Shown here in pieces: positions 1 to 64,000 of a DNA stretch of 64,000 nucleotides. The notes below the pieces were generated by a model. That model had not been told where the DNA came from. It ran no database searches and was given only the letters and a program-made list of their open reading frames with translations. Source of the DNA: Halopseudomonas xinjiangensis (lineage in GTDB: Bacteria; Pseudomonadota; Gammaproteobacteria; Pseudomonadales; Pseudomonadaceae); NCBI GenBank assembly GCA_011050525.1, contig DRFO01000013.1, forward strand, positions 20,602 through 84,601, given 5' to 3'. Position numbers and translations under genes: made by a program. Within the stretch, counting starts at the first letter, position 1. Each line of letters starts with the position of its first letter.

Positions 1-429
1 ACTCTGGCTCTGGACTGTTTTGACAACTGGGACAAGCGCCGCACGCTGATGCGCCAGCCCGCTGCCGAGGCCAACATCGTAGCCCAGGCCCGCGGTGCCC
101 TGAGCGCCGACGGCGTGCCGGTTGAAGTGATCAATGACTCGGCCGGTTTCGTCATCCAGCGCCTGATTGCAGGCGTGGTCAACCTGGGCACCGAGATCGC
201 CCAGAAGGGCATCGCCACGCCGGAAACCCTCGACCGTGCGATTCAACTGGCGCTGGGCTATCCAAAGGGCCCGCTGGCTTTCGGCGAGCACTACGGCAAA
301 CATCAGATCCTTACCGTACTGAATAACCTGCAAGCGGTATACGGCGAACCTCGTTACCGGCCAAGCCCCTGGCTGCGCCGCCGCGTCCAGCTTGGCCTGC
401 CGCTGACCACCCCCGAATTTCAGGAGTAA
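1..429 (+). CDS. 3-hydroxyacyl-CoA dehydrogenase, C-terminal part (5' end outside window)
   Basis: The frame is open from base 1, so the start lies upstream of the window. The visible 142 residues match the C-terminal dimerisation part of NAD-dependent 3-hydroxyacyl-CoA dehydrogenases: NDSAGFVIQRL resembles the 'GF(V/I)xNR' segment, followed by ALGYPKGPLAFGE and the RPSPWLRRR tail. The family oxidises 3-hydroxyacyl-CoA to 3-ketoacyl-CoA in beta-oxidation in the cytoplasm. The stop is only 4 bases before the thiolase start, so the two genes form an operon catalysing consecutive steps. The Rossmann fold cannot be checked here because it is outside the window. Confidence 0.85.
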   Translation, partial: TLALDCFDNWDKRRTLMRQPAAEANIVAQARGALSADGVPVEVINDSAGFVIQRLIAGVVNLGTEIAQKGIATPETLDRAIQLALGYPKGPLAFGEHYGKHQILTVLNNLQAVYGEPRYRPSPWLRRRVQLGLPLTTPEFQE

Positions 430-433
430 TTCA

Positions 434-1633
434 ATGACTGCCTATATCTATGATGGTTTACGCTCCCCCTTTGGTCGCCATGCCGGTGCTCTGGCCAGCG
501 TGCGCCCTGACGACCTGCTGGCCGAGGTCATGCGAGCCTTGATCGCACGCAATCCCTTCGACCAGCGTGAATACGAAGATGTGGTGATGGGCTGTACCAA
601 CCAGGCCGGTGAAGATGCACGCAACCTCGCACGCCATTCAGCCTTGCTGGCCGGCCTGCCACATGAAGTTCCCGGCCTGACGGTCAACCGTCTGTGCGGT
701 TCCGGCCTGGCCGCCGTGCTTGATGCCCACCGCATGGTCCGCGCTGGTGAAGGCGAGCTGATCATCGCTGGCGGGTGCGAGAGCATGAGCCGTGCACCCT
801 TTGTCATTGCCAAGAGCGAAAGCCCCTATTCCCGCGAGTTCCGCGCCTTCGACAGCACCATCGGCGCGCGCTTCCCTAATCCCAGGGTGGAAAAGGAGCA
901 CGGCTGCGACACCATGCCGGAAACCGCTGACAACGTTGCCCAGGAACTGGACATCAGCCGCGAACAAGCCGACACCTATGCCGCGCGCAGCCAGGAGTTG
1001 TACGAAAAAGCTCGTGCCGAGGGCTTCTTCAAGGACGAAATCCTGCCTATCGAAGTCTCCCAGGGCCGCAAGAAGCCGCCGAAGGTCGTTGATCAGGATG
1101 AACATCCACGACCCGAGAGCAACATGGAGGCTCTGTCGAAGCTGCGCTCGTTGTTTGAAGGCGGGGTAGTCACGGCCGGTAATGCCTCAGGTGTTAACGA
1201 CGGCGCAGCCGCCCTGCTGATCGGCAGCGAAGCGATTGGCCAGAAATACGGCATCAAGCCGCGAGCACGCATTCTCAGCGGTGCCGTGGCCGGCGTCGCG
1301 CCACGCCTGATGGGCGTCGGTCCGGTGGAAGCCTGTAAAAAGGCCTTGGCGCGTGCTGGCTTGAGCCTGGATCAGATGGACGTGATCGAGATCAACGAAG
1401 CCTTCGCCTCGCAGGTGCTTGGCTGCGCCAAGATGCTGGGTCTGGCCTTCGATGACCCGCGCCTGAATGCCAACGGTGGCGCCATCGCCGTCGGCCATCC
1501 CTTGGGCGCTTCGGGTGGCCGTCTGACGCTAACCGCGATGCGCCAGCTTGAGCGCACCGGTGGCCGCTACGCGCTGGTAAGCCTGTGCATTGGCCTGGGC
1601 CAGGGCGTCGCAGCGGTTATCGAGCGGGTCTGA
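434..1633 (+). CDS. acetyl-CoA acyltransferase (thiolase)
   Basis: This 399-residue protein has the normal length of a biosynthetic/degradative thiolase. The nucleophilic cysteine is C88 in VNRLCGSG, the conserved INEAFA stretch lies in the C-terminal half, and the GHPLGASG histidine motif and the second cysteine in CIGLGQG are present. It cleaves 3-ketoacyl-CoA with CoA to release acetyl-CoA. GCTNQAGEDARN near residue 53 resembles the PcaF/PaaJ (3-oxoadipyl-CoA) subgroup, so the substrate may be a dicarboxylyl-CoA, but the family is promiscuous. AGGAG lies 8 bases upstream of the ATG. It follows the 3-hydroxyacyl-CoA dehydrogenase by 4 bases. Confidence 0.92.
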   Translation: MTAYIYDGLRSPFGRHAGALASVRPDDLLAEVMRALIARNPFDQREYEDVVMGCTNQAGEDARNLARHSALLAGLPHEVPGLTVNRLCGSGLAAVLDAHRMVRAGEGELIIAGGCESMSRAPFVIAKSESPYSREFRAFDSTIGARFPNPRVEKEHGCDTMPETADNVAQELDISREQADTYAARSQELYEKARAEGFFKDEILPIEVSQGRKKPPKVVDQDEHPRPESNMEALSKLRSLFEGGVVTAGNASGVNDGAAALLIGSEAIGQKYGIKPRARILSGAVAGVAPRLMGVGPVEACKKALARAGLSLDQMDVIEINEAFASQVLGCAKMLGLAFDDPRLNANGGAIAVGHPLGASGGRLTLTAMRQLERTGGRYALVSLCIGLGQGVAAVIERV

Positions 1634-1754
1634 TCGCTCTGTAACCGAAGCGCCGGGTACCGATCAGAGCCCGGCGCTTACCGCCGCCACCCCTGTCCGG
1701 CTTTTCTGCTATGGTGTCGGTTGCTCAAAAGGCCGAAATCACCAGGAACATTTA

Positions 1755-2051
1755 ATGCAACTAGCATCCAACCCCTTCGAATGGCTCGGCGAAGTCCTGG
1801 GCAGTATTGTCCGGATAATCATCGACAGTCTTGCATGGATTTTCGACGTCCTGAGCGGCGCCAGCGCCGCCTTTATCAACGGCTTTGCCCGGACGCTCGG
1901 CGTAGACAGCAGCTGGCTCAGCATAGCGGCGGTCATACTCGGACTGCTGCTGATCTACACCGGCGTGCGTGCGCTGATTCGCAAGCACTTCATTGCTGGC
2001 GTCCTGTGGCTGTTGCTGGGACTGTGGTTGCTGAGCGCCCTGGTTCGTTGA
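1755..2051 (+). CDS. small membrane protein of unknown function
   Basis: This is a 98-residue protein starting MQLASNPFEW, with AGGAA 8 bases before the ATG. The reading frame stays open further upstream, but those residues are low in hydrophobicity and have no ribosome site, so the short form is chosen. It has an amphipathic hydrophobic stretch at about residues 12-32 and two hydrophobic segments at about 54-70 and 78-95 that are likely transmembrane helices separated by a basic RALIRKH loop. No catalytic motif is seen and I do not recognise a named family. It stands alone between the thiolase and the PEBP gene. Confidence 0.7.
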   Translation: MQLASNPFEWLGEVLGSIVRIIIDSLAWIFDVLSGASAAFINGFARTLGVDSSWLSIAAVILGLLLIYTGVRALIRKHFIAGVLWLLLGLWLLSALVR

Positions 2052-2126
2052 CCTGGTGAACCTGGGCGAATACCCGCGGTCCGGTATGTAAGAGCTTCTC
2101 AAACGCTTCAACCGAAGGAGAGCATC

Positions 2127-2609
2127 ATGGGTTTCGCATTGTCCAATGATCTGCAGTTGACCAGTAGCGCTTTTGAACAACATGGCGCCATTCCGAGCAA
2201 GCATACCGGCGAGGGCCTCGACGTCTCCCCGGCCCTGAGCTGGTCCAATCCGCCAGCCGGCACAAAATCCTACGCCATCCTCTGCCATGACCCGGATGCG
2301 CCGTTGATCTCGCCCAACGGCACCTATGGCTTCGTGCACTGGACGCTATACAACATCCCGTCCGAGGTCGAATCGCTGCCGGAAGGCTCGAGTGATTTCA
2401 CCCAGGGCAAAAACAATTTCGGCAAAGTAGGCTTCAACGGCCCGATGCCGCCGGAAGGACATGGTCGTCACCATTACTATTTCTGGATACTGGCGCTGGA
2501 TGCGGAATTGCATCTGCCCGACGGAATGACCATGTGGGAGTTACTGGCCAAGACAGAACGCCACACGCTGGCGATGAACCGGTTGATCGGCACCTACCAG
2601 CGCGGCTGA
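2127..2609 (+). CDS. YbhB/YbcL-type PEBP family protein
   Basis: This is a 160-residue phosphatidylethanolamine-binding-protein fold. The two signature segments of the ligand pocket are visible: HDPDAPLISP at about residues 51-60 and NGPMPPEGHGRHHYYF at about 108-123. Bacterial members (E. coli YbhB/YbcL) are 160-180 residues long and of unclear cellular role. No signal peptide is seen, so it should be cytoplasmic. The start has GGAGAG a few bases before the ATG. It is probably monocistronic, as a repeat-filled non-coding stretch follows. Confidence 0.88.
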   Translation: MGFALSNDLQLTSSAFEQHGAIPSKHTGEGLDVSPALSWSNPPAGTKSYAILCHDPDAPLISPNGTYGFVHWTLYNIPSEVESLPEGSSDFTQGKNNFGKVGFNGPMPPEGHGRHHYYFWILALDAELHLPDGMTMWELLAKTERHTLAMNRLIGTYQRG

Positions 2610-2635
2610 ACGCCGCACGAACCGGGCTCTCCGTG

Positions 2636-3045
2636 GCAGCCTGCATCTGGCTTGGCTCTTCCCCTGGGACGGTCAAGCACCAGCTTGATCCTACGGAGCT
2701 AGCCTGAGAATGCGGAGTCGGCTGACAGCCTGAATATCGAGCGGGTGCTCGACAGTCCCAGGAAGACCAGCATGTCCGTCGCAGCCTGCATCTGGTTTGG
2801 CTTTCCCTGGGACGGTCAAGCACCAGCTTGATCCTGCGGAGCTAGCCTGAGAATGCGACGCCCGCTGACAGCCTGAATATCGAGCGGGTGCTCGACAGTC
2901 CCGGGAAGACCAGCATGTCCGTCGCAGCCTGCATCTGTTGTAGCTTTTCCCCGGGAAAGCGAGCATTAGCTTGATCCTACGGAGCCAGCCTGAGAATGCG
3001 GCGTCGGCTGACAGCCTGAATATCGAGCGGGTGCTCGACAGTCGC
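2636..3045. repeat. three tandem copies of a ~144-bp non-coding repeat
   Basis: The copies start at 2636, 2781 and 2924, each with GCAGCCTGCATCTG. The first two are 145 and 143 bp and nearly identical; the third is about 122 bp and truncated at its end. Each copy carries a short palindrome, TCGAGCGGGTGCTCGA, and the shared segments AGCTTGATCCT and CTGACAGCCTGAATA. Short open frames across the repeat translate to near-identical periodic peptides and are not genes. The block fills the space between two convergent genes (PEBP and crotonase). Its function is unknown; it could act as a terminator or be a relic of an intergenic repeat family. Confidence 0.85.
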
Positions 3046-3058
3046 AGAGAGAACCGCG

Positions 3059-3724
3059 TCAGCCCATGATCTGCGCCAATGCTTCACGCAGCGGCGTATT
3101 CAGCAGCTTCCGGGTTTCCCGATAGGCCCTGCGATCCAGCTGGGCCAGGGTTTGCACCTTACGTCGCGCAGCCTCAAGAATGTCCTCGGGCGCGACGACT
3201 TCGTCCAGAAAGCCGGCCTCAATCGCTTGAGCAGGAGTCAAGGTCTGGGCCTGCAGCACACACCGCGACAACCAGTGCGCCGGCAGTCGCTCGCGGGCCA
3301 GTCGCATCGCCCCGTCGGGCATGGTCATGCCAATGGCCACTTCATTCAGCCCCACACGAAAAGAGCCCGCAGCGCCAAGCCGATAATCAGCCAGTAGTAA
3401 CATCAGTGCGGCCTTGGCCATGGCGTGGCCGGTGCTGGCGATCACCAGCGGGCCGGGGTAGTCGAGCAACCCCAGAGTGAGGCGGTCACCCGCTTCACGC
3501 ATGGCGTCACAGGCCGGTCCACCCGCGTCGATCAGCTTGCGATCATAGCCGCCGCTAAAACAACCTGTGCGGCCATGAATCAGTACGGCGCAGTCTGCCT
3601 GCTCAGCCTGCTTCAGCGCATCGAGCAACGCCTCGATCATGGTTTGTGAGAGCGCGTTGACCTTGCCGTCATCCAGACCTATCTCGGCAATTCCATCTTC
3701 TATTTTCAGGCTCAACGCGCTCAT
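3059..3724 (-). CDS. crotonase/enoyl-CoA hydratase family protein
   Basis: This 221-residue protein is shorter than classical enoyl-CoA hydratases (about 257), as in several bacterial crotonase branches. The N-terminal half has the CoA-binding pattern KVNALS and an oxyanion-hole-like FSGGYD. LNEVAIG holds the glutamate equivalent to the first catalytic Glu of rat crotonase. At the second catalytic position (around HWLSRCVLQ) I see no glutamate, so the hydratase activity is uncertain. Its ATG overlaps the stop of the upstream acyl-CoA ligase by 4 bases (3721-3724), which indicates translational coupling and a shared role in acyl-CoA metabolism. Confidence 0.85.
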   Translation of the reverse strand: MSALSLKIEDGIAEIGLDDGKVNALSQTMIEALLDALKQAEQADCAVLIHGRTGCFSGGYDRKLIDAGGPACDAMREAGDRLTLGLLDYPGPLVIASTGHAMAKAALMLLLADYRLGAAGSFRVGLNEVAIGMTMPDGAMRLARERLPAHWLSRCVLQAQTLTPAQAIEAGFLDEVVAPEDILEAARRKVQTLAQLDRRAYRETRKLLNTPLREALAQIMG

Positions 3725-5346
3725 GATGCGGCCTGGCCCCGCGCCTCATCACGCAATACCCTGCGCAGCAGCTTGCCGACCGTGGACTTGGGCAGATCGT
3801 CGCGAATTTCCACGGAGCTTGGCACCTTGTATCCGGTCAGGTGCTCGCGGCAATGTGCAATGATCGCGGCCTCATCGAGCTGCGGATCATTCACGCTGAC
3901 AAAGAGTTTGACCGCCTCGCCCTTCTTCTCGTCGGGCACCCCGACCGCTACACATTCGCGAACGCCGGGGTGGCGCATGGCGGCGTCTTCGATATCGTTG
4001 GGGTAGACGTTGAAACCCGACACGAGAATCATGTCCTTCTTGCGATCAACCAGTTTGAGGAAACCTTCTTCGTCAATAACCCCAACATCGCCAGTCTTGA
4101 GCCAGCCGTCATCAGTAATGGCTTCGGCGGTGTCTTCCGGACGCTGCCAGTAGCCCTGCATAACCTGCGGACCACGAATCAGCAGTTCGCCCGGCTCGCC
4201 CGGTGCAGTTTCGTGGCCATTGTCATCCAGCGTCTTCATCTCGGTATCGATCACCGCGCGACCGATAAAACCTTCTTTGTAGGGCGTGAACGCTGTGGAC
4301 GCGACCACCACGGGTGATGTCTCGGTCAAGCCGTAACCCTCGCGTACCACACTGCCGGTGCGCTCTTTCCAGCGCCGGGCAATTTCGGTATTAAGTGGCG
4401 CTCCGCCTGAATTGACCCACTTCAGTCTGCTGAAGTCGATGCTGTCAAAATCGGGATGCGCCATCAACGAGACGAAGAGCGAGTTAATACCCGTCAGGAG
4501 TGTGATGGGCTGACGTTTGATATCGGCAATCATGCTGTCCAGATCACGGGGATTGCTGATCAGAACGCTATGGAATCCGGTGTAGACCGAGGCGATGCAG
4601 TTCGCGGTAAAAGCGAAGATATGATAAAGCGGCAACGGCGATACACGCACCTCGTTGCCGTATTCCACGTCACCCTCGCGAATGATGCTGACCGCCTGCA
4701 AAACGTTGCTCAGAATATTGCGGTGACTGAGCATGGCTCCCTTCGAAACGCCAGTGGTTCCGCCGGTGTACTGCAGCAGAGCCAAATCATCCAGACCACG
4801 CTCCGTCTGCGCTGTCGGCAACTGTTCAGCCTGACGCAGGGCCTGCATGAAGCGCGTCACGTCCGGCTCGTCGCTTTCATAAATCGGGTTCAGCATATCG
4901 TCGGTGCTGGTGACAATAAGATGCTTGATCTGCGTCTCGTTCTGGATCTTGCGCACCATTGGCACAAGCTTGTCGAGAACGACCACTGCCTTGGCGCCCG
5001 AGTCGGCGAACTGGTGGCGGGTTTCGTAGGGTGTGTATTGCGGATTGGTATTGACGATGACCAGCCCGGCTTTCATCGCGCCAAAAATGGCGATGGTGTA
5101 TTGCAGCAGGTTAGGCAGCTGGATTGCCAGCCGATCACCGGGCTCCAGGCCTGCCTCATGCCGAAGAAAACGCGCAAACAGGTCAGCCTTCGCACTTAGG
5201 ATGTTGAAACTCAAGGTATCCGAACCACATGAAAAGGCGGTTTTGTCGCCGTATCTGAGGCAAGCCTGTTCGAGCACGTCGAAGACGGTTGAATGACCCA
5301 GCTGCGCCAACTGGGTGCCAACGGCGAAATGTGCGGAAGTCGACAT
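3721..5346 (-). CDS. long-chain fatty acid-CoA ligase (AMP-forming)
   Basis: This is a 541-residue adenylate-forming enzyme of FadD type. It has the phosphate-binding loop YTGGTTGVSKGA (about residues 193-204), the adenine-site motif GYGLTETSPV, the hinge segment GWLKTGDVG, and the conserved C-terminal lysine in PKSTVGKLLRR. It converts a free carboxylic acid, ATP and CoA to acyl-CoA, AMP and pyrophosphate. It is the first gene of a two-gene minus-strand operon with the crotonase. It diverges from the IclR regulator across a 258-bp gap that carries a candidate operator, so it is probably controlled by that regulator. The acyl chain length cannot be read from sequence. Confidence 0.9.
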   Translation of the reverse strand: MSTSAHFAVGTQLAQLGHSTVFDVLEQACLRYGDKTAFSCGSDTLSFNILSAKADLFARFLRHEAGLEPGDRLAIQLPNLLQYTIAIFGAMKAGLVIVNTNPQYTPYETRHQFADSGAKAVVVLDKLVPMVRKIQNETQIKHLIVTSTDDMLNPIYESDEPDVTRFMQALRQAEQLPTAQTERGLDDLALLQYTGGTTGVSKGAMLSHRNILSNVLQAVSIIREGDVEYGNEVRVSPLPLYHIFAFTANCIASVYTGFHSVLISNPRDLDSMIADIKRQPITLLTGINSLFVSLMAHPDFDSIDFSRLKWVNSGGAPLNTEIARRWKERTGSVVREGYGLTETSPVVVASTAFTPYKEGFIGRAVIDTEMKTLDDNGHETAPGEPGELLIRGPQVMQGYWQRPEDTAEAITDDGWLKTGDVGVIDEEGFLKLVDRKKDMILVSGFNVYPNDIEDAAMRHPGVRECVAVGVPDEKKGEAVKLFVSVNDPQLDEAAIIAHCREHLTGYKVPSSVEIRDDLPKSTVGKLLRRVLRDEARGQAAS

Positions 5347-5371
5347 TTAAACCTCTTTTTATGAACTGTTA

Positions 5372-5386
5372 TTTTGCAGTGCGAAA
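5372..5386. promoter_or_regulatory. candidate IclR operator, site 1
   Basis: The 15-bp imperfect palindrome TTTTGCAGTGCGAAA lies in the gap between the acyl-CoA ligase and the IclR gene, about 25 bp upstream of the ligase start. It has the form TTTTGC-N3-GCGAAA and recurs twice upstream of the hydratase/dehydrogenase gene at 6551 and 6579. The recurrence on both sides of the regulator gene is what supports an operator role. Binding by this particular protein is inferred. Confidence 0.5.
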
Positions 5387-5604
5387 TGCAGTACCAAAAA
5401 GATGCTATTCTATCTGCCCGCGACGTGCAATCATCAGGACAAACCCACTATAGTATCGCTGTGCAGAACTGCCATATCTGGTATCGTCCGTGGTTGGTAA
5501 ACAACAATAATAGTCCGTCCTCGAACAATGATCAGGTCTCGCAGACCACTGACATCTCGCACCCGCAGCGGCGCAGGACGGACCAAGCAAGGTAACAAGG
5601 CCCA

Positions 5605-6399
5605 ATGAACGAAGATTTGGAAAACATCAAGGATCCCGCTGCGATCAAGGACCGTAAATTTGTCGAAGCGCTGTCACGCGGACTCGATGTGCTGCGCGCA
5701 TTCAGTCAGGGCTCCGTGGTCATGGGCAACCAGGACATTGCCCGCATTACCGGCCTGCCGAAACCCACCGTGTCACGCATGACCTATACCCTGACCAAAC
5801 TCGGTTATCTGAGCTATTCGACCCAGCTGGAAAAATACCAACTCGACTCAGGGGTTCTTGCCCTCGGCTACGCCTATGTGTCCAACCTGCGCGTGCGGCA
5901 GCTGGCCAAGCCGTACATGGACGAGTTTGCCCGTACCACCAACACATCCGTGGGACTGACCTGCCGCGACCGGCTGTCGATGATCTATGTGGAAAATTGC
6001 CGCCCCGCTGAAACGACTTCGCTGCGCATGGATGTAGGGGTGCGCTTGCCTCTCGCCACTACCGCCGCCGGCCGCGCCTACCTGGCGGCGATGAAGGAAG
6101 AAGAGCGCAGCCACGTGATCACGGCGCTGAAAGCGCGCAGCCCGGAAACCTGGGCTGAAACCGAAGTCGGTCTGGAAAGTGCTTTTGCTGACTACACCAA
6201 GCACGGCTTCTGCCTTTCCCTGGGCGACTGGGACCGCAATGTGAATGCTGCCGGCGTGCCGCTGCATCTGCAGGATGGCACCCTCATGGCGCTGACCTGT
6301 GGCGCGCCGTCGTATCTGGTTTCGGAAGAAAAGGTCAAGAACCAGCTCGCCCACCAATTGGCAATGCTGGCGCGGGATATCGAGCGCCTCGGCGTCTAG
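5605..6399 (+). CDS. IclR family transcriptional regulator
   Basis: This is a 264-residue IclR-family protein. The N-terminal winged helix-turn-helix spans about residues 17-80 (EALSRGLDVLRAFSQG, then DIARITGLPKPTVSRMTYTL as the recognition region). The effector-binding domain follows from about residue 95. The family includes PcaR/PobR-like regulators of aromatic and acyl catabolism. The gene lies between the divergent acyl-CoA ligase operon and the downstream co-directional beta-oxidation operon. Three similar 15-bp palindromes sit in those two intergenic regions, so it probably controls both. The start is supported by AAGG upstream of the ATG. The effector is unknown. Confidence 0.92.
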   Translation: MNEDLENIKDPAAIKDRKFVEALSRGLDVLRAFSQGSVVMGNQDIARITGLPKPTVSRMTYTLTKLGYLSYSTQLEKYQLDSGVLALGYAYVSNLRVRQLAKPYMDEFARTTNTSVGLTCRDRLSMIYVENCRPAETTSLRMDVGVRLPLATTAAGRAYLAAMKEEERSHVITALKARSPETWAETEVGLESAFADYTKHGFCLSLGDWDRNVNAAGVPLHLQDGTLMALTCGAPSYLVSEEKVKNQLAHQLAMLARDIERLGV

Positions 6400-6550
6400 C
6401 TCCGGGTGCCGATGTTCGTAGCGAACTCGGCCACCCCGTCGCGCCGGCCCTGTCCGACGGGCCACCTTGCCCGCCAGTAAACCATCACCTTAACTAATCA
6501 ATTCACATTTCCCTGACGCAGGGCATCGACAAAGGGATTGTTTTTTTGTA

Positions 6551-6565
6551 TTTTGCCTAGCGAAA
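6551..6565. promoter_or_regulatory. candidate IclR operator, site 2
   Basis: TTTTGCCTAGCGAAA lies 60-74 bp upstream of the hydratase/dehydrogenase start and matches site 1 in both half-sites. Its centre is 28 bp from that of site 3, which would suit cooperative binding of two dimers. The role is inferred from recurrence only. Confidence 0.5.
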
Positions 6566-6578
6566 CACGGTTTCATTA

Positions 6579-6593
6579 TTCCGCATAGTGAAA
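6579..6593. promoter_or_regulatory. candidate IclR operator, site 3
   Basis: TTCCGCATAGTGAAA is a degenerate copy of the TTTTGC-N3-GCGAAA palindrome, 31 bp before the start of the hydratase/dehydrogenase gene. It would overlap the core promoter or the transcription start. Confidence 0.42.
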
Positions 6594-6624
6594 CAGATTT
6601 GATTCACTCAAACGGAGGTTCAGC

Positions 6625-8718
6625 ATGTCGGACGTGGTCACCCTGGAACGACGCGGCGCCATCGCAGTCGTCAGAGTCAACAATCCGCCGGTCAACGCCC
6701 TGGGTATTGCCGTGCGTGAAGGCCTGGTAAACAGCTTCAAGGCCGCCGAAGCCGATCCTGACGTCAAAGCCATCGTGTTGGTCTGTGAAGGCTCCACTTT
6801 CATGGCCGGCGCCGACATCAAGGAATTCGGCAAGCCGCCGAAATCACCGAGCCTGCCGGATGTGGTTAGCGATATCGAAGCCGGCAGCAAGCCGAGCGTG
6901 GCCGTCCTCCATGGAACCGCCCTGGGCGGTGGCCTGGAAGTAGCCGTCAGTTGCCATTACCGTATCGCCCTGAAAAGCGCCAAGGTTGGCCTGCCCGAAG
7001 TGAAACTGGGCCTGCTGCCCGGCGCTGGCGGCACGCAGCGGCTGCCGCGTCTGGTTGGCGTAGCCAAGGCGCTGGACATGATCGTCAGCGGCAACCCGAT
7101 TGGTGCGGTAGAAGCCTGCGAGCTGGGCATCATCGATGAGCTGATCGAGGGCGACCTGACTGCCGCTGGCATCGCCTATGCCGAGAAGCTGATCGCCGAA
7201 GGCAAGGGCGCGCGCCGAACCGGCGAGCGCACCGACAAGCTAGACGGCGTGGATAACGCCGCAGCTGTAGCAGCCAAGCGCGCGGAACTCGAAAAGAAGT
7301 CACCGGGCCTGTTTTCGCCTCAGCGTTGCGTCTCCGCCGTAGAAGCATCGTTCACATTGCCGCTGGAAGAAGGCCTCAAGCGCGAGCGTGAGCTGTTCGG
7401 CGAGTGTCTGGTATCGCCCCAGCGCGGAGCACTGGTCCACGCCTTTTTCTCCGAGCGCCAGGCGTCGAAGATTGACGATCTGCCCAGGGACACCCCGGTG
7501 CGTGACGTCACGTCCGCAGCGGTTATCGGTGGCGGCACCATGGGCGTGGGTATCGCCATGTGCTTCGCCAACGCCGGCATTCCCGTGAAGATACTGGAAA
7601 TCAGCGAAGACGCCAGAACCAAGGCGATGCAACGCTGCCGGGACACCTACATGATGAGCGTCAAGCGCGGCAGCCTGACCGAAGAGGCCATGAACCAGCG
7701 TTTGCAGCTGATCGAAGGCGTGATCAATTACGCCGATCTGTCCGACGTGGATCTGGTCATCGAAGCGGTATTCGAGGAGATGGGCGTCAAGCAAAAGGTC
7801 TTCGAAGCATTGGATGCCAACTGCAAGCCCGGCGCGATCCTGGCCAGCAACACCTCGTCGCTCGACCTGAACCAGATTGCCGAGTTTACCAAGCGTCCGC
7901 AGGATGTGGTCGGCCTGCATTTCTTCAGCCCGGCCAACGTCATGCGTCTACTGGAAGTGGTGCGCGGCGAGAAAACCGCCAACGACGTGCTGGCCACCGC
8001 CATGGCCGTCGGCAAGAAGCTCAAGAAGGTATCGGTACCGGTCGGCGTATGTGACGGCTTCGTCGGCAACCGCATGGTGTTCCAGTACGGCCGTGAATCC
8101 GAATTCCTGCTGGAAGAAGGCGCTACGCCGGCCCAGGTCGACGGCGCACTGCGCAAGTTCGGCATGGCCATGGGGCCCTTCGCCATGCGTGACCTGTCCG
8201 GCCTGGATATTGGCCTGAGCATTCGCACCCGTCAGCGTCAAACGCTGCCCGCAGAATTCAAGCTCCCGACCATTCTGGACAAGATGGCTGAAGCAGGTAT
8301 GCTCGGTCAGAAGACCGGCAAGGGCTTCTACGTCTATGAATCCGGCTCGCGTACCCCGCAGGAGAACCCGGAACTGCCCGCCATTCTCGAAGCCGCTTCA
8401 AAAGAGCAGGGTGTCGAGCGCCAGCAGCTTACCGACGAGTATATTCTCGAGCGCACCTTGTATGCGCTGATCAACGAGGGCGCCAAGATCCTCGAGGAAG
8501 GCATTGCGCAGCGCGCCAGTGACATTGATGTGATCTATCTCAACGGCTACGGATTCCCTGCTCATCAGGGCGGTCCGATGTTCTATGCTGACGCCGTTGG
8601 GCTGGATCGTGTGTATGCCCGGATCTGCGAATTCCATGACAAACTGGGCGCCTGGTGGAAGCCAGCGCCACTGCTGGAAAAGCTGGCCAAGGAAGGTCGC
8701 AAGTTCGCCGATCTTTGA
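6625..8718 (+). CDS. bifunctional enoyl-CoA hydratase / 3-hydroxyacyl-CoA dehydrogenase
   Basis: This is a 697-residue fusion. An N-terminal crotonase domain (about 1-190) shows the oxyanion-hole segments FMAGADIKEF and ALGGGLEVA and the catalytic region LPEVKLGLLPGAGGTQRL. An NAD-binding 3-hydroxyacyl-CoA dehydrogenase domain follows, with the Rossmann loop VIGGGTMGVGIA near residue 297 and the catalytic-His region VGLHFFSPANVM. A C-terminal dehydrogenase dimerisation domain completes it. It hydrates 2-enoyl-CoA and oxidises the product. Length and domain order match FadJ/PimF-type enzymes, and the two following acyl-CoA dehydrogenase genes resemble pimC-pimD, which favours PimF-like dicarboxylyl-CoA oxidation (inference). 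CGGAGG precedes the ATG. Confidence 0.92.
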   Translation: MSDVVTLERRGAIAVVRVNNPPVNALGIAVREGLVNSFKAAEADPDVKAIVLVCEGSTFMAGADIKEFGKPPKSPSLPDVVSDIEAGSKPSVAVLHGTALGGGLEVAVSCHYRIALKSAKVGLPEVKLGLLPGAGGTQRLPRLVGVAKALDMIVSGNPIGAVEACELGIIDELIEGDLTAAGIAYAEKLIAEGKGARRTGERTDKLDGVDNAAAVAAKRAELEKKSPGLFSPQRCVSAVEASFTLPLEEGLKRERELFGECLVSPQRGALVHAFFSERQASKIDDLPRDTPVRDVTSAAVIGGGTMGVGIAMCFANAGIPVKILEISEDARTKAMQRCRDTYMMSVKRGSLTEEAMNQRLQLIEGVINYADLSDVDLVIEAVFEEMGVKQKVFEALDANCKPGAILASNTSSLDLNQIAEFTKRPQDVVGLHFFSPANVMRLLEVVRGEKTANDVLATAMAVGKKLKKVSVPVGVCDGFVGNRMVFQYGRESEFLLEEGATPAQVDGALRKFGMAMGPFAMRDLSGLDIGLSIRTRQRQTLPAEFKLPTILDKMAEAGMLGQKTGKGFYVYESGSRTPQENPELPAILEAASKEQGVERQQLTDEYILERTLYALINEGAKILEEGIAQRASDIDVIYLNGYGFPAHQGGPMFYADAVGLDRVYARICEFHDKLGAWWKPAPLLEKLAKEGRKFADL

Positions 8719-8777
8719 TGACCCAGGACCCGCTGGCAATCCGGCGGGTCCCGTACCGACTATAACGAGGACCACAC

Positions 8778-9974
8778 ATGGATATCCATTTCACACCTGA
8801 ACAGCTCGCGTTTCGCGATGAAGTGCGTGAATTCCTGAAACAGGAACTGCCAGCAGACATCGCCGCCAAGGTAAAACTCGGCAAGCACATGGCCAAGGAA
8901 GATCACGAGCGCTGGCAGAAAATTCTGTCCGCCAAGGGCTGGTATGCGCCTGGCTGGCCGGTAGAGCATGGCGGCACCGATTGGGGCCCGGTCGAGAAAC
9001 ATATTTTCGACGAAGAGTCCGCTGCCTACGGCGCGCCCCGCCTGGTACCTTTTGGTGTCAACATGGTCGCCCCGGTGATCATCAAGTTCGGTAGCGAAGA
9101 GCAGAAGCGTCACTACCTGCCACGCATCCTCTCCGGTGAAGACTGGTGGTGCCAGGGTTATTCCGAGCCGGGTGCCGGTTCTGACCTGGCCTCGCTGAAG
9201 ACCCGCGCCGTGCGCGATGGCGATCATTACATCGTCAACGGCCAAAAGACCTGGACTACCCTGGGCCAGCACGCCAACTGGATTTTCTGTCTGGTGCGTA
9301 CCGATCCGGAAGCACAGCAGCAGCGCGGCATTTCGTTCCTGCTGATCGACATGGCTACCCCAGGCATCACCGTGCGTCCGATCTACACCCTGGACGGCGA
9401 TCATGAAGTCAACGAAGTGTTCTTCGATGACGTCAAGGTTCCGGTCGAAAATCTGGTAGGTGAAGAAAACAAAGGCTGGACCTGCGCCAAGTACCTGCTC
9501 ACCCACGAGCGTACCGGCCTGGCCGGCATCGGCGCCTCCAAGGCTGCCATGCGTCACCTCAAGCGCGTCGCCACCAAGCAGCAGAAGAACGGCAAGCCGT
9601 TGATCGAAGACACCCTGTTCCGCACTCAGATCGCTGAGGTCGAAATGGAACTGATGGCTGCCGAGATGAGCACCTTGCGCATTGTTGCCGCAGCCTCTGA
9701 AGGCGGTGTGCCCGGCGCCGAAAGCTCGATCCTGAAGGTTCAGGGCACCGAGATTCGTCAGGCCATCACCAACCTGCTGCGCAAGGCCCTCGGCCCGTAT
9801 GCCCTGCCCTTCCTGCCGGAAGAACTGGACTACGAGTACGACGGCGATGTGTTGCTGGAAGACTACAGCCCGGCGCTGGCTTCCTCGTATTTCAATATGC
9901 GCAAACTGTCGATCTTCGGCGGATCCAACGAGATCCAGAAGAACATCGTCTCGAAAATGATTCTCGAACTCTAA
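8778..9974 (+). CDS. acyl-CoA dehydrogenase, PimC-like large subunit
   Basis: This is a 398-residue FAD-dependent acyl-CoA dehydrogenase. The start MDIHFTPEQLAFRDEVREF and the segment GWYAPGWPVEHGG closely resemble what I recall of PimC, the large subunit of pimeloyl-CoA dehydrogenase. The flavin-binding segment CQGYSEPGAGSDLASL (about residue 130) and the C-terminal FGGSNEIQKNIVSK motif are present. It introduces the 2,3 double bond into acyl-CoA and passes electrons to ETF. The next gene encodes a divergent paralogue 10 bases downstream, as in pimCD, so the two probably form a heteromer. The substrate is inferred. Confidence 0.9.
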   Translation: MDIHFTPEQLAFRDEVREFLKQELPADIAAKVKLGKHMAKEDHERWQKILSAKGWYAPGWPVEHGGTDWGPVEKHIFDEESAAYGAPRLVPFGVNMVAPVIIKFGSEEQKRHYLPRILSGEDWWCQGYSEPGAGSDLASLKTRAVRDGDHYIVNGQKTWTTLGQHANWIFCLVRTDPEAQQQRGISFLLIDMATPGITVRPIYTLDGDHEVNEVFFDDVKVPVENLVGEENKGWTCAKYLLTHERTGLAGIGASKAAMRHLKRVATKQQKNGKPLIEDTLFRTQIAEVEMELMAAEMSTLRIVAAASEGGVPGAESSILKVQGTEIRQAITNLLRKALGPYALPFLPEELDYEYDGDVLLEDYSPALASSYFNMRKLSIFGGSNEIQKNIVSKMILEL

Positions 9975-9984
9975 GGAGCTGCCC

Positions 9985-11115
9985 GTGGACTTCAAATTGA
10001 CCGAAGAGCAGCAAATGCTCCAGGAAACTGCGGAGCGTCTGGTACGCGACGCTTACACCTTCACCAAGCGCGAGCACGCCAGCAAGAGCGAAGCCGGCTT
10101 CAGCACCGAGTTCTGGAAACAGCTCGGTGAGCTGGGCCTGACCGCCATTCCCTTCCCGGAAGAGCTCGGCGGCTTCGGCGGCAGCGGCATTGAAAACATG
10201 CTGATCATGCAGGAACTGGGCAAGGGTATCTGCCTGGAGCCCTTCATGGAGTCGGTCATTCTGGCTGGTGGCCTGATCACCCAGTTGGGTTCCGAGGCCC
10301 AGAAGGAAGAACTGCTTGCCGGCATCGCGTCGGGTGAACTGCAGGCAGCTGTCGCACTGGACGAACTGCACAGCCATTACGACCTCAGCCACGTGACCAC
10401 CACCGCCACCCAGCAGGGCAGCGACTGGGTTCTCAACGGCCGCAAGGGCGTCGTGATCGGCGGTCATACCGCTGGCAAGATACTGGTGTCGGCGCGCAAT
10501 GCCGGCGATACCTGCGATCAGCAGGGCATCAGCCTGTTCATCGTCGATCCAAACAGTGCAGGCGTGACCCGCCGCACCTACGCAACCGTCGACGGTCGCA
10601 AGGGTTGCGAGCTGTTCCTGGACAATGCGAAAGGCGAACTGCTGGGTACCGCTGGCGGCGCCTATGACGCGATCAGCTACCAGGCTGGCCGGGCCATCGC
10701 CGCCCTGTGCGCCGAGGCTGTTGGTGCCATGCGCGTATTGTGCGACATCACTCTGGATTACCTGAAAACCCGCAAGCAGTTCGGCGTGGTAATCGGCAAG
10801 TTCCAGGTGCTCCAGCACCGCATGGTCGACATGGTCAGCGCGCTTGAGCGGGCCACGTCGATGGCTATTCTTGCCGCGTGTCTGGCCGATGACGAAGATA
10901 GCGCCGAGCGCAGTGCCAAGCTGTCCGCCGCCAAGTTCATGGTTAACCGTGCTGCGCGTTATGTCGCCGAAGAAAGCATTCAGTTGCATGGCGGTATCGC
11001 TATGACCTGGGAGTATTCCGGTGCGCACTACGCCAAGCGCCTGGTCATGATTTCCCACCAGTTGGGCGATGATGATCATCATCTGGAAGCTTATGCTGCT
11101 CAACTGAGCGCCTGA
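9985..11115 (+). CDS. acyl-CoA dehydrogenase, PimD-like small subunit
   Basis: This is a 376-residue acyl-CoA dehydrogenase family protein starting at GTG, with AAGGAG 8 bases upstream. It has the family folds (N-terminal helical part with LGELGLTAIPFPEELGGFGG, C-terminal TRKQFGVVIGKFQVLQHRMVD and HGGIAMTWEY) but lacks the usual flavin-site 'SEPGAGSD' segment, having AVALDELHSHYDLSHV in its place. That is typical of the smaller partner of two-subunit dehydrogenases such as PimCD, and suggests it acts with the upstream protein rather than alone. A hairpin at 11121-11165 follows and probably ends the operon. Confidence 0.88.
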   Translation: MDFKLTEEQQMLQETAERLVRDAYTFTKREHASKSEAGFSTEFWKQLGELGLTAIPFPEELGGFGGSGIENMLIMQELGKGICLEPFMESVILAGGLITQLGSEAQKEELLAGIASGELQAAVALDELHSHYDLSHVTTTATQQGSDWVLNGRKGVVIGGHTAGKILVSARNAGDTCDQQGISLFIVDPNSAGVTRRTYATVDGRKGCELFLDNAKGELLGTAGGAYDAISYQAGRAIAALCAEAVGAMRVLCDITLDYLKTRKQFGVVIGKFQVLQHRMVDMVSALERATSMAILAACLADDEDSAERSAKLSAAKFMVNRAARYVAEESIQLHGGIAMTWEYSGAHYAKRLVMISHQLGDDDHHLEAYAAQLSA

Positions 11116-11120
11116 GCGAA

Positions 11121-11165
11121 AAACAGCCCGGAATAATGGCAGAAATGCCGTTATTGCGGCTGTTT
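11121..11165 (+). terminator. hairpin after the PimD-like gene
   Basis: A long interrupted inverted repeat begins AAACAGCC and closes with GGCTGTTT, with an inner stem TGGCA/TGCC around GAAA. It lies 5 bp after the stop codon and precedes the separate etf promoter region. The T-run is short, so it may act as a bidirectional or weak terminator. Confidence 0.55.
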
Positions 11166-11281
11166 CGTCAGGTTCATGGCAATTTGCACTATCGGGCACG
11201 TCATGTGCCCGTTATGCTATGCACCCTTTTAACGTCATGCGCCCACCGGGCGTCTCATAGACTTGTGGAGGACTTACGTCC

Positions 11282-12031
11282 ATGAAAATCCTCGTCGCCG
11301 TTAAGCGCGTGGTCGATTACAACGTCAAGGTTCGTGTCAAAGCGGATAACTCCGGTGTCGACCTCGCCAACGTCAAGATGTCGATGAACCCCTTCTGCGA
11401 AATCGCTGTGGAAGAGGCTGTGCGCCTGAAAGAGAAAGGCGTCGCGACTGAAATCATTGCTGTGTCCGTCGGTCCGACGGCTGCACAGGAGCAGCTGCGT
11501 ACCGCTCTGGCTCTGGGTGCCGACCGCGCCATTCTGGTCGAGTCCACCGAAGATTTGAGCTCGCTGTCAATCGCCAAGCTGCTCAAGGCAGTGGTTGATA
11601 AAGAGCAGCCGCAGCTGGTCATTCTCGGCAAGCAGGCTATCGATTCGGACAACAACCAGACCGGCCAGATGCTGGCTGCGCTCTCCGGCTACGGCCAGGG
11701 CACCTTTGCCTCTGCCGTTGTGGTTGAAGGTGATCGCGTCAAGGTAACCCGTGAAATCGACGGCGGCGCCCAGACAGTTGATCTGAAACTGCCAGCCATC
11801 GTAACCACTGACCTGCGCCTGAACGAGCCGCGTTACGCCTCGCTGCCGAACATCATGAAGGCCAAGAAGAAGCCGATGGAAACACTCAAGCCTGAAGAGC
11901 TGGGTGTGAGCACCGCTTCCACGCTGAAGACCGTCAAGGTTGAAGCGCCCGCAGCCCGCAGCGCCGGCATCATGGTCAAGTCGGTTGACGAGCTGGTCGA
12001 CAAACTCAAGAACGAAGCCAAGGTGATCTAA
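11282..12031 (+). CDS. etfB: electron transfer flavoprotein subunit beta
   Basis: This is a 249-residue ETF beta subunit, the normal length. It begins [20 protein letters not shown], has the [16 protein letters not shown] segment and the ETF beta signature region ([20 protein letters not shown]) near residue 165. With EtfA it accepts electrons from acyl-CoA dehydrogenases and hands them to ETF-ubiquinone oxidoreductase. GGAGGA lies 9 bases upstream of the ATG. Its stop codon directly abuts the etfA start. A 166-bp gap with a hairpin separates it from the acyl-CoA dehydrogenases, so etfBA probably has its own promoter although the functions are linked. Confidence 0.97.
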
Positions 12032-12961
12032 ATGACAATTTTGGTTATTGCTGAACACAACAACGCCGAGCTCAATGCTGCCACACTGAACACTGTGGCA
12101 GCAGCCACCGCTATCGGTGGTGACATCGAGCTGCTGGTTGCTGGCGAAGGCTGCTCTGCAGTCGCTGAAGCGGCGGCCAAGGTCGCTGGCGTGACCAAGG
12201 TCCTGCTGGCTGACAATGCGGCCTATGCACACCAGTTGCCGGAGAACATCTCCCTGCTGATCGCCGAGATCGGCAAGGGTCACAGCCACATCCTGGCCAG
12301 CGCCAGCACTAACGGCAAGAACTACCTGCCACGTGTAGCGGCCTTGCTGGATGTCGACCAGATCTCCGAGATCATCGCGGTCGAAAGCGCCGATACCTTC
12401 AAGCGTCCGATCTATGCCGGTAACGCCATTGCCACCGTGCAGTCCAGCGCGTCGGTCAAGGTCATCACCGTGCGCTCTACCGGTTTTGATGCGGTCTCTG
12501 CCGAAGGCGGCAGCGCCAGCGTCGAGAACGTAAGCAGCGCCCAGGATGCCGGTACGTCCAGCTTCGTCAGCGAAGAGCTGGCCAAGTCTGATCGGCCTGA
12601 GCTGGCCGGTGCCAAGATCGTCGTTTCCGGCGGACGCGGCATGCAGAACGGTGAAAACTTCGAGATGCTCTACAAACTGGCCGACAAGATTGGTGCGGCA
12701 GTTGGCGCGTCACGGGCTGCGGTTGATGCAGGCTTTGTGCCCAACGACATGCAGGTCGGTCAGACCGGCAAGATCGTTGCGCCGAACCTGTATATCGCCG
12801 TCGGTATCTCCGGCGCGATTCAGCATCTGGCGGGCATGAAGGATTCCAAGGTGATCGTTGCGATCAACAAGGATGAAGACGCGCCGATCTTCCAGGTTGC
12901 CGATTACGGCCTGACTGCGGATCTGTTCGAAGCCGTCCCCGAGCTCGAAAGCAAGATCTGA
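12032..12961 (+). CDS. etfA: electron transfer flavoprotein subunit alpha
   Basis: This is a 309-residue ETF alpha subunit. The C-terminal FAD-binding domain is clear: [14 protein letters not shown] (about 199-212), [39 protein letters not shown] and the final [15 protein letters not shown]. The protein carries the FAD that relays electrons between acyl-CoA dehydrogenases and the quinone pool. Its ATG follows the etfB stop with no gap, so translation is coupled. A strong terminator at 12982-13014 ends the transcript. Confidence 0.97.
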
Positions 12962-12981
12962 TCGAGCCGGTAGCTGTAAAC

Positions 12982-13014
12982 AAAAACCCCCGGACCGCAA
13001 GGCCGGGGGTTTTT
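12982..13014. terminator. rho-independent terminator of etfBA
   Basis: A GC-rich perfect stem (AAAAACCCCCGG pairing with CCGGGGGTTTTT) around a short loop starts 21 bp after the etfA stop. A/T runs on both sides make it bidirectional, so it also serves the convergent cyclase gene. Confidence 0.93.
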
Positions 13015-13030
13015 GCTGTCCAGCAAAAGC

Positions 13031-14050
13031 TCAGACCAGTGCCACCGGCGAGACGGGTGAACCTACCGCACCGGGAAGCCTGAGCGGCGGCGCGGTAAGC
13101 ATGAATCGGCTGCGCCCCGACTCTCGTAAATGCCGAGCCAGGGCCGTCAGGTACCAGAGCTCGCCCAGATGGATGCCCAGTTTAAACAGACAATGCTCAT
13201 GCAAAGGCAGAGCTGCGCAGCACTCTCCGCCGGCCCTGGCAGGATAGGCTTCAACGGCATAGTTGTCGGCTATCAGCACGCTCAGGCCAGACTCGGTGAT
13301 CCACTGCAGCAGCGCCGGATCGCGGCCGTCCAGCACAGCGCAGCTGTTCTCCAAGGTGTGGGCGTCCGGCTCACGGTTCATTTCCAGAATCACGTCAGCG
13401 AAACCCGTATACAGGCAAACCATATCGCCCGGCTCGACCACGACGCCATCAGCTTCACATATCTGCATCAGGCGGGCATGCCCCACCAGCACCCGCTCAC
13501 GCCCACAATGTTTTTCCAGATCAATCATCACCGCGCGGCCGCTGACGGCGGTTTCAGCCATTTTCTCGATACCCAGGCGCTCGGCCCGGACGCCTTCGAG
13601 CACATCGTCATGGCCTTGCGGACCCTGGACGTCGACACCGGCGCGCCAACCGTTGTAATACAACGCTTCTGCCTCGCCATCCCCGTCAGCGTCGAACAGT
13701 CCGCCTACGTGGGACAAGGCATCCCACTGCGTTGAATACTGGGTATACAACAAGACGGCGTCATCGCTGACAACGTCGGTAAACGCCGGATTCACCTGAT
13801 TGAGCGCAAAGTTGTAATTGATCTTACCCGCGCGGCCAGATGTGAAGCGTCGGGGCGGGTGACGAAAGCGGTTCAGCGCATTTCCGCCCGGAAAATCGAG
13901 CGGCAGACTCAGGCAGAAGCTGAGGCCGTCGCGCACCTCGGCGACGCCCTGCAAGACCTTCTTCGGCGTCAGCAGATTCAGCCGCCCGAGCTCATCGTCT
14001 GCACCAAACTCGCCCCAATTGGACCCTTCGGGCCGTTTCTTCCAACGCAT
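13031..14050 (-). CDS. cyclase family protein (kynurenine formamidase-like hydrolase)
   Basis: This is a 339-residue protein of the PF04199 cyclase family, longer than kynurenine formamidase (about 210) but usual for the 'GSNWGEFGADDELGRLNLLTP' subgroup. The metal-site region reads QWDALSHVGG in place of the typical HxGTHxD core, which is characteristic of this longer subgroup. Family members hydrolyse amide or ester bonds, or are of unknown function. It converges on etfA across the shared terminator. Nothing in the neighbourhood fixes its substrate. Confidence 0.82.
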   Translation of the reverse strand: MRWKKRPEGSNWGEFGADDELGRLNLLTPKKVLQGVAEVRDGLSFCLSLPLDFPGGNALNRFRHPPRRFTSGRAGKINYNFALNQVNPAFTDVVSDDAVLLYTQYSTQWDALSHVGGLFDADGDGEAEALYYNGWRAGVDVQGPQGHDDVLEGVRAERLGIEKMAETAVSGRAVMIDLEKHCGRERVLVGHARLMQICEADGVVVEPGDMVCLYTGFADVILEMNREPDAHTLENSCAVLDGRDPALLQWITESGLSVLIADNYAVEAYPARAGGECCAALPLHEHCLFKLGIHLGELWYLTALARHLRESGRSRFMLTAPPLRLPGAVGSPVSPVALV

Positions 14051-14442
14051 GGTCTTGTCCTTTTCAAATGGCTAAGACGAAAGATGCCACGGGTGCGAAG
14101 GCGGGTCATGCCTGCTTGGTGACTATCATTGACGGTGTTGCTCGGCCATAGATCGAATTCACGGCAGCCGCGGTCTATTTCGGGGCGAAGTGGCTGGGCA
14201 GGGTCGCTTGCTGATATATTCCCGCGGGCAGCGTCATCGGCGTTCCGGCTGGCAACGCTCCGTCTTCGATCGGCGAGCCGCCGGAATTTATTCCAGCCGG
14301 AGGTGTCTGTTTGTGCAGCCGCACGGCGCCAGGGTCCCTGCGACAGGAATCCCTGCGACAACAGTAGTCCCTGCTTTGGCAGGCCTGAATTCAATAATGG
14401 CGATCGAATCGTCGATGATGATGATGTGGAGAAGGCGTTTCT
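14051..14442. other. 392-bp intergenic region without a supported gene
   Basis: This stretch lies between the divergent cyclase and uppP genes. Open frames that cross it have implausible Arg/Ser-rich composition and no ribosome sites. A short imperfect direct repeat of CCCTGCGACA is visible at about 14337-14360. It must hold the promoters of both flanking genes, but no convincing sigma-70 pair was recognised. Confidence 0.5.
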
Positions 14443-15240
14443 ATGGATTGGCTGCAGGTCGTAATTCTAGCTGTTGTTCAAGGTCTTACCGAATTCCTTC
14501 CCATATCCAGCTCTGCGCACCTGATTCTGGTGCCCATTCTCACCGAATGGCCGGATCAGGGCTTGGCATTTGATGTGGCACTGCACCTGGGCAGCTTGGC
14601 CGCGGTGCTGATGTACTTTCGCAAAGACTTGATCAATATGGCGCAAAGCTGGACCAGCTCGCTGGTCACCCGCCAGCTTGACGCCGACGCCAAACTCGCC
14701 TGGGCCGTACTGCTGGCCACCATTCCGGTAGGACTGGCGGGCCTGCTGTTCAAGGATACAATCGAGACGGTGCTGCGCTCGCCGATTTCCATTGCCTGGG
14801 GCCTGATCGTATTCGGCGTGGTACTGGGCTGGGCTGACTGGCGTCACCGTGGCGCCCGTAGCGAGCATCAAATGAACTGGAAGGACGTCGCCCTGGTGGG
14901 CATCGCGCAGGCGATAGCGCTCTTCCCTGGGGTTTCACGCTCGGGTATCACCATGACCGCCGGCCTGATGATCGGCCTGAGCCGTGAGGCCTCGTCACGC
15001 TTTTCGTTTCTTTTGTCCATCCCTGTTACCGTCTTGGCCTGTGCTCTGGAAGCGCGGGAACTGATGTATTCGGAAGAGACCATTGAATGGGGCTTCATGA
15101 TCGCTGGCATCGTGCTGTCAGGTATCAGTGCCTATCTGTGCATCCACTATTTTCTGGCCTTTATCAAGAACATCGGCATGCAGCCGTTTGTAGCCTACCG
15201 TCTGGTACTCGGCGTGCTTCTGCTCTGGATTTTCGCCTGA
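14443..15240 (+). CDS. uppP: undecaprenyl-diphosphatase (BacA/UppP)
   Basis: This 265-residue polytopic membrane enzyme matches the family length. The two family signatures are present: GLTEFLPISSSAHLIL (about 14-29, with the catalytic Glu and Ser) and the PGVSRSGITMTAGL repeat (about 164-177). It dephosphorylates undecaprenyl pyrophosphate to recycle the lipid carrier for peptidoglycan and O-antigen synthesis, and confers bacitracin tolerance. GGAGAAGG sits before the ATG. It appears monocistronic and converges on the E2 gene. Confidence 0.96.
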   Translation: MDWLQVVILAVVQGLTEFLPISSSAHLILVPILTEWPDQGLAFDVALHLGSLAAVLMYFRKDLINMAQSWTSSLVTRQLDADAKLAWAVLLATIPVGLAGLLFKDTIETVLRSPISIAWGLIVFGVVLGWADWRHRGARSEHQMNWKDVALVGIAQAIALFPGVSRSGITMTAGLMIGLSREASSRFSFLLSIPVTVLACALEARELMYSEETIEWGFMIAGIVLSGISAYLCIHYFLAFIKNIGMQPFVAYRLVLGVLLLWIFA

Positions 15241-15297
15241 CCCGAGCGGTATCCGGCCCTGGCGGTATGCCAGAACCGGAACGATCCGCATGCCCGA

Positions 15298-16416
15298 TTA
15301 GTCGGGGGCCTCAAGATCTTCCACCAGTACCTTGAGAAAACGCGACGCTTCGCCCCCGGTAGCGGCGCGGTGATCGAAGGTCAGGGAGATCGGCAGGATC
15401 GGGTGTACCGTGGGCTGTCCCTGCCAGGCGACCACCCCGTCACGAATGACCCCCGCACCGATGATGGCGACCTGGGGCGGAACGACCACCGGACTGGCAT
15501 ACCGACCAAAAAGGGTGCCGAAGTTCGACAGGGTGATAGTTGCGCCCATGAGCTCCCCGGGCGGAATCGACCGATTGGCAACGTCCCTCCGCAGTCGGGC
15601 CAGACCTTCTCGCAGATCATCAGGGTCACGCTCTGCCACATTCCGCAGCACCGGGACGAACAGCCCATCTGGCGTATCGACCGCCACACCCAGATCAACG
15701 TGGGAATGAGGCTGAACACTCAAGCGCTTACCATCGAATCCGACATTCAAGGCGGGCTCGGCAACGCAGGCTCGGGCAATGGCCCGCGCCAGCCTCACCA
15801 TGGGATCCCGCGCGCCGCCGGCCCAGCGATGCAAATCAGCATCCTCGACAATCATTACCGCAGCCACTTCAGCATGGGCCCGCGCCATGTTCTTGGCCAT
15901 GGTGCGTCTTACGCTGCGCAACGGTGTGCCGTTATCGGTTCCATCACCGGCTGCCGCCTCCCGCACGTCACGCTCGGTTATCAGATTCTCCGGACCGGTG
16001 CCCTTTAACCGAGCCAGCTCTACGCCGAGTTGGTTTGCCAGCACGCGAACCGCGGGAGCCGCACGGACTGGCTGGAAATCCCGGGTCGAGGGCGAGGCGC
16101 CTATGTGGAAATCCTCGGCAGCCAGACCGCCGTTGCCACTCGCTGAACCCAGATTACCCACCACCGTTCCGTGATCTTCCGATTCCCCTTCAAAGCCAAC
16201 CAGCGGCTCACCGACGTGCAGCATGTCGCCAGGCCGGCCAAAGCAGCGGGTAATTAAACCGGCCATGGGCGACGGGACCTCAACAATAGCCTTGGCCGTT
16301 TCCACCGAGACCATCAGCTGGTCCACCTCAACCTGATCACCTTCCCGGACAAACCATTCGACAATTTCTGCCTCCTGAAGCCCTTCACCAAGGTCGGGCA
16401 GCTTGAACTGTTTCAT
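15298..16416 (-). CDS. 2-oxo acid dehydrogenase E2 (dihydrolipoamide acyltransferase)
   Basis: This is a 372-residue E2 component with one lipoyl domain (about 1-76, lipoyl lysine K42 in ETAKAIVEV), a peripheral-subunit-binding domain (about 117-155, VRVLANQLGVELARLKGTG) and a catalytic acyltransferase domain ending in DHRAATGGEA with the active-site His at 349. It transfers the acyl group from lipoyl to CoA. It is the last gene of the E1a-E1b-E2 operon and overlaps E1b by 4 bases. No E3 gene is nearby. The complex could be pyruvate- or branched-chain-type, and sequence alone does not decide. Confidence 0.92.
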   Translation of the reverse strand: MKQFKLPDLGEGLQEAEIVEWFVREGDQVEVDQLMVSVETAKAIVEVPSPMAGLITRCFGRPGDMLHVGEPLVGFEGESEDHGTVVGNLGSASGNGGLAAEDFHIGASPSTRDFQPVRAAPAVRVLANQLGVELARLKGTGPENLITERDVREAAAGDGTDNGTPLRSVRRTMAKNMARAHAEVAAVMIVEDADLHRWAGGARDPMVRLARAIARACVAEPALNVGFDGKRLSVQPHSHVDLGVAVDTPDGLFVPVLRNVAERDPDDLREGLARLRRDVANRSIPPGELMGATITLSNFGTLFGRYASPVVVPPQVAIIGAGVIRDGVVAWQGQPTVHPILPISLTFDHRAATGGEASRFLKVLVEDLEAPD

Positions 16417-17408
16417 AAAAGATCCCCTTGCATGGCACGGCGGGCCGCCGCACAGATGGACCGCACGTCTGGCAGGTAGGCCATTTCCTGTCCGGCGTAA
16501 GGAATGACGCAGTCAAAGCCCGTCACCCGCTGCACCGGAGCGCGCAAGGCAGTCAGCGCCTGCTCCTGGATTACCGCGGCGATCTCCGAGGCCGGACCAA
16601 AGCTGCGCGCAGCTTCCTGCACAATCACGCATCGGCCGGTTTTGGTAACCGAAGCGACTAGCGTATCGGTATCCAGAGGTTTTAGGGTGGCGACATCAAT
16701 CACCTCACAGTCGATTCCCTCCTGCGCCAGCAGATCTGCCGCATCGAGAGTTTCCTTCAGCGCAGCGCCCCAGCTGAGCAGGGTCAGATCACTCCCCTCA
16801 CGCAGGGTGAAGCAGATATCCAGTGGCAGCGCCTTACCGTCATCGGCAACGGGTTGCTGAACGGAGCGGTAGAGCCTTGCGGGCTCCAGAAATATCACCG
16901 GATCGGGGTCGGCTATTGCCGCCAGGAGCAACCCGTAGGCGCGGCGGGGCGAAGAGGGAATCACCACCCGCAAACCGGGAATATGAGCGAACAACGCCTC
17001 GGTAGATTCGCCATGGTGCTCCGGCGCGTGAATACCGGCGCCGTGCGGCGTTCGGATAACCATCGGGCAGGCGAGACGACCACGCGTACGGCTGCGCAAT
17101 CGGCTGGCATGGGAGATCAGGTGTTCCATGCCGGCGTAGATAAACCCCATGAACTGAATCTCCGCGACCGGCTTCAACCCCTGCGCCGCCATGCCCACGC
17201 TGATACCCGCTATCAGCGATTCGGCCAGGGGCGTGTCCATCACCCGTCTGAAGCCAAAGCGTTCGTGCAGGCCCACGGTGGCACGAAACACGCCGCCATT
17301 GGTTCCTATATCTTCCCCCAGCACCACTACATCCGGGTCATCCTGCATGGCACGGTGCAGTGCCAGATTAATCGCTTCGACCATGCTGATAGGCTGGCTG
17401 TCATTCAT
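16413..17408 (-). CDS. 2-oxo acid dehydrogenase E1 component, beta subunit
   Basis: This 331-residue E1-beta starts at MNDSQPISMVEAINLALHRA. The frame is open further upstream, but those residues lie inside the E1-alpha gene in another frame, and the chosen ATG overlaps the E1-alpha stop (ATGAATGA, 8 bases shared), the usual arrangement. The TPP-domain features GEDIGTNGGVFRAT and MDTPLAESLIAGISVGMAAQGLKPV are typical. With E1-alpha it decarboxylates the 2-oxo acid and acylates the E2 lipoyl group. Confidence 0.93.
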   Translation of the reverse strand: MNDSQPISMVEAINLALHRAMQDDPDVVVLGEDIGTNGGVFRATVGLHERFGFRRVMDTPLAESLIAGISVGMAAQGLKPVAEIQFMGFIYAGMEHLISHASRLRSRTRGRLACPMVIRTPHGAGIHAPEHHGESTEALFAHIPGLRVVIPSSPRRAYGLLLAAIADPDPVIFLEPARLYRSVQQPVADDGKALPLDICFTLREGSDLTLLSWGAALKETLDAADLLAQEGIDCEVIDVATLKPLDTDTLVASVTKTGRCVIVQEAARSFGPASEIAAVIQEQALTALRAPVQRVTGFDCVIPYAGQEMAYLPDVRSICAAARRAMQGDLL

Positions 17409-18492
17409 GGCTGGAGCCTCCCAACGCCTCGACACGTTCCTGCAGTTGCTCGCGCTGTAAGGCGTATTGGGCTGGCAAACGGGCATACAAATGGTCGAAT
17501 GCTGCGGTAGCAGAGGCCGGTGGTGTTGCACGGAAAACCTCGACTTCATCCTCGATACGCTGGTGGACGTCGCGCTGCAGCCGTTGCTCTCGTTCTTCGT
17601 CCCACCAGCCACCGGCGTGCAGAAAACGCTGATATCGCCCTACAGGCTCGTGTTTCCAGGCGGCATTCAGTTCGTCCGCCGAACGATAGCGACTGGCGTC
17701 GTCTGCAGTCGTGTGATCACCAAGTCGATAGGTCACGCATTCAATAAGGGTGGCGCCCTTGCCCCGGCGCGCGCGCTCGATAGCCTGCTGCACCCGGTCA
17801 TAGACGGCGAGCACATCGTTGCCATCCACCTGCTCGCCGGGCAGGCCGGCTGCCAGAGCTTTGTGCGCCAAGGTGGGCGCTGCGGTCTGCAAGCTCCGTG
17901 GTACGGAAATGGCCCATTGATTGTTGTTTATCACAAACACCACTGGCAGTTGCCAGACCCCGGCCAGATTAAGGCTTTCCAGAAAATCGCCCTTGCTGGT
18001 CGCGCCATCGCCACAGGTAGTTACCGCTACCCGAGGCTGTTGCCGGATGCGAAAGGCCGAGGCCACGCCGCAGGCATGGGTAGCCTGGGTGGCGATTGGC
18101 ACACAGATGGGAAAATCCTCCGCCACATCCGGATTCTTCCAGGCACTGCCCCGCTCGTCTCCGCCCCAATACAGCAGAATCTCGTGCATCGCCACGCCAC
18201 GCTGCAACTGGGTAGCCGTGTCACGGTAATAGGGGACCAGGACGTCTTCCCTGGTCATAGCGCGGCCCACTGCTGCACCTACCGCCTCCTGACCGAGCGT
18301 TGACGCGTAGGTGCCTATCTGGCCGGTGCGCTGCAACGCCACACATTTCTTGTCGAATGCGCGTACCAACACCATATCCGCGTAGAGCGCCCGCAATAGA
18401 TCGACGTCGTTTGCCCAGTCGGGCAAAGGCCCTGAAAGCTCGCCTTGATCATTGATGAATTGGGTGTACGGAATACAAGTGGATAGCGGCAT
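17401..18492 (-). CDS. 2-oxo acid dehydrogenase E1 component, alpha subunit
   Basis: This is a 363-residue E1-alpha. The start MPLSTCIPYTQF is preferred over longer forms because GGAG lies 9 bases upstream and the extension is Arg/Cys-rich and unlike the family. The thiamine pyrophosphate motif runs from GDGATSKGDF to NNNQWAIS (about residues 170-200), and YRLGDHTTADDASRYR is the phosphorylation-loop region of eukaryotic homologues. It binds TPP and carries out decarboxylation with E1-beta. It heads the three-gene operon. Confidence 0.93.
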   Translation of the reverse strand: MPLSTCIPYTQFINDQGELSGPLPDWANDVDLLRALYADMVLVRAFDKKCVALQRTGQIGTYASTLGQEAVGAAVGRAMTREDVLVPYYRDTATQLQRGVAMHEILLYWGGDERGSAWKNPDVAEDFPICVPIATQATHACGVASAFRIRQQPRVAVTTCGDGATSKGDFLESLNLAGVWQLPVVFVINNNQWAISVPRSLQTAAPTLAHKALAAGLPGEQVDGNDVLAVYDRVQQAIERARRGKGATLIECVTYRLGDHTTADDASRYRSADELNAAWKHEPVGRYQRFLHAGGWWDEEREQRLQRDVHQRIEDEVEVFRATPPASATAAFDHLYARLPAQYALQREQLQERVEALGGSSHE

Positions 18493-18697
18493 AGGCAAAC
18501 TCCTGCACCGGTCAGCACGGCAGCTGGCGGTAGCGGCGGGCCAGACCTGTGGGTCGACCTGTTGTTGTAAGTCGGCTTGTGGCCGACATTTACGCGCCGG
18601 GTTCGGATAGAACCACTGCGCGCTCGGGCCGCGCCAAGGCGCAGACACTCGAATTACAAGGAGTATAGATCAGGAACAGAGACTAGCTCGGAGGGAT

Positions 18698-18723
18698 TCA
18701 GCCTGGCTGGCGAGCCAGGCTGA
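18698..18723. terminator. perfect hairpin downstream of the retropepsin-like gene
   Basis: TCAGCCTGGCT pairs with AGCCAGGCTGA around a 4-base loop, just beyond the stop of the minus-strand gene at 18734. No strong T-run follows on either strand, so it may stabilise or attenuate rather than fully terminate. Confidence 0.6.
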
Positions 18724-18733
18724 CAGGCTCAGC

Positions 18734-19252
18734 TCATGCACATGCGGGGGTACCAGCCGAGTATTTAAGGCTTGGATCAACCGCAGCGTCGAATTGCTGC
18801 AAAGCGGTGGAACCGATGAGGAGCGGGTAGGAAAAAGCGGTGCGATCAGTCAGATTGACCTCAATGGTGTGCCTTTCATCACCCAGACACACCTCCATTT
18901 CTATCACCGGGCGGCTGGTATAGGCCTTTTTTTGACCGTCAGGCACGTCATCCGCCCGCCGCTTGATCTTGCTCGTGCGCACCACTGGAAGCTCCAGGGT
19001 CTCGCCATACGGCTCATCCTCCAGGGCCAGATCAAAACGAACCCAGTCCGTCTCGTCACGCTGGAACAACTCAATATTGACTGCGCTCAAGGAAGCGGTA
19101 ACGGCTCCAGTATCCAGCTTCGCTGGCACTTCAACATTCAGCTCCGGCAGTTTGGCCTTCTCGCTTACTCCATAAAGTGTCAGATCATCTGCCACCGCTC
19201 CAACAGGCACCAGTACCAGACTGGAAAAAAGAGCCAGCATTTTCAACTGCAT
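18734..19252 (-). CDS. retropepsin-like 'ATP-dependent zinc protease' family protein (PF05618)
   Basis: This is a 172-residue exported protein. A signal peptide covers about residues 1-21 (MQLKMLALFSSLVLVPVGAVA). The mature part shows the LDTGAVTASL motif of the PF05618 retropepsin fold, with the aspartate at the place of the aspartic-protease catalytic residue. The Pfam name (zinc protease) is historical. GAGG lies 8 bases before the chosen ATG; an ATG four codons upstream has no such site. It acts presumably in the periplasm. It is preceded on the same strand by the fasciclin gene, with a terminator between them. Confidence 0.8.
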   Translation of the reverse strand: MQLKMLALFSSLVLVPVGAVADDLTLYGVSEKAKLPELNVEVPAKLDTGAVTASLSAVNIELFQRDETDWVRFDLALEDEPYGETLELPVVRTSKIKRRADDVPDGQKKAYTSRPVIEMEVCLGDERHTIEVNLTDRTAFSYPLLIGSTALQQFDAAVDPSLKYSAGTPACA

Positions 19253-19324
19253 GGATAACCTCATAGTTTATGGTGAGCACTATGGGACCCTGGTTTGGCG
19301 TGAATGTTCGCTGTTGGGAGTACA

Positions 19325-19351
19325 AACAAAAAAGGCAGACCGAAGCCTGCC
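19325..19351 (-). terminator. rho-independent terminator of the fasciclin gene
   Basis: On the minus strand GGCAGGC pairs with GTCTGCC around a UUCG tetraloop and is followed by a T6 tract and more T-rich sequence. It starts 20 bp after the fasciclin stop codon. Confidence 0.9.
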
Positions 19352-19370
19352 CGTAATTTGCCAAGCGTTG

Positions 19371-19898
19371 TTACATCCCAGGCATCAACACCGTATCGAT
19401 TGCATGGATAACGCCATTGCTGGCTTTGACATCAGCCTGAACCACAGTCGCGTCGTTCACCATTACCCCATTCGAGGTGTCGATAGCGAGCGTGCCGCCT
19501 TGTACAGTTTCAGCGCTGGACATGCCAGCGACATCCTCCGCCATGACTTTGCCGGAAACCACATGATAAGTGAGTACTTCGGTAAGCTTTTCCTTATCTG
19601 CCAACAGGGCCTCCAGATCAGCCTGCGGAATCTTGGCGAAGGCATCATCGGTGGGCGCGAAGACAGTGAATGGACCCTCGCCTTTGAGCGTGTCCACCAG
19701 ACCTGCCGCTTGGACAGCGGTCACAAGGGTATTGAAACTGCCGGCCGCGACAGCGGTGTCGACAATGTCACTTTCTGCCATCTTTTTATCGCCGTGATCA
19801 TGGGCGAAAGCGGGTGCCGCTACCAACAGACCGGCGCTAAACACCGCAAGCAGACCGAAGCGGACGCGTTGGGTAAAGCTTTGTGTTAAAGCGAACAT
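19371..19898 (-). CDS. secreted fasciclin-domain protein
   Basis: This is a 175-residue protein with a signal peptide (about 1-32, ending APAFAHD) and one fasciclin (FAS1) domain. FAS1 hallmarks are [15 protein letters not shown] (about 90-104), [10 protein letters not shown] and the C-terminal [13 protein letters not shown]. Bacterial members are secreted or periplasmic adhesion-type proteins of unclear role. The start ATG has GGAGAA upstream; a longer frame runs into the CRISPR array and is discarded. Two TGTACA palindromes lie 38-73 bp upstream of the start and may be regulatory. Confidence 0.9.
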
Positions 19899-19935
19899 AG
19901 TTGTTCTCCAGGTTTTTTGAATGATGCACAGTATT

Positions 19936-19971
19936 TGTACATGAATTTTGGAGAATTTAGTTGAATGTACA
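19936..19971. promoter_or_regulatory. pair of TGTACA palindromes upstream of the fasciclin gene
   Basis: TGTACA occurs at 19936-19941 and 19966-19971, extended to TTGTACAT and ATGTACAA, so the pair also forms a larger inverted repeat with 30 bp between starts. TGTACA half-sites are used by light- and B12-responsive MerR-type regulators (CarH/LitR family), but no such regulator is in the window. The link is only suggestive. Confidence 0.3.
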
Positions 19972-20078
19972 ACTTTTGTAACGGTTATACCTGAAGCATC
20001 TCTTTTTAATTGAGACAGCGGGGAGTGAAACTGCCGGCTGCACTTCGCGAGATGTGAAAGGCAATAGCCACCCGGCTG

Positions 20079-23000
20079 GTTCTGAGCTGCCTGCTCGGCA
20101 GTGAAGGACCGCACCAAATACGGCGCCCGAATCTGGATTTTCTAAGCTGCCTGCTCGGCAGTGAAGACGCCTGCGTCAATCTCGAGGCGGCCGGCTATTT
20201 TCTAAGCTGCCTGCTCGGCAGTGAAGGGAGTCGAGCTTAGTGGCGCTTTCCCAGGCCGTTTCTAAGCTGCCTGCTCGGCAGTGAAGGCCTAATGGTTGCG
20301 TCACCTGCTCTAGTGGTGTTTCTAAGCTGCCTGCTCGGCAGTGAAGCAGACCGCCGTACAGCGCAGAGGAGGGGTTCGTTTCTAAGCTGCCTGCTCGGCA
20401 GTGAAGGGCAAGGGCAAGACGGCAAAAAAACCGTTACTTTTCTAAGCTGCCTGCTCAGCAGTGAAGTACCCCCAGCGGAGCTCTCAGCGTGACCTATGTT
20501 TTCTAAGCTGCCTGCTCGGCAGTGAAGCCGTTGTTATAGTACTTGCGACGAAACAGCGTTTTCTAAGCTGCCTGCTCGGCAGTGAAGGCCAGCTTGACCT
20601 TGTTGTGAAAGATGTCCTTTTTCTGAGCTGCCCGCTCGGCAGTGAAGCTTTGCGCCCCCGACAGGACGATCGCGGCAGTTTTCTGAGCTGCCTGCTCGGC
20701 AGTGAAGGTAATCAACCCCCAAATCAGCCCACATGCTACTTTCTGAGCTGCCTGCTCGGCAGTGAAGATCGGTTCGCGCCGGGCGCTGGCCACTCTCGAT
20801 TTCTGAGCTGCCTGCTCGGCAGTGAAGGTTACTTGTGCCAGGAATGTTGCCGCTAATCATTTCTGAGCTGCCTGCTCGGCAGTGAAGCAGATCCGTACAG
20901 CACCCAGCGTTCGCGCTCATTTCTGAGCTGCCTGCTCGGCAGTGAAGGGCACTCCGGACACGTGGCTGTTTGACCAGTCTTTCTGAGCTGCCTGCTCGGC
21001 AGTGAAGCTTCTCGCTGCAACAGTATCTTGACGCGGAGTTTTCTGAGCTGCCTGCTCGGCAGTGAAGCCATTCCCATAACACTGCGTTACATCTCGCATT
21101 TTCTGAGCTGCCTGCTCGGCAGTGAAGGGCCTCACTGACAAACATCGCAGAGGCATCAATTTCTGAGCTGCCTGCTCGGCAGTGAAGCCCACGCCGCCAC
21201 GGCTGGGGCTTCTACTTCTTTTCTGAGCTGCCTGCTCGGCAGTGAAGGCCATCGTCCTCGCGGTAGTGTTGCGGGCCAATTTCTGAGCTGCCTGCTCGGC
21301 AGTGAAGGCGTTCGGGTTGCTCAAGGTGGCTTTCAAGCATTTCTGAGCTGCCTGCTCGGCAGTGAAGTAGTCTGCGTCAGGATCAACCCAGTATCCTACT
21401 TTCTGAGCTGCCTGCTCGGCAGTGAAGGTCAAGGCCGCTGCGCTGATCCTGGCCGAGCTTTTCTGAGCTGCCTGCTCGGCAGTGAAGTCTTTATTCATGG
21501 CGGCTAGACCCTCCAGCAATTTCTGAGCTGCCTGCTCGGCAGTGAAGGTTCGAGGTGCTGGATTGGAACGAGCTGTCCCTTTCTGAGCTGCCTGCTCGGC
21601 AGTGAAGGTAACGAACCGCATCGGCCAGTTGCTTTTGCATTTCTGAGCTGCCTGCTCGGCAGTGAAGGCTTTCACCAAGGTCACGATGCCGGTCTTACCT
21701 TTCTGAGCTGCCTGCTCGGCAGTGAAGGAGTCGTTTTCGGTGTAGCCCTGGAGCCACGCTTTCTGAGCTGCCTGCTCGGCAGTGAAGTCGGTGGTGGCCG
21801 TGTCGGGGTGGGTGCAACTTTTCTGAGCTGCCTGCTCGGCAGTGAAGTCACCGGGTGCTGCTAAGTCAATATTCTTATTTTTCTGAGCTGCCTGCTCGGC
21901 AGTGAAGTTGAAGTCGTTTGCAGAAGACCATAGCGTCAGTTTCTGAGCTGCCTGCTCGGCAGTGAAGCAGTGTGCTGCGATGCGTGGTGCCGGGAATCAT
22001 TTCTGAGCTGCCTGCTCGGCAGTGAAGACAGGCTCCGCTGTGGGCGTCAGCACTGGCCGTTTCTGAGCTGCCTGCTCGGCAGTGAAGGACCTCCGCCAGA
22101 TGGCTCGCCTGCTGAACGATTTCTGAGCTGCCTGCTCGGCAGTGAAGCCATTTTGGCTGCGAGCTCTTCAGCTGCTGCGTTTCTGAGCTGCCTGCTCGGC
22201 AGTGAAGAGCAAAGGCGACTATGCGGCGAACGTCGTTCTTTTCTGAGCTGCCTGCTCGGCAGTGAAGCGAATGTTTATAGATTGGCTCAGTTGTTCTCAT
22301 TTCTGAGCTGCCTGCTCGGCAGTGAAGATTAGTCCTTTCAGGAATGAACAGCGCTACCGTTTCTGAGCTGCCTGCTCGGCAGTGAAGGAGTAGTTCCCTG
22401 GAAGCTGACCGTTTTCATGTTTCTGAGCTGCCTGCTCGGCAGTGAAGGAGCCGGAGACTTTCAGCGCCTCCAGCAGCTTTTTCTGAGCTGCCTGCTCGGC
22501 AGTGAAGCGGCCAGATCAGGCGGCTGTCGAGCGCGTCCCTTTCTGAGCTGCCTGCTCGGCAGTGAAGGCGGTGTTTATCGGCAGCGTTGCACGCTGCGTT
22601 TCTGAGCTGCCTGCTCGGCAGTGAAGGATTTATCGATGCGGTCGGGCCGACCATTCCTTTTCTGAGCTGCCTGCTCGGCAGTGAAGATACACCCTTGCGG
22701 GGTGATCGGGATGTAGATTTTCTGAGCTGCCTGCTCGGCAGTGAAGAACGCTTCTACCGTCCAGCGCTCGATGTACTGTTTCTGAGCTGCCTGCTCGGCA
22801 GTGAAGGACTTGGGCACGTTCATCAGCGCCTTGCCGATTTTCTGAGCTGCCTGCTCGGCAGTGAAGAGAAAGGAAATGGAACTTAAATGTTTTTCGGTTT
22901 TTCTGAGCTGCCTGCTCGGCAGTGAAGCATCTGGCCCGGCCCCCAAGACGACCTCTGCTTTTCTGAGCTGCCTGCTCGGCAGTGAAGTTCGCCTAAGCGC

Positions 23001-24667
23001 CGGGAGCATCCCCCTTCCTTTTCTGAGCTGCCTGCTCGGCAGTGAAGATAGCGGTGGGCAGTCACAGCACGACACTGCTTTTCTGAGCTGCCTGCTCGGC
23101 AGTGAAGGGTGATGTGGTGCTGATGCGCTGGCACAACCATTTCTGAGCTGCCTGCTCGGCAGTGAAGCTTGACGCACTGTTTCCTATGAACCTTCGTCTT
23201 TTCTGAGCTGCCTGCTCGGCAGTGAAGTCAAGTCGGCAAGCAATGCAGCCGACTACCTTTTTCTGAGCTGCCTGCTCGGCAGTGAAGGGCCATCAGGATC
23301 AGGCGGACCATCAGGGCTGTTTCTGAGCTGCCTGCTCGGCAGTGAAGATAGCGGAACTCCAGCAGCAGCTCCAGCTCATTTTCTGAGCTGCCTGCTCGGC
23401 AGTGAAGCACGAGGAAGGCACCTGGATGGAAGATGAGCATTTCTGAGCTGCCTGCTCGGCAGTGAAGCAGATCACCGAAGAGGGCTATACGCCCGAGCAT
23501 TTCTGAGCTGCCTGCTCGGCAGTGAAGGTTCTGAGCCTCCACGAGGAAGGCACCTGGATTTTCTGAGCTGCCTGCTCGGCAGTGAAGATGAATCCAAGCG
23601 ACTTCTTCACGCGCTCAAATTTCTGAGCTGCCTGCTCGGCAGTGAAGGTGATACTTGCTCTTGCGCTCCCATTTCATTCTTTCTGAGCTGCCTGCTCGGC
23701 AGTGAAGCGTGTTCGGCATCCCGTCCGGCTTCTTCTGCCTTTCTGAGCTGCCTGCTCGGCAGTGAAGGTTGCCTGGCTTAATCAGATCCTTGTCGAGCTT
23801 TTCTGAGCTGCCTGCTCGGCAGTGAAGTCGGCAGCATCTTCTTTGCCTGCGCATTGCCTTTTCTGAGCTGCCTGCTCGGCAGTGAAGGCAGATGAATTCA
23901 ATAACGTCATCGAAGAACTTTTCTGAGCTGCCTGCTCGGCAGTGAAGAACCCCTACGTCATCGAGCGCACTACCGAGCTTTTCTGAGCTGCCTGCTCGGC
24001 AGTGAAGAGGCCGATTGCAACCGGATACTGGACAGGGAATTTCTGAGCTGCCTGCTCGGCAGTGAAGCCCTTTCACTGAGAGGGCATCGAAGATTGATCT
24101 TTCTGAGCTGCCTGCTCGGCAGTGAAGCCGACGGTGCGATACAGGGCGCAGGCCGAGGTTTTCTGAGCTGCCTGCTCGGCAGTGAAGTTCTCGGCTATGG
24201 CTTCAAGCTGGGCGCGGATTTTCTGAGCTGCCTGCTCGGCAGTGAAGTGCTGCTGCGCCGGCTGTCCCTGGCCATCGCTTTTCTGAGCTGCCTGCTCGGC
24301 AGTGAAGGAATTCAACGACAAGGCGCTGATGGTCAGCCGTTTCTGAGCTGCCTGCTCGGCAGTGAAGAAGAAAGCAGTATCGTAAGCGGATTCTTAGCTT
24401 TTCTGAGCTGCCTGCTCGGCAGTGAAGAATAGGGTCGCCAGCTCGAACTCGGTCGGCTTTTTCTGAGCTGCCTGCTCGGCAGTGAAGAGTCCCCGTCGGG
24501 GCCTCCGTCTGATGTAGACTTTCTGAGCTGCCTGCTCGGCAGTGAAGGCCATCGCTGCGTCGGCGCGGCTCTTCGCATATTTCTGAGCTGCCTGCTCGGC
24601 AGTGAAGGTTTCACGCTCGCCGGGATGAGGCACTGCTACTTTCTGAGCTGCCTGCTCGGCAGTGAAG
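20079..24667 (-). CRISPR. type I-F CRISPR array, 77 repeats and 76 spacers
   Basis: Repeats are 28 bp with mostly 32-bp spacers (60-bp period). Three spacers deviate: 33 nt at 20467, 31 nt just after 22567, and 33 nt just after 22866. Read on the minus strand, the repeat contains the I-F hairpin CTGCCGAGCAGGCAG followed by the 5' handle CTCAGAAA. Orientation is set by the csy4 gene and AT-rich leader on the high-coordinate side, and by degenerate repeats at the low-coordinate end. The terminal repeat (20079) begins GT on the plus strand. Repeats 2-9 carry handle CTTAGAAA. Repeats 7 and 10 have single changes in the hairpin. Counts were made from repeat end positions by hand. Confidence 0.98.
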
Positions 24668-24796
24668 TAGCCATAATTACACACAAGTCTTTAATTTTTA
24701 AAGAGCTTTATTTCAATAGAGTCGTTTACCCCTTTTTACAGGGGCAAACGTAACTTATTGATTTTCGGATGGAAGATCAGGGTTGCCAGAAAAGGG
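24668..24796 (-). promoter_or_regulatory. CRISPR leader region between csy4 and the array
   Basis: This is a 129-bp AT-rich stretch directly next to the last repeat on the cas side, the expected place of the leader and array promoter. It contains an inverted repeat (24723-24732 with 24741-24750, CGTTTACCCC and GGGGCAAACG, one mismatch) that could be the csy4 terminator or a structured leader element. No confident -35/-10 pair was recognised. Confidence 0.65.
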
Positions 24797-25354
24797 TTAA
24801 AACCACGGGACGGTAGCTGTTCTGCTCAAGCCGTAGCCGTTAAATTCTCCGGCTACCGGCTGCCCTGCCTGCGACTGTTGCAGGAAAAGCGCAAAATCCT
24901 GCCCGCTGCTGGTGCTTTTCAATCGCAGATACGGAAGATTCAGTTTCTTTTCCACCATACCTGGAATCAGGTTGCGTACCTCTTCTTCCGTCGTTCCGGG
25001 ATGCCGATGGAGGTAGCGGCGCCGTAGCCGCTCGGCACTGGATTTGGCCTGCATGCGCTGAACGCGAATATGTTGTGCGTTGCCGGGTACGTTAACTATC
25101 GCGCTGACTTCAGTGTGATCCCGCATCCCCTTCAGCCATGGCTGCGCCATCAGACCATCAAGCTCGGCGGCCGTGCCATGCAACCTCAGGCGCTGCCCCA
25201 GATGATTGGGTGTTGCGGTTGGAAAACTGATGCCAATGCGCTTGTTTTCACGCTGCACCAAAACCCGGTGCAGCTTGGCGAACAGCGCATTCATCAGTAT
25301 CGGAGCCGGAAACTCAGGGTCCGCCAACAACTGGATTTCCAGATAATGGTCCAT
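24797..25354 (-). CDS. cas6f: Cas6f/Csy4 crRNA endoribonuclease
   Basis: This 185-residue protein is close to P. aeruginosa Csy4 (187). The general-base histidine is at the expected position, H29 (FAKLHR). A Ser/Thr cluster (KSTSS, about 146-150) sits where the catalytic serine lies in Csy4. The arginine-rich helix RLRRRYLHRH (about 109-118) binds the hairpin major groove. It cuts the repeat RNA at the base of the hairpin and stays bound as part of the Csy complex. It is the last cas gene, next to the leader. Confidence 0.97.
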   Translation of the reverse strand: MDHYLEIQLLADPEFPAPILMNALFAKLHRVLVQRENKRIGISFPTATPNHLGQRLRLHGTAAELDGLMAQPWLKGMRDHTEVSAIVNVPGNAQHIRVQRMQAKSSAERLRRRYLHRHPGTTEEEVRNLIPGMVEKKLNLPYLRLKSTSSGQDFALFLQQSQAGQPVAGEFNGYGLSRTATVPWF

Positions 25355-25357
25355 GGA

Positions 25358-26404
25358 TCAATCCTTGTCCGAAGCACCAAAGACGCCACCTCGAATCAGG
25401 GTCGCCATGACGTAATGCTGGTCTCCCTCAGCAGGCGCCTGACCTTTAAGCACCCAGCTATCCAGCAGATTGTAAAAGTCTGCCTTCTGTTTGGGCTGCC
25501 GGTACGCCCTGCCTTCGGAAGTGACCGAGCCATAGGGTTCAACCGCGATAGGGCCGACATTACCCTCTTCGGCCGGATACCAATTATCAATGGTGCGCAG
25601 AGCGTTGCCGATTTTCTGGCTGTGCATGCCCGCTACGCCATCGACGACATACAGCGTTTTGCTCTTCTGTCCCTTTTTATCGCCACGGTCCAATATCAAT
25701 TCCTGCGACGGGTAAACTTCTTGCGCGTCACCCATACGTGCAAAAGCAACCACATCCAGCAGGGCGTAACCGTCTTTTGAGGCCAGGGCTCGCTCGATGA
25801 CACTAGCCATGGCTTGCAAGTCGGCATTGCCGGAACGGGTAAAGTCGCGCAGCGGGAAATCATGGGCGTTGAAGACCCAGCTTTGTTTGACCTGCCCGCC
25901 TTCTACGTGGCTCACCCGCACCTCAACCTCTTCTGCGCCCACGCGGTTGCGCCACAGAAAACGTCCATTGGCGATATTGCAGGCAAAACGGTACGCGAGT
26001 TCCTGGAAACCTTTTTCTTCCACATAGCTCTCGACTGTGGCGAGCAGCGCTTGCTGATAATCGGCGTTATTGCATGCAGAAGGCACACCCGCACCGCCAA
26101 GCAGGCGCAAGGTGAATCGGGCTCGCAAGGTGTCTGCATTGCTGGGCAGCGTTGCGACGTCAACGGTTTGCAGGTTGGGTGATTGGATAGAGGCATCCAG
26201 CTTGGCAGGGTCCTGATCCTTGGTTTTGAGGCGATTGGAAATTGTCCCGCGGACTGATTTTTCCCGCACGGCGACTGCCGACCAGTGGGCTCCTTGATCG
26301 CGCTCTTCCCAGCGACCGGCGCTGAAAATGGCGTCGGAGGGGTCAAGTTTGCGCTCAAAAGCGAGTACGGAGGCGGTCTTCAATTCTGGTTTGGCCATGT
26401 TCAC
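25358..26404 (-). CDS. cas7f: Cas7f/Csy3 backbone subunit
   Basis: This is a 348-residue Csy3, near the usual 342. It begins [25 protein letters not shown], which resembles the family start. Several copies wrap the crRNA spacer, one per 6 nt, in the type I-F surveillance complex. It lies 3 bases upstream of csy4 and 7 bases downstream of csy2 in the csy1-2-3-4 order standard for subtype I-F. No truncation or frameshift is visible. Confidence 0.97.
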
Positions 26405-26411
26405 ATGCTCC

Positions 26412-27395
26412 TTATGCTATGCCATCAGTGGCGTCGTTCAAGTAGTCGGTATAACGATTGATACAGCGATAAATCCCCTGCTCGGCGTCAGCCTGTGTAT
26501 GCCAGAGCAATTGCTGGAACGAGGTGAAGCGATGGGGGCTTACCCACTCGCCAATCGAATAAATGCTTTCGACAAAACGAAACGGGGTGTCAGCGTCACG
26601 CACATTGAGTACCTCTCCCGGCAGATATAGTTCTGACAAACCGGCATACCCTATGGGTAAAGGCACCAACCAGCCCTCGCGCTTGCGTACAGACCATTCA
26701 ACCTGCTCGGGGTGTGCTTCGGAAGGCTCGCCCGGCTCGATATTCAGCCGAGACAGGTCAAGCAGCGCATCGAGCGCGGTAGCGTCTGGATGCTGCTCAC
26801 GCAGTGATTCCAGTGCCAAGCGCAATTTGTCATCGCGCAGCGTAAGGGCAAAGCCCGGCAGGAAGTTGCGTTTCAGATCACGAAACTGTTTCTGTTGACC
26901 AGCCGCATCAGCAGCGAGCGTAAGTATCTCAGGCGCGTAGCGCTTACCCGGCCGCTGCGGGAGGATGCTGCCTCCAGCAAGACGCATGGACAGGACCGCT
27001 TCCATCATCCGCTGGGGCAGGTGTATCAGGTCTTCCGGGTAGAAGTCGTCTTTAACACCAATAACCAGCGTTACCTCAAGATGTGCACGACCCTCTTCGA
27101 CGAGAGCCGAGGTGCTACCGTCCTTGTCTACAGGATTGCGGGTCAGACAGAAAACGTAGGGTGTATATTTGTAGCCGCTCGGAGGCTGAAAAACCTGTGG
27201 CTCAAACCGATGGCAGATAATCCCAACGCCCTCAAACCCTTCTTCCAGCAAACTGCCCAGCTTACGCTCAAGGGCATGAGCAAATCCTGTAAAGGCAGTC
27301 GGCGAGGGAAAGCCCCAGGTAAGGGGCCCCGATACAGCGTTGGCACTTTGCACCCTGAGCCTTGGCAATATGAGTAGTGCTTTGAGATCAGTCAT
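26412..27395 (-). CDS. cas5f: Cas5f/Csy2 subunit
   Basis: This is a 327-residue Csy2. The N-terminal [32 protein letters not shown] region (residues about 6-38) is the conserved Cas5f start. With Csy1 it forms the tail that holds the crRNA 5' handle. Its start overlaps the csy1 stop by 8 bases, so translation is coupled. Confidence 0.97.
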
Positions 27396-28695
27396 GACGG
27401 CTCAACTCCCTGCGCAGCATATTCAGTTCCTGTTCCACTATTCGAGACCACTCGTGAGCCTCGTCTTCGCCGACGGGTAGCCCTCGGTAACGTTCACGCA
27501 AACGGGCGTTCAGCCAGTTGCCGAAACGTTGGGAAACCGCTTGCTGCCAGCTACCGCGCAGGTAAAGCGACGCGAAATGCTCGTCACGCTCTGCCCGTTT
27601 TGGATCTAGCCAGCATCGCTCGTCGCTATTGAGCTGACAGGCTGGATCAGCTGACCAGCCGGGCTCCATTTCATGCTGTTCTGCAGCGAACTGAAACAAC
27701 TCATCAACCAACGCCTGAACGCGGCTGGCGCGGCCGTCGCGCACGGCAAGATTGTTGACTGAGGCCACGCGTATCAGATAACTGTGCAGCTCGTGCAGTA
27801 ATTCTTGAACCAGGGGGCGTTTGCCAAACACTGATTGGAAGACGCTATCGACGCGCAGCGGGGGACGAGCAGCTTCAGACCGCCAGTTAGGCGGCAGGGA
27901 TGGCAAAAGATGATTTTCGCCATACCTTTCGCTGTTGAGCTGGCTGATATTTTGGGGCTTGGTGCCACCAAACTTTTGAACCACCACGTTAGGGTATTCA
28001 TGAAAACCGTGCTGCCAGGTCACCTTGTTTTTTCTTGCAGCCCTGGCGGCCTTGGCTTCGTCGGAAAAGCGATGCTCTCGCATTACTCCCGAAGTATGGC
28101 TTACCAGGGAACTCGGGAAGAGAGGTGCTAGCAAGTGATATTTGCCTCCACCCAAAGACCAGTAAAGCTGCTTGGCCAGTTTGTGGGAGGCTGGTTTGCC
28201 CTTGCTTTCGACCAACGCAGCAAAAGCCTGCATCCATTGCTCTGCCTTGTCGGCATCGGAAGAAAATGCTTGCCGCAATCGCTCGTCTCCGCTGATGGCA
28301 AGGCCAAGAACACTGGTTCCGTCGATGCTCAAGCGCAGGAACTTATAAACATCCAACGCTGCAGCATTTCCGACCACATCAGGCATAAGCTGTTCGCCCA
28401 GGCTGTGCGTTCCCGCCAGTAATTCTCCGGCAGCGGCATTGCCCTGGCTGTACAAACTGGAGCCACGCGCATCCGGATGGGTGTATTTGATCGCGTGGGT
28501 AACCTGCTGAATCTGCATCACCCGGCGCGCGGCGTCTGCCAGCCAGGTTTCCGGTTCGTGCGCTGCTATCAGACGATCACGTTCGAGGTCGTCATCCTTG
28601 AGCTTATCCAGCTTGGGCTGAAGGCGGGAATCAAGGAAAACGGTGATAACGTTACGAATTTCATCGATTGAGAAATCACTGATGGGGGTCACCAT
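27388..28695 (-). CDS. cas8f: Cas8f/Csy1 large subunit
   Basis: This is a 435-residue Csy1, the usual length (434 in P. aeruginosa). It reads the double-stranded PAM (CC/GG) and nucleates DNA unwinding. It is the first gene of the csy1-4 block. Unlike compact I-F operons there is a 243-bp gap before it, between cas3 and csy1. That gap holds the divergently transcribed CreR-like RNA and presumably the csy promoter, so the csy genes are likely expressed separately from cas1-cas3. The start MVTPISDFSIDEIRNV fits the family. Confidence 0.97.
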   Translation of the reverse strand: MVTPISDFSIDEIRNVITVFLDSRLQPKLDKLKDDDLERDRLIAAHEPETWLADAARRVMQIQQVTHAIKYTHPDARGSSLYSQGNAAAGELLAGTHSLGEQLMPDVVGNAAALDVYKFLRLSIDGTSVLGLAISGDERLRQAFSSDADKAEQWMQAFAALVESKGKPASHKLAKQLYWSLGGGKYHLLAPLFPSSLVSHTSGVMREHRFSDEAKAARAARKNKVTWQHGFHEYPNVVVQKFGGTKPQNISQLNSERYGENHLLPSLPPNWRSEAARPPLRVDSVFQSVFGKRPLVQELLHELHSYLIRVASVNNLAVRDGRASRVQALVDELFQFAAEQHEMEPGWSADPACQLNSDERCWLDPKRAERDEHFASLYLRGSWQQAVSQRFGNWLNARLRERYRGLPVGEDEAHEWSRIVEQELNMLRRELSRHD

Positions 28696-28749
28696 ATGTA
28701 CAAATCCCTTTTTTTAATTCCATTTTTTCCCGAATACATCACATTTCAA

Positions 28750-28778
28750 AGACTACTCCCAGCGCTGAGTCAAATCAA
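28750..28778 (-). promoter_or_regulatory. possible csy1 promoter
   Basis: On the minus strand, TTGATT (28773-28778) and TAGTCT (28750-28755) are spaced 17 bp, about 55-83 bp before the csy1 ATG. An overlapping TTGACT (28768-28773) is an alternative -35. Both -10 candidates are weak, so the assignment is tentative. The upstream edge directly abuts the CC PAM of the CreR target. Confidence 0.4.
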
Positions 28779-28797
28779 CCTAGCATTGCTTTAAATA
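28779..28797 (+). promoter_or_regulatory. PAM-flanked target of the CreR-like RNA upstream of csy1
   Basis: The 17-bp sequence TAGCATTGCTTTAAATA (28781-28797) is identical to the first 17 nt of the mini-array spacer at 28863-28879, in the same orientation. It is immediately preceded by CC (28779-28780), the type I-F PAM. The match includes the whole seed and ends after 17 bases. A Csy complex here would cover about 28779-28812, next to the presumed csy1 -35 and over the region upstream of the RNA's own -10. Confidence 0.8.
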
Positions 28798-28823
28798 AAA
28801 TACCAATTTAGAAGCTTAAATTG

Positions 28824-28829
28824 TATTAT
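28824..28829 (+). promoter_or_regulatory. -10 element of the CreR-like RNA
   Basis: TATTAT lies 6 bp before the first degenerate repeat, which places the transcription start at about 28836. No good -35 is seen at 16-18 bp upstream (the region reads ATACCAA), so the promoter may be weak or need an activator. Confidence 0.5.
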
Positions 28830-28834
28830 GCTGG

Positions 28835-28940
28835 GCACGACTGCTGAGAAGCAGCTTAGAAATAGCATTGCTTTAAATACCATCTATTGCACTGCCGTGT
28901 AGGCAGGCGGAAGAAGCGCCTGATATTCAGGCGCTTTCTT
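28835..28940 (+). ncRNA. CreR-like Cas-regulating RNA: degenerate I-F mini-array opposite the csy genes
   Basis: Two diverged I-F repeats flank a 24-nt spacer in the cas3-csy1 gap. Repeat 1 (28835-28862) keeps a small hairpin CTGC-TGAGAA-GCAG and the exact 5' handle CTTAGAAA. The spacer is 28863-28886. Repeat 2 (28887-28914) keeps the full 16-nt core ACTGCCGTGTAGGCAG of the common Pseudomonas I-F repeat. A TATTAT -10 precedes it and a 10-bp terminator hairpin follows. The first 17 spacer bases match a CC-flanked site by the csy1 promoter. This layout is that of CreR RNAs, which direct the Cas effector to repress cas transcription without cleavage because pairing is only partial. The shortened spacer and degenerate first repeat also fit. 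Expression is untested. Confidence 0.82.
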
Positions 28941-28950
28941 ATCGTTTTTT
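28914..28950 (+). terminator. terminator of the CreR-like RNA
   Basis: AAGCGCCTGA (28914-28923) pairs perfectly with TCAGGCGCTT (28927-28936) around a 3-base loop, followed on the plus strand by TCTTATCGTTTTTT. On the minus strand the sequence after the hairpin is GC-rich, so it is not a good terminator for cas3. Confidence 0.75.
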
Positions 28951-31900
28951 GCTAAACCCCAACGCAGAATGATAGTACCAACCGTTATCACAACCCTTGG
29001 CTGGCAGATCGATATAGCCAAACTGCTGGGCGGTGTCGGCAGGGTCTTTGTTCAAGCGCTCGGCAAGAGCGTCCAGAATCTCACGATAATCCGCCTGACC
29101 CCACGAATTGATTCTCTGGCCAGGCTCAAAGGCCTGAGCCGTCATCAGGTTATTAGAAGGGACCAGGCTGCCGTCATCTTCCACCCGATGGAAATCCAAC
29201 CCGCCCTCTTCATCAGGAAGGAGCACATAGCGCTGCCGACCGAGAGGATCATTACGAAATGGTTGTTTACGCTGCAAAGCCCCGCACAGCGATGAGTTGT
29301 AGGCCCACCACCAGCATGCGGGTATGAGCTTGAGCTCTTCGCCGGGCGGCGAACCCTGCATCCACTGCTGGATAACATGGTGTTCAAGGTCTACAAGATT
29401 GCGCGCGGGGTCAGGGTCTGGGCGAAGACGAATGCGGCTGGACGCATCCATCACCTGCCACTGCTCCGGTATCAGCAAGTCGCTCAACTGATGGCTCTTT
29501 AGCCGAAATTGCTCACTTTCAAACCCAGGCCGGCAAAAAGCCGACTTAGCCATGCCGGTCTTGAGGTGCGCCAGATTGGTGTCCAGCAGATAGAGATTCG
29601 GGGCAGTTATATTCCCTGGGCGGTGGCGACGTATGCGGCCAGCCAGCTGGATGATCGAACGCATGGATGAGGGCTCGACAATCCCCCAGTCGTAATCATG
29701 ATCACGCCCTACTTCAGCCACGGCCGTGGCCAGCACGACGAATATCTGCTGCGGCTCAGGATAGGCATCTAACCATTCACGCATTTCAGGATCAATGAAC
29801 AGCGCTTGGTCATCGTGCCTTGTCAACAGCCTGTCCAGCCTGTTTTCAATCGCTGAACGCACTGCCAGCGGATGCTTGGAATGGTAGACACACAGATGAA
29901 TGCGAGACCCCTCCGGCGCGCCCTGACGAAACAGCTCCTTTGCCACGTCTACCAGAGGGTCGATATTCGCCATCCGCACCAGACCGATGCTGACGCGCTT
30001 GCCGGTCTGCGGGTCGGCCATGCCGTGATTCCGGTGTAGGGACTGCAATAGCGAACCAATCTCGCAGGCGAACGCCTGATAACGCTCCGTCTCTTCCAGG
30101 CCGTTGGCGATTGGCAATATCTGTATCTGCGCTTTACGTCGGCTCTCCGCCTGGGAGCTGACATCAAGCTTGCTCAGGCGTTTATCCACAAACTGATTAT
30201 GAGCGAGCAGATAGCTTCCCGGCTCTGCATGGTCACTGGCAACAGCCCCGAACTCGTCAAACCAGGCACAACAGATATTCAATACCTGGCCCGGGCGGCC
30301 ACGGTGACGCTGATAATGACGTCGCCCCTCGAGGTAAGCCTCATATAATCCCTGGATCAAAGCGGGCGGCAAGGTAGCGGACGATAACAGCACGCGGCTA
30401 CCGAGCATACCTGCCCAGTTAACCAGCCGCGTCAGCGCTGGTAGATCTTCCAGGCCAAAGTCATCGGGCTCATCCAGGATCAGATCTGAGGTCATCAACC
30501 GCAGCATGGGTGGGATCTGATGCCCGCCACGGAGGCCTTCAGTAGCAGGCATGAGGTGATCAATGGTGCAGGTCAATACGGGCGCGTTAAGTAATCTCTG
30601 CGCATTGGTATTATCTTTTAGCCAATGATTCAGCGGTCCGTCTGCAAGACTGCCTTCAAAATGCACATGCTGGCTGGCCGGAAGCAGGCTGGCACTGGAT
30701 TCGGAACCGTGTTTTGCGTAGGTATCCATGTTGTTAGCGTTCAGCTCATGCAATCGCCGGACGGCGGTACCGCCGACCAGTACAGCGAGATCCTCTTCAC
30801 CCAGACTGAGGCGTTCGCGATACGCATCGCCCGTTTGCAGCGTCAGGGTGCGCAAACCCAGCGCGATAGTGAAACGGGCTCCCTGCTGTGGATTGGCCAG
30901 CGCGTACATAATGCGACCGTTGGCCAGGGTTTTACCGCAACCTGTCGAGGCCATGTTCACACCGAAGAAACCGTGTTCGGCACTTTTTCCTTGCAACGCT
31001 TCAGCCAGGTCGAAGGCTTTGTCCTGCCAGGCAAAACGCCGATCCCGACTGCGTTGGCGAAAGCCCTTGTGACGGGCTATTCGTGGCAAGGCCTCCGCCA
31101 ACCCCGGCAGGCTGCGGACAATCCGACTGGCATTGACCTCGACGCCAATCAAATGCTCGTCAAGACGCTGCTTCAGTTGGCCAGTCTGGCGATCTGTGTT
31201 GGCATGCAGCGGATAATCGGGGTCGCCATAGCGCCCATGACTCGGCTGGCTGGAGTAATAATGGTCCGCCAACATCAGTGCCATTCTGGACAGGTGCATT
31301 ATGTACGGGTCTTGCAGCCAGTCCTTATCAAGCATGCCGCTACGCTTGAGAAGCCCGTCTGCCAGCTTGCGGGCATGTTGGCACCAGTGAAGGCTATCGA
31401 ACGGCAGGCCCTTTTTCAGATTCCAGCACTGTTTGATTGTTGCATCGGTAACGTCCTGGCGGGAGCCACACCAGTCGCTCGAAATCGAACCTGGCAACCG
31501 TTCAAGCGAGCTTTGGTTCAGTTGAAATTGGCGATCCGAAGCAGTGGGAACACGATGGTGGCTGACAATTAGCCAACCCACTGCACAAGCCAGCGGCTTC
31601 ATGCTGCGGAAAGGGCTTTGGGTGATGGAATCAATCCCGTCCCTGATCAGGGCGTCCAGACAGGCTTTGGTGACTTTTTTATCCGCTTTGGCCAACCGTG
31701 CCAGCCACTGTTCATCCGGATCCTGTCCCACGAAAGCTTGAAACAAGCGCAGGGATATCCATTCATGGCGGTACGGATCGGCAACTGCCTGATTGGTTTC
31801 CAGCTTCTTTTGAAAAGCCTGGGTAGCCTTGCCAAAGTCGTGAAACAACGCTGCAATGCTGGCCAGCAACCGTATTTCTTCAGCGCTGTGCCAATCGTTT

Positions 31901-32208
31901 TCGTCACCTGCCCGCAGCACATCTCGAGCGGTCATATTGGTGGGAGTAGCGCCGCGAATATTGAACTGGCGACCATCACCCACGACCCAGAGCAGTTCGC
32001 TGTGATCCTTGCCACGGATCCAGTGGCAGGCTACGGCGGTGTTTTTGCGTGCGGTCTTTCGCAGCAGTTTGTGTAGGGTATCGAGGCCTGCGAGAGTAAT
32101 CGCCGTTTGCCAGGTGCGCTCACCACGCCTTTCGGCAAACTGGTCGAGAATGCGGCGGCTTTCCGCCAATGCTCGCTTGCTGCACTGTGACACCAGCAGC
32201 ACATTCAT
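28939..32208 (-). CDS. cas2-3: Cas2-Cas3 fusion helicase-nuclease, type I-F
   Basis: This is a 1089-residue protein with the I-F-specific Cas2 fusion at its N-terminus (about 1-95, MNVLLVSQCSKRALAESRRI). The HD nuclease domain has FHDFGKA (H123, D124) and a later SHHR pair (217-218). The SF2 helicase has Walker A STGCGKT (421-427) and the motif II variant DEPD (about 579-582). It associates with Cas1 during spacer acquisition and is recruited by target-bound Csy complex to unwind and degrade DNA. Its ATG overlaps the cas1 stop by 4 bases. All motifs look intact. Confidence 0.97.
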   Translation of the reverse strand: MNVLLVSQCSKRALAESRRILDQFAERRGERTWQTAITLAGLDTLHKLLRKTARKNTAVACHWIRGKDHSELLWVVGDGRQFNIRGATPTNMTARDVLRAGDENDWHSAEEIRLLASIAALFHDFGKATQAFQKKLETNQAVADPYRHEWISLRLFQAFVGQDPDEQWLARLAKADKKVTKACLDALIRDGIDSITQSPFRSMKPLACAVGWLIVSHHRVPTASDRQFQLNQSSLERLPGSISSDWCGSRQDVTDATIKQCWNLKKGLPFDSLHWCQHARKLADGLLKRSGMLDKDWLQDPYIMHLSRMALMLADHYYSSQPSHGRYGDPDYPLHANTDRQTGQLKQRLDEHLIGVEVNASRIVRSLPGLAEALPRIARHKGFRQRSRDRRFAWQDKAFDLAEALQGKSAEHGFFGVNMASTGCGKTLANGRIMYALANPQQGARFTIALGLRTLTLQTGDAYRERLSLGEEDLAVLVGGTAVRRLHELNANNMDTYAKHGSESSASLLPASQHVHFEGSLADGPLNHWLKDNTNAQRLLNAPVLTCTIDHLMPATEGLRGGHQIPPMLRLMTSDLILDEPDDFGLEDLPALTRLVNWAGMLGSRVLLSSATLPPALIQGLYEAYLEGRRHYQRHRGRPGQVLNICCAWFDEFGAVASDHAEPGSYLLAHNQFVDKRLSKLDVSSQAESRRKAQIQILPIANGLEETERYQAFACEIGSLLQSLHRNHGMADPQTGKRVSIGLVRMANIDPLVDVAKELFRQGAPEGSRIHLCVYHSKHPLAVRSAIENRLDRLLTRHDDQALFIDPEMREWLDAYPEPQQIFVVLATAVAEVGRDHDYDWGIVEPSSMRSIIQLAGRIRRHRPGNITAPNLYLLDTNLAHLKTGMAKSAFCRPGFESEQFRLKSHQLSDLLIPEQWQVMDASSRIRLRPDPDPARNLVDLEHHVIQQWMQGSPPGEELKLIPACWWWAYNSSLCGALQRKQPFRNDPLGRQRYVLLPDEEGGLDFHRVEDDGSLVPSNNLMTAQAFEPGQRINSWGQADYREILDALAERLNKDPADTAQQFGYIDLPAKGCDNGWYYHSALGFSKKR

Positions 32209-33182
32209 TGTCCGCGGCTCCCCAGTTCTTGCGCCACGGCCTTGAGTGAATCAATCATGAAATCCAGCGACTCGTTGCGGGTCAGCGCCTCAATGCATGC
32301 TTGCCGGAATTCCTGCTCTTCATCCCCACGCATGGCGGAGATAAAAGCCTGGGGGAGGATAGTCGCATCTTTGACCAGATCGGCCACGTCGAAAACCAGC
32401 CCGCCGCGCCGGGTCTTGCCATGCAGGATTGATAGACCGTGCGGCAAGCCGAGCACCCAGGTGGCCGTAGCTCCTAAACCATAGGCCAAGTAGTTGCCGT
32501 GATCGAGAAAGCGGTTGGCTGGATCAACTCCGGAGCCACGCTTTGCACGGGTGAAATCGCCATAGTTCATTGCGTCCACAGCCAGCTTGAAAAGCGCTTT
32601 GGTCAATCGCGCCTCTTCCGTTAGAAGCGCTGTGTTATCCCGCGCCACTTCATTCCTGGCCCCTGCATCACGCAAGAGGCTCTTAAGCCGCTCAGCCGGC
32701 ACGACAAAACCAGCATCCTGCAATGACCTGTTGTTCAGCCATAGCTGCGCTATTCGCTCCAGGCGCAACCGCTGAAACGCCTTGGCGGCCTCCAATCTCA
32801 ATTCGTCGTCAAACCAGAAACGCACCCAACCTTGGAGGTACTCAGTGGGCCGATACTCACTCTGAGGCGAGAACCAGGCCACCTCGATATCAATTTCGTT
32901 GGCACTGAACAAAGGCGTCCCGCCGCCGCCACTAAAGCCGACGAGAACGCCCGCCTTTGCCAGTTCACGCATGGCTGCCTGGGTGATGGAGGTACCGGTG
33001 CCCAAAAGAACGGTGGTGGTATTGGCGATGGGGATATTCCAGTAAAGCGATTGCTTGCCTTCGTCGGTGACGTATTCGACTCGGCCGCCTTTCACCAATA
33101 CTCTGCAGTGTTGCAAGTAGTAAATATTCGCGCGCTTGGAATGCAGAATGGTCTTCAAGTCTGAGGGGGAGAAATCTTCCAT
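32205..33182 (-). CDS. cas1: Cas1 integrase, type I-F
   Basis: This is a 325-residue Cas1. The start MEDFSPSDLKTILHSKRANI is chosen because it aligns with the P. aeruginosa I-F Cas1 start and has AAAGGG upstream. A TTG 16 codons earlier would add an unrelated extension. Typical segments are LGTGTSITQAAMRELAKAGV, AKRGSGVDPANRFLDHGNYLAYG and GKTRRGGLVFDVADLVKD. It catalyses integration of prespacers at the leader end together with the Cas2 part of Cas2-3. It is the first gene of the cas1-cas2-3 operon. Confidence 0.97.
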   Translation of the reverse strand: MEDFSPSDLKTILHSKRANIYYLQHCRVLVKGGRVEYVTDEGKQSLYWNIPIANTTTVLLGTGTSITQAAMRELAKAGVLVGFSGGGGTPLFSANEIDIEVAWFSPQSEYRPTEYLQGWVRFWFDDELRLEAAKAFQRLRLERIAQLWLNNRSLQDAGFVVPAERLKSLLRDAGARNEVARDNTALLTEEARLTKALFKLAVDAMNYGDFTRAKRGSGVDPANRFLDHGNYLAYGLGATATWVLGLPHGLSILHGKTRRGGLVFDVADLVKDATILPQAFISAMRGDEEQEFRQACIEALTRNESLDFMIDSLKAVAQELGSRGQ

Positions 33183-33201
33183 GATTGGCCCTTTATTGGT
33201 T

Positions 33202-33230
33202 CTTTTAGCAAAGGTTGCAAAGCTATCCAA
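33202..33230 (-). promoter_or_regulatory. possible cas1 promoter
   Basis: On the minus strand TTGGAT (33225-33230) and TAAAAG (33202-33207) are spaced exactly 17 bp and lie 20-48 bp before the cas1 ATG. Each hexamer matches the sigma-70 consensus at about four of six positions, so the call is tentative. Confidence 0.4.
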
Positions 33231-33440
33231 CCTTACCTGCGGGCGCGAACTTAGTCTAACCTGGTGTTCCCGAGGTGTTTCACATTAACGTGGTCTCAAA
33301 GGTCCTGAATCATTCCCTTTCAATATCGATCCCCGCGACCGGCAATCATCGACCCACGGTCATGCAAACCACCAGACATTCATACATAATGCCCGGACGG
33401 GCAAAGCGTCCGTTACACCGTAGAGAGGTTTTATCCAACT

Positions 33441-34622
33441 ATGTGGTACAACGGTCTACTCGATCTTTCCGGCTGGCAAATCCTGGCCGTGACTCTGGTC
33501 CTGACGCATATCACTATCGTCAGCGTTACTGTCTACCTGCACCGCTACTCGGCCCACCGCTCACTCGAGCTGCATCCGGCCCTGCAACACTTTTTCCGTT
33601 TCTGGCTGTGGCTCACGACCAGCATGAATACCCGCGAATGGACAGCCATCCATCGCAAGCATCACGCCAAATGTGAAACCCCTGACGACCCACACAGCCC
33701 GGTTCAAAAAGGGCTGGTCACCGTGTTACGCAAGGGTGCCGAGTTGTACATGGAAGAGGCCAAGAACGAGGAGACGCTGCGCATTTATGGCAAAAACTGC
33801 CCGGACGACTGGATGGAGCGCAATGTGTATGGGCGCTTCCCCCTCTTTGGGGTGGGTATCATGCTGCTGATCGATTTGGCGCTGTTTGGCGCGCTGGGTC
33901 TGACCGTGTGGGCTGTGCAGATGATGTGGATTCCGGTTTTCGCCGCGGGTGTGGTCAACGGCATCGGCCATGCATTCGGATACCGCAATTTCGAGTGCAA
34001 GGACGCAGCCACCAACATTGTGCCCTGGGGCATTCTGATCGGTGGGGAAGAGCTGCATAACAACCACCATACCTACCCCAACTCGGCGAAGCTTTCCGTC
34101 AAGAAATGGGAATTTGATCTGGGTTGGTTCTGGATCAAGGTGTTTAGCGCTTTCGGTTTGGCCCAGGTCAGACGGACCGCCCCAATCGCTCACAGGGTAG
34201 AAGGCAAGCAGACGCTGGACAAGGATACCGCCATGGCGATCGTTAATAATCGGTTCCAGATTATGGCGCAATATCGCAAGCTGGTGATCAAGCCTCTGGT
34301 CCAGCAGGAACTGCAGAAGATGGACGATTCGGTGCGGCATGTGTTCAGGCGCGCCAAGCGTTTGCTCAGCCGAGAGACTAGCCTGCTCGAGCCGAAACAT
34401 GAGGCGCGCATTCAAACCATGCTGGCTCACAGTCACGCGCTCAAGGTGATTTACGAGCGTCGCCTGGCCCTGCAGCAGATCTGGGGTCGCACCAGCGCCA
34501 ACGGCCATGACATGGTGCAGGCGCTGCGTGACTGGTGTGCCCAGGCGGAAGCCAGTGGTATCAAGGCGCTGCAAGACTTTGCTGCCACACTACGGACGTA
34601 CTCTCTGCAACCTGCACCTTGA
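33441..34622 (+). CDS. fatty acid desaturase (acyl-CoA delta-9 type)
   Basis: This is a 393-residue membrane-bound di-iron desaturase. The three histidine boxes are HRYSAHR (about 34-40), HRKHH (71-75) and HNNHH (206-210). Hydrophobic segments flank them at about 12-32, 50-62, 135-155 and 158-178. It introduces a double bond into saturated acyl chains using O2 and is of the DesA/DesB-like Pseudomonas type. The C-terminal 150 residues are hydrophilic and helical. It is divergent from cas1 across about 260 bp and has no co-directional partner close by. Confidence 0.92.
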   Translation: MWYNGLLDLSGWQILAVTLVLTHITIVSVTVYLHRYSAHRSLELHPALQHFFRFWLWLTTSMNTREWTAIHRKHHAKCETPDDPHSPVQKGLVTVLRKGAELYMEEAKNEETLRIYGKNCPDDWMERNVYGRFPLFGVGIMLLIDLALFGALGLTVWAVQMMWIPVFAAGVVNGIGHAFGYRNFECKDAATNIVPWGILIGGEELHNNHHTYPNSAKLSVKKWEFDLGWFWIKVFSAFGLAQVRRTAPIAHRVEGKQTLDKDTAMAIVNNRFQIMAQYRKLVIKPLVQQELQKMDDSVRHVFRRAKRLLSRETSLLEPKHEARIQTMLAHSHALKVIYERRLALQQIWGRTSANGHDMVQALRDWCAQAEASGIKALQDFAATLRTYSLQPAP

Positions 34623-34699
34623 AGCGGCGCTTCGGCAAGCTTCTGGGGAGGGTTCGGCTTTTCGCATGGCAGCCAGCCTCATGCTCTGCAGGTTCCTAT

Positions 34700-34726
34700 G
34701 GATTCCCGCCTTCGCGGGAATGACGG
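34700..34726. repeat. REP-like palindrome
   Basis: The element contains TCCCGCCTTCGCGGGAATGA, an inverted repeat CCCGC/GCGGG around CTTC, in the style of Pseudomonas REP elements. Related copies are at 35055-35082 and 38107-38138 in this window, always between genes. Confidence 0.75.
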
Positions 34727-34818
34727 AGCCGTAGCGGAGGTTTTTTGAACGTCTCGCCTTTCCAAACTCCACTTCTACCAAGCGAAGCCCCCTGCTTCGT
34801 ACTCCATCCTTCTCTCCT

Positions 34819-35092
34819 CGTCATCCCCGCGGAACGTCATACATCACCCCCTCTCTCTTCGTCATCCCGCGGAACGTCATACATCACCCCCCTCTCTCTT
34901 CGTCATCCCGCGGAACGTCATACATCACCCCCCTCTCTTCGTCATCCCGCGGAACGTCATACATCCCCCCCTATCTTCGTCATCCCGCGGAACGTCATAC
35001 ATCACCCCCCTCTCTTCGTCATCCTGCGGAACGTCATACGTTACCCCCTCTCTTCGTCATCCCCGCGAAGGCGGGGATCCAGCTTTTTGCGC
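34819..35092. repeat. tandem array of a 38-41-bp unit ending in a REP element
   Basis: Unit starts (CGTCATCC) are at 34819, 34860, 34901, 34940, 34978, 35017 and 35055, with spacings 41, 41, 39, 38, 39 and 38. Six units contain CGCGGAACGTCATAC followed by a C-rich then CTCT stretch. The seventh continues into an intact REP hairpin (CCCCGCGAAGGCGGGGAT). The unit looks like a truncated REP arm that was amplified. Confidence 0.85.
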
Positions 35093-35282
35093 GGCAAGCG
35101 TCATGCTTTGCCGATCTCCTGTGGTTCCGCCTGGCGGGGAACTCGGTAGTTAGGCATCCGGCTGGCGAGCGGGTCACCGTTGACTATACTTCCGACAGTA
35201 CGATGACGTTGCACTCTGGATTCTGCAGAGGGACGCTCAGGTCGGCGCGCTGCTCCGGCGATGAGGTCTCGCTCGATTAACA

Positions 35283-35726
35283 ATGAGGAAAGCCGCCTTG
35301 ACTGCCACTGTCGACCGACCATATCAAATGACTCTTCACCCGGTTCATGCGGTCCTGCTCGCCGGGACCATTCCGCTTTTTCTGGGCGCCACGCTGAGTG
35401 ACTTCGCTTACTCGTCGAGCTACCAGATACAGTGGACCAACTTCGCTTCCTGGTTGATTGCTGGCGGCCTCGTTTTTTGCGGTTTTGCGCTACTGTGCGC
35501 AATCATCGGCCTGTTCCGCGCCGAACGGCGTGGAGGGCGCACTCTGGTTTATCTCCTTCTATTGTTGGCCGCCTGGATCCTGGGCTTCCTCAATGCCCTG
35601 ATCCATGCCAAGGACGTGTGGGCAAGCATGCCCATGGGGCTCATTTTGTCGGTGATCGTTACCGTGCTGGTGTGCGCAGCGACCTGGATCGGCTTTTCTG
35701 GCCTTCGCGTGGGAGGTGCCAAATGA
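35283..35726 (+). CDS. membrane protein, DUF2231-like
   Basis: This is a 147-residue protein with four hydrophobic segments (about 20-37, 50-77, 87-104 and 114-136), consistent with a four-helix integral membrane protein. The LHPVHAVLLAGTIPLFLGATLSD start of the first helix region (residues 18-40) resembles DUF2231 proteins. An ATG 15 codons later is an alternative start, and neither has a clear ribosome site. Its stop overlaps the start of the sugar dehydrogenase gene by 4 bases, so the two are co-translated. DUF2231 proteins often accompany such dehydrogenases; the function is unknown. Confidence 0.75.
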   Translation: MRKAALTATVDRPYQMTLHPVHAVLLAGTIPLFLGATLSDFAYSSSYQIQWTNFASWLIAGGLVFCGFALLCAIIGLFRAERRGGRTLVYLLLLLAAWILGFLNALIHAKDVWASMPMGLILSVIVTVLVCAATWIGFSGLRVGGAK

Positions 35727-37015
35727 ACCGTCCGAGCGTATTTTCCGCCGTCGCCTTGTCGATCCTGTTGAGCGCATGTAGCGATAACGACGCAGAGTCG
35801 ATCGACTATGGTCCTGATCCGACGCTCCCCGATATGGAGAGAGGATTGCTGCCCAGCATGACGATTGCAGATCCAACAGGGTGGGGCGACCAGCAACCGA
35901 CGGTACCCGAAGGCTACACAATCGAGGCCATCGCTACTGAACTTCAGATCCCACGCCAGACGCTGGTTCTGCCCAACGGTGACATTCTGGTCGCCGAAGG
36001 CCGCGGCGGCGGAGCGCCAGCACTGAAGCCAAAGGACGTGATTGCCGGTTACATAAAAGCGAAGGGCAACACTTCGGTCAAGAGCGGTAACCGGTTGACC
36101 TTGCTGCGAGATGGCGACGGTGATGGTACTTATGAGGAACAAACCGTTTTCGCTGAAGATCTCAACGCGCCTTACGGGCTCGCACTGGTCGAAAACAATC
36201 TTTACGTGGCCAACCAGGACGCGCTGGTGCGGTTTGATTATCAGGAGGGCCAGACCCAGGCCAGCGGGCCGCCGGTCAAGGTCACCGATCTACCATCAGC
36301 GATCAACCATCACTGGACCAAGGCGCTCGCTGCCAGCCCGGATGGACGTTTTCTTTACGTCGGCATCGGTTCCAACAGCAACATTACAGAGCGCGGGATG
36401 GAGGCTGAGGTCAACCGAGCAATGGTGTGGAAGATAGACGCCGAGACGGGAGCGCACAGACCCTACGCGACTGGTCTGCGTAATCCTACTGCACTCACTA
36501 TCCAGCCAGAGACGGATCAGTTGTGGGCAGTGGTCAACGAGCGCGATGAGCTCGGCCCGAACCTGACTCCCGACTATCTCACCTCCGTCCAGGAAAATGG
36601 ATTTTACGGCTGGCCCTACAGCTATTGGGGACAAAACGTAGACCCACGCGTTCGGCCGCAGGATATGGAAAAGGTAGCCTCGGCGATCATTCCGGATTAC
36701 GCCCTGGGATCGCATGTGGCAGCGCTTGGGGTCGACTTCTCCATGCCGTCAATGGGCGCCGAATTCGCCGAGGGTGTGTTCGTCGGCGAGCATGGTAGCT
36801 GGAATCGTGAGAACCCCGTTGGCTACAAGGTGGTCTTCGTGCCGTTTAGCGATGGCCGCCCTGCCGGCCAGCCGGTTGACTTTGTTTCCGGCTTCCTTGG
36901 GTCAGATGGCAAAACCCGTGGCCGGCCGGTCGGAGTGACCGTTGATCCGCGCGGCGCCCTTATTGTCGCCGATGATCTTTCAAACACCATTTGGCGCGTG
37001 ACCCCGGCCGAGTGA
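35723..37015 (+). CDS. PQQ-dependent sugar (sorbosone-type) dehydrogenase lipoprotein
   Basis: This is a 430-residue protein with a lipoprotein signal (lipobox LSAC, cysteine 19). It then has a six-bladed beta-propeller of the glucose/sorbosone dehydrogenase family: GDILVAEGRGGGAP, LNAPYGLALVENNLYVAN, SPDGRFLYVGIGSNSN and the VFVGEHGSWNR motif near residue 355. Family members oxidise sugars in the periplasm with PQQ. The start is the ATG overlapping the stop of the upstream membrane protein; longer frames run through that gene. No PQQ biosynthesis genes are in the window. Confidence 0.87.
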   Translation: MNRPSVFSAVALSILLSACSDNDAESIDYGPDPTLPDMERGLLPSMTIADPTGWGDQQPTVPEGYTIEAIATELQIPRQTLVLPNGDILVAEGRGGGAPALKPKDVIAGYIKAKGNTSVKSGNRLTLLRDGDGDGTYEEQTVFAEDLNAPYGLALVENNLYVANQDALVRFDYQEGQTQASGPPVKVTDLPSAINHHWTKALAASPDGRFLYVGIGSNSNITERGMEAEVNRAMVWKIDAETGAHRPYATGLRNPTALTIQPETDQLWAVVNERDELGPNLTPDYLTSVQENGFYGWPYSYWGQNVDPRVRPQDMEKVASAIIPDYALGSHVAALGVDFSMPSMGAEFAEGVFVGEHGSWNRENPVGYKVVFVPFSDGRPAGQPVDFVSGFLGSDGKTRGRPVGVTVDPRGALIVADDLSNTIWRVTPAE

Positions 37016-37167
37016 CCGGAAATCAGTCTCACACCCTGGATGGGATCCGCCGACCCGCGCGGCCGGCGTGATCCGATGGGTGGACGAGCTAACCCTTGTC
37101 CGCAGGTCGCTTTAACGGGCACCAGGGTTTATGCTTGGCGCTCTGTCACATTTTATGGTTGCAACGG

Positions 37168-38061
37168 ATGCGTACCTTATTCCTGGGGATTATCCTGCTT
37201 TTGGCCAGCCCGGCCCTGCTCGGCTCGACCATCTACAAGTACACCGACAACAACGGTGTCGTCACCTATACCGACCAGCGCGTTCAAGGCGCCAAAGTGT
37301 TTGTGTTCAGCGACAACATGGTCGAGAACACCGACCGTCAGGTGTATCTGACCACCCGCAAGCACGCCGGCGGCGATACGCTGATCGTACATAACGATTT
37401 GTATGTGCCGGTTGAAGTGGAAGTAGCAATCTCCTCCGCCCAGCATGTATTGGGCGTTCCGGCCAAGCCGGTGCGCTGGGTTTTGCCGCCACGTGGCAAC
37501 ATCCGACTGCTGACGCTCGCGCCAGACGGTACCGGTACGCCCCGCTACGAGCATAAGCTTCGCTACGCGCTGGGTGATCCCCGTGCCAAACACAATCTCA
37601 ACCATTACCCACTACCCTGGCGAGGCGGCCCGTTCCGCATGACCCAGGGCCCAGGCGGACGCTACAGTCATACCGGGCCGAAGGGCCGCTACGCAGTGGA
37701 CATCGCCATGCCTGAAGGCACGCCCATCGTGGCGGCGCGCGGCGGCTTGATAGTCAAAATTGAAAACAACCAGAGCGGGCGCGGCACCAACCCGGCCGGC
37801 AATTTTGTGCGATTGCTGCATGATGACGGCACCATGGGCGTCTATCTGCACCTGAAACAGGGTTCGATCAATGTCCGCGAAGGCCAGCGGGTAGTGGCCG
37901 GGAGTCTGCTGGCGCAGTCCGGCAATACAGGCAACAGCACTGGTCCGCATCTGCACTTTGTGGTGCAGCAGAATGTGGGGCTACGGACGGTGTCGATTCC
38001 GTTCGAGTTTAGCCAGCCGGTAAACAGCATGCCGAATTTTGCGGTGGGCGGAGAGCGCTGA
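37168..38061 (+). CDS. M23 family metallopeptidase with N-terminal DUF4124 domain
   Basis: This is a 297-residue exported protein. A signal peptide (about 1-20) is followed by a DUF4124-type segment (IYKYTDNNGVVTYTDQRV) and a C-terminal LytM/M23 domain with YSHTGPKGRYAVDIAMPEGT and the terminal GPHLHF motif supplying zinc ligands. It probably cleaves or remodels peptidoglycan crosslinks in the periplasm. The start at MRTLFLG is chosen because it gives a clean signal peptide; the ribosome site is weak. It is monocistronic, with a REP-like element behind it. Confidence 0.88.
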   Translation: MRTLFLGIILLLASPALLGSTIYKYTDNNGVVTYTDQRVQGAKVFVFSDNMVENTDRQVYLTTRKHAGGDTLIVHNDLYVPVEVEVAISSAQHVLGVPAKPVRWVLPPRGNIRLLTLAPDGTGTPRYEHKLRYALGDPRAKHNLNHYPLPWRGGPFRMTQGPGGRYSHTGPKGRYAVDIAMPEGTPIVAARGGLIVKIENNQSGRGTNPAGNFVRLLHDDGTMGVYLHLKQGSINVREGQRVVAGSLLAQSGNTGNSTGPHLHFVVQQNVGLRTVSIPFEFSQPVNSMPNFAVGGER

Positions 38062-38106
38062 GGCTGGCATTGCATGCCGGCAGGCTTATGGGGTGTAACG
38101 CTGCGC

Positions 38107-38138
38107 TGGATTCCCCGCCTTCGCGGAGAATGACGAGG
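38107..38138. repeat. REP-like palindrome
   Basis: The core CCCCGCCTTCGCGGAGAATG lies 46 bp after the M23 peptidase stop. It is related to the copies at 34700 and 35055. Confidence 0.65.
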
Positions 38139-38273
38139 AGGGCTTGGCGCCAATATCCGTGATCGCTTCGTTGTCGCGCTGCAATACTCGGACGCAGACC
38201 CGAATAACGCGCTGGGTGGTCAGGCCTCGGATTGAGAATGTGCGACTCGTCCAGGCCCGAATGGCAGCCAATA

Positions 38274-38299
38274 AAAAACCCACTCGAAAGTGGGTTTTT
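38274..38299. terminator. bidirectional terminator downstream of rpmG
   Basis: AAAAACCCACT pairs with AGTGGGTTTTT around CGAA, giving U-runs in both directions. It lies 18 bp beyond the rpmG stop (minus strand) and would also stop read-through from the M23 gene. Confidence 0.9.
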
Positions 38300-38316
38300 G
38301 TTGGCTACCAACGATC

Positions 38317-38472
38317 TTATTTGATCTTGGCTTCCTTGTAGTTCACGTGCTTGCGTACGACCGGATCGAACTTCTTGATTTCGATCTTATCGGGAGTAGT
38401 ACGCTTGTTCTTGTCGGTAGTGTAAAAATGACCAGTACCGGCAGAAGACACCAAACGAATCAATTCACGCAT
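38317..38472 (-). CDS. rpmG: 50S ribosomal protein L33
   Basis: This is a 51-residue protein beginning [19 protein letters not shown] and ending NYKEAKIK, a textbook L33 without the zinc cysteines (C-minus form). It is a component of the large ribosomal subunit. GGAG lies upstream of the ATG. It is co-transcribed with rpmB 10 bp upstream, as in nearly all gammaproteobacteria. Confidence 0.97.
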
Positions 38473-38482
38473 GGACTGCTCC

Positions 38483-38719
38483 TTAAACTTTTTCGCCGCG
38501 GGCGCGGATTTCAGCCAAAACCACTTCGATGCCGCGCTTGTCGATAATGCGCATGCCCTTGGTGGAAGTGCGCAGACGCACGAAACGCTTCTCTGATTCT
38601 ACCCAAAAGCGGTGATGCTGCAGGTTAGGCAGAAAACGACGTTTGGTTCTGTTGTTAGCGTGGGAAACGTTGTTCCCAGTCACTGGACCTTTACCGGTCA
38701 CTTGACATACTCGAGACAT
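38483..38719 (-). CDS. rpmB: 50S ribosomal protein L28
   Basis: This is a 78-residue protein starting [20 protein letters not shown], with the basic [13 protein letters not shown] stretch typical of L28. The frame is open 41 codons further upstream, but the family length and conserved start fix this ATG. It is the first gene of the rpmB-rpmG operon, downstream of radC and on the same strand. Confidence 0.97.
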
Positions 38720-38900
38720 GGTTAACCCTCTCCAACCACTTGCCCAACCCGAACTGGTTGGAAGCCATAAAAAAATCTGTTGTCCAGCCGGGGCGTTCAT
38801 AAAGTGCACACCTGCATTGCCAGAATTCAGCAAAACGGGCACAGCCCCGAGAAGAGCGGAGCTTTATATCAAAACGCGGCCCTGCAAGCAATGATTTTCA

Positions 38901-39575
38901 TCAAAGAAGACCCCGCTCCGCCAGCGACACGGGCTCCCCGTCGCCCACCACCAGATGATCCAGCACCCGGATATCCACCATGGCCAGCGACTCTCTGAGC
39001 CGTCGCGTGAGGATCATATCCGCCTGGCTCGGCTCGGCGACACCCGACGGATGGTTGTGAGTCAGAATCAAGGCCGCGGCGTTGTGCGCCAGGGCACGCT
39101 TCATTACCTCTCTAGGGTAGACGCTGGCACTGTCGAGCGTACCGCGAAAAAGCTCCTCAAAGGCTATCACACGGTGCTGATTATCCAGAAAGAGACACGC
39201 AAAGACTTCATGGGGCAGTCCCAGCAGCTTGCTCTTGAGATATTGCCTTACCGCGCCAGGCGACGTCAGCGCATCGCCGCGTTTGAGCTCCTCATAAAGA
39301 TGCCGGCGGGCCATTTCCATCACTGCCTGCAGCTGCACGAACTTGGCCGGGCCGAGGCCGGCATGCTGACAAAACAGCTTTTGATCGGCCTGCAGCAGCG
39401 CCCGCAGGCTGCCAAAACCGGTAAGCAGGTCGCGAGCTAGGTCCACTGCGTTACGTCCGGGAATACCGGTGCGCAGGAAGATCGCCAGCAGCTCGGCGTC
39501 AGACAGTGAGGCGGCGCCCTGGCTCAACAGCTTTTCACGGGGGCGCTCGGCCAGGGGCCAGTCGGTAATGGGCAT
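38901..39575 (-). CDS. radC: RadC/JAMM-family DNA repair protein
   Basis: This is a 224-residue RadC of usual length. An N-terminal helix-hairpin-helix-like part ([21 protein letters not shown]) is followed by the JAMM/MPN+ domain, with the metal motif [14 protein letters not shown] near residue 172. The role in DNA repair is historical and the biochemical function is unclear. It is divergent from coaBC, as in Pseudomonas genomes. Confidence 0.95.
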
Positions 39576-39750
39576 GCGAATGCTCCTTGCTATGCCGACA
39601 CGTACTTCCTGTTCGTGCCATGGGTTGAGGCATGAGTATAAGGAGCCCGGTGCGTTCGGTCGAGCATGCCGCGAACGGCGCCCTATGCTATCTTAGCGAC
39701 CATTTGGTGGGCACTTTGTTGCCTCGGAGTGTCGCATTCAGGAGCGCACA

Positions 39751-40965
39751 ATGCAGCGGTTGTTCAACAAGCAGGTAGTGCTGGGGGTCAGCGGTGGAAT
39801 CGCGGCGTACAAAAGCGCCGAGCTGGTCAGGCGATTGCGCGATGCAGGCGCAGAGGTGCGCGTGGTGATGACCCAGGCGGCTCGGGAATTCATTACCCCG
39901 CTGACGCTTCAGGCATTGTCCGGCCATCCGGTACACGGCGACTTGCTGGACCCCGCTGCGGAAGCAGCAATGGGCCACATCGAGCTGGCCCGCTGGGCGG
40001 ATATGGTATTGATCGCCCCGGCTACCGCTGACCTGATGGCTCGACTGGCCCAGGGTCGCGGAGATGATCTGCTCACTACCCTGGTGCTGGCTACCGATGC
40101 GCCCGTCGCTATCGCTCCGGCAATGAACCAGGCGATGTGGCGCGACCAGGCAACCCAGGCCAATCTGGCTACCCTGATGTCACGCGATGTCAGGGTTTTC
40201 GGCCCTGCCGCAGGGCAACAGGCCTGCGGCGATGTGGGGCCGGGGCGCATGCTTGAGCCTGCCGATATCGCAGCGCGGGCAGCGGAATGCTTCGAGCGCG
40301 GCGTGTTGACCGGCCGCCATGTGCTGATTAACGCCGGCCCGACCCGGGAGGCAATCGATCCGGTCCGCTACATCTCCAATCATAGCTCCGGAAAAATGGG
40401 CTTTGCCCTGGCCACTGCCGCCGCAGAGGCCGGCGCCCGGGTGACGCTGATAGCAGGTCCAGTCAACCTTCCGACACCACTGCGCGTTCAACGTGTTGAC
40501 GTGACCAGCGCTGAAGAGATGCTAGGCGCTTGCCTGGCCGCTCTCCCCGCCGACATATTTATCGCATCGGCTGCCATAGCGGACTACCGGCCCGCTCGCT
40601 GCGCCGAGACCAAACTGAAAAAGAAATCCGGCTCTGAGGAAGGGATGACCCTGGAGCTGGTGCGCAACCCGGATATCCTCGCGACGCTGGCCAATCACCC
40701 GCAACGTCCGTGGTCAGTGGGCTTTGCTGCCGAAACCAATGATGTGACGGCCTATGCCAAGGACAAGCTGGTCAGAAAAAATCTGGATTTAATCATCGCT
40801 AATGATGTCAGTTCGCCATCGATCGGTTTTAATAGTGACGACAATGCCGTAACGCTGATCGACCGCTCGCTGCAGCAGCACGCCCTGCCACAAGCCAGCA
40901 AACAGAAACTGGCCCGGCAGATCATCACCTTTATCGCGCAACGGATCGATATTCCGAGCCACTGA
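39751..40965 (+). CDS. coaBC: bifunctional phosphopantothenoylcysteine decarboxylase / synthetase
   Basis: This is a 404-residue two-domain enzyme. The N-terminal flavoprotein CoaC domain (about 1-185) has [15 protein letters not shown], the active-site histidine in [10 protein letters not shown] and the PAMNQAMW motif. The C-terminal CoaB domain (about 190-404) has [20 protein letters not shown] and the lysine-bearing [10 protein letters not shown]. It converts 4'-phosphopantothenate and cysteine to 4'-phosphopantetheine in CoA synthesis. It is followed by dut 9 bases later. Confidence 0.96.
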
Positions 40966-40974
40966 GGACTTCAG

Positions 40975-41430
40975 ATGCACGCTTTGCAAGCCAGGATTCT
41001 CGACCCACGCCTAGGTAAGGACTGGCCCTTGCCCCATTACGCTACTCAAGGCTCCGCCGGACTCGATCTGCGCGCGCTATTGAACGAGCCGCTGGTGCTG
41101 GAGCCCGGACAAACGCAGCTGCTGCCGACCGGCCTGGCGATTTATATTGCCGATCCGGAACTTGCCGCGATGATCCTGCCGCGTTCCGGTCTTGGTCACA
41201 AGCATGGCATCGTGCTGGGAAATCTGGTCGGTTTGATCGACTCCGACTACCAGGGCGAGCTGATGGTGTCGTGCTGGAATCGCAGTCATCTGGCCTTCAC
41301 CATCGAGCCTGGTGAAAGAATCGCGCAGCTGGTGCTGGTACCCGTATTACAGGCGAGGCTGGACATAGTCGACGAGTTCGACAATAGCGAGCGCGGCGCT
41401 GGCGGTTTCGGTCATACTGGCAGTCACTGA
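40975..41430 (+). CDS. dut: dUTP diphosphatase
   Basis: This is a 151-residue trimeric dUTPase with all five motifs recognisable: the AGLDLRA region with the substrate-positioning Asp, [38 protein letters not shown] and the C-terminal P-loop-like [10 protein letters not shown]. It hydrolyses dUTP to dUMP and keeps uracil out of DNA. GAGG precedes the ATG. It lies between coaBC and algC in the usual Pseudomonas order. Confidence 0.97.
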
Positions 41431-41463
41431 TCTCACATCTGAGCAGGGAGGCAATAAGCAGAG

Positions 41464-44890
<3,427 letters not shown>

Positions 44891-44891
<1 letters not shown>

Positions 44892-45334
44892 TGACGCAGG
44901 ATGAGTTCAAATTCAGTTATCCGTTACGTGTTCGCTGGGCTGAGGCCGATCTGCAGGGCATCGTCTTCAACGGACATTATCTGACCTACGCCGATGTCGG
45001 TATAACCGAATACTTCAGGGCCATGGGGCAAGCCTATAGCGCCGAAACCGGTGTGCAGGGTGCGGATTTCTTTGCCGTCCGCACCTTGCTGGAGTACCGC
45101 TCGCCGGCCCGATTCGATGACATGGTGGATGTTCACGTGCGTATTGCCCGGCTGGGCAACTCCAGCATGCAATTCCTGATTGGGATTTATCGCGAAGGCG
45201 AATTATTGGTAAATGGTGAGATAGTCTATGTGCATGCAGGCCACGACCGTCGCCCTTCGCCTATTCCTGAGAGCTTTCGCTCGGCCGTAACACACTTCGA
45301 GAAGACATCACCGAAAAATGCGGCCGCCCGCTGA
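44891..45334 (+). CDS. acyl-CoA thioesterase, 4-hydroxybenzoyl-CoA thioesterase (hotdog) family
   Basis: This is a 147-residue single hotdog-fold protein. The YbgC/4HBT signature VRWAEADLQGIVFNGHYLTY (about 14-33) holds the catalytic Asp-equivalent region, and the long central helix follows. It probably hydrolyses a cytosolic acyl-CoA. The start at ATG 44891 overlaps the argB stop, which supports co-translation, and longer frames lie inside argB. The substrate is unknown. Confidence 0.88.
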
Positions 45335-45352
45335 GCTGGCGACGGCGCGGCA

Positions 45353-45985
45353 TTATGGCTGGCTACGCTCCGTCAGGGCAATCAGCCGATCCCTTTGCGC
45401 GGCAAACCCGGCATTGACTTGGTCGATCTCAGCTCGCTTGTGTTCAATGAGCCGGTTCAAGCGCTTCGATTCAGCAGCGACTTCACCCAGCTCGGTCAGA
45501 ATCCGTTCATCAACCTTTCTGCCAGCGCGTTCCTGAGCTGCAGCCTGCCTCTCCAACTCCTCGCGCTGGCCCTTTAGCGCCTGCAGATTTACCCGCGAGG
45601 TGGCTATCAAGCTATCAATCTGAGCAACTTGACGCGCATGCGCACGATCCAGATCGCTGGCATCGCTGTAAAGACGTAATAGCGTGGCGTCCGCGACGGC
45701 CTGGCGCTCCTGCTCGGCTTGAGCCGCCCTGGACGCCTCGAGCTCCTCGGCAGTAGGGGCGGCCGGCACCACGAGCTTCACTCGCCCGTGGGAATCCAGC
45801 ACTTCGTAGCCATTTCGAACAAATTCGGTCGGCACTCGGCTATCCAGCACCGTTACGCCCCGGTTGTCGATATAACGATACAGATCCGCGTGCGCTTCCA
45901 ACGAAACGCTGCAGACTACAAACAGACCCGCCCAGTAGAACAGCCTTTGCATCTCGGGACACCCCGTCTGGAGCCATTGGCTCAT
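45353..45985 (-). CDS. DUF4124 domain protein with C-terminal coiled coil
   Basis: This is a 210-residue exported protein. A hydrophobic signal segment (about 12-33, ending LEAHA) leads into a DUF4124 segment (LYRYIDNRGVTVLDSRVP). A long Glu/Ala/Arg-rich helical region at about 85-205 is predicted by eye as coiled coil. The upstream ATG has AGGA at good spacing; an ATG 11 codons later would give a cleaner signal peptide. It lies directly downstream of pyrE on the same strand. The function is unknown; the architecture suggests a periplasmic structural or envelope-associated role. Confidence 0.75.
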   Translation of the reverse strand: MSQWLQTGCPEMQRLFYWAGLFVVCSVSLEAHADLYRYIDNRGVTVLDSRVPTEFVRNGYEVLDSHGRVKLVVPAAPTAEELEASRAAQAEQERQAVADATLLRLYSDASDLDRAHARQVAQIDSLIATSRVNLQALKGQREELERQAAAQERAGRKVDERILTELGEVAAESKRLNRLIEHKRAEIDQVNAGFAAQRDRLIALTERSQP

Positions 45986-45993
45986 GTCACATC

Positions 45994-46638
45994 CTAGATC
46001 CCGTATTCGGCACGATAAGCCTGAACCGCTGGCAAATGGTGTCGTAGATCGGCGTCTTCTTCGAGGAAGCTCAGCACCTGGGTAAGCGATACGATACTGA
46101 TTACAGGCACGCCGAAATCACGCTCGACCTCCTGAATGGCAGACAATTCGCCCTGTCCTCGTTCTTCCCGATTCAGCGCAATCATCACAGCCGCAGGTTT
46201 CGCCCCGGCTGACTGGATGGTCTGCATGACTTCGCGCACCGCTGTGCCTGCGGTGATCACATCATCGATAATCAGCACTCGCCCCTGCAACGGCGCGCCT
46301 ACCAAAGAGCCGCCCTCGCCATGATCCTTGGCTTCCTTACGATTAAAGCAGTATGGCAGATTGCGATCAAAACTTTCAGCTAAAGCTACTGCTGTAACGG
46401 CCGCTAAAGGAATCCCTTTATAGGCAGGGCCGAAAATGACGTCTACATCTTCCAGCTCACTATGAATGAATGACTGGGCGTAGAAACGACCCAACCGGGC
46501 AAGAGAGGTACCGTCATTGAACAACCCGGCATTGAAGAAGTAGGGACTGATGCGCCCTGACTTGAGAGTAAAGTCTCCAAAACGCAAAACCTCACGGTCC
46601 AGTGCGAAACGAATGAATTCCCGTTGATATTCGTGCAT
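45994..46638 (-). CDS. pyrE: orotate phosphoribosyltransferase
   Basis: This is a 214-residue type I phosphoribosyltransferase. The PRPP-binding motif [13 protein letters not shown] (about 122-134), the start [22 protein letters not shown] and [12 protein letters not shown] are diagnostic. It makes orotidine monophosphate in pyrimidine synthesis. It is divergent from crc across 70 bp, as in P. aeruginosa. Confidence 0.97.
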
Positions 46639-46708
46639 CTAACCCTCGTCTTAACAAAAATACCGCTAGCTCGGTTATCATACACGCACGATTTTGAGGG
46701 AGCCATGT

Positions 46709-47488
46709 ATGCGAATCATCAGTCTGAATGTAAACGGCATCGAGGCCGCAGCGGCCCGGGGTCTATTCGACTGGCTGCGTACGCAGGATGCTGACGTGAT
46801 ATGCCTCCAGGACATCCGGGTTACCGAGCCCGAACTGGAGCACGATGCCTACTGGCTGGACGGCTACTGGCAGTACTGTTTCGAGGCGGAGGTGCCCAGC
46901 CAGGGAGGCGTCGCGATCTACACCAAAACTGCCCCCAAGGCCATCATCATGGGATTGGGCTTTGAGCTTGCCGACCGGTACGGACGGTTTGTTCAGGCTG
47001 ATTTTGACAAGGTAAGCATTGGCTGCCTACTGTTGCCCTCGGGCCGCGAAGGCGATGCGGACCTGAACCAGAAATTCAAGTTCATGAACGACTTTACCGG
47101 TTACCTCAACAAGCAGCGCCGCAAACGTCGCGAGTTTATCTACTGCGGTTCCCTGCATGTTGCGCATCTGAAACTGGATGTCAAAAACTGGCGTGACTGC
47201 CAGGAGCAACCCGGCTTCATGGCCCCGGAACGCGCCTGGATGGACGAGATTTTTGGAAATCTTGGCTATGTCGACGCGTTGCGCGAAGTCACCCGCGAGT
47301 CGGACCTCTACAGTTGGTGGCCCGACAGCGAACAGGCCCAGGATCTCAACCTGGGTCTGCGTTTCGATTACCAGTTCCTGACACCCGGACTGCGTCGCTT
47401 CGTCAAGAACGCCCAGATTCCGCGCAAGGTACGCTTTTCTGAGCATGCGCCGGTAATTATCGATTATGACTGGACGCTAAGCATCTGA
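46709..47488 (+). CDS. crc: catabolite repression control protein Crc
   Basis: This is a 259-residue protein, exactly the length of Pseudomonas Crc. It has the exonuclease III/endonuclease fold (MRIISLNVNGIEAAA, VICLQDIR, DFDKVSIGCLLLPSG), but Crc itself is not an active nuclease and acts with Hfq to repress translation of catabolic mRNAs. This ATG is chosen over one five codons upstream because GGGAG sits at the right distance. Presence of crc strongly supports a pseudomonad. Confidence 0.95.
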   Translation: MRIISLNVNGIEAAAARGLFDWLRTQDADVICLQDIRVTEPELEHDAYWLDGYWQYCFEAEVPSQGGVAIYTKTAPKAIIMGLGFELADRYGRFVQADFDKVSIGCLLLPSGREGDADLNQKFKFMNDFTGYLNKQRRKRREFIYCGSLHVAHLKLDVKNWRDCQEQPGFMAPERAWMDEIFGNLGYVDALREVTRESDLYSWWPDSEQAQDLNLGLRFDYQFLTPGLRRFVKNAQIPRKVRFSEHAPVIIDYDWTLSI

Positions 47489-47494
47489 GCCCTG

Positions 47495-47524
47495 GGCTGC
47501 AAACGGAGAATTCCGCTTGCAGCC
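47495..47524. terminator. bidirectional hairpin between crc and the DUF4870 gene
   Basis: GGCTGCAA and CGGA pair with TCCG and TTGCAGCC around a short loop, with one unpaired base on each side. It lies between convergent genes 47488 and 47536. T-runs are short. Confidence 0.65.
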
Positions 47525-47535
47525 ACGCATCGCTG

Positions 47536-47910
47536 CTACTTGATGATTCTCCAGCAGAACGGATAACGATAGGCCTGACCTTCCTTGGCCTTGATGGCTG
47601 CAATGATCATCAATACCACCGCCCCAATGATGACGACCCAGATCAGCAGCATGCCAATGACTATTACCATCAACAACACGCAAAGCAGTGCCGCCAGCGC
47701 CACGCTGATCTGAAAATTGAGCGCTTCCTTGCCCTGATCATCGATAAACGGCGCCTGATCCTTCTTCAACTGCCAGACCACCAGCGGTCCGATCAGACTG
47801 CCAAAGGGAAAGATAAACCCCAGAAAGCCCGAAAGATGCGCTACCAGTGCCCATTTGCGCGCCTCCGGATCCGGCGTTGTCTCAACTTGCTGTTGAATGT
47901 CTTCAGTCAT
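47536..47910 (-). CDS. DUF4870 domain membrane protein
   Basis: This is a 124-residue protein starting with an acidic cytoplasmic tail (MTEDIQQQVETTPDPEARKW). It then has hydrophobic segments at about 22-46 and 68-108 with the DUF4870 pattern WALVAHLSGFLGFIFPFGSLIGPLVVW (residues 20-46) and FIDDQGKEALNFQIS. The function of the family is unknown. It is monocistronic, convergent with crc and downstream of rph. Confidence 0.88.
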   Translation of the reverse strand: MTEDIQQQVETTPDPEARKWALVAHLSGFLGFIFPFGSLIGPLVVWQLKKDQAPFIDDQGKEALNFQISVALAALLCVLLMVIVIGMLLIWVVIIGAVVLMIIAAIKAKEGQAYRYPFCWRIIK

Positions 47911-47969
47911 GATGCTGGAACTCCTTCTCTAGGTCTGTTTTGGGTCTGGCCTGGCATCGCTCTGGTATC

Positions 47970-48689
47970 TCAGTCCTGCAAAGCTGCCAGTTGCATGGCA
48001 AACAATTCGTCGACGCCCTTCCTGGCCAACGTCAGCATAGCATTGAGTTCGTCGGCGCTGAATGGCGCCGCCTCGGCCGTTCCCTGCACCTCGATGAATC
48101 CGCCCTTGTCGGTCATGACCACGTTCAGATCGGTATCAGCTGAGGAATCTTCAAGGTAATCGAGATCCAGAACCGGCGTACCTTGATAGATGCCAACCGA
48201 AATGGCCGCAATCATCTGTACTGTCGGCACCTTCTTGATTGCACCGCGTGCTTTCATCGCCCGCAGGGCATCCACCAGCGCTACGCAGGCGCCGGTAATC
48301 GATGCGGTACGGGTGCCGCCATCGGCCTGAATGACATCACAGTCGATATATAAAGTGTTTTCACCCAGCGTTTTCAAATCCACCGCGGCGCGCAAGGACC
48401 GGCCGATAAGGCGCTGGATTTCCAGCGTGCGCCCGCCCTGCTTGCCCTTGCTGGCTTCACGCTGCATACGCTCACCGGTGGCCCGCGGCAACATGCCATA
48501 TTCCGCCGTGATCCAGCCCTGACCCGATCCGCGCAGAAAGCGCGGCACGCCTGACTCTACGCTCACGGTACAGATGACCTTGGTATCACCAAACTCGACC
48601 AGGACAGAACCTTCGGCATGCTTGGTGTAATGGCGGGTCAGGGTAACCTGACGCATCTGATCGGCTTCACGGGCACTGGGTCGTTTCAT
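47970..48689 (-). CDS. rph: ribonuclease PH
   Basis: This is a 239-residue phosphorolytic 3'-5' exoribonuclease. It begins [28 protein letters not shown] with the family segments [19 protein letters not shown] and [15 protein letters not shown]. It trims tRNA 3' ends using phosphate. The start matches the usual family N-terminus, and the longer frame is rejected. It is divergent from the yicC-like gene. Confidence 0.96.
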
Positions 48690-48823
48690 GATTCGGAATC
48701 CTTGTACTGCATTGAATGTGCGCTGATTATACGGCCCACACGCAGCGGGTGACAGCAACTGTACCCCGCCGCAGAGCGAGGCGTTACAATGCGCCAGGGA
48801 TGCACAGAACAACGAGGCCAATG

Positions 48824-49690
48824 ATGGTTTACAGCATGACCGCTTTCTCGCGCTGCGAGCTCAGCACTGATCTAGGCAATCTGGCGTGGGAAATGCGCTC
48901 GGTCAATCACCGCTATCTTGAGGCCAGCCTGCGACTGCCAGAAGCTTTTCGTGAACTGGAAGGCCCGTTGCGCGAGCGCCTGCGCAAGCAGCTGGCTCGC
49001 GGCAAGGTTGAGTGTACGCTGCGATTCAACCCAACCTCCACAAACGGTCCAACGCTTTCCCTCAACCAGCCCCTGGCCGATCAGCTGATCGCTACGATGC
49101 AGAAGCTAAGCCAGCAGTTGAACAATCCCGCAGCGGTCAGCCCGCTGGAGATAATGGCATGGCCAGGCGTACTGAGTAGTCCGGAGCAAGATCAGAGCGG
49201 GCTTATCGAACAGGCGGCCAGCCTTTTCGATCAGGCCCTGGTCGATCTGAAAGAGCAGCGTGGCCGGGAAGGCGCAGAACTGAAAGCGCTGCTGGAGGAG
49301 CGTTTGAATGCCATTGCTGATCGCGTGGTCGTACTCCGCGAGATGATGCCCGACCTGCTAACGGCGCACCGGCAGAAGCTGACTGACCGCTTCGCGGAGG
49401 CCCAACTGGAACTTGATGGCACGCGGGTCGAACAGGAGCTGGTATTACTGGCGCAGAAAATCGACGTCGCCGAGGAACTTGATCGGCTGGAGACCCACGT
49501 CAATGAGTGCCGTCGGGTACTGGCGGGAAATTCTGCCATGGGTCGGCGGCTGGATTTTCTCATGCAGGAGTTCAATCGCGAAGCCAACACACTCGGTTCC
49601 AAGGCCATTGACAGCCGCAGCACGCAAGCCGCGGTAGATCTGAAGGTATATATCGAGCAGATGCGCGAGCAGGTGCAGAACATCGAATAA
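48824..49690 (+). CDS. YicC family endoribonuclease-like protein
   Basis: This is a 288-residue protein starting [33 protein letters not shown] (N-terminal signature, residues 1-33) and ending in the conserved [24 protein letters not shown] segment ([20 protein letters not shown]). YicC proteins are reported to be involved in RNA turnover. Two adjacent ATGs (48821 and 48824) follow GAGG; the second gives the conserved N-terminus. Its usual neighbour gmk is not adjacent here but 6.5 kb downstream, separated by the ECF module and two membrane proteins. Confidence 0.92.
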
Positions 49691-49697
49691 CCATTCA

Positions 49698-49726
49698 GGG
49701 AATAAAATCCGTTGGCGAACCGTTAC
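49698..49726 (+). promoter_or_regulatory. ECF-type promoter of the low-complexity protein gene
   Basis: GGGAATAAA (-35 core GGAAT at 49699-49703) and CGTTAC (49721-49726) are spaced 17 bp. The pattern matches the promoters of the ECF sigma gene and the S8 protease in this module, so transcription should start at about 49732, some 30 bp before the ATG. Confidence 0.65.
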
Positions 49727-49763
49727 CTCTATGTCATTACCACAACAGATAGAGGTAACTACC

Positions 49764-50372
49764 ATGAACAAGCTGTCCATCCTGGCTCTGACCGTGGCGT
49801 CGACTTTGATCACCGGATTCGCTGCCGCTGAGGGCCGCACATCCGCCCAGCTCAGCACTGAAGCTCAGCTCGGCGCCGCATCCAGCGCGCAAACAACGTC
49901 CGCCCAAAGCGAAACCAGCGCCAACGCTAACGTAGACGCCAACACCGAGCGCGGCCTGACGGTCTCCGGCATGGGAAACGTACAAGCCAGCGGGTCGCAA
50001 CAAGCGTCGACCAATCCGGATGCTGGCAGCAAACCCAAAGTACGCGATTCTGCTTCTGATTCCATTCAGCAGGCCCGTAGCGCTGGCAGCATCGCTGCCG
50101 ACGGCGCCAGCTCCACGGGTAGAAGTGCGGCGGACGCCGCGAGCGCGTCGGCAGCCGCAGCCGCCTCCGGTGCGAAGCAGATCAAGTCGAGCACTCAACA
50201 GGCCGCAACCGACACTGCCAGGGCTGCCAGCGCACCGTTGCGCGACAACGCCAGACAGAGCCTTCGCCAGCAAATGCGCGGCAGCATGGGAACTGATATT
50301 CGGCAGTCAACGCGGGCCGACATCAACGCGACCGTTCGTGATAACGCGCGCCTTCAACTGCCTGGCCTGTGA
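49764..50372 (+). CDS. secreted Ala/Ser-rich low-complexity protein
   Basis: This is a 202-residue protein with a signal peptide (about 1-22, ending FAAAEG). The mature part is rich in Ala, Ser, Gln and Thr (for example AADAASASAAAAASGAKQI) and ends in an Arg/Asn/Asp-rich region (RQSTRADINATVRDNARLQL). No known domain was recognised and cysteine is absent. Its promoter carries the same ECF signature as the sigma factor gene and the convergent S8 protease, so it is probably part of that regulon. It may be a secreted or matrix-type protein, or a substrate of the protease; this is inference. Confidence 0.8.
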   Translation: MNKLSILALTVASTLITGFAAAEGRTSAQLSTEAQLGAASSAQTTSAQSETSANANVDANTERGLTVSGMGNVQASGSQQASTNPDAGSKPKVRDSASDSIQQARSAGSIAADGASSTGRSAADAASASAAAAASGAKQIKSSTQQAATDTARAASAPLRDNARQSLRQQMRGSMGTDIRQSTRADINATVRDNARLQLPGL

Positions 50373-50401
50373 GGTCCGGCGCAAAAGGTCGCGCTTCAGT
50401 G

Positions 50402-52036
50402 TTAACGGGCGTTTGCGGACGAACCCGGAGTTAGCAGACCATACCCGTATTCCGGGTCGCGCCCGGGTTCGCCCAGATCTTCCGCCTGTTCCATCAATTG
50501 TGCCCAGGCTCGCTTTGCATCGCCCTGATGCTGCTCCAGGGCGCAGGCGAGAAACGCGGTGAGAACGGGCGCCGCCATCGACGTGCCTGTTTTTGATCCA
50601 TAGTCGCCGCCAACCCGGGCGGTCAGCACCGCAACGCCCGGCGCGGCAAATGCAATATGGGGGCCACGGTTGGCCCAGCGATAAAGATGCCAATCCTGGT
50701 CGACCGCCGTAGCCGCCAGCACGCCAGGGTAAGCCGCAGGGTACAAAGGCTGAGCTGCCGGTCCCTCGTTACCTGCCGCGGCGACTATCTGCACTCCCCG
50801 CTCAAGCAGCGCCGCCACCGCCTCGTGCAGGACCGCATTGTCCGGACCGGTCAGACTCATGTTGATAACCGCAACCCCTTCAGCGGCCAGCCACTCCATC
50901 GCCTGCAGAAGATGAAACAGGGTCGCCCCTTGATTCAGATCATCCTGGCGATAGAACACCGAAGCGCTCAAAAGCGTGGCGTGCGGCAGCAGCGGATTGA
51001 GCTGCGGACCGCGACCTATCAAGACACTAGCCACTGCGGTGCCATGGCCTTCAGGTGCCCCTGGGCCTACATCGAGAAAAGCCCGGCGCTGCAGGGCGTT
51101 GCCGGCTGGATTGTTAAACGCTGGATGATCCATGGCCACGCCCGTATCGATCATGCCTACCCGTAACGGCTGATCGCACAGCCCGCCGGATGAACCGGCT
51201 TCCTTTACATCGTCCAGTTCCTTCGAAGTCTGCGGAGTGTAAATATGGTTGCGATCCAGAAACCGCAAAACCCGCTGCGGCAAGGCCTGTCGCATACCCT
51301 CAGGCGAATCCAGACGGGCCGGCACCTTTAGCCGGATCATCCGGCGCGCCAGAACCGGGAAATCATGTTGCTCGGTAACATAGGCGGCCAAGGTGGGCGC
51401 TTCTAGCAGAAGCCGATTCCATTCTTCGCCACTCAACAGCAGCAACCATTCGCGCTCTACCGCACGCCAGCCGTGCTCTACTTCCACCTCGACAAACAGC
51501 GGTGCGCCTTGCGAATCAACTATCGGCAGGCGCTGTGGCAACGCTTCTATCAGGTCAATGGACGGCGACAATTCCAGCGGCTGCGCCAAGGTTGCCGTTA
51601 ATGGAGCAATCAACTGCGTCGTAACAGTGCCCGGAACCTGGAGCAACGGTTCCAGTATTTGCGAGTCGGAGAGGGGTAAGGACAGCGGCAATGCATCCTG
51701 CAACCCAGCGCTTGTTTCAATTAGCGAGTCCGATAACTGCCGGACCAGAACATCAGGCTGGCTAAGGGAGATGCCATCAGACAAGCCCGTGTCCAGGCCA
51801 CGTAACGAATCGGGCAACTGCTCTACTGTTTGGGAGATATCCGCAATATCGGACAGACGCGTGTCCACGCCACGTAGCGAATCGGGCAACTGTTCTACCG
51901 TCTGGGGCAGCTCTGCCAGGTTGGTCAGCTCCGCGACCTTCGAAATGTCCACCTCGACCAGAGGTAATGCCGCCAATGGCAACGCCACCGCCATGCAAAC
52001 CGCGGCTGACGCGCCCAGCAAATACTTGTGTGGCAT
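50402..52036 (-). CDS. secreted S8 (subtilisin-like) serine peptidase
   Basis: This is a 544-residue exported protease. The signal peptide is about 1-27. An N-terminal region (30-270) lacks a recognised domain and includes two 24-residue repeats containing TVEQLPDSLRG (about 46-94). The catalytic domain (about 290-535) has Asp297 in MIDTGVAMDHP, His331 in GHGTAVASVL and Ser486 in GTSMAAP, so the triad is intact. It is divergent from the ECF sigma gene, and its own promoter carries the same ECF signature. It converges on the low-complexity protein gene 29 bp away. GGGAGA precedes the ATG. Confidence 0.93.
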   Translation of the reverse strand: MPHKYLLGASAAVCMAVALPLAALPLVEVDISKVAELTNLAELPQTVEQLPDSLRGVDTRLSDIADISQTVEQLPDSLRGLDTGLSDGISLSQPDVLVRQLSDSLIETSAGLQDALPLSLPLSDSQILEPLLQVPGTVTTQLIAPLTATLAQPLELSPSIDLIEALPQRLPIVDSQGAPLFVEVEVEHGWRAVEREWLLLLSGEEWNRLLLEAPTLAAYVTEQHDFPVLARRMIRLKVPARLDSPEGMRQALPQRVLRFLDRNHIYTPQTSKELDDVKEAGSSGGLCDQPLRVGMIDTGVAMDHPAFNNPAGNALQRRAFLDVGPGAPEGHGTAVASVLIGRGPQLNPLLPHATLLSASVFYRQDDLNQGATLFHLLQAMEWLAAEGVAVINMSLTGPDNAVLHEAVAALLERGVQIVAAAGNEGPAAQPLYPAAYPGVLAATAVDQDWHLYRWANRGPHIAFAAPGVAVLTARVGGDYGSKTGTSMAAPVLTAFLACALEQHQGDAKRAWAQLMEQAEDLGEPGRDPEYGYGLLTPGSSANAR

Positions 52037-52070
52037 GATTGTTCCGTCTCCCTGCGAAAGCTCTTTTCAT

Positions 52071-52099
52071 TAAAACGGCTAAGCTTGGCAAAAAATTCC
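52071..52099 (-). promoter_or_regulatory. ECF-type promoter of the S8 peptidase
   Basis: On the minus strand GGAAT (52095-52099) and CGTTTTA are spaced 17 bp; the -10 begins at 52077. This predicts a start near 52063 and a leader of about 27 nt. The motif pair is the same as those at 52108 and 49699. Confidence 0.65.
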
Positions 52100-52107
52100 A
52101 CTGAGCG

Positions 52108-52136
52108 GGAATAAATTCTCTCCCCAGCCGTTTAAT
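52108..52136 (+). promoter_or_regulatory. ECF-type autoregulatory promoter of the sigma factor gene
   Basis: GGAAT (52108-52112) and CGTTTAAT (52129-52136) are spaced 16 bp. A GGAA-rich -35 and a CGTT -10 are typical of ECF sigma autoregulated promoters. It lies back to back with the S8 peptidase promoter. Confidence 0.7.
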
Positions 52137-52149
52137 AAGGACAACAACC

Positions 52150-52167
52150 ATGGAAACAACTGAATGA
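52150..52167 (+). CDS. five-codon upstream ORF overlapping the sigma factor start
   Basis: ATG GAA ACA ACT GAA TGA encodes Met-Glu-Thr-Thr-Glu. It has the only plausible ribosome site in the leader (AAGGAC, about 7 bases upstream). Its stop overlaps the sigma ATG as ATGA. Translation of the sigma factor is therefore probably coupled to this mini-ORF. The alternative is that the sigma start is read directly from the same ribosome site at long spacing. Confidence 0.4.
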   Translation: METTE

Positions 52168-52667
52168 AGACCGAGTTGAAAGCTCTGCTACCAGCCCTGC
52201 GGCGCTTCGCCTATTCGCTTACCGGTTCCGTGCATGATGCCGACGACCTGCTGCAAAATACGCTGTTGAAGATTCTAAGCAAGCCACCACGTAGCGACGT
52301 GCCGCTGGACCGTTGGGCCTTCACCGTTTGCCGCAATCTGTGGATCGACGAATACCGTGCGGGCAAGGTTCGTCAGAACAGCGCTGACGCCCTGGCGTTG
52401 CATGAAAGCCCCAGCATCGATGGCGAAACCCAAATGTTTCACCAACTGCAACTGGGTGAAGTAACCATTGCGATGCAAAGCCTGCCCGCCGAGCAGCGCG
52501 AGGCTCTTGCATTGGTGGCCATTCAGGGGATGAGCTATCAGGAAGCCGCCTCAGCACTGGCGGTGCCTCCGGGAACGCTCATGAGCCGGCTGGCCAGAGC
52601 GCGGAGCGCGCTGGGCGAACACTTTCGCCGGCTTGGCGGGGAACAGACAATGGAGTCTCTGGTATGA
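52164..52667 (+). CDS. ECF RNA polymerase sigma factor
   Basis: This is a 167-residue ECF sigma-70. Region 2 (about 10-75) has RRFAYSLTGSVHDADDLLQNTLLKIL and WAFTVCRNLWIDEYR. Region 4 (about 105-160) has LPAEQREALALVAIQGMSYQEAASAL and PPGTLMSRLARARSAL. It overlaps the anti-sigma gene by 4 bases (ATGA). Three GGAAT-N16/17-CGTT promoters in the 3 kb around it, including its own, suggest autoregulation and a local regulon. I did not assign it to a named ECF group. Confidence 0.93.
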   Translation: MKTELKALLPALRRFAYSLTGSVHDADDLLQNTLLKILSKPPRSDVPLDRWAFTVCRNLWIDEYRAGKVRQNSADALALHESPSIDGETQMFHQLQLGEVTIAMQSLPAEQREALALVAIQGMSYQEAASALAVPPGTLMSRLARARSALGEHFRRLGGEQTMESLV

Positions 52668-53389
52668 CCATTAACGATGAAATTTTGTCAGCCTTTCTCG
52701 ACAACGAGTTGACCTCCATGCAGATGGATCATGTACGCCAGCGGTTGGCGGAAGACGAGAGCCTGGCACTACGCCTTTCCGAAATGGCCATGGTTGACCA
52801 GCGAGTGAGCCAGCACTACGACGCCATCAATCACCTTCCCGTCCCGGACCGCATACTGGCGCTCCTGGAAGAGCCCGGCACGTCTGCCGCCAAGGGTCGG
52901 GTGTTGGCCTTTCCGGCCCGGCCACGCCTGATGCAGGCTCTTCAGCAGCACGCCGCGGCGGTGGCGGGCGTCTGCCTGTTGGCGGGCTTTGTTCTGGCTC
53001 AATTGCTTCCATCGGCTGGCGAGAACAGCCAGTGGAACGCCATCGCCGATGTATTGGACAGCAAGGGCAGCGGCCAACGCTGGCCCGCAGCCAATGGTCA
53101 GGAACTGCAGCCGAGGCTGACCTTCGCCAACCATGCAGGCCAGTACTGTCGCCAGTATCAACTGAGCGGCCCTGCTGGCAGCAGCGAAAACATTGCCTGC
53201 CGCACGGATCAGGGCTGGGTCTTGCAAGCCATGGTACCAACCCAGTCGGTGCGCGAGGGCGGTAGTTATCGTACCGCCAGTGGCGGATCAGTGCTGGATC
53301 CAGCGCTGGATCTGATGATTGCACAGAGCCCTGTCAGCCTGGACCAGGAAGCCGAGCTGATCGACAAGAGCTGGTCGATCAGCCAGTAA
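52664..53389 (+). CDS. transmembrane anti-sigma factor
   Basis: This is a 241-residue protein translationally coupled to the ECF sigma gene. The N-terminal cytoplasmic anti-sigma segment (about 1-80) starts MTINDEILSAFLDNELT, with the 'LSAFLDNEL' pattern usual for anti-sigma domains. One transmembrane helix is at about 97-115 (AAAVAGVCLLAGFVLAQLL). A periplasmic sensor-like domain of about 125 residues contains two cysteines (YCRQYQLS and NIACRTD). No HxxxCxxC zinc motif is seen. It should hold the sigma factor inactive until an envelope signal arrives. Confidence 0.87.
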   Translation: MTINDEILSAFLDNELTSMQMDHVRQRLAEDESLALRLSEMAMVDQRVSQHYDAINHLPVPDRILALLEEPGTSAAKGRVLAFPARPRLMQALQQHAAAVAGVCLLAGFVLAQLLPSAGENSQWNAIADVLDSKGSGQRWPAANGQELQPRLTFANHAGQYCRQYQLSGPAGSSENIACRTDQGWVLQAMVPTQSVREGGSYRTASGGSVLDPALDLMIAQSPVSLDQEAELIDKSWSISQ

Positions 53390-53405
53390 TGCCGCTTACC
53401 TCGGC

Positions 53406-53434
53406 GCCCTGACCGTGAAGCATACGGCCAGGGC
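53406..53434. terminator. hairpin after the anti-sigma gene
   Basis: GCCCTGACCGT pairs with ACGGCCAGGGC with one mismatch around a 7-base loop, 17 bp beyond the anti-sigma stop and between convergent genes. No T-run follows. Confidence 0.5.
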
Positions 53435-53477
53435 CCGCAGTTAGCCTGGAAGGCCGGAACATCCGTGGCCAGCCTGA

Positions 53478-54740
53478 TTATGACCCGAGTTGACTCGCCA
53501 GGCTGCGTAGTCGAAACCTGTCATCTTCAAAAGGCATGGCGAGTTCTGCGCGGGCCAGGGCCATGGCGGAGTATTTGCTCGCGCTAACGAAAAACTCTCC
53601 GCCATAGCCGGCCAGCATCTTCAGCGATTTCTGCAGTCGCACCTGAACTTCCACCATCGCGGCACCGTCCCGGGCAATCGGTGTGAATATGTCGGCGAAC
53701 AGGTCGTCCAGCAGCAACGGCGGCACATGCACCCGCGAGCAGCGCATCGTTCCCATCGGCTCTGTTGCCGTCGCCGTCTCATCCGCCCAATGCGAGAGGA
53801 TACGGACCGCGCGGCCAAGCACATCGATCGCTGTACCCGGATCATTGACCGCTGGAGACAGCGCACGCGAAGCGATCTCGGCGAGCACCTCGATGCCGAA
53901 GCGGGGGTCTTGGTCAAAGGAACGCAGCGCGCCAATAGTAACGGCAGACGCCAGCTCCTGCGGCGCATCGACTGCGGTCGACATGACCCAGGCGATAGGT
54001 TCCAGGGGATGCACGAACGAACCGGCAATCCTGATCAGAAATACCTGACCATCATGCTTTTCTGCCCACGCTGACAATTTCTCGATATCGATATGCTGGA
54101 TATAGCCGGTCATCGACGGGTGGATGGCCTTGGCCGAAGGGGGAATGTCCCGCTGCGGATCATAAAGAATCGACGTACCGTTGCGCGGGTTATCGGCACG
54201 GCTTCTCAGCGCTTTGAGAATCACGTTCTCGACGCGACCAGCCGCGTCCGCCATTCTGCCGAAACTGGAAAGGTGGTCGATCCAGCGCAGCATGGTAATG
54301 ACGATCACGAGGATGACCAGCATGGTGAAGATGAACAACACCATTCGCCCCTTTTCGCCGTATATCTCGGTATTGAGTGCAATAATTCCCACCAGGCTGA
54401 ACAGGAACGAGCCCAGGAAGGTTCCCAATACGTTCTGGGAAGTGGTGTCCTGCAGTAACAGACGGGTAGCTCGTGGGGTAATATTGGCCGTGGCCATCCC
54501 GTAGGTAGAGACCATCACCGTCAACGAGAAGGTGGTGACCGCCAGCATGCTGGACGCCAGAATACCGAGGATCACTCCCACTGCATCGGCCCCGATATCA
54601 ACGGGCGCCTCGCCAGGCCAGAGCCGGTCAGATAACGTTGCCAGTAGTGCTGCGCCGACGCCGAGCAATGCGAACAGCGCAGCCCGCACCCAAAGCATCC
54701 TGCTTGCCTGAACCACAAACCACTGCCACTTGGATATCAT
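53478..54740 (-). CDS. DUF2254 family membrane protein
   Basis: This is a 420-residue protein of the DUF2254 family. Four hydrophobic segments lie in the N-terminal 150 residues (about 17-35, 53-75, 102-122 and 128-148), and a large soluble C-terminal part has PAVNDPGTAIDVLGRAV, a conserved family segment. The ATG at 54740 is chosen because AGGAAG precedes it. Longer frames start in the upstream gap and lack a ribosome site. The function is unknown. It is divergent from the MFS transporter. Confidence 0.85.
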   Translation of the reverse strand: MISKWQWFVVQASRMLWVRAALFALLGVGAALLATLSDRLWPGEAPVDIGADAVGVILGILASSMLAVTTFSLTVMVSTYGMATANITPRATRLLLQDTTSQNVLGTFLGSFLFSLVGIIALNTEIYGEKGRMVLFIFTMLVILVIVITMLRWIDHLSSFGRMADAAGRVENVILKALRSRADNPRNGTSILYDPQRDIPPSAKAIHPSMTGYIQHIDIEKLSAWAEKHDGQVFLIRIAGSFVHPLEPIAWVMSTAVDAPQELASAVTIGALRSFDQDPRFGIEVLAEIASRALSPAVNDPGTAIDVLGRAVRILSHWADETATATEPMGTMRCSRVHVPPLLLDDLFADIFTPIARDGAAMVEVQVRLQKSLKMLAGYGGEFFVSASKYSAMALARAELAMPFEDDRFRLRSLASQLGS

Positions 54741-54859
54741 CCTGGTCTTCCTCATAGGGGCAGGCTTCGCCTGCATGGTCCTTGTGCTCTGACAATTGGA
54801 CAAACAGCCGCAGCTCGTCTGCATACGGACCCGCTGAATGGCTTATAATTCGGCCGCCA

Positions 54860-56152
54860 ATGCTTTTAGAGGTCCACTTGCGCCCAACCCCGTCCAAGCT
54901 TGATCGTCCCAACGTTTATCGCCAGCCCGGCTTCGTGCCCTTCGTCATCGCTCGCCTGATTGCGGTTTTCGCCATGCAGATCCAGGCTGTTGTGGTTGCT
55001 TGGCAAGTATACGAAATTACTGGCGAACCCATGTCACTTGCCTACGTCGGCCTGGCGCAATTTCTGCCGATGCTGCTTTTGCTGATGCCCGCCGGCGATC
55101 TGATTGATCGGTACAACCGCAAGCCGATTCTCGCGCTGAGCTGGGTTGGCGCTGCGGTGTGCAGCGGCGCCTTGCTGTGGCTTTCGATAAGCGGCGCAGA
55201 GCAGGTGACCTGGTTCTATGCAGCGCTGGTGCTCTATGGCAGTGCCAGAGCCTTTATCGGCCCCGCATTGCAGAGCCTGCTGCCGCAGATCGTCCCGCGG
55301 GATCATCTGGCTCAGGCTATCGCGACCAATAGCATGATCATGCGCACTGCCACTATCCTGGGCCCGGTGTTTGGCGGCCTGCTCTACGCCACCGGTGGCG
55401 GTGAGCTGACCTACGCCGTCTGTCTGGTGTGTTTCGCCGGTGGCCTGGCGCTCCTGATCCGGGTGCCCGTGCTTTACGCAGAAAGGATGCAGGCGCTGGA
55501 AACCACCGGGTGGAAACGCTTTACCGCTGGCATCCATTTCATCCGTTCACGGCCAATCATCCTCGGCACCATATCGCTGGACCTGTTTGCCGTGCTGCTT
55601 GGCGGCGTAGTCGCTCTGCTGCCAATTTATGCCAGCGACGTGCTGCATGTGGGCCCGGAAGGGCTTGGCGCCCTGCGCAGCGCCATGGCCATCGGCGAGA
55701 TACTGGTGGGAATGTACCTCAGCGTGCGCCCATTCAACCGGCATGTTGGCGCAACCATGTTCATCGCCGTAACCCTGTTCGGAATTGCCAATCTGGTGTT
55801 CGCGCTGTCCACATTGTTCTGGCTATCCTTCGCCGCACTGCTCGTCGCTGGAGCCGCCGACATGGTAAGCATGTACATTCGCTCGGCGCTGATTCAGTTC
55901 TCCACCCCTGACAACATGCGCGGTCGAGTGAATGCCGTGAACATGCTGTTCATCGGCTCGTCCAATGAGCTGGGTGTGTTCCGCGCCGGGCTCAGCGCCG
56001 CCTGGATAGGTGCCGTACCGGCGGCGCTGATTGGCGGACTGTCCACACTTGGGGTGGTCGGTGGCTGGGCACTGGGCTTCAAATCATTGCGGCAGGTGAA
56101 CCGGTTCGAAGATGCTTCACCCGAGCGCCAGCCGCTTTCCATCTCCAAATGA
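54860..56152 (+). CDS. MFS transporter, EntS-like
   Basis: This is an MFS protein of about 430 residues with twelve hydrophobic segments and the loop 2-3 motif GDLIDRYNRKPILALS. The family branch (MFS_3/EntS-like) exports siderophores or other small compounds. TATAAT at 54844-54849 puts the mRNA start near 54856, only 4 bases before the ATG at 54860. The TTG at 54878 with GAGG upstream is therefore a serious alternative start that would remove six residues. It is unlinked to siderophore genes here. Confidence 0.85.
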   Translation: MLLEVHLRPTPSKLDRPNVYRQPGFVPFVIARLIAVFAMQIQAVVVAWQVYEITGEPMSLAYVGLAQFLPMLLLLMPAGDLIDRYNRKPILALSWVGAAVCSGALLWLSISGAEQVTWFYAALVLYGSARAFIGPALQSLLPQIVPRDHLAQAIATNSMIMRTATILGPVFGGLLYATGGGELTYAVCLVCFAGGLALLIRVPVLYAERMQALETTGWKRFTAGIHFIRSRPIILGTISLDLFAVLLGGVVALLPIYASDVLHVGPEGLGALRSAMAIGEILVGMYLSVRPFNRHVGATMFIAVTLFGIANLVFALSTLFWLSFAALLVAGAADMVSMYIRSALIQFSTPDNMRGRVNAVNMLFIGSSNELGVFRAGLSAAWIGAVPAALIGGLSTLGVVGGWALGFKSLRQVNRFEDASPERQPLSISK

Positions 56153-56203
56153 ACACTTCACGTCGGACGACAGCCATGACGGGAGGGTCCGATGCCCTTA
56201 TAA

Positions 56204-56863
<660 letters not shown>

Positions 56864-56891
56864 CCAGCGATTAAGTAGACTGTCAGGTCCT

Positions 56892-56930
56892 GCGCCCTGA
56901 TTGGGCGCGCCTGTTTTCTTTTTTTAGCCG
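56892..56930 (+). terminator. terminator between gmk and rpoZ
   Basis: GCGCCC and GGGCGC form a 6-bp stem around TGATT, followed by CTGTTTTCTTTTTTT. It implies that rpoZ-spoT is at least partly transcribed from its own promoter. Confidence 0.75.
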
Positions 56931-56945
56931 TCCCGGAGTACACCC

Positions 56946-57203
56946 ATGGCCCGCGTCACCGTCGAAGACTGCCTGGAAAATGTAGAAAATCGCTTTGAAC
57001 TAGTCATGCTGGCTACCAAACGTTCGCGCCAGATTGCAACTGGCGGCAAAGAACCCAAGGTAGCCTGGGAAAATGACAAGCCCACGGTAGTTGCGCTGCG
57101 TGAAATCGCTGAAGGTCTGATTTCCAACGAGATACTCGCCCAGGAAGCCATTCAGGACCAACAGGAGCCTCTTTACTCGCTGGAATCTGAACTGGCGGAG
57201 TAA
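56946..57203 (+). CDS. rpoZ: RNA polymerase omega subunit
   Basis: This is an 85-residue protein starting [20 protein letters not shown], with the conserved [12 protein letters not shown] and [11 protein letters not shown] segments. It assists assembly of RNA polymerase and forms part of a (p)ppGpp binding site in proteobacteria. It lies 64 bp before spoT, the usual arrangement. Confidence 0.97.
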
Positions 57204-57267
57204 GGGTATTGCGAAGGACGTGCTGTTCTGAAGTTCTCACCCGATGCTTCGGGTGCAGGAGGATCGC

Positions 57268-59409
57268 ATGCCCGGCATAGAAGCTTTTGCCGAACGTCTC
57301 GGCAATTATCTTGAGCCGGACCAGGTGAATCTGGTCCGCCGCGCCTACTTTTACGCCGAACAAGCCCACGATGGTCAGACTCGCCGTAGTGGTGAGCCGT
57401 ATGTTACCCATCCCCTTGCAGTAGCGAACATCCTTGCCGGTATGCACATGGACCATCAAAGCCTGATGGCCGCCATGCTGCACGACGTTATCGAAGACAC
57501 CGGTATTCCCAAGGACGCGCTGGTTACTCAATTTGGCGACACCGTCGCGGAACTGGTCGACGGCGTCAGCAAGCTGACCCAGATGACGTTCGAGACCAAG
57601 GCCGAGGCCCAGGCCGAGAATTTTCAGAAGATGGCTCTTGCCATGGCGCGGGACATTCGCGTCATTCTGGTGAAACTGGCCGACCGGCTGCACAACATGC
57701 GCACGCTGGGGGCGCTGTCGGGAGAGAAACGCCGTCGTATCGCCAAGGAAACGCTGGAAATCTATGCGCCGATAGCCAACCGGCTGGGCATGCACAGCCT
57801 GAGCACCGAATTCGAGGACCTTGGCTTCAAGGCCATGTATCCGCTGCGCTCAAGGATGATTGACCGGGCCGTGCGCAGCGCCCGCGGCAATCGCAAAGAA
57901 CTGCTCAGCAAGATTCTCGATTCTCTGCAGGATCGGCTGGAAAAGGAAGGCTTACCCGGCAAGGTCATAGGCCGAGAAAAACACCTTTATGGCATTTATC
58001 AGAAGATGCGCGGCAAGCGTAAGGCGTTCACCGAGATAATGGATGTTTACGCGTTCCGCATTATTGTCGACAAGCCTGACACCTGTTATCGCGTGCTGGG
58101 CGCAGTGCATAGCTTGTACAAGCCCTTCCCTGGCCGCTTCAAGGATTACATCGCCATACCCAAGGCCAACGGCTATCAGTCACTGCACACCACACTGTTT
58201 GGCATGCACGGCGTACCCATCGAAATTCAGATCCGCACCGAGGAAATGGAAGAGATGGCCAATAATGGGATTGCCGCGCATTGGGTTTACAAGTCCAAGG
58301 ACGAAGTAATCAACGGCAATCACGCGCGCACACGCCAATGGCTCAAGGGCGTTCTGGAGCTCCAGCAGCGCGCTGGCAATTCCCTGGAATTCATCGAAAA
58401 CGTGAAGATCGACCTGTTTCCTGACGAGGTCTACATCTTCACCCCCAAAGGTCGGATCATGGAACTGGCCAAGGGCTCGACGCCGGTGGATTTCGCCTAT
58501 GCAGTACATACCGACGTCGGCAATAGCTGCATAGCCTGTCGGGTCAACCGTCGCCTTGCGCCCCTATCGGAGCCACTGCAAAGCGGTCAAACGGTGGAGA
58601 TCATCACCGCCCCAGGTGCTCGCCCCAATCCGGCGTGGTTGAGCTTCGTCATTACCGGCAAGGCGCGCGGCAATATTCGCCATTACCTCAAGCATCAACG
58701 TCATTCGGAATCCATCGCGCTGGGCGAAAGACTGCTGGACAAGGTGCTGGCCAGCTTCGATACCAGCCTGCGCGACATTTCAGAAGGCAGGATCCAGCAT
58801 GTACTGGAAGATTGTCACATGGAGAAGCTTGAGGACCTGCTGGCCGATATCGGTCTTGGCAACCGTATGGCCTACGTGGTGGCTCGTAGACTGTTGGCCA
58901 GCGATGCCGCCGTCGATCCGGAAAGCGCAAAAGTGGAACGCGTGGACGAGCCAAGCATTCGCGAAATGCCCCTGGCCATCCGCGGCACCGAAGGGATGGT
59001 TGTCAGCTTCGCGCGTTGTTGCAATCCGATCCCAGGTGATCCCATTGTCGGCTATCTTTCCTCGGGCAAAGGCATGGTGATTCACCAGGAAAACTGCAAC
59101 AACCTGGCAGACAACCGGCACAGCAATGAAAAAACATTGCATCTGACCTGGGACAAGGACGTAACCGGCGAATTCACCATAGAGTTGCGAGTGGAGCTGG
59201 AACACCAGCGCGGCATTATTGCCCAGCTCGCAACCGGCATTACCATGGCCGATGCCAGCATTGACAAGATCAGCGTCGACGAACGCGACGGACGCACCAG
59301 TGTGGTGCAGTTGGTCATCCGCGTCCGTGATCGTCTGCATTTGTCCCAATTGATCAAGCGCATACGAGCGCAGAGTGGTGTGTTACGCATCACTCGTTTA
59401 AAAAACTGA
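57268..59409 (+). CDS. spoT: bifunctional (p)ppGpp synthetase/hydrolase SpoT
   Basis: This is a 713-residue RSH protein. The HD hydrolase domain has LHDVIEDT (H72, D73), so hydrolase activity should be intact. The synthetase domain has GYQSLHTTLFG (about 303-313), the TGS domain includes VYIFTPKGRIMELAKG (about 395), and the ACT domain is C-terminal (about 640-713). AGGAGG supports the ATG at 57268 over the in-frame ATG eight codons upstream. It makes and degrades the alarmone in response to stress. Confidence 0.96.
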   Translation: MPGIEAFAERLGNYLEPDQVNLVRRAYFYAEQAHDGQTRRSGEPYVTHPLAVANILAGMHMDHQSLMAAMLHDVIEDTGIPKDALVTQFGDTVAELVDGVSKLTQMTFETKAEAQAENFQKMALAMARDIRVILVKLADRLHNMRTLGALSGEKRRRIAKETLEIYAPIANRLGMHSLSTEFEDLGFKAMYPLRSRMIDRAVRSARGNRKELLSKILDSLQDRLEKEGLPGKVIGREKHLYGIYQKMRGKRKAFTEIMDVYAFRIIVDKPDTCYRVLGAVHSLYKPFPGRFKDYIAIPKANGYQSLHTTLFGMHGVPIEIQIRTEEMEEMANNGIAAHWVYKSKDEVINGNHARTRQWLKGVLELQQRAGNSLEFIENVKIDLFPDEVYIFTPKGRIMELAKGSTPVDFAYAVHTDVGNSCIACRVNRRLAPLSEPLQSGQTVEIITAPGARPNPAWLSFVITGKARGNIRHYLKHQRHSESIALGERLLDKVLASFDTSLRDISEGRIQHVLEDCHMEKLEDLLADIGLGNRMAYVVARRLLASDAAVDPESAKVERVDEPSIREMPLAIRGTEGMVVSFARCCNPIPGDPIVGYLSSGKGMVIHQENCNNLADNRHSNEKTLHLTWDKDVTGEFTIELRVELEHQRGIIAQLATGITMADASIDKISVDERDGRTSVVQLVIRVRDRLHLSQLIKRIRAQSGVLRITRLKN

Positions 59410-59424
59410 TTTCCGGAGTCAACC

Positions 59425-59805
59425 ATGAACAAGCAAGTCATCACCAGCGACCGCGCCCCCGCCGCCATTGGTCCCTATTCGCAGGCCATCAAGGTCGGCA
59501 ACACAGTTTACCTTTCTGGCCAGATCCCGCTGGACCCAGCCTCAATGGAGGTGGTGGAAGGCATGGAAAAACAGATTTGCCAGGTTTTCGACAACCTGAG
59601 TGCAGTGGCTGAAGCCGCAGGCGGAACATTGCAGGATATCGTCAAACTGAACATTTTCCTGACCGATCTCAGCCATTTTGCCTTGGTCAATGAGGTTATG
59701 ACCCGCTATTTCAAGCAACCCTATCCGGCCCGCGCGGCTATTGGCGTCGCGTCATTGCCAAAGGGCGTGCCGGTAGAAATGGATGGCATAATGGTCGTTG
59801 GCTGA
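59425..59805 (+). CDS. ridA: RidA family 2-iminobutanoate/2-iminopropanoate deaminase
   Basis: This is a 126-residue RidA/YjgF protein. The signature ending ([10 protein letters not shown]), the start [20 protein letters not shown] and the catalytic-arginine segment [19 protein letters not shown] are present. It clears reactive enamine/imine intermediates from PLP enzymes. It follows spoT by 15 bases, as in Pseudomonas. Confidence 0.95.
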
Positions 59806-59834
59806 GAGTCCGAGAAGGGACCAGTAAGGCTCCT

Positions 59835-60266
59835 TCAAACGTCCTCTGTCAGATAGGCTTCAAGGGTGATCTCCGCCTTGAGCAACTTGGAGATCGGACA
59901 ACCCAGCTTGGCCTTTTCGGCGATATCATTGAACTGGTCTTTGCCCAGCCCCGGGACGTGGGCCTGCAGGTCAAGATGCACAGCGGTCACCGCAAAGCCA
60001 TCGCTCAGCTTTTCCAGTGATACTTCAGCTTTCGTCGCGATGCTGGTAGCCGTAAAGCCCGCTTCGCCCAGAAGCATGGAAAACGCCATGGAAAAGCAGC
60101 CCGCATGAGCCGCACCAATTAATTCTTCCGGATTGGTGCCAGGCCCATCTTCAAACCGAGTATTGAACCCATAAGGGCTGTGGTCCAGCACGCCGCTTTC
60201 CGTGGAGATGGTGCCATTTCCTTCCTTGAGATTGCCTTCCCAATGCGCTGATGCTGACTTTTTCAT
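59835..60266 (-). CDS. OsmC family peroxiredoxin
   Basis: This is a 143-residue OsmC-type thiol peroxidase. The two redox cysteines are C57 (AHAGCFSMA) and C123 (KLGCPISK), both in typical context. It reduces organic hydroperoxides. It lies near oxyR, which suggests oxidative-stress control, but no OxyR site was identified. It converges on ridA. Confidence 0.93.
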   Translation of the reverse strand: MKKSASAHWEGNLKEGNGTISTESGVLDHSPYGFNTRFEDGPGTNPEELIGAAHAGCFSMAFSMLLGEAGFTATSIATKAEVSLEKLSDGFAVTAVHLDLQAHVPGLGKDQFNDIAEKAKLGCPISKLLKAEITLEAYLTEDV

Positions 60267-60361
60267 GGTCGATTCCCCTTTTGGATTGTTCGTTGTCTGA
60301 AGCAGATAGCTGCCCCGGATGGGGCCGCAGTCTTACTGGGACAACGGGAATTGACTATCGG

Positions 60362-61213
60362 TCAACCCCGATTCGCTTCAAGCATCTCGCCATAGCCTTC
60401 CCGATAGCTGGGATATTGCGGTGCCCAACCGCTTTCCCGAGCCAGCTCGTTGCTGCAGCGCTTGCTTCCGACTCTGCCGCTGGTCGGACCGTCGTCCAGT
60501 AAAGCCACTCCCAGTCGGGCAGCCATCCAGCTGGTTACCTCGTGCATGCTGGCGGGCTCGTCATCCACTCCCAGGTAACAGGGCGCAAGTAGTTCATCCT
60601 GCTCCGCCAGCGTCAGCAGATGCTCCAACAACCCTGCCGCGTCGTCCCGATGGATGCGATTGGTGAACTGCGGCGGTTCTGCGGGGACGTACAGACCACT
60701 TCGCACTTGCTCGATAAGCCGATTCCGTCCTGGCCCGTAAATACCTGCCAGCCGAACGACCGAGGCAGGAAAGCCACCGCGCAACGCTACATCCTCGGCC
60801 GCGATCAAGGCTCTGGACGTATCCGAATCGGCCAGCGCAGGACTGTTTTCGGTCACCCATTCACCTTCTGTCTGAGCATAGACGCCAGTGCTGGAGACCT
60901 GAAGGAAAAACTGAAGCGTCTGGCGACTGTCCCGCACCCAGCCCAGGAGGTGTTGCAGACCCTCGACATACAGGCGCTGATACAGATCCGCATCACGCTT
61001 GCCAGCTGCAGGGCAGTAGACCACGTAGTCCACTTTGGCCGGCCAGTCAGCCGGCTTGTCTGCACAGGTAAGATCGGCTGCGATAGGTTCGATACCATCA
61101 GGCAGGGCGGTCGCGTTGCGCCGTAATCCGTAGACCTTCCATCCGCGTCGCTGCAGCCGTTCGGCCAACGCGCTGCCCACATCTCCACATCCTGCTATCA
61201 CTACCCGTTTCAT
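60362..61213 (-). CDS. NAD-dependent epimerase/SDR-like oxidoreductase (YeeZ type)
   Basis: This is a 283-residue extended-SDR-like protein. The N-terminal Rossmann motif VVIAGCGDVGSALAERLQRRG is intact in form but carries GCGDVG rather than GGAGFIG, as in YeeZ proteins. SSTGVYAQTEGEWVTEN is the Ser/Tyr region (SSTGVY). The substrate is unknown. It diverges from oxyR, with 71 bp between the start codons. Confidence 0.83.
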   Translation of the reverse strand: MKRVVIAGCGDVGSALAERLQRRGWKVYGLRRNATALPDGIEPIAADLTCADKPADWPAKVDYVVYCPAAGKRDADLYQRLYVEGLQHLLGWVRDSRQTLQFFLQVSSTGVYAQTEGEWVTENSPALADSDTSRALIAAEDVALRGGFPASVVRLAGIYGPGRNRLIEQVRSGLYVPAEPPQFTNRIHRDDAAGLLEHLLTLAEQDELLAPCYLGVDDEPASMHEVTSWMAARLGVALLDDGPTSGRVGSKRCSNELARESGWAPQYPSYREGYGEMLEANRG

Positions 61214-61284
61214 TCTGATTGTTTTCCTCTATCGATCAACCCGCTATGCTTAGCTCGATTAAACATCGAGATGCAGTATACGCC

Positions 61285-62208
61285 ATGACTTTGACTGAAT
61301 TGCGCTACATCGTGACCCTTGCCCAGGAACAGCACTTTGGCCACGCGGCCGAGCGCTGCCACGTATCCCAGCCTACATTGAGCGTCGGGGTCAAGAAGCT
61401 CGAGGATGAGCTGGGCATCATGATTTTCGAACGTAGCAAAAGCGCAGTACGAGTCACTCCGATAGGCCAGCGCATCGTTGCTCAGGCGCAGAAGGTGTTG
61501 GAGGAAGCCCTGGCCATACGCGAGCTTGCGACGTCCGGCAAAAACCAGCTATCGACTCCGCTCAAGGTGGGCGCGATCTATACCATCGGACCCTATCTGT
61601 TCCCCCATCTGGTTCCCCAGCTGCACCGCGTTGCGCCAGAAATGCCATTGTATATAGAAGAGAACTTTACTCACGTGCTGCGTGACAAGCTACGCAACGG
61701 CGAGCTGGATGCCATCATCGTGGCCCTGCCGTTTCAGGAGCCGGATGTCCTGACCAAACCCTTGTACGATGAGCCTTTCAGCCTCCTGGTACCGGCCAAC
61801 CATCCCTGGGCAACCCGCGACAAGGTCGACCTGAGCGAGCTGGATGACGAAAAGTTGATGCTGCTGGGTGAAGGGCATTGTTTCCGCGACCAGGTGCTGG
61901 AAGCCTGTCCGACCATACGCAAGGGCGAGGAGCAGCATAAACACACCACGGTGGAATCCAGCTCCCTGGAAACCATACGCCACATGGTCGCCTCCGGCAT
62001 CGGCATGACGGTACTGCCGATGTCAGCCGCCGACGACCGCTATTACAGCTCCGATCTGCTGGTTACCAAAACCTTTACCGCGCCCGCTCCCTATCGCACG
62101 GTGGCCGTTGCCTGGCGTGCCAGTTTTCCACGTCCCAAGGCGGTGGAACTACTCAGCGATTCGATCCGGCTGTGTTCGGTTACGCCGCCACCCAAAGCCC
62201 GCCAGTAA
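61285..62208 (+). CDS. oxyR: hydrogen peroxide-sensing LysR-type regulator OxyR
   Basis: This is a 307-residue LysR-family regulator. The N-terminal helix-turn-helix (MTLTELRYIVTLAQEQHFGHAAERCHVSQP, residues 1-30) and both redox cysteines at the exact OxyR positions C199 and C208 (GEGHCFRDQVLEAC) identify it. An internal disulfide activates transcription of katA/ahp-type genes. The start is the conserved MTLTELRY; a longer frame begins in the divergent promoter region. It sits 3 bp before recG, as in Pseudomonas. Confidence 0.96.
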   Translation: MTLTELRYIVTLAQEQHFGHAAERCHVSQPTLSVGVKKLEDELGIMIFERSKSAVRVTPIGQRIVAQAQKVLEEALAIRELATSGKNQLSTPLKVGAIYTIGPYLFPHLVPQLHRVAPEMPLYIEENFTHVLRDKLRNGELDAIIVALPFQEPDVLTKPLYDEPFSLLVPANHPWATRDKVDLSELDDEKLMLLGEGHCFRDQVLEACPTIRKGEEQHKHTTVESSSLETIRHMVASGIGMTVLPMSAADDRYYSSDLLVTKTFTAPAPYRTVAVAWRASFPRPKAVELLSDSIRLCSVTPPPKARQ

Positions 62209-62211
62209 GCC

Positions 62212-64000
62212 ATGCCAGCCGGGCCGGAACATACACCACTGACGGTGCTCAAGGGCATCGGCCCGGCATTGGCAGAAAAACTCGCGCGCCTGGGCCTCAA
62301 CAGCGTTCAGGACATTCTGTTTCACCTGCCGATTCGCTATCAGGACCGCACGCGCATCACGCCCATTGGTGCCTTGCGGCCAGGGATGGATGCGGTGATC
62401 GAGGGCACGGTGATGGGCGCCGACGTCGCCATGGGGCGGCGCAAGAGCCTGTTGTGCCGCCTGCAGGACGGCAGCGGAACGATCAGCCTGCGCTTCTATT
62501 ATTTCTCCGGCGCTCTCAAGGGCAGCCTTCAACGCGGTAGCCGCTGGCGCTGTTACGGTGAAGTGCGGCCTGGCGCTTCTGGCCTGGAGATTTATCACCC
62601 CGAACTGATAAGTCTCGACAACGTTCAGGCCGCCCCGGTCGCGCAAACGCTGACGCCCATCTATCCCGCTACCGAAGGGTTATCCCAGCAGCGACTGCGC
62701 AGCCTGACCGACGCGGCCCTGGAGTGGCTGGACCAGGGACATCGTCTGGTGGACCTGCTGCCAGCGGAATTTGCCGCGCAGTACGATCTGGCCCCGCTGA
62801 GAGCGGCGATACATATCCTGCACCGCCCGCCGCCGGATGAAGATCTCCAGGCCCTGGAGGAAGGGCATCACTGGGCACAGCATCGGCTGGCTTTTGAAGA
62901 ACTGCTGGCTCACCAGCTCACCATGTTGCGCCTGCGGGCTCAGATGCGGTCGCGCCAGGCTCCGGTAATGAACGTAAAGGGCGAACTTGCCGAAACCTAT
63001 TTGAAGCATCTGGGATTTCCTCTCACCGGCGCCCAGAGACGCGTCGCCGCTGAAATTGCCCTGGATTTACAGCACGCGCAGCCTATGCTGCGTTTGGTAC
63101 AGGGCGACGTTGGAGCAGGCAAAACGGTAGTCGCTGCGCTTGCCGCACTACAGGCGCTCGAGGCTGGCTGGCAGGTGGCGCTAATGGCGCCTACTGAGAT
63201 TCTGGCAGAGCAGCACTTTCTCAACTTCCAGCGCTGGTTCTCGGTACTGGGCATTTCGGTGGCCTGGATGGCTGGAAAGCTCAAGGGCAAGGCACGAGCC
63301 AACCAACTGCAGCTGATTGCCACGGGCGATGCTGCCATGGTGGTCGGAACCCATGCGCTGTTTCAGGAAGAAGTACGCTTTCACAATCTGGCCCTGGCGA
63401 TCATCGACGAACAGCACCGTTTCGGAGTCCAGCAACGTCTGGCGTTACGCGACAAGGGCGCGGCAGGACAGTTCTCGCCCCATCAACTGATCATGACGGC
63501 CACGCCCATCCCGCGAACGCTAGCGATGAGCGCCTATGCCGATCTCGACACCTCAGTGCTCGACGAACTGCCGCCGGGCAGAACACCGATCAACACAGTG
63601 CTGATAGCCGATAACCGACGCGACGAGGTAATCGAACGGGTGCGCGCTGGCTGTGCCGAGGGCCGTCAGGCCTATTGGGTATGCACCCTGATCGAGGAGT
63701 CGGAACAGCTCCAGGCGCAGGCCGCCGAAGGCACTTGGCAATCACTGCATGAAAGCCTGCCGGAGCTCTCGATCGGACTGATACATGGGCGCATGAAGGC
63801 GTCTGAAAAAGCCGATATCATGGCGTCTTTCAAGACCGGCGATCTACATCTGCTCGTGGCCACCACGGTGATCGAGGTAGGCGTGGACGTTCCGAACGCC
63901 AGCCTGATGATTATCGAAAACCCCGAGCGTTTGGGCCTGGCGCAGCTGCACCAGTTGCGTGGGCGGGTGGGCCGGGGTAGCACGGCCAGTCATTGTGTCC
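62212..64000 (+). CDS. recG: ATP-dependent DNA helicase RecG (3' end outside window)
   Basis: The frame is open to the window edge, giving 596 of the usual ~690 residues. The N-terminal wedge/OB domain (about 1-170) contains LKGIGPALAEKLARLG and LFHLPIRYQDRT. The SF2 helicase core has Walker A VQGDVGAGKTVVA, motif II IDEQHRFG, motif III MTATPIPRTLA and motif VI QLRGRVGRG. It remodels stalled forks and Holliday junctions. It follows oxyR by 3 bp. Only the last ~95 residues are missing. Confidence 0.97.
   Translation, partial: MPAGPEHTPLTVLKGIGPALAEKLARLGLNSVQDILFHLPIRYQDRTRITPIGALRPGMDAVIEGTVMGADVAMGRRKSLLCRLQDGSGTISLRFYYFSGALKGSLQRGSRWRCYGEVRPGASGLEIYHPELISLDNVQAAPVAQTLTPIYPATEGLSQQRLRSLTDAALEWLDQGHRLVDLLPAEFAAQYDLAPLRAAIHILHRPPPDEDLQALEEGHHWAQHRLAFEELLAHQLTMLRLRAQMRSRQAPVMNVKGELAETYLKHLGFPLTGAQRRVAAEIALDLQHAQPMLRLVQGDVGAGKTVVAALAALQALEAGWQVALMAPTEILAEQHFLNFQRWFSVLGISVAWMAGKLKGKARANQLQLIATGDAAMVVGTHALFQEEVRFHNLALAIIDEQHRFGVQQRLALRDKGAAGQFSPHQLIMTATPIPRTLAMSAYADLDTSVLDELPPGRTPINTVLIADNRRDEVIERVRAGCAEGRQAYWVCTLIEESEQLQAQAAEGTWQSLHESLPELSIGLIHGRMKASEKADIMASFKTGDLHLLVATTVIEVGVDVPNASLMIIENPERLGLAQLHQLRGRVGRGSTASHCV

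Follow-up and report, generated by a model that had tools for sequence, protein, structure and literature searches.

A CreR-like mini-array in the cas3-csy1 gap of a type I-F CRISPR-Cas locus, predicted to guide the Csy complex to its own operon

The window, a 64,000-nt stretch of Halopseudomonas xinjiangensis DNA, contains a type I-F CRISPR-Cas locus with a mini-array in the gap between cas3f and csy1. With a probability of roughly 0.83, this mini-array gives rise to a crRNA-like guide (CreR) by which the Csy complex would be directed to a CC-flanked site, likely repressing csy1-csy2-csy3-cas6f. Autorepression of the csy operon is, as a prediction, well supported; for one type I-F locus, every part of such a circuit can now be predicted, including an exact target. 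Moreover, in the 143 loci compared, the positions that the Csy complex reads are shared by guide and target, and every sixth position drifts, so that the effector reading can be judged from sequence. An earlier note on this DNA had proposed a CreR RNA here; the crRNA-like unit that it described is present in the sequence, and the PAM-flanked match upstream of csy1, which was absent from that account, was found in this analysis (17 of 17 bases, CC-flanked, 28781-28797). Its remark about a degraded hairpin did not hold.

The mini-array, its target and the csy1 promoter

The locus is assigned to type I-F because its Csy4, Csy3, Csy2, Csy1, Cas3f and Cas1f all exceed their NCBIfam cut-offs. On the minus strand, the order is cas1f, cas3f (28939..32208; the upstream neighbour of the gap), a 243-nt gap, csy1 (cas8f; 27388..28695), csy2, csy3, cas6f and a long array. 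The four genes from csy1 to cas6f (24797-28695) form the predicted regulated operon, with csy1 first, and the canonical I-F array (20139..24667, minus strand) would be the source of competing crRNAs. Its spacers are 32 nt long and its repeat hairpin is CTGCC-GAGCA-GGCAG; the handle varies along the array, reading CTTAGAAA at the trailer end and, among the 15 repeats listed, CTCAGAAA from position 20620 onwards up to the leader.

Within the gap, two I-F repeat-like hairpins surround a 24-nt spacer on the plus strand, opposite the cas genes, and the sequence confirms the coordinates and strand previously given for both repeats, the spacer and a TATTAT box. In repeat 1 (R1; 28835-28862), the hairpin CTGCT-GAGA-AGCAG (28841..28854) has an intact 5-bp stem and a 4-nt loop, and the claim that it is degraded is wrong; compared to the array hairpin, one stem pair is altered on both sides. 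The hairpin is followed by the predicted 5′ handle CTTAGAAA (28855..28862), which is the exact handle noted before and the form carried by the trailer-side array repeats. The spacer (28863..28886) leads into repeat 2 (R2; 28887..28914), whose stem-loop CTGCC-GTGTA-GGCAG lies at 28892-28906; the stem part of the intact core attributed to this repeat is there, but the handle is absent, with GCGGAAGA in its place. The diverged repeats and the 24-nt spacer rule out a canonical I-F array. At the gathering threshold, Rfam lists 75 array repeats, and the mini-array unit is not among them.

Upstream, the proposed -10-like box TATTAT (28824..28829, plus strand) is present, 17 nt before the R1 stem; the promoter that it was taken to mark is not listed by a sigma-70 scan requiring both boxes, despite the box itself. 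Among the 33 carriers of the survey below, the most frequent position of a TATAAT-like box is 13 nt ahead of the stem, and at least 4 of its 6 bases agree in 12 of them. Downstream, the terminator hairpin claimed after the mini-array is found as a terminator-like stem-loop with 11 pairs (28913..28937, plus strand), where the scan returned one terminator with 0.5 expected. The mini-array RNA folds more stably than its shuffles (z -3.35); in the lowest-energy fold the 3′ arm of R1 pairs with the spacer, and the R1 hairpin appears in the centroid only. The R1 pattern is unique in the genome, which, as the pattern was built for a 4-nt loop, shows merely that this form of R1 is single. Loops of four bases in R1 (GAGA, GCAA or GCTA) are also seen in L065, L084, L086 and L102 besides the window (L010), and array repeats have five; presumably, such GNRA-like loops may imitate the form bound by Cas6f.

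The first 17 nt of the spacer (28863-28879) are identical to the target, or protospacer, at 28781..28797 on the plus strand, and 2 of the next 7 nt agree. The match begins exactly at the border between handle and spacer, immediately after a CC (28779..28780, plus strand), the dinucleotide described as the I-F PAM (PMC10097628), and the target is situated 85 nt upstream of the csy1 ATG. A search of the draft genome (3.97 Mb, 92% complete) for CC and the first 15 seed bases, allowing up to two mismatches, returned only the target and the spacer itself, which has AA for CC; a backwards-pattern control returned 1 match. Further, when spacers were scored on the gaps of other loci (1,182 pairs), none scored as high as the window match. 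The exact start at the border and the CC, the swapped-pair scores and the uniqueness in the draft genome together indicate that the match exceeds chance. It is the longest CC-flanked match among the 44 matched loci and spans nt 6 and 12, and consequently the six-base period described below is not visible in the window itself.

The predicted csy1 promoter (28750..28778, minus strand) is weak, and its -35 box was placed by comparison with other loci. It consists of TTGATT (28773-28778; 4 of 6 bases), which adjoins the PAM, a distance of 17 nt, and TAGTCT (28750-28755; 3 of 6). The best-scoring promoter pair in our own scoring is 5 nt beyond this one, and the scan tool prefers another weak pair nearer csy1. 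If the promoter were at the weak pairs nearer csy1, the target would sit upstream of it. Across the survey, a TTGACA-like box (5-6 of 6 bases) occurs on the csy strand within 0-2 nt of the PAM in 16 of 31 loci, compared to 0-2 in background windows. A terminator scan of the csy strand lists none between target and csy1 in the window, and transcripts from a promoter beside the target should therefore run into csy1.

In the proposed mechanism, the mini-array would be transcribed from about 28836 to the terminator, and Cas6f would cut after both stems, yielding a predicted mature guide of 52 nt (28855-28906, plus strand) with an 8-nt handle, a 24-nt spacer and a 20-nt hairpin end. The Csy complex, in a shortened form, would then pair with 17 nt from the PAM and, as this PAM abuts the predicted -35 box, block RNA polymerase. 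Because the spacer is short and pairing stops at its nt 17, Cas3 would likely stay inactive and the site uncut. The block would be lifted by additional crRNA from the array or by an anti-CRISPR protein that ties up the Csy proteins; on this scheme, the guide would sense crRNA and respond to anti-CRISPR proteins. If so, Csy levels at the window locus would rise in the presence of anti-CRISPR proteins or of abundant crRNA, which matters for phage counter-defence and for editing with native I-F systems. On the other side, transcription running through from cas3 could escape the block, and the model is weakened by the weak csy1 promoter in the window and the other weak pairs nearer csy1.

Guide and target across type I-F loci

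The survey covered 98 loci including the window, of which 19 came from a family-level genome search and 79 from 80 named loci, themselves the best 80 of 261 from an alignment-query search of genome contigs; a single-sequence Csy1 search of the contigs had given no locus, and the alignment query succeeded. Outside the 98 are L020, L022 and L023, whose Csy1 matches were partial or weak, and L029, with no upstream DNA. A second set of 45 further loci (27 + 18) brings the total to 143 and leaves out three matches (G355, G109 and G330). A locus counted as a carrier if, up to 700 nt upstream of the Csy1 match, it had an antisense R1 whose stem was 5 bp long and whose handle agreed in 6 or more of 8 bases; in the second set, R1 copies no more than 25 nt from the csy1 end of the stretch scanned were skipped and are uncounted. 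For each carrier, the best 17-nt match in the gap was taken on either strand, with no PAM required and with all 17 positions equally weighted. An earlier scoring had skipped guide nt 6 and 12 and could favour mismatches there; the scoring was therefore redone with equal weights and then carried to new loci.

The antisense unit is present in 33 of the 98 loci and R1 in 14 of the 45, counts that include near kin and duplicates (L012/L047, L099/L108, L014/L024, L019/L027, L031/L049, L065/L084, L068/L081 and L134/L143) and hence represent fewer independent cases. The gap sequences of L014 and L024 (H. aestusnigri) are identical, as are those of L019 and L027 (H. yangmingensis). The recurrence of the element in the cas3-csy1 gap of other genomes, which the earlier note had raised, is thus seen in both sets; it fails in two congeneric (Halopseudomonas) I-F loci, which have neither gap nor unit, so that no close relative shows conservation of the window's unit.

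In 32 of the 33 carriers, the best spacer match is CC-flanked, and in 31 of the 33 it is on the guide's own strand; swapping spacers and gaps (200 shuffles) gave a mean of 2.6 CC-flanked matches and a maximum of 8. The second set has 12 CC-flanked matches out of 14, with a control mean of 1.4 and a maximum of 4. The carriers of R1 whose best match is not CC-flanked are L036 in the first set and L120 and L126 in the second, and in L061, L106 and L125 the best target lies on the strand opposite to the guide's.

The mismatches within these matches follow a period. From nt 1 to 17, they number 0, 0, 0, 0, 0, 26, 0, 4, 3, 3, 2, 21, 2, 10, 9, 6 and 3 across the 32 loci, and 0, 0, 0, 0, 0, 8, 0, 0, 3, 1, 2, 10, 0, 0, 3, 1 and 2 in the second set. 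Over both sets, nt 6 is mismatched in 34 of 44 loci and nt 12 in 31 of 44, with about 75% expected for free drift; nt 1-5 and 7 are mismatched in none of the 44. Type I complexes flip every sixth base of the guide out of the duplex. The CC flank and the six-base period therefore point to pairing inside the Csy complex, as RNA-RNA pairing accounts for neither, and the overall pattern fits recognition by a Csy complex.

The units also share their dimensions. The gap measures at least 156 nt in 32 of 32 measured carriers, and among 59 measured non-carriers it is shorter than 100 nt in 36 and at least 155 nt in 20 (L012 and six others are excluded from the measurement). Effective spacers are 13-27 nt long in 29 of the 31 loci with a usable R2, which L036 and L060 do not have; the other two are 32 nt (L064) and 38 nt (L074). 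Several loci depart from the common layout: L066 has the unit in sense orientation, L028 has a true array, and L013, L033 and L041 have degenerate or single units that the carrier filter missed. The gap of L044 holds a three-repeat unit with two identical copies of its spacer. L003, L004, L005 and L021 have long insertions before csy1 that, by eye, resemble a HipB-type HTH gene and more, possibly toxin-antitoxin cargo in the cas3-csy1 gap.

Payloads of the guide and alternative readings

In the first set, the target is CC-flanked and sits on the guide strand in 31 loci, which were split by content and by the distance from PAM to csy1. The long class comprises 16 loci (232-360 nt), all with a mini-ORF of 9-12 codons that is preceded by a Shine-Dalgarno-like stretch (5-6 of 6 bases to AGGAGG). 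The short class comprises 15 loci (13-159 nt), including the window, and a scan of 300 nt past the PAM found a mini-ORF in none of them. Of 10 such loci in the second set, three are long with a mini-ORF, L113 is long (267 nt) without one, and six are short (12-128 nt), with no mini-ORF detected. The long class resembles creT of Acinetobacter, a 33-bp mini-ORF in the same gap.

The creT-like mini-ORFs, situated between target and csy1, are those of L031, L037, L039, L046, L049, L051, L064, L074, L077, L080, L085, L086, L087, L092, L097, L099, L104, L108 and L114. Their codons 8-9 are a tandem of rare type in 19 of 19, with AGA-AGA in 9, ATA-ATA in 5, TTA-TTA in 3 and mixed codons in 2; L046 has two such mini-ORFs in succession, both containing AGA-AGA and each preceded by a separate Shine-Dalgarno-like stretch. 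Archaeal CreT toxins are described as trapping rare tRNAs via AGA-AGA or AUA-AUA (PMC8501985), and by analogy the bacterial I-F minigenes likely do the same, the TTA-TTA minigenes adding a further tRNA target.

These minigenes bring in a rival reading, in which the window's guide would act as in CreTA, repressing a small toxic RNA gene between target and csy1, so that loss of Csy poisons the cell and control of csy1 is secondary. It is a serious rival because CreTA occupies the same intergenic region in Acinetobacter, where creA of a I-F system lies opposite creT and the target is upstream of the mini-ORF (PMC10097628); moreover, mini-ORFs accompany 16 of the 31 comparable loci of the first set and 3 of the 10 of the second. 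However, the window, with 85 nt from PAM to csy1 ATG, lacks a mini-ORF with a Shine-Dalgarno score of at least 5, the kind of hairpin seen in the long class, and a terminator ahead of csy1, and its short class was equally devoid of mini-ORFs. CreR is favoured over CreTA by the lack of both a mini-ORF and a terminator between target and csy1, and we consider the toxin reading improbable for this locus.

The distribution of the payloads was followed on a Csy1 tree, built by a quick method and with several long branches, whose 76 rows (19 toxin, 21 short and 36 with a gap below 100 nt) exclude loci fitting none of these three labels. The three states need at least 27 changes, compared to a mean of 33.4 for shuffled labels. 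The toxin class clusters no more than shuffled labels (17 changes, mean 17.2), and the short class is somewhat clustered (15 changes, mean 18.7). The sister pairs L039/L045, L086/L102 and L084/L104 differ in state, and the rows nearest to the window are Halopseudomonas loci without gap or unit. Judging by these frequent changes, the unit seems to have been gained, lost and re-purposed often. A broader proposal, which we put forward tentatively and at slightly less than even odds, is that the gap is an exchange site, where the guide module is kept and its payload flips repeatedly between a toxin minigene and the cas operon, the window being in the autoregulatory state, held there by the longest guide-target match of the set, and CreR and CreTA being interconvertible. 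If this were true, CreR and CreTA would not have been invented separately but would be two states of a single device, and the payload minigenes would be toxins that trap rare tRNAs through AGA-AGA, ATA-ATA or TTA-TTA.

The same turnover could be read to mean that the window's unit has lost its function and is decaying, as a remnant of an old CRISPR array or CreTA unit. The congeners without the unit and the frequent changes on the tree agree with such decay, as do repeats that differ from those of the array (loops GAGA and GTGTA versus GAGCA). A relic, however, would hardly retain a terminator, a handle that is still exact and a stem pair in which both sides have changed, or hold the longest CC-flanked match among 44 matched loci, which makes this reading very improbable.

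Still less is to be said for a plain antisense RNA, a plus-strand transcript that would pair with the csy1 mRNA leader and block translation without Csy proteins. It would have 17 nt of perfect complementarity if the csy1 mRNA began upstream of the target, but the predicted csy1 start in the window is downstream of it. Neither the CC flank (32 of 33 and 12 of 14) with mismatches at nt 6 and 12 nor the conserved repeat hairpin and handle would be expected of such an RNA, and we regard it as highly unlikely. Finally, an RNA anti-CRISPR (Racr) is rejected, as it needs a solitary repeat borne by a virus or plasmid; here two repeats lie inside a cas locus, and the mini-array region has no match in phage or plasmid collections (E 1e-5).

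Relation to known systems

The Racr RNAs are phage-borne RNA anti-CRISPRs with solitary I-F repeats that jam Cas6f and Cas7f (PMC10651486). The window shares with them a mimic of the I-F repeat outside the array; in contrast to the single phage repeat, it has two repeats in a cas locus together with a matched target.

Acinetobacter CreTA is closer in layout, with the same gap, the opposite orientation, two diverged repeats, a short spacer and a CC-flanked target. Its spacer is given as 20 nt, with mismatches at 6, 11 and 18 (PMC10097628). The difference is in the payload: there the target is upstream of the creT mini-ORF, whereas the window has no mini-ORF.

The CreR RNAs, or cas-regulating RNAs (Liu et al. 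2023, Cell Host Microbe, as cited in PMC13131331 and PMC12737573), are described for types I-B, I-E and V-A (PMC13131331). The window resembles them in having a mini-CRISPR, a crRNA-like guide and limited, PAM-flanked complementarity near the cas operon. It differs in its type I-F effector and its 17 contiguous matched bases, and its regulatory role is predicted. Within type I-F1, Shmakov et al. (2023, NAR 51:8150) reportedly described two-repeat mini-arrays with a spacer partly complementary to the cas8 promoter, one case of which is said to have been tested by experiment. With csy1 being cas8f, the window mini-array would presumably be a member of these I-F1 cas8-promoter mini-arrays. This kind of self-regulation is already known as CreR, and the mini-array in the window would be a further case of it.
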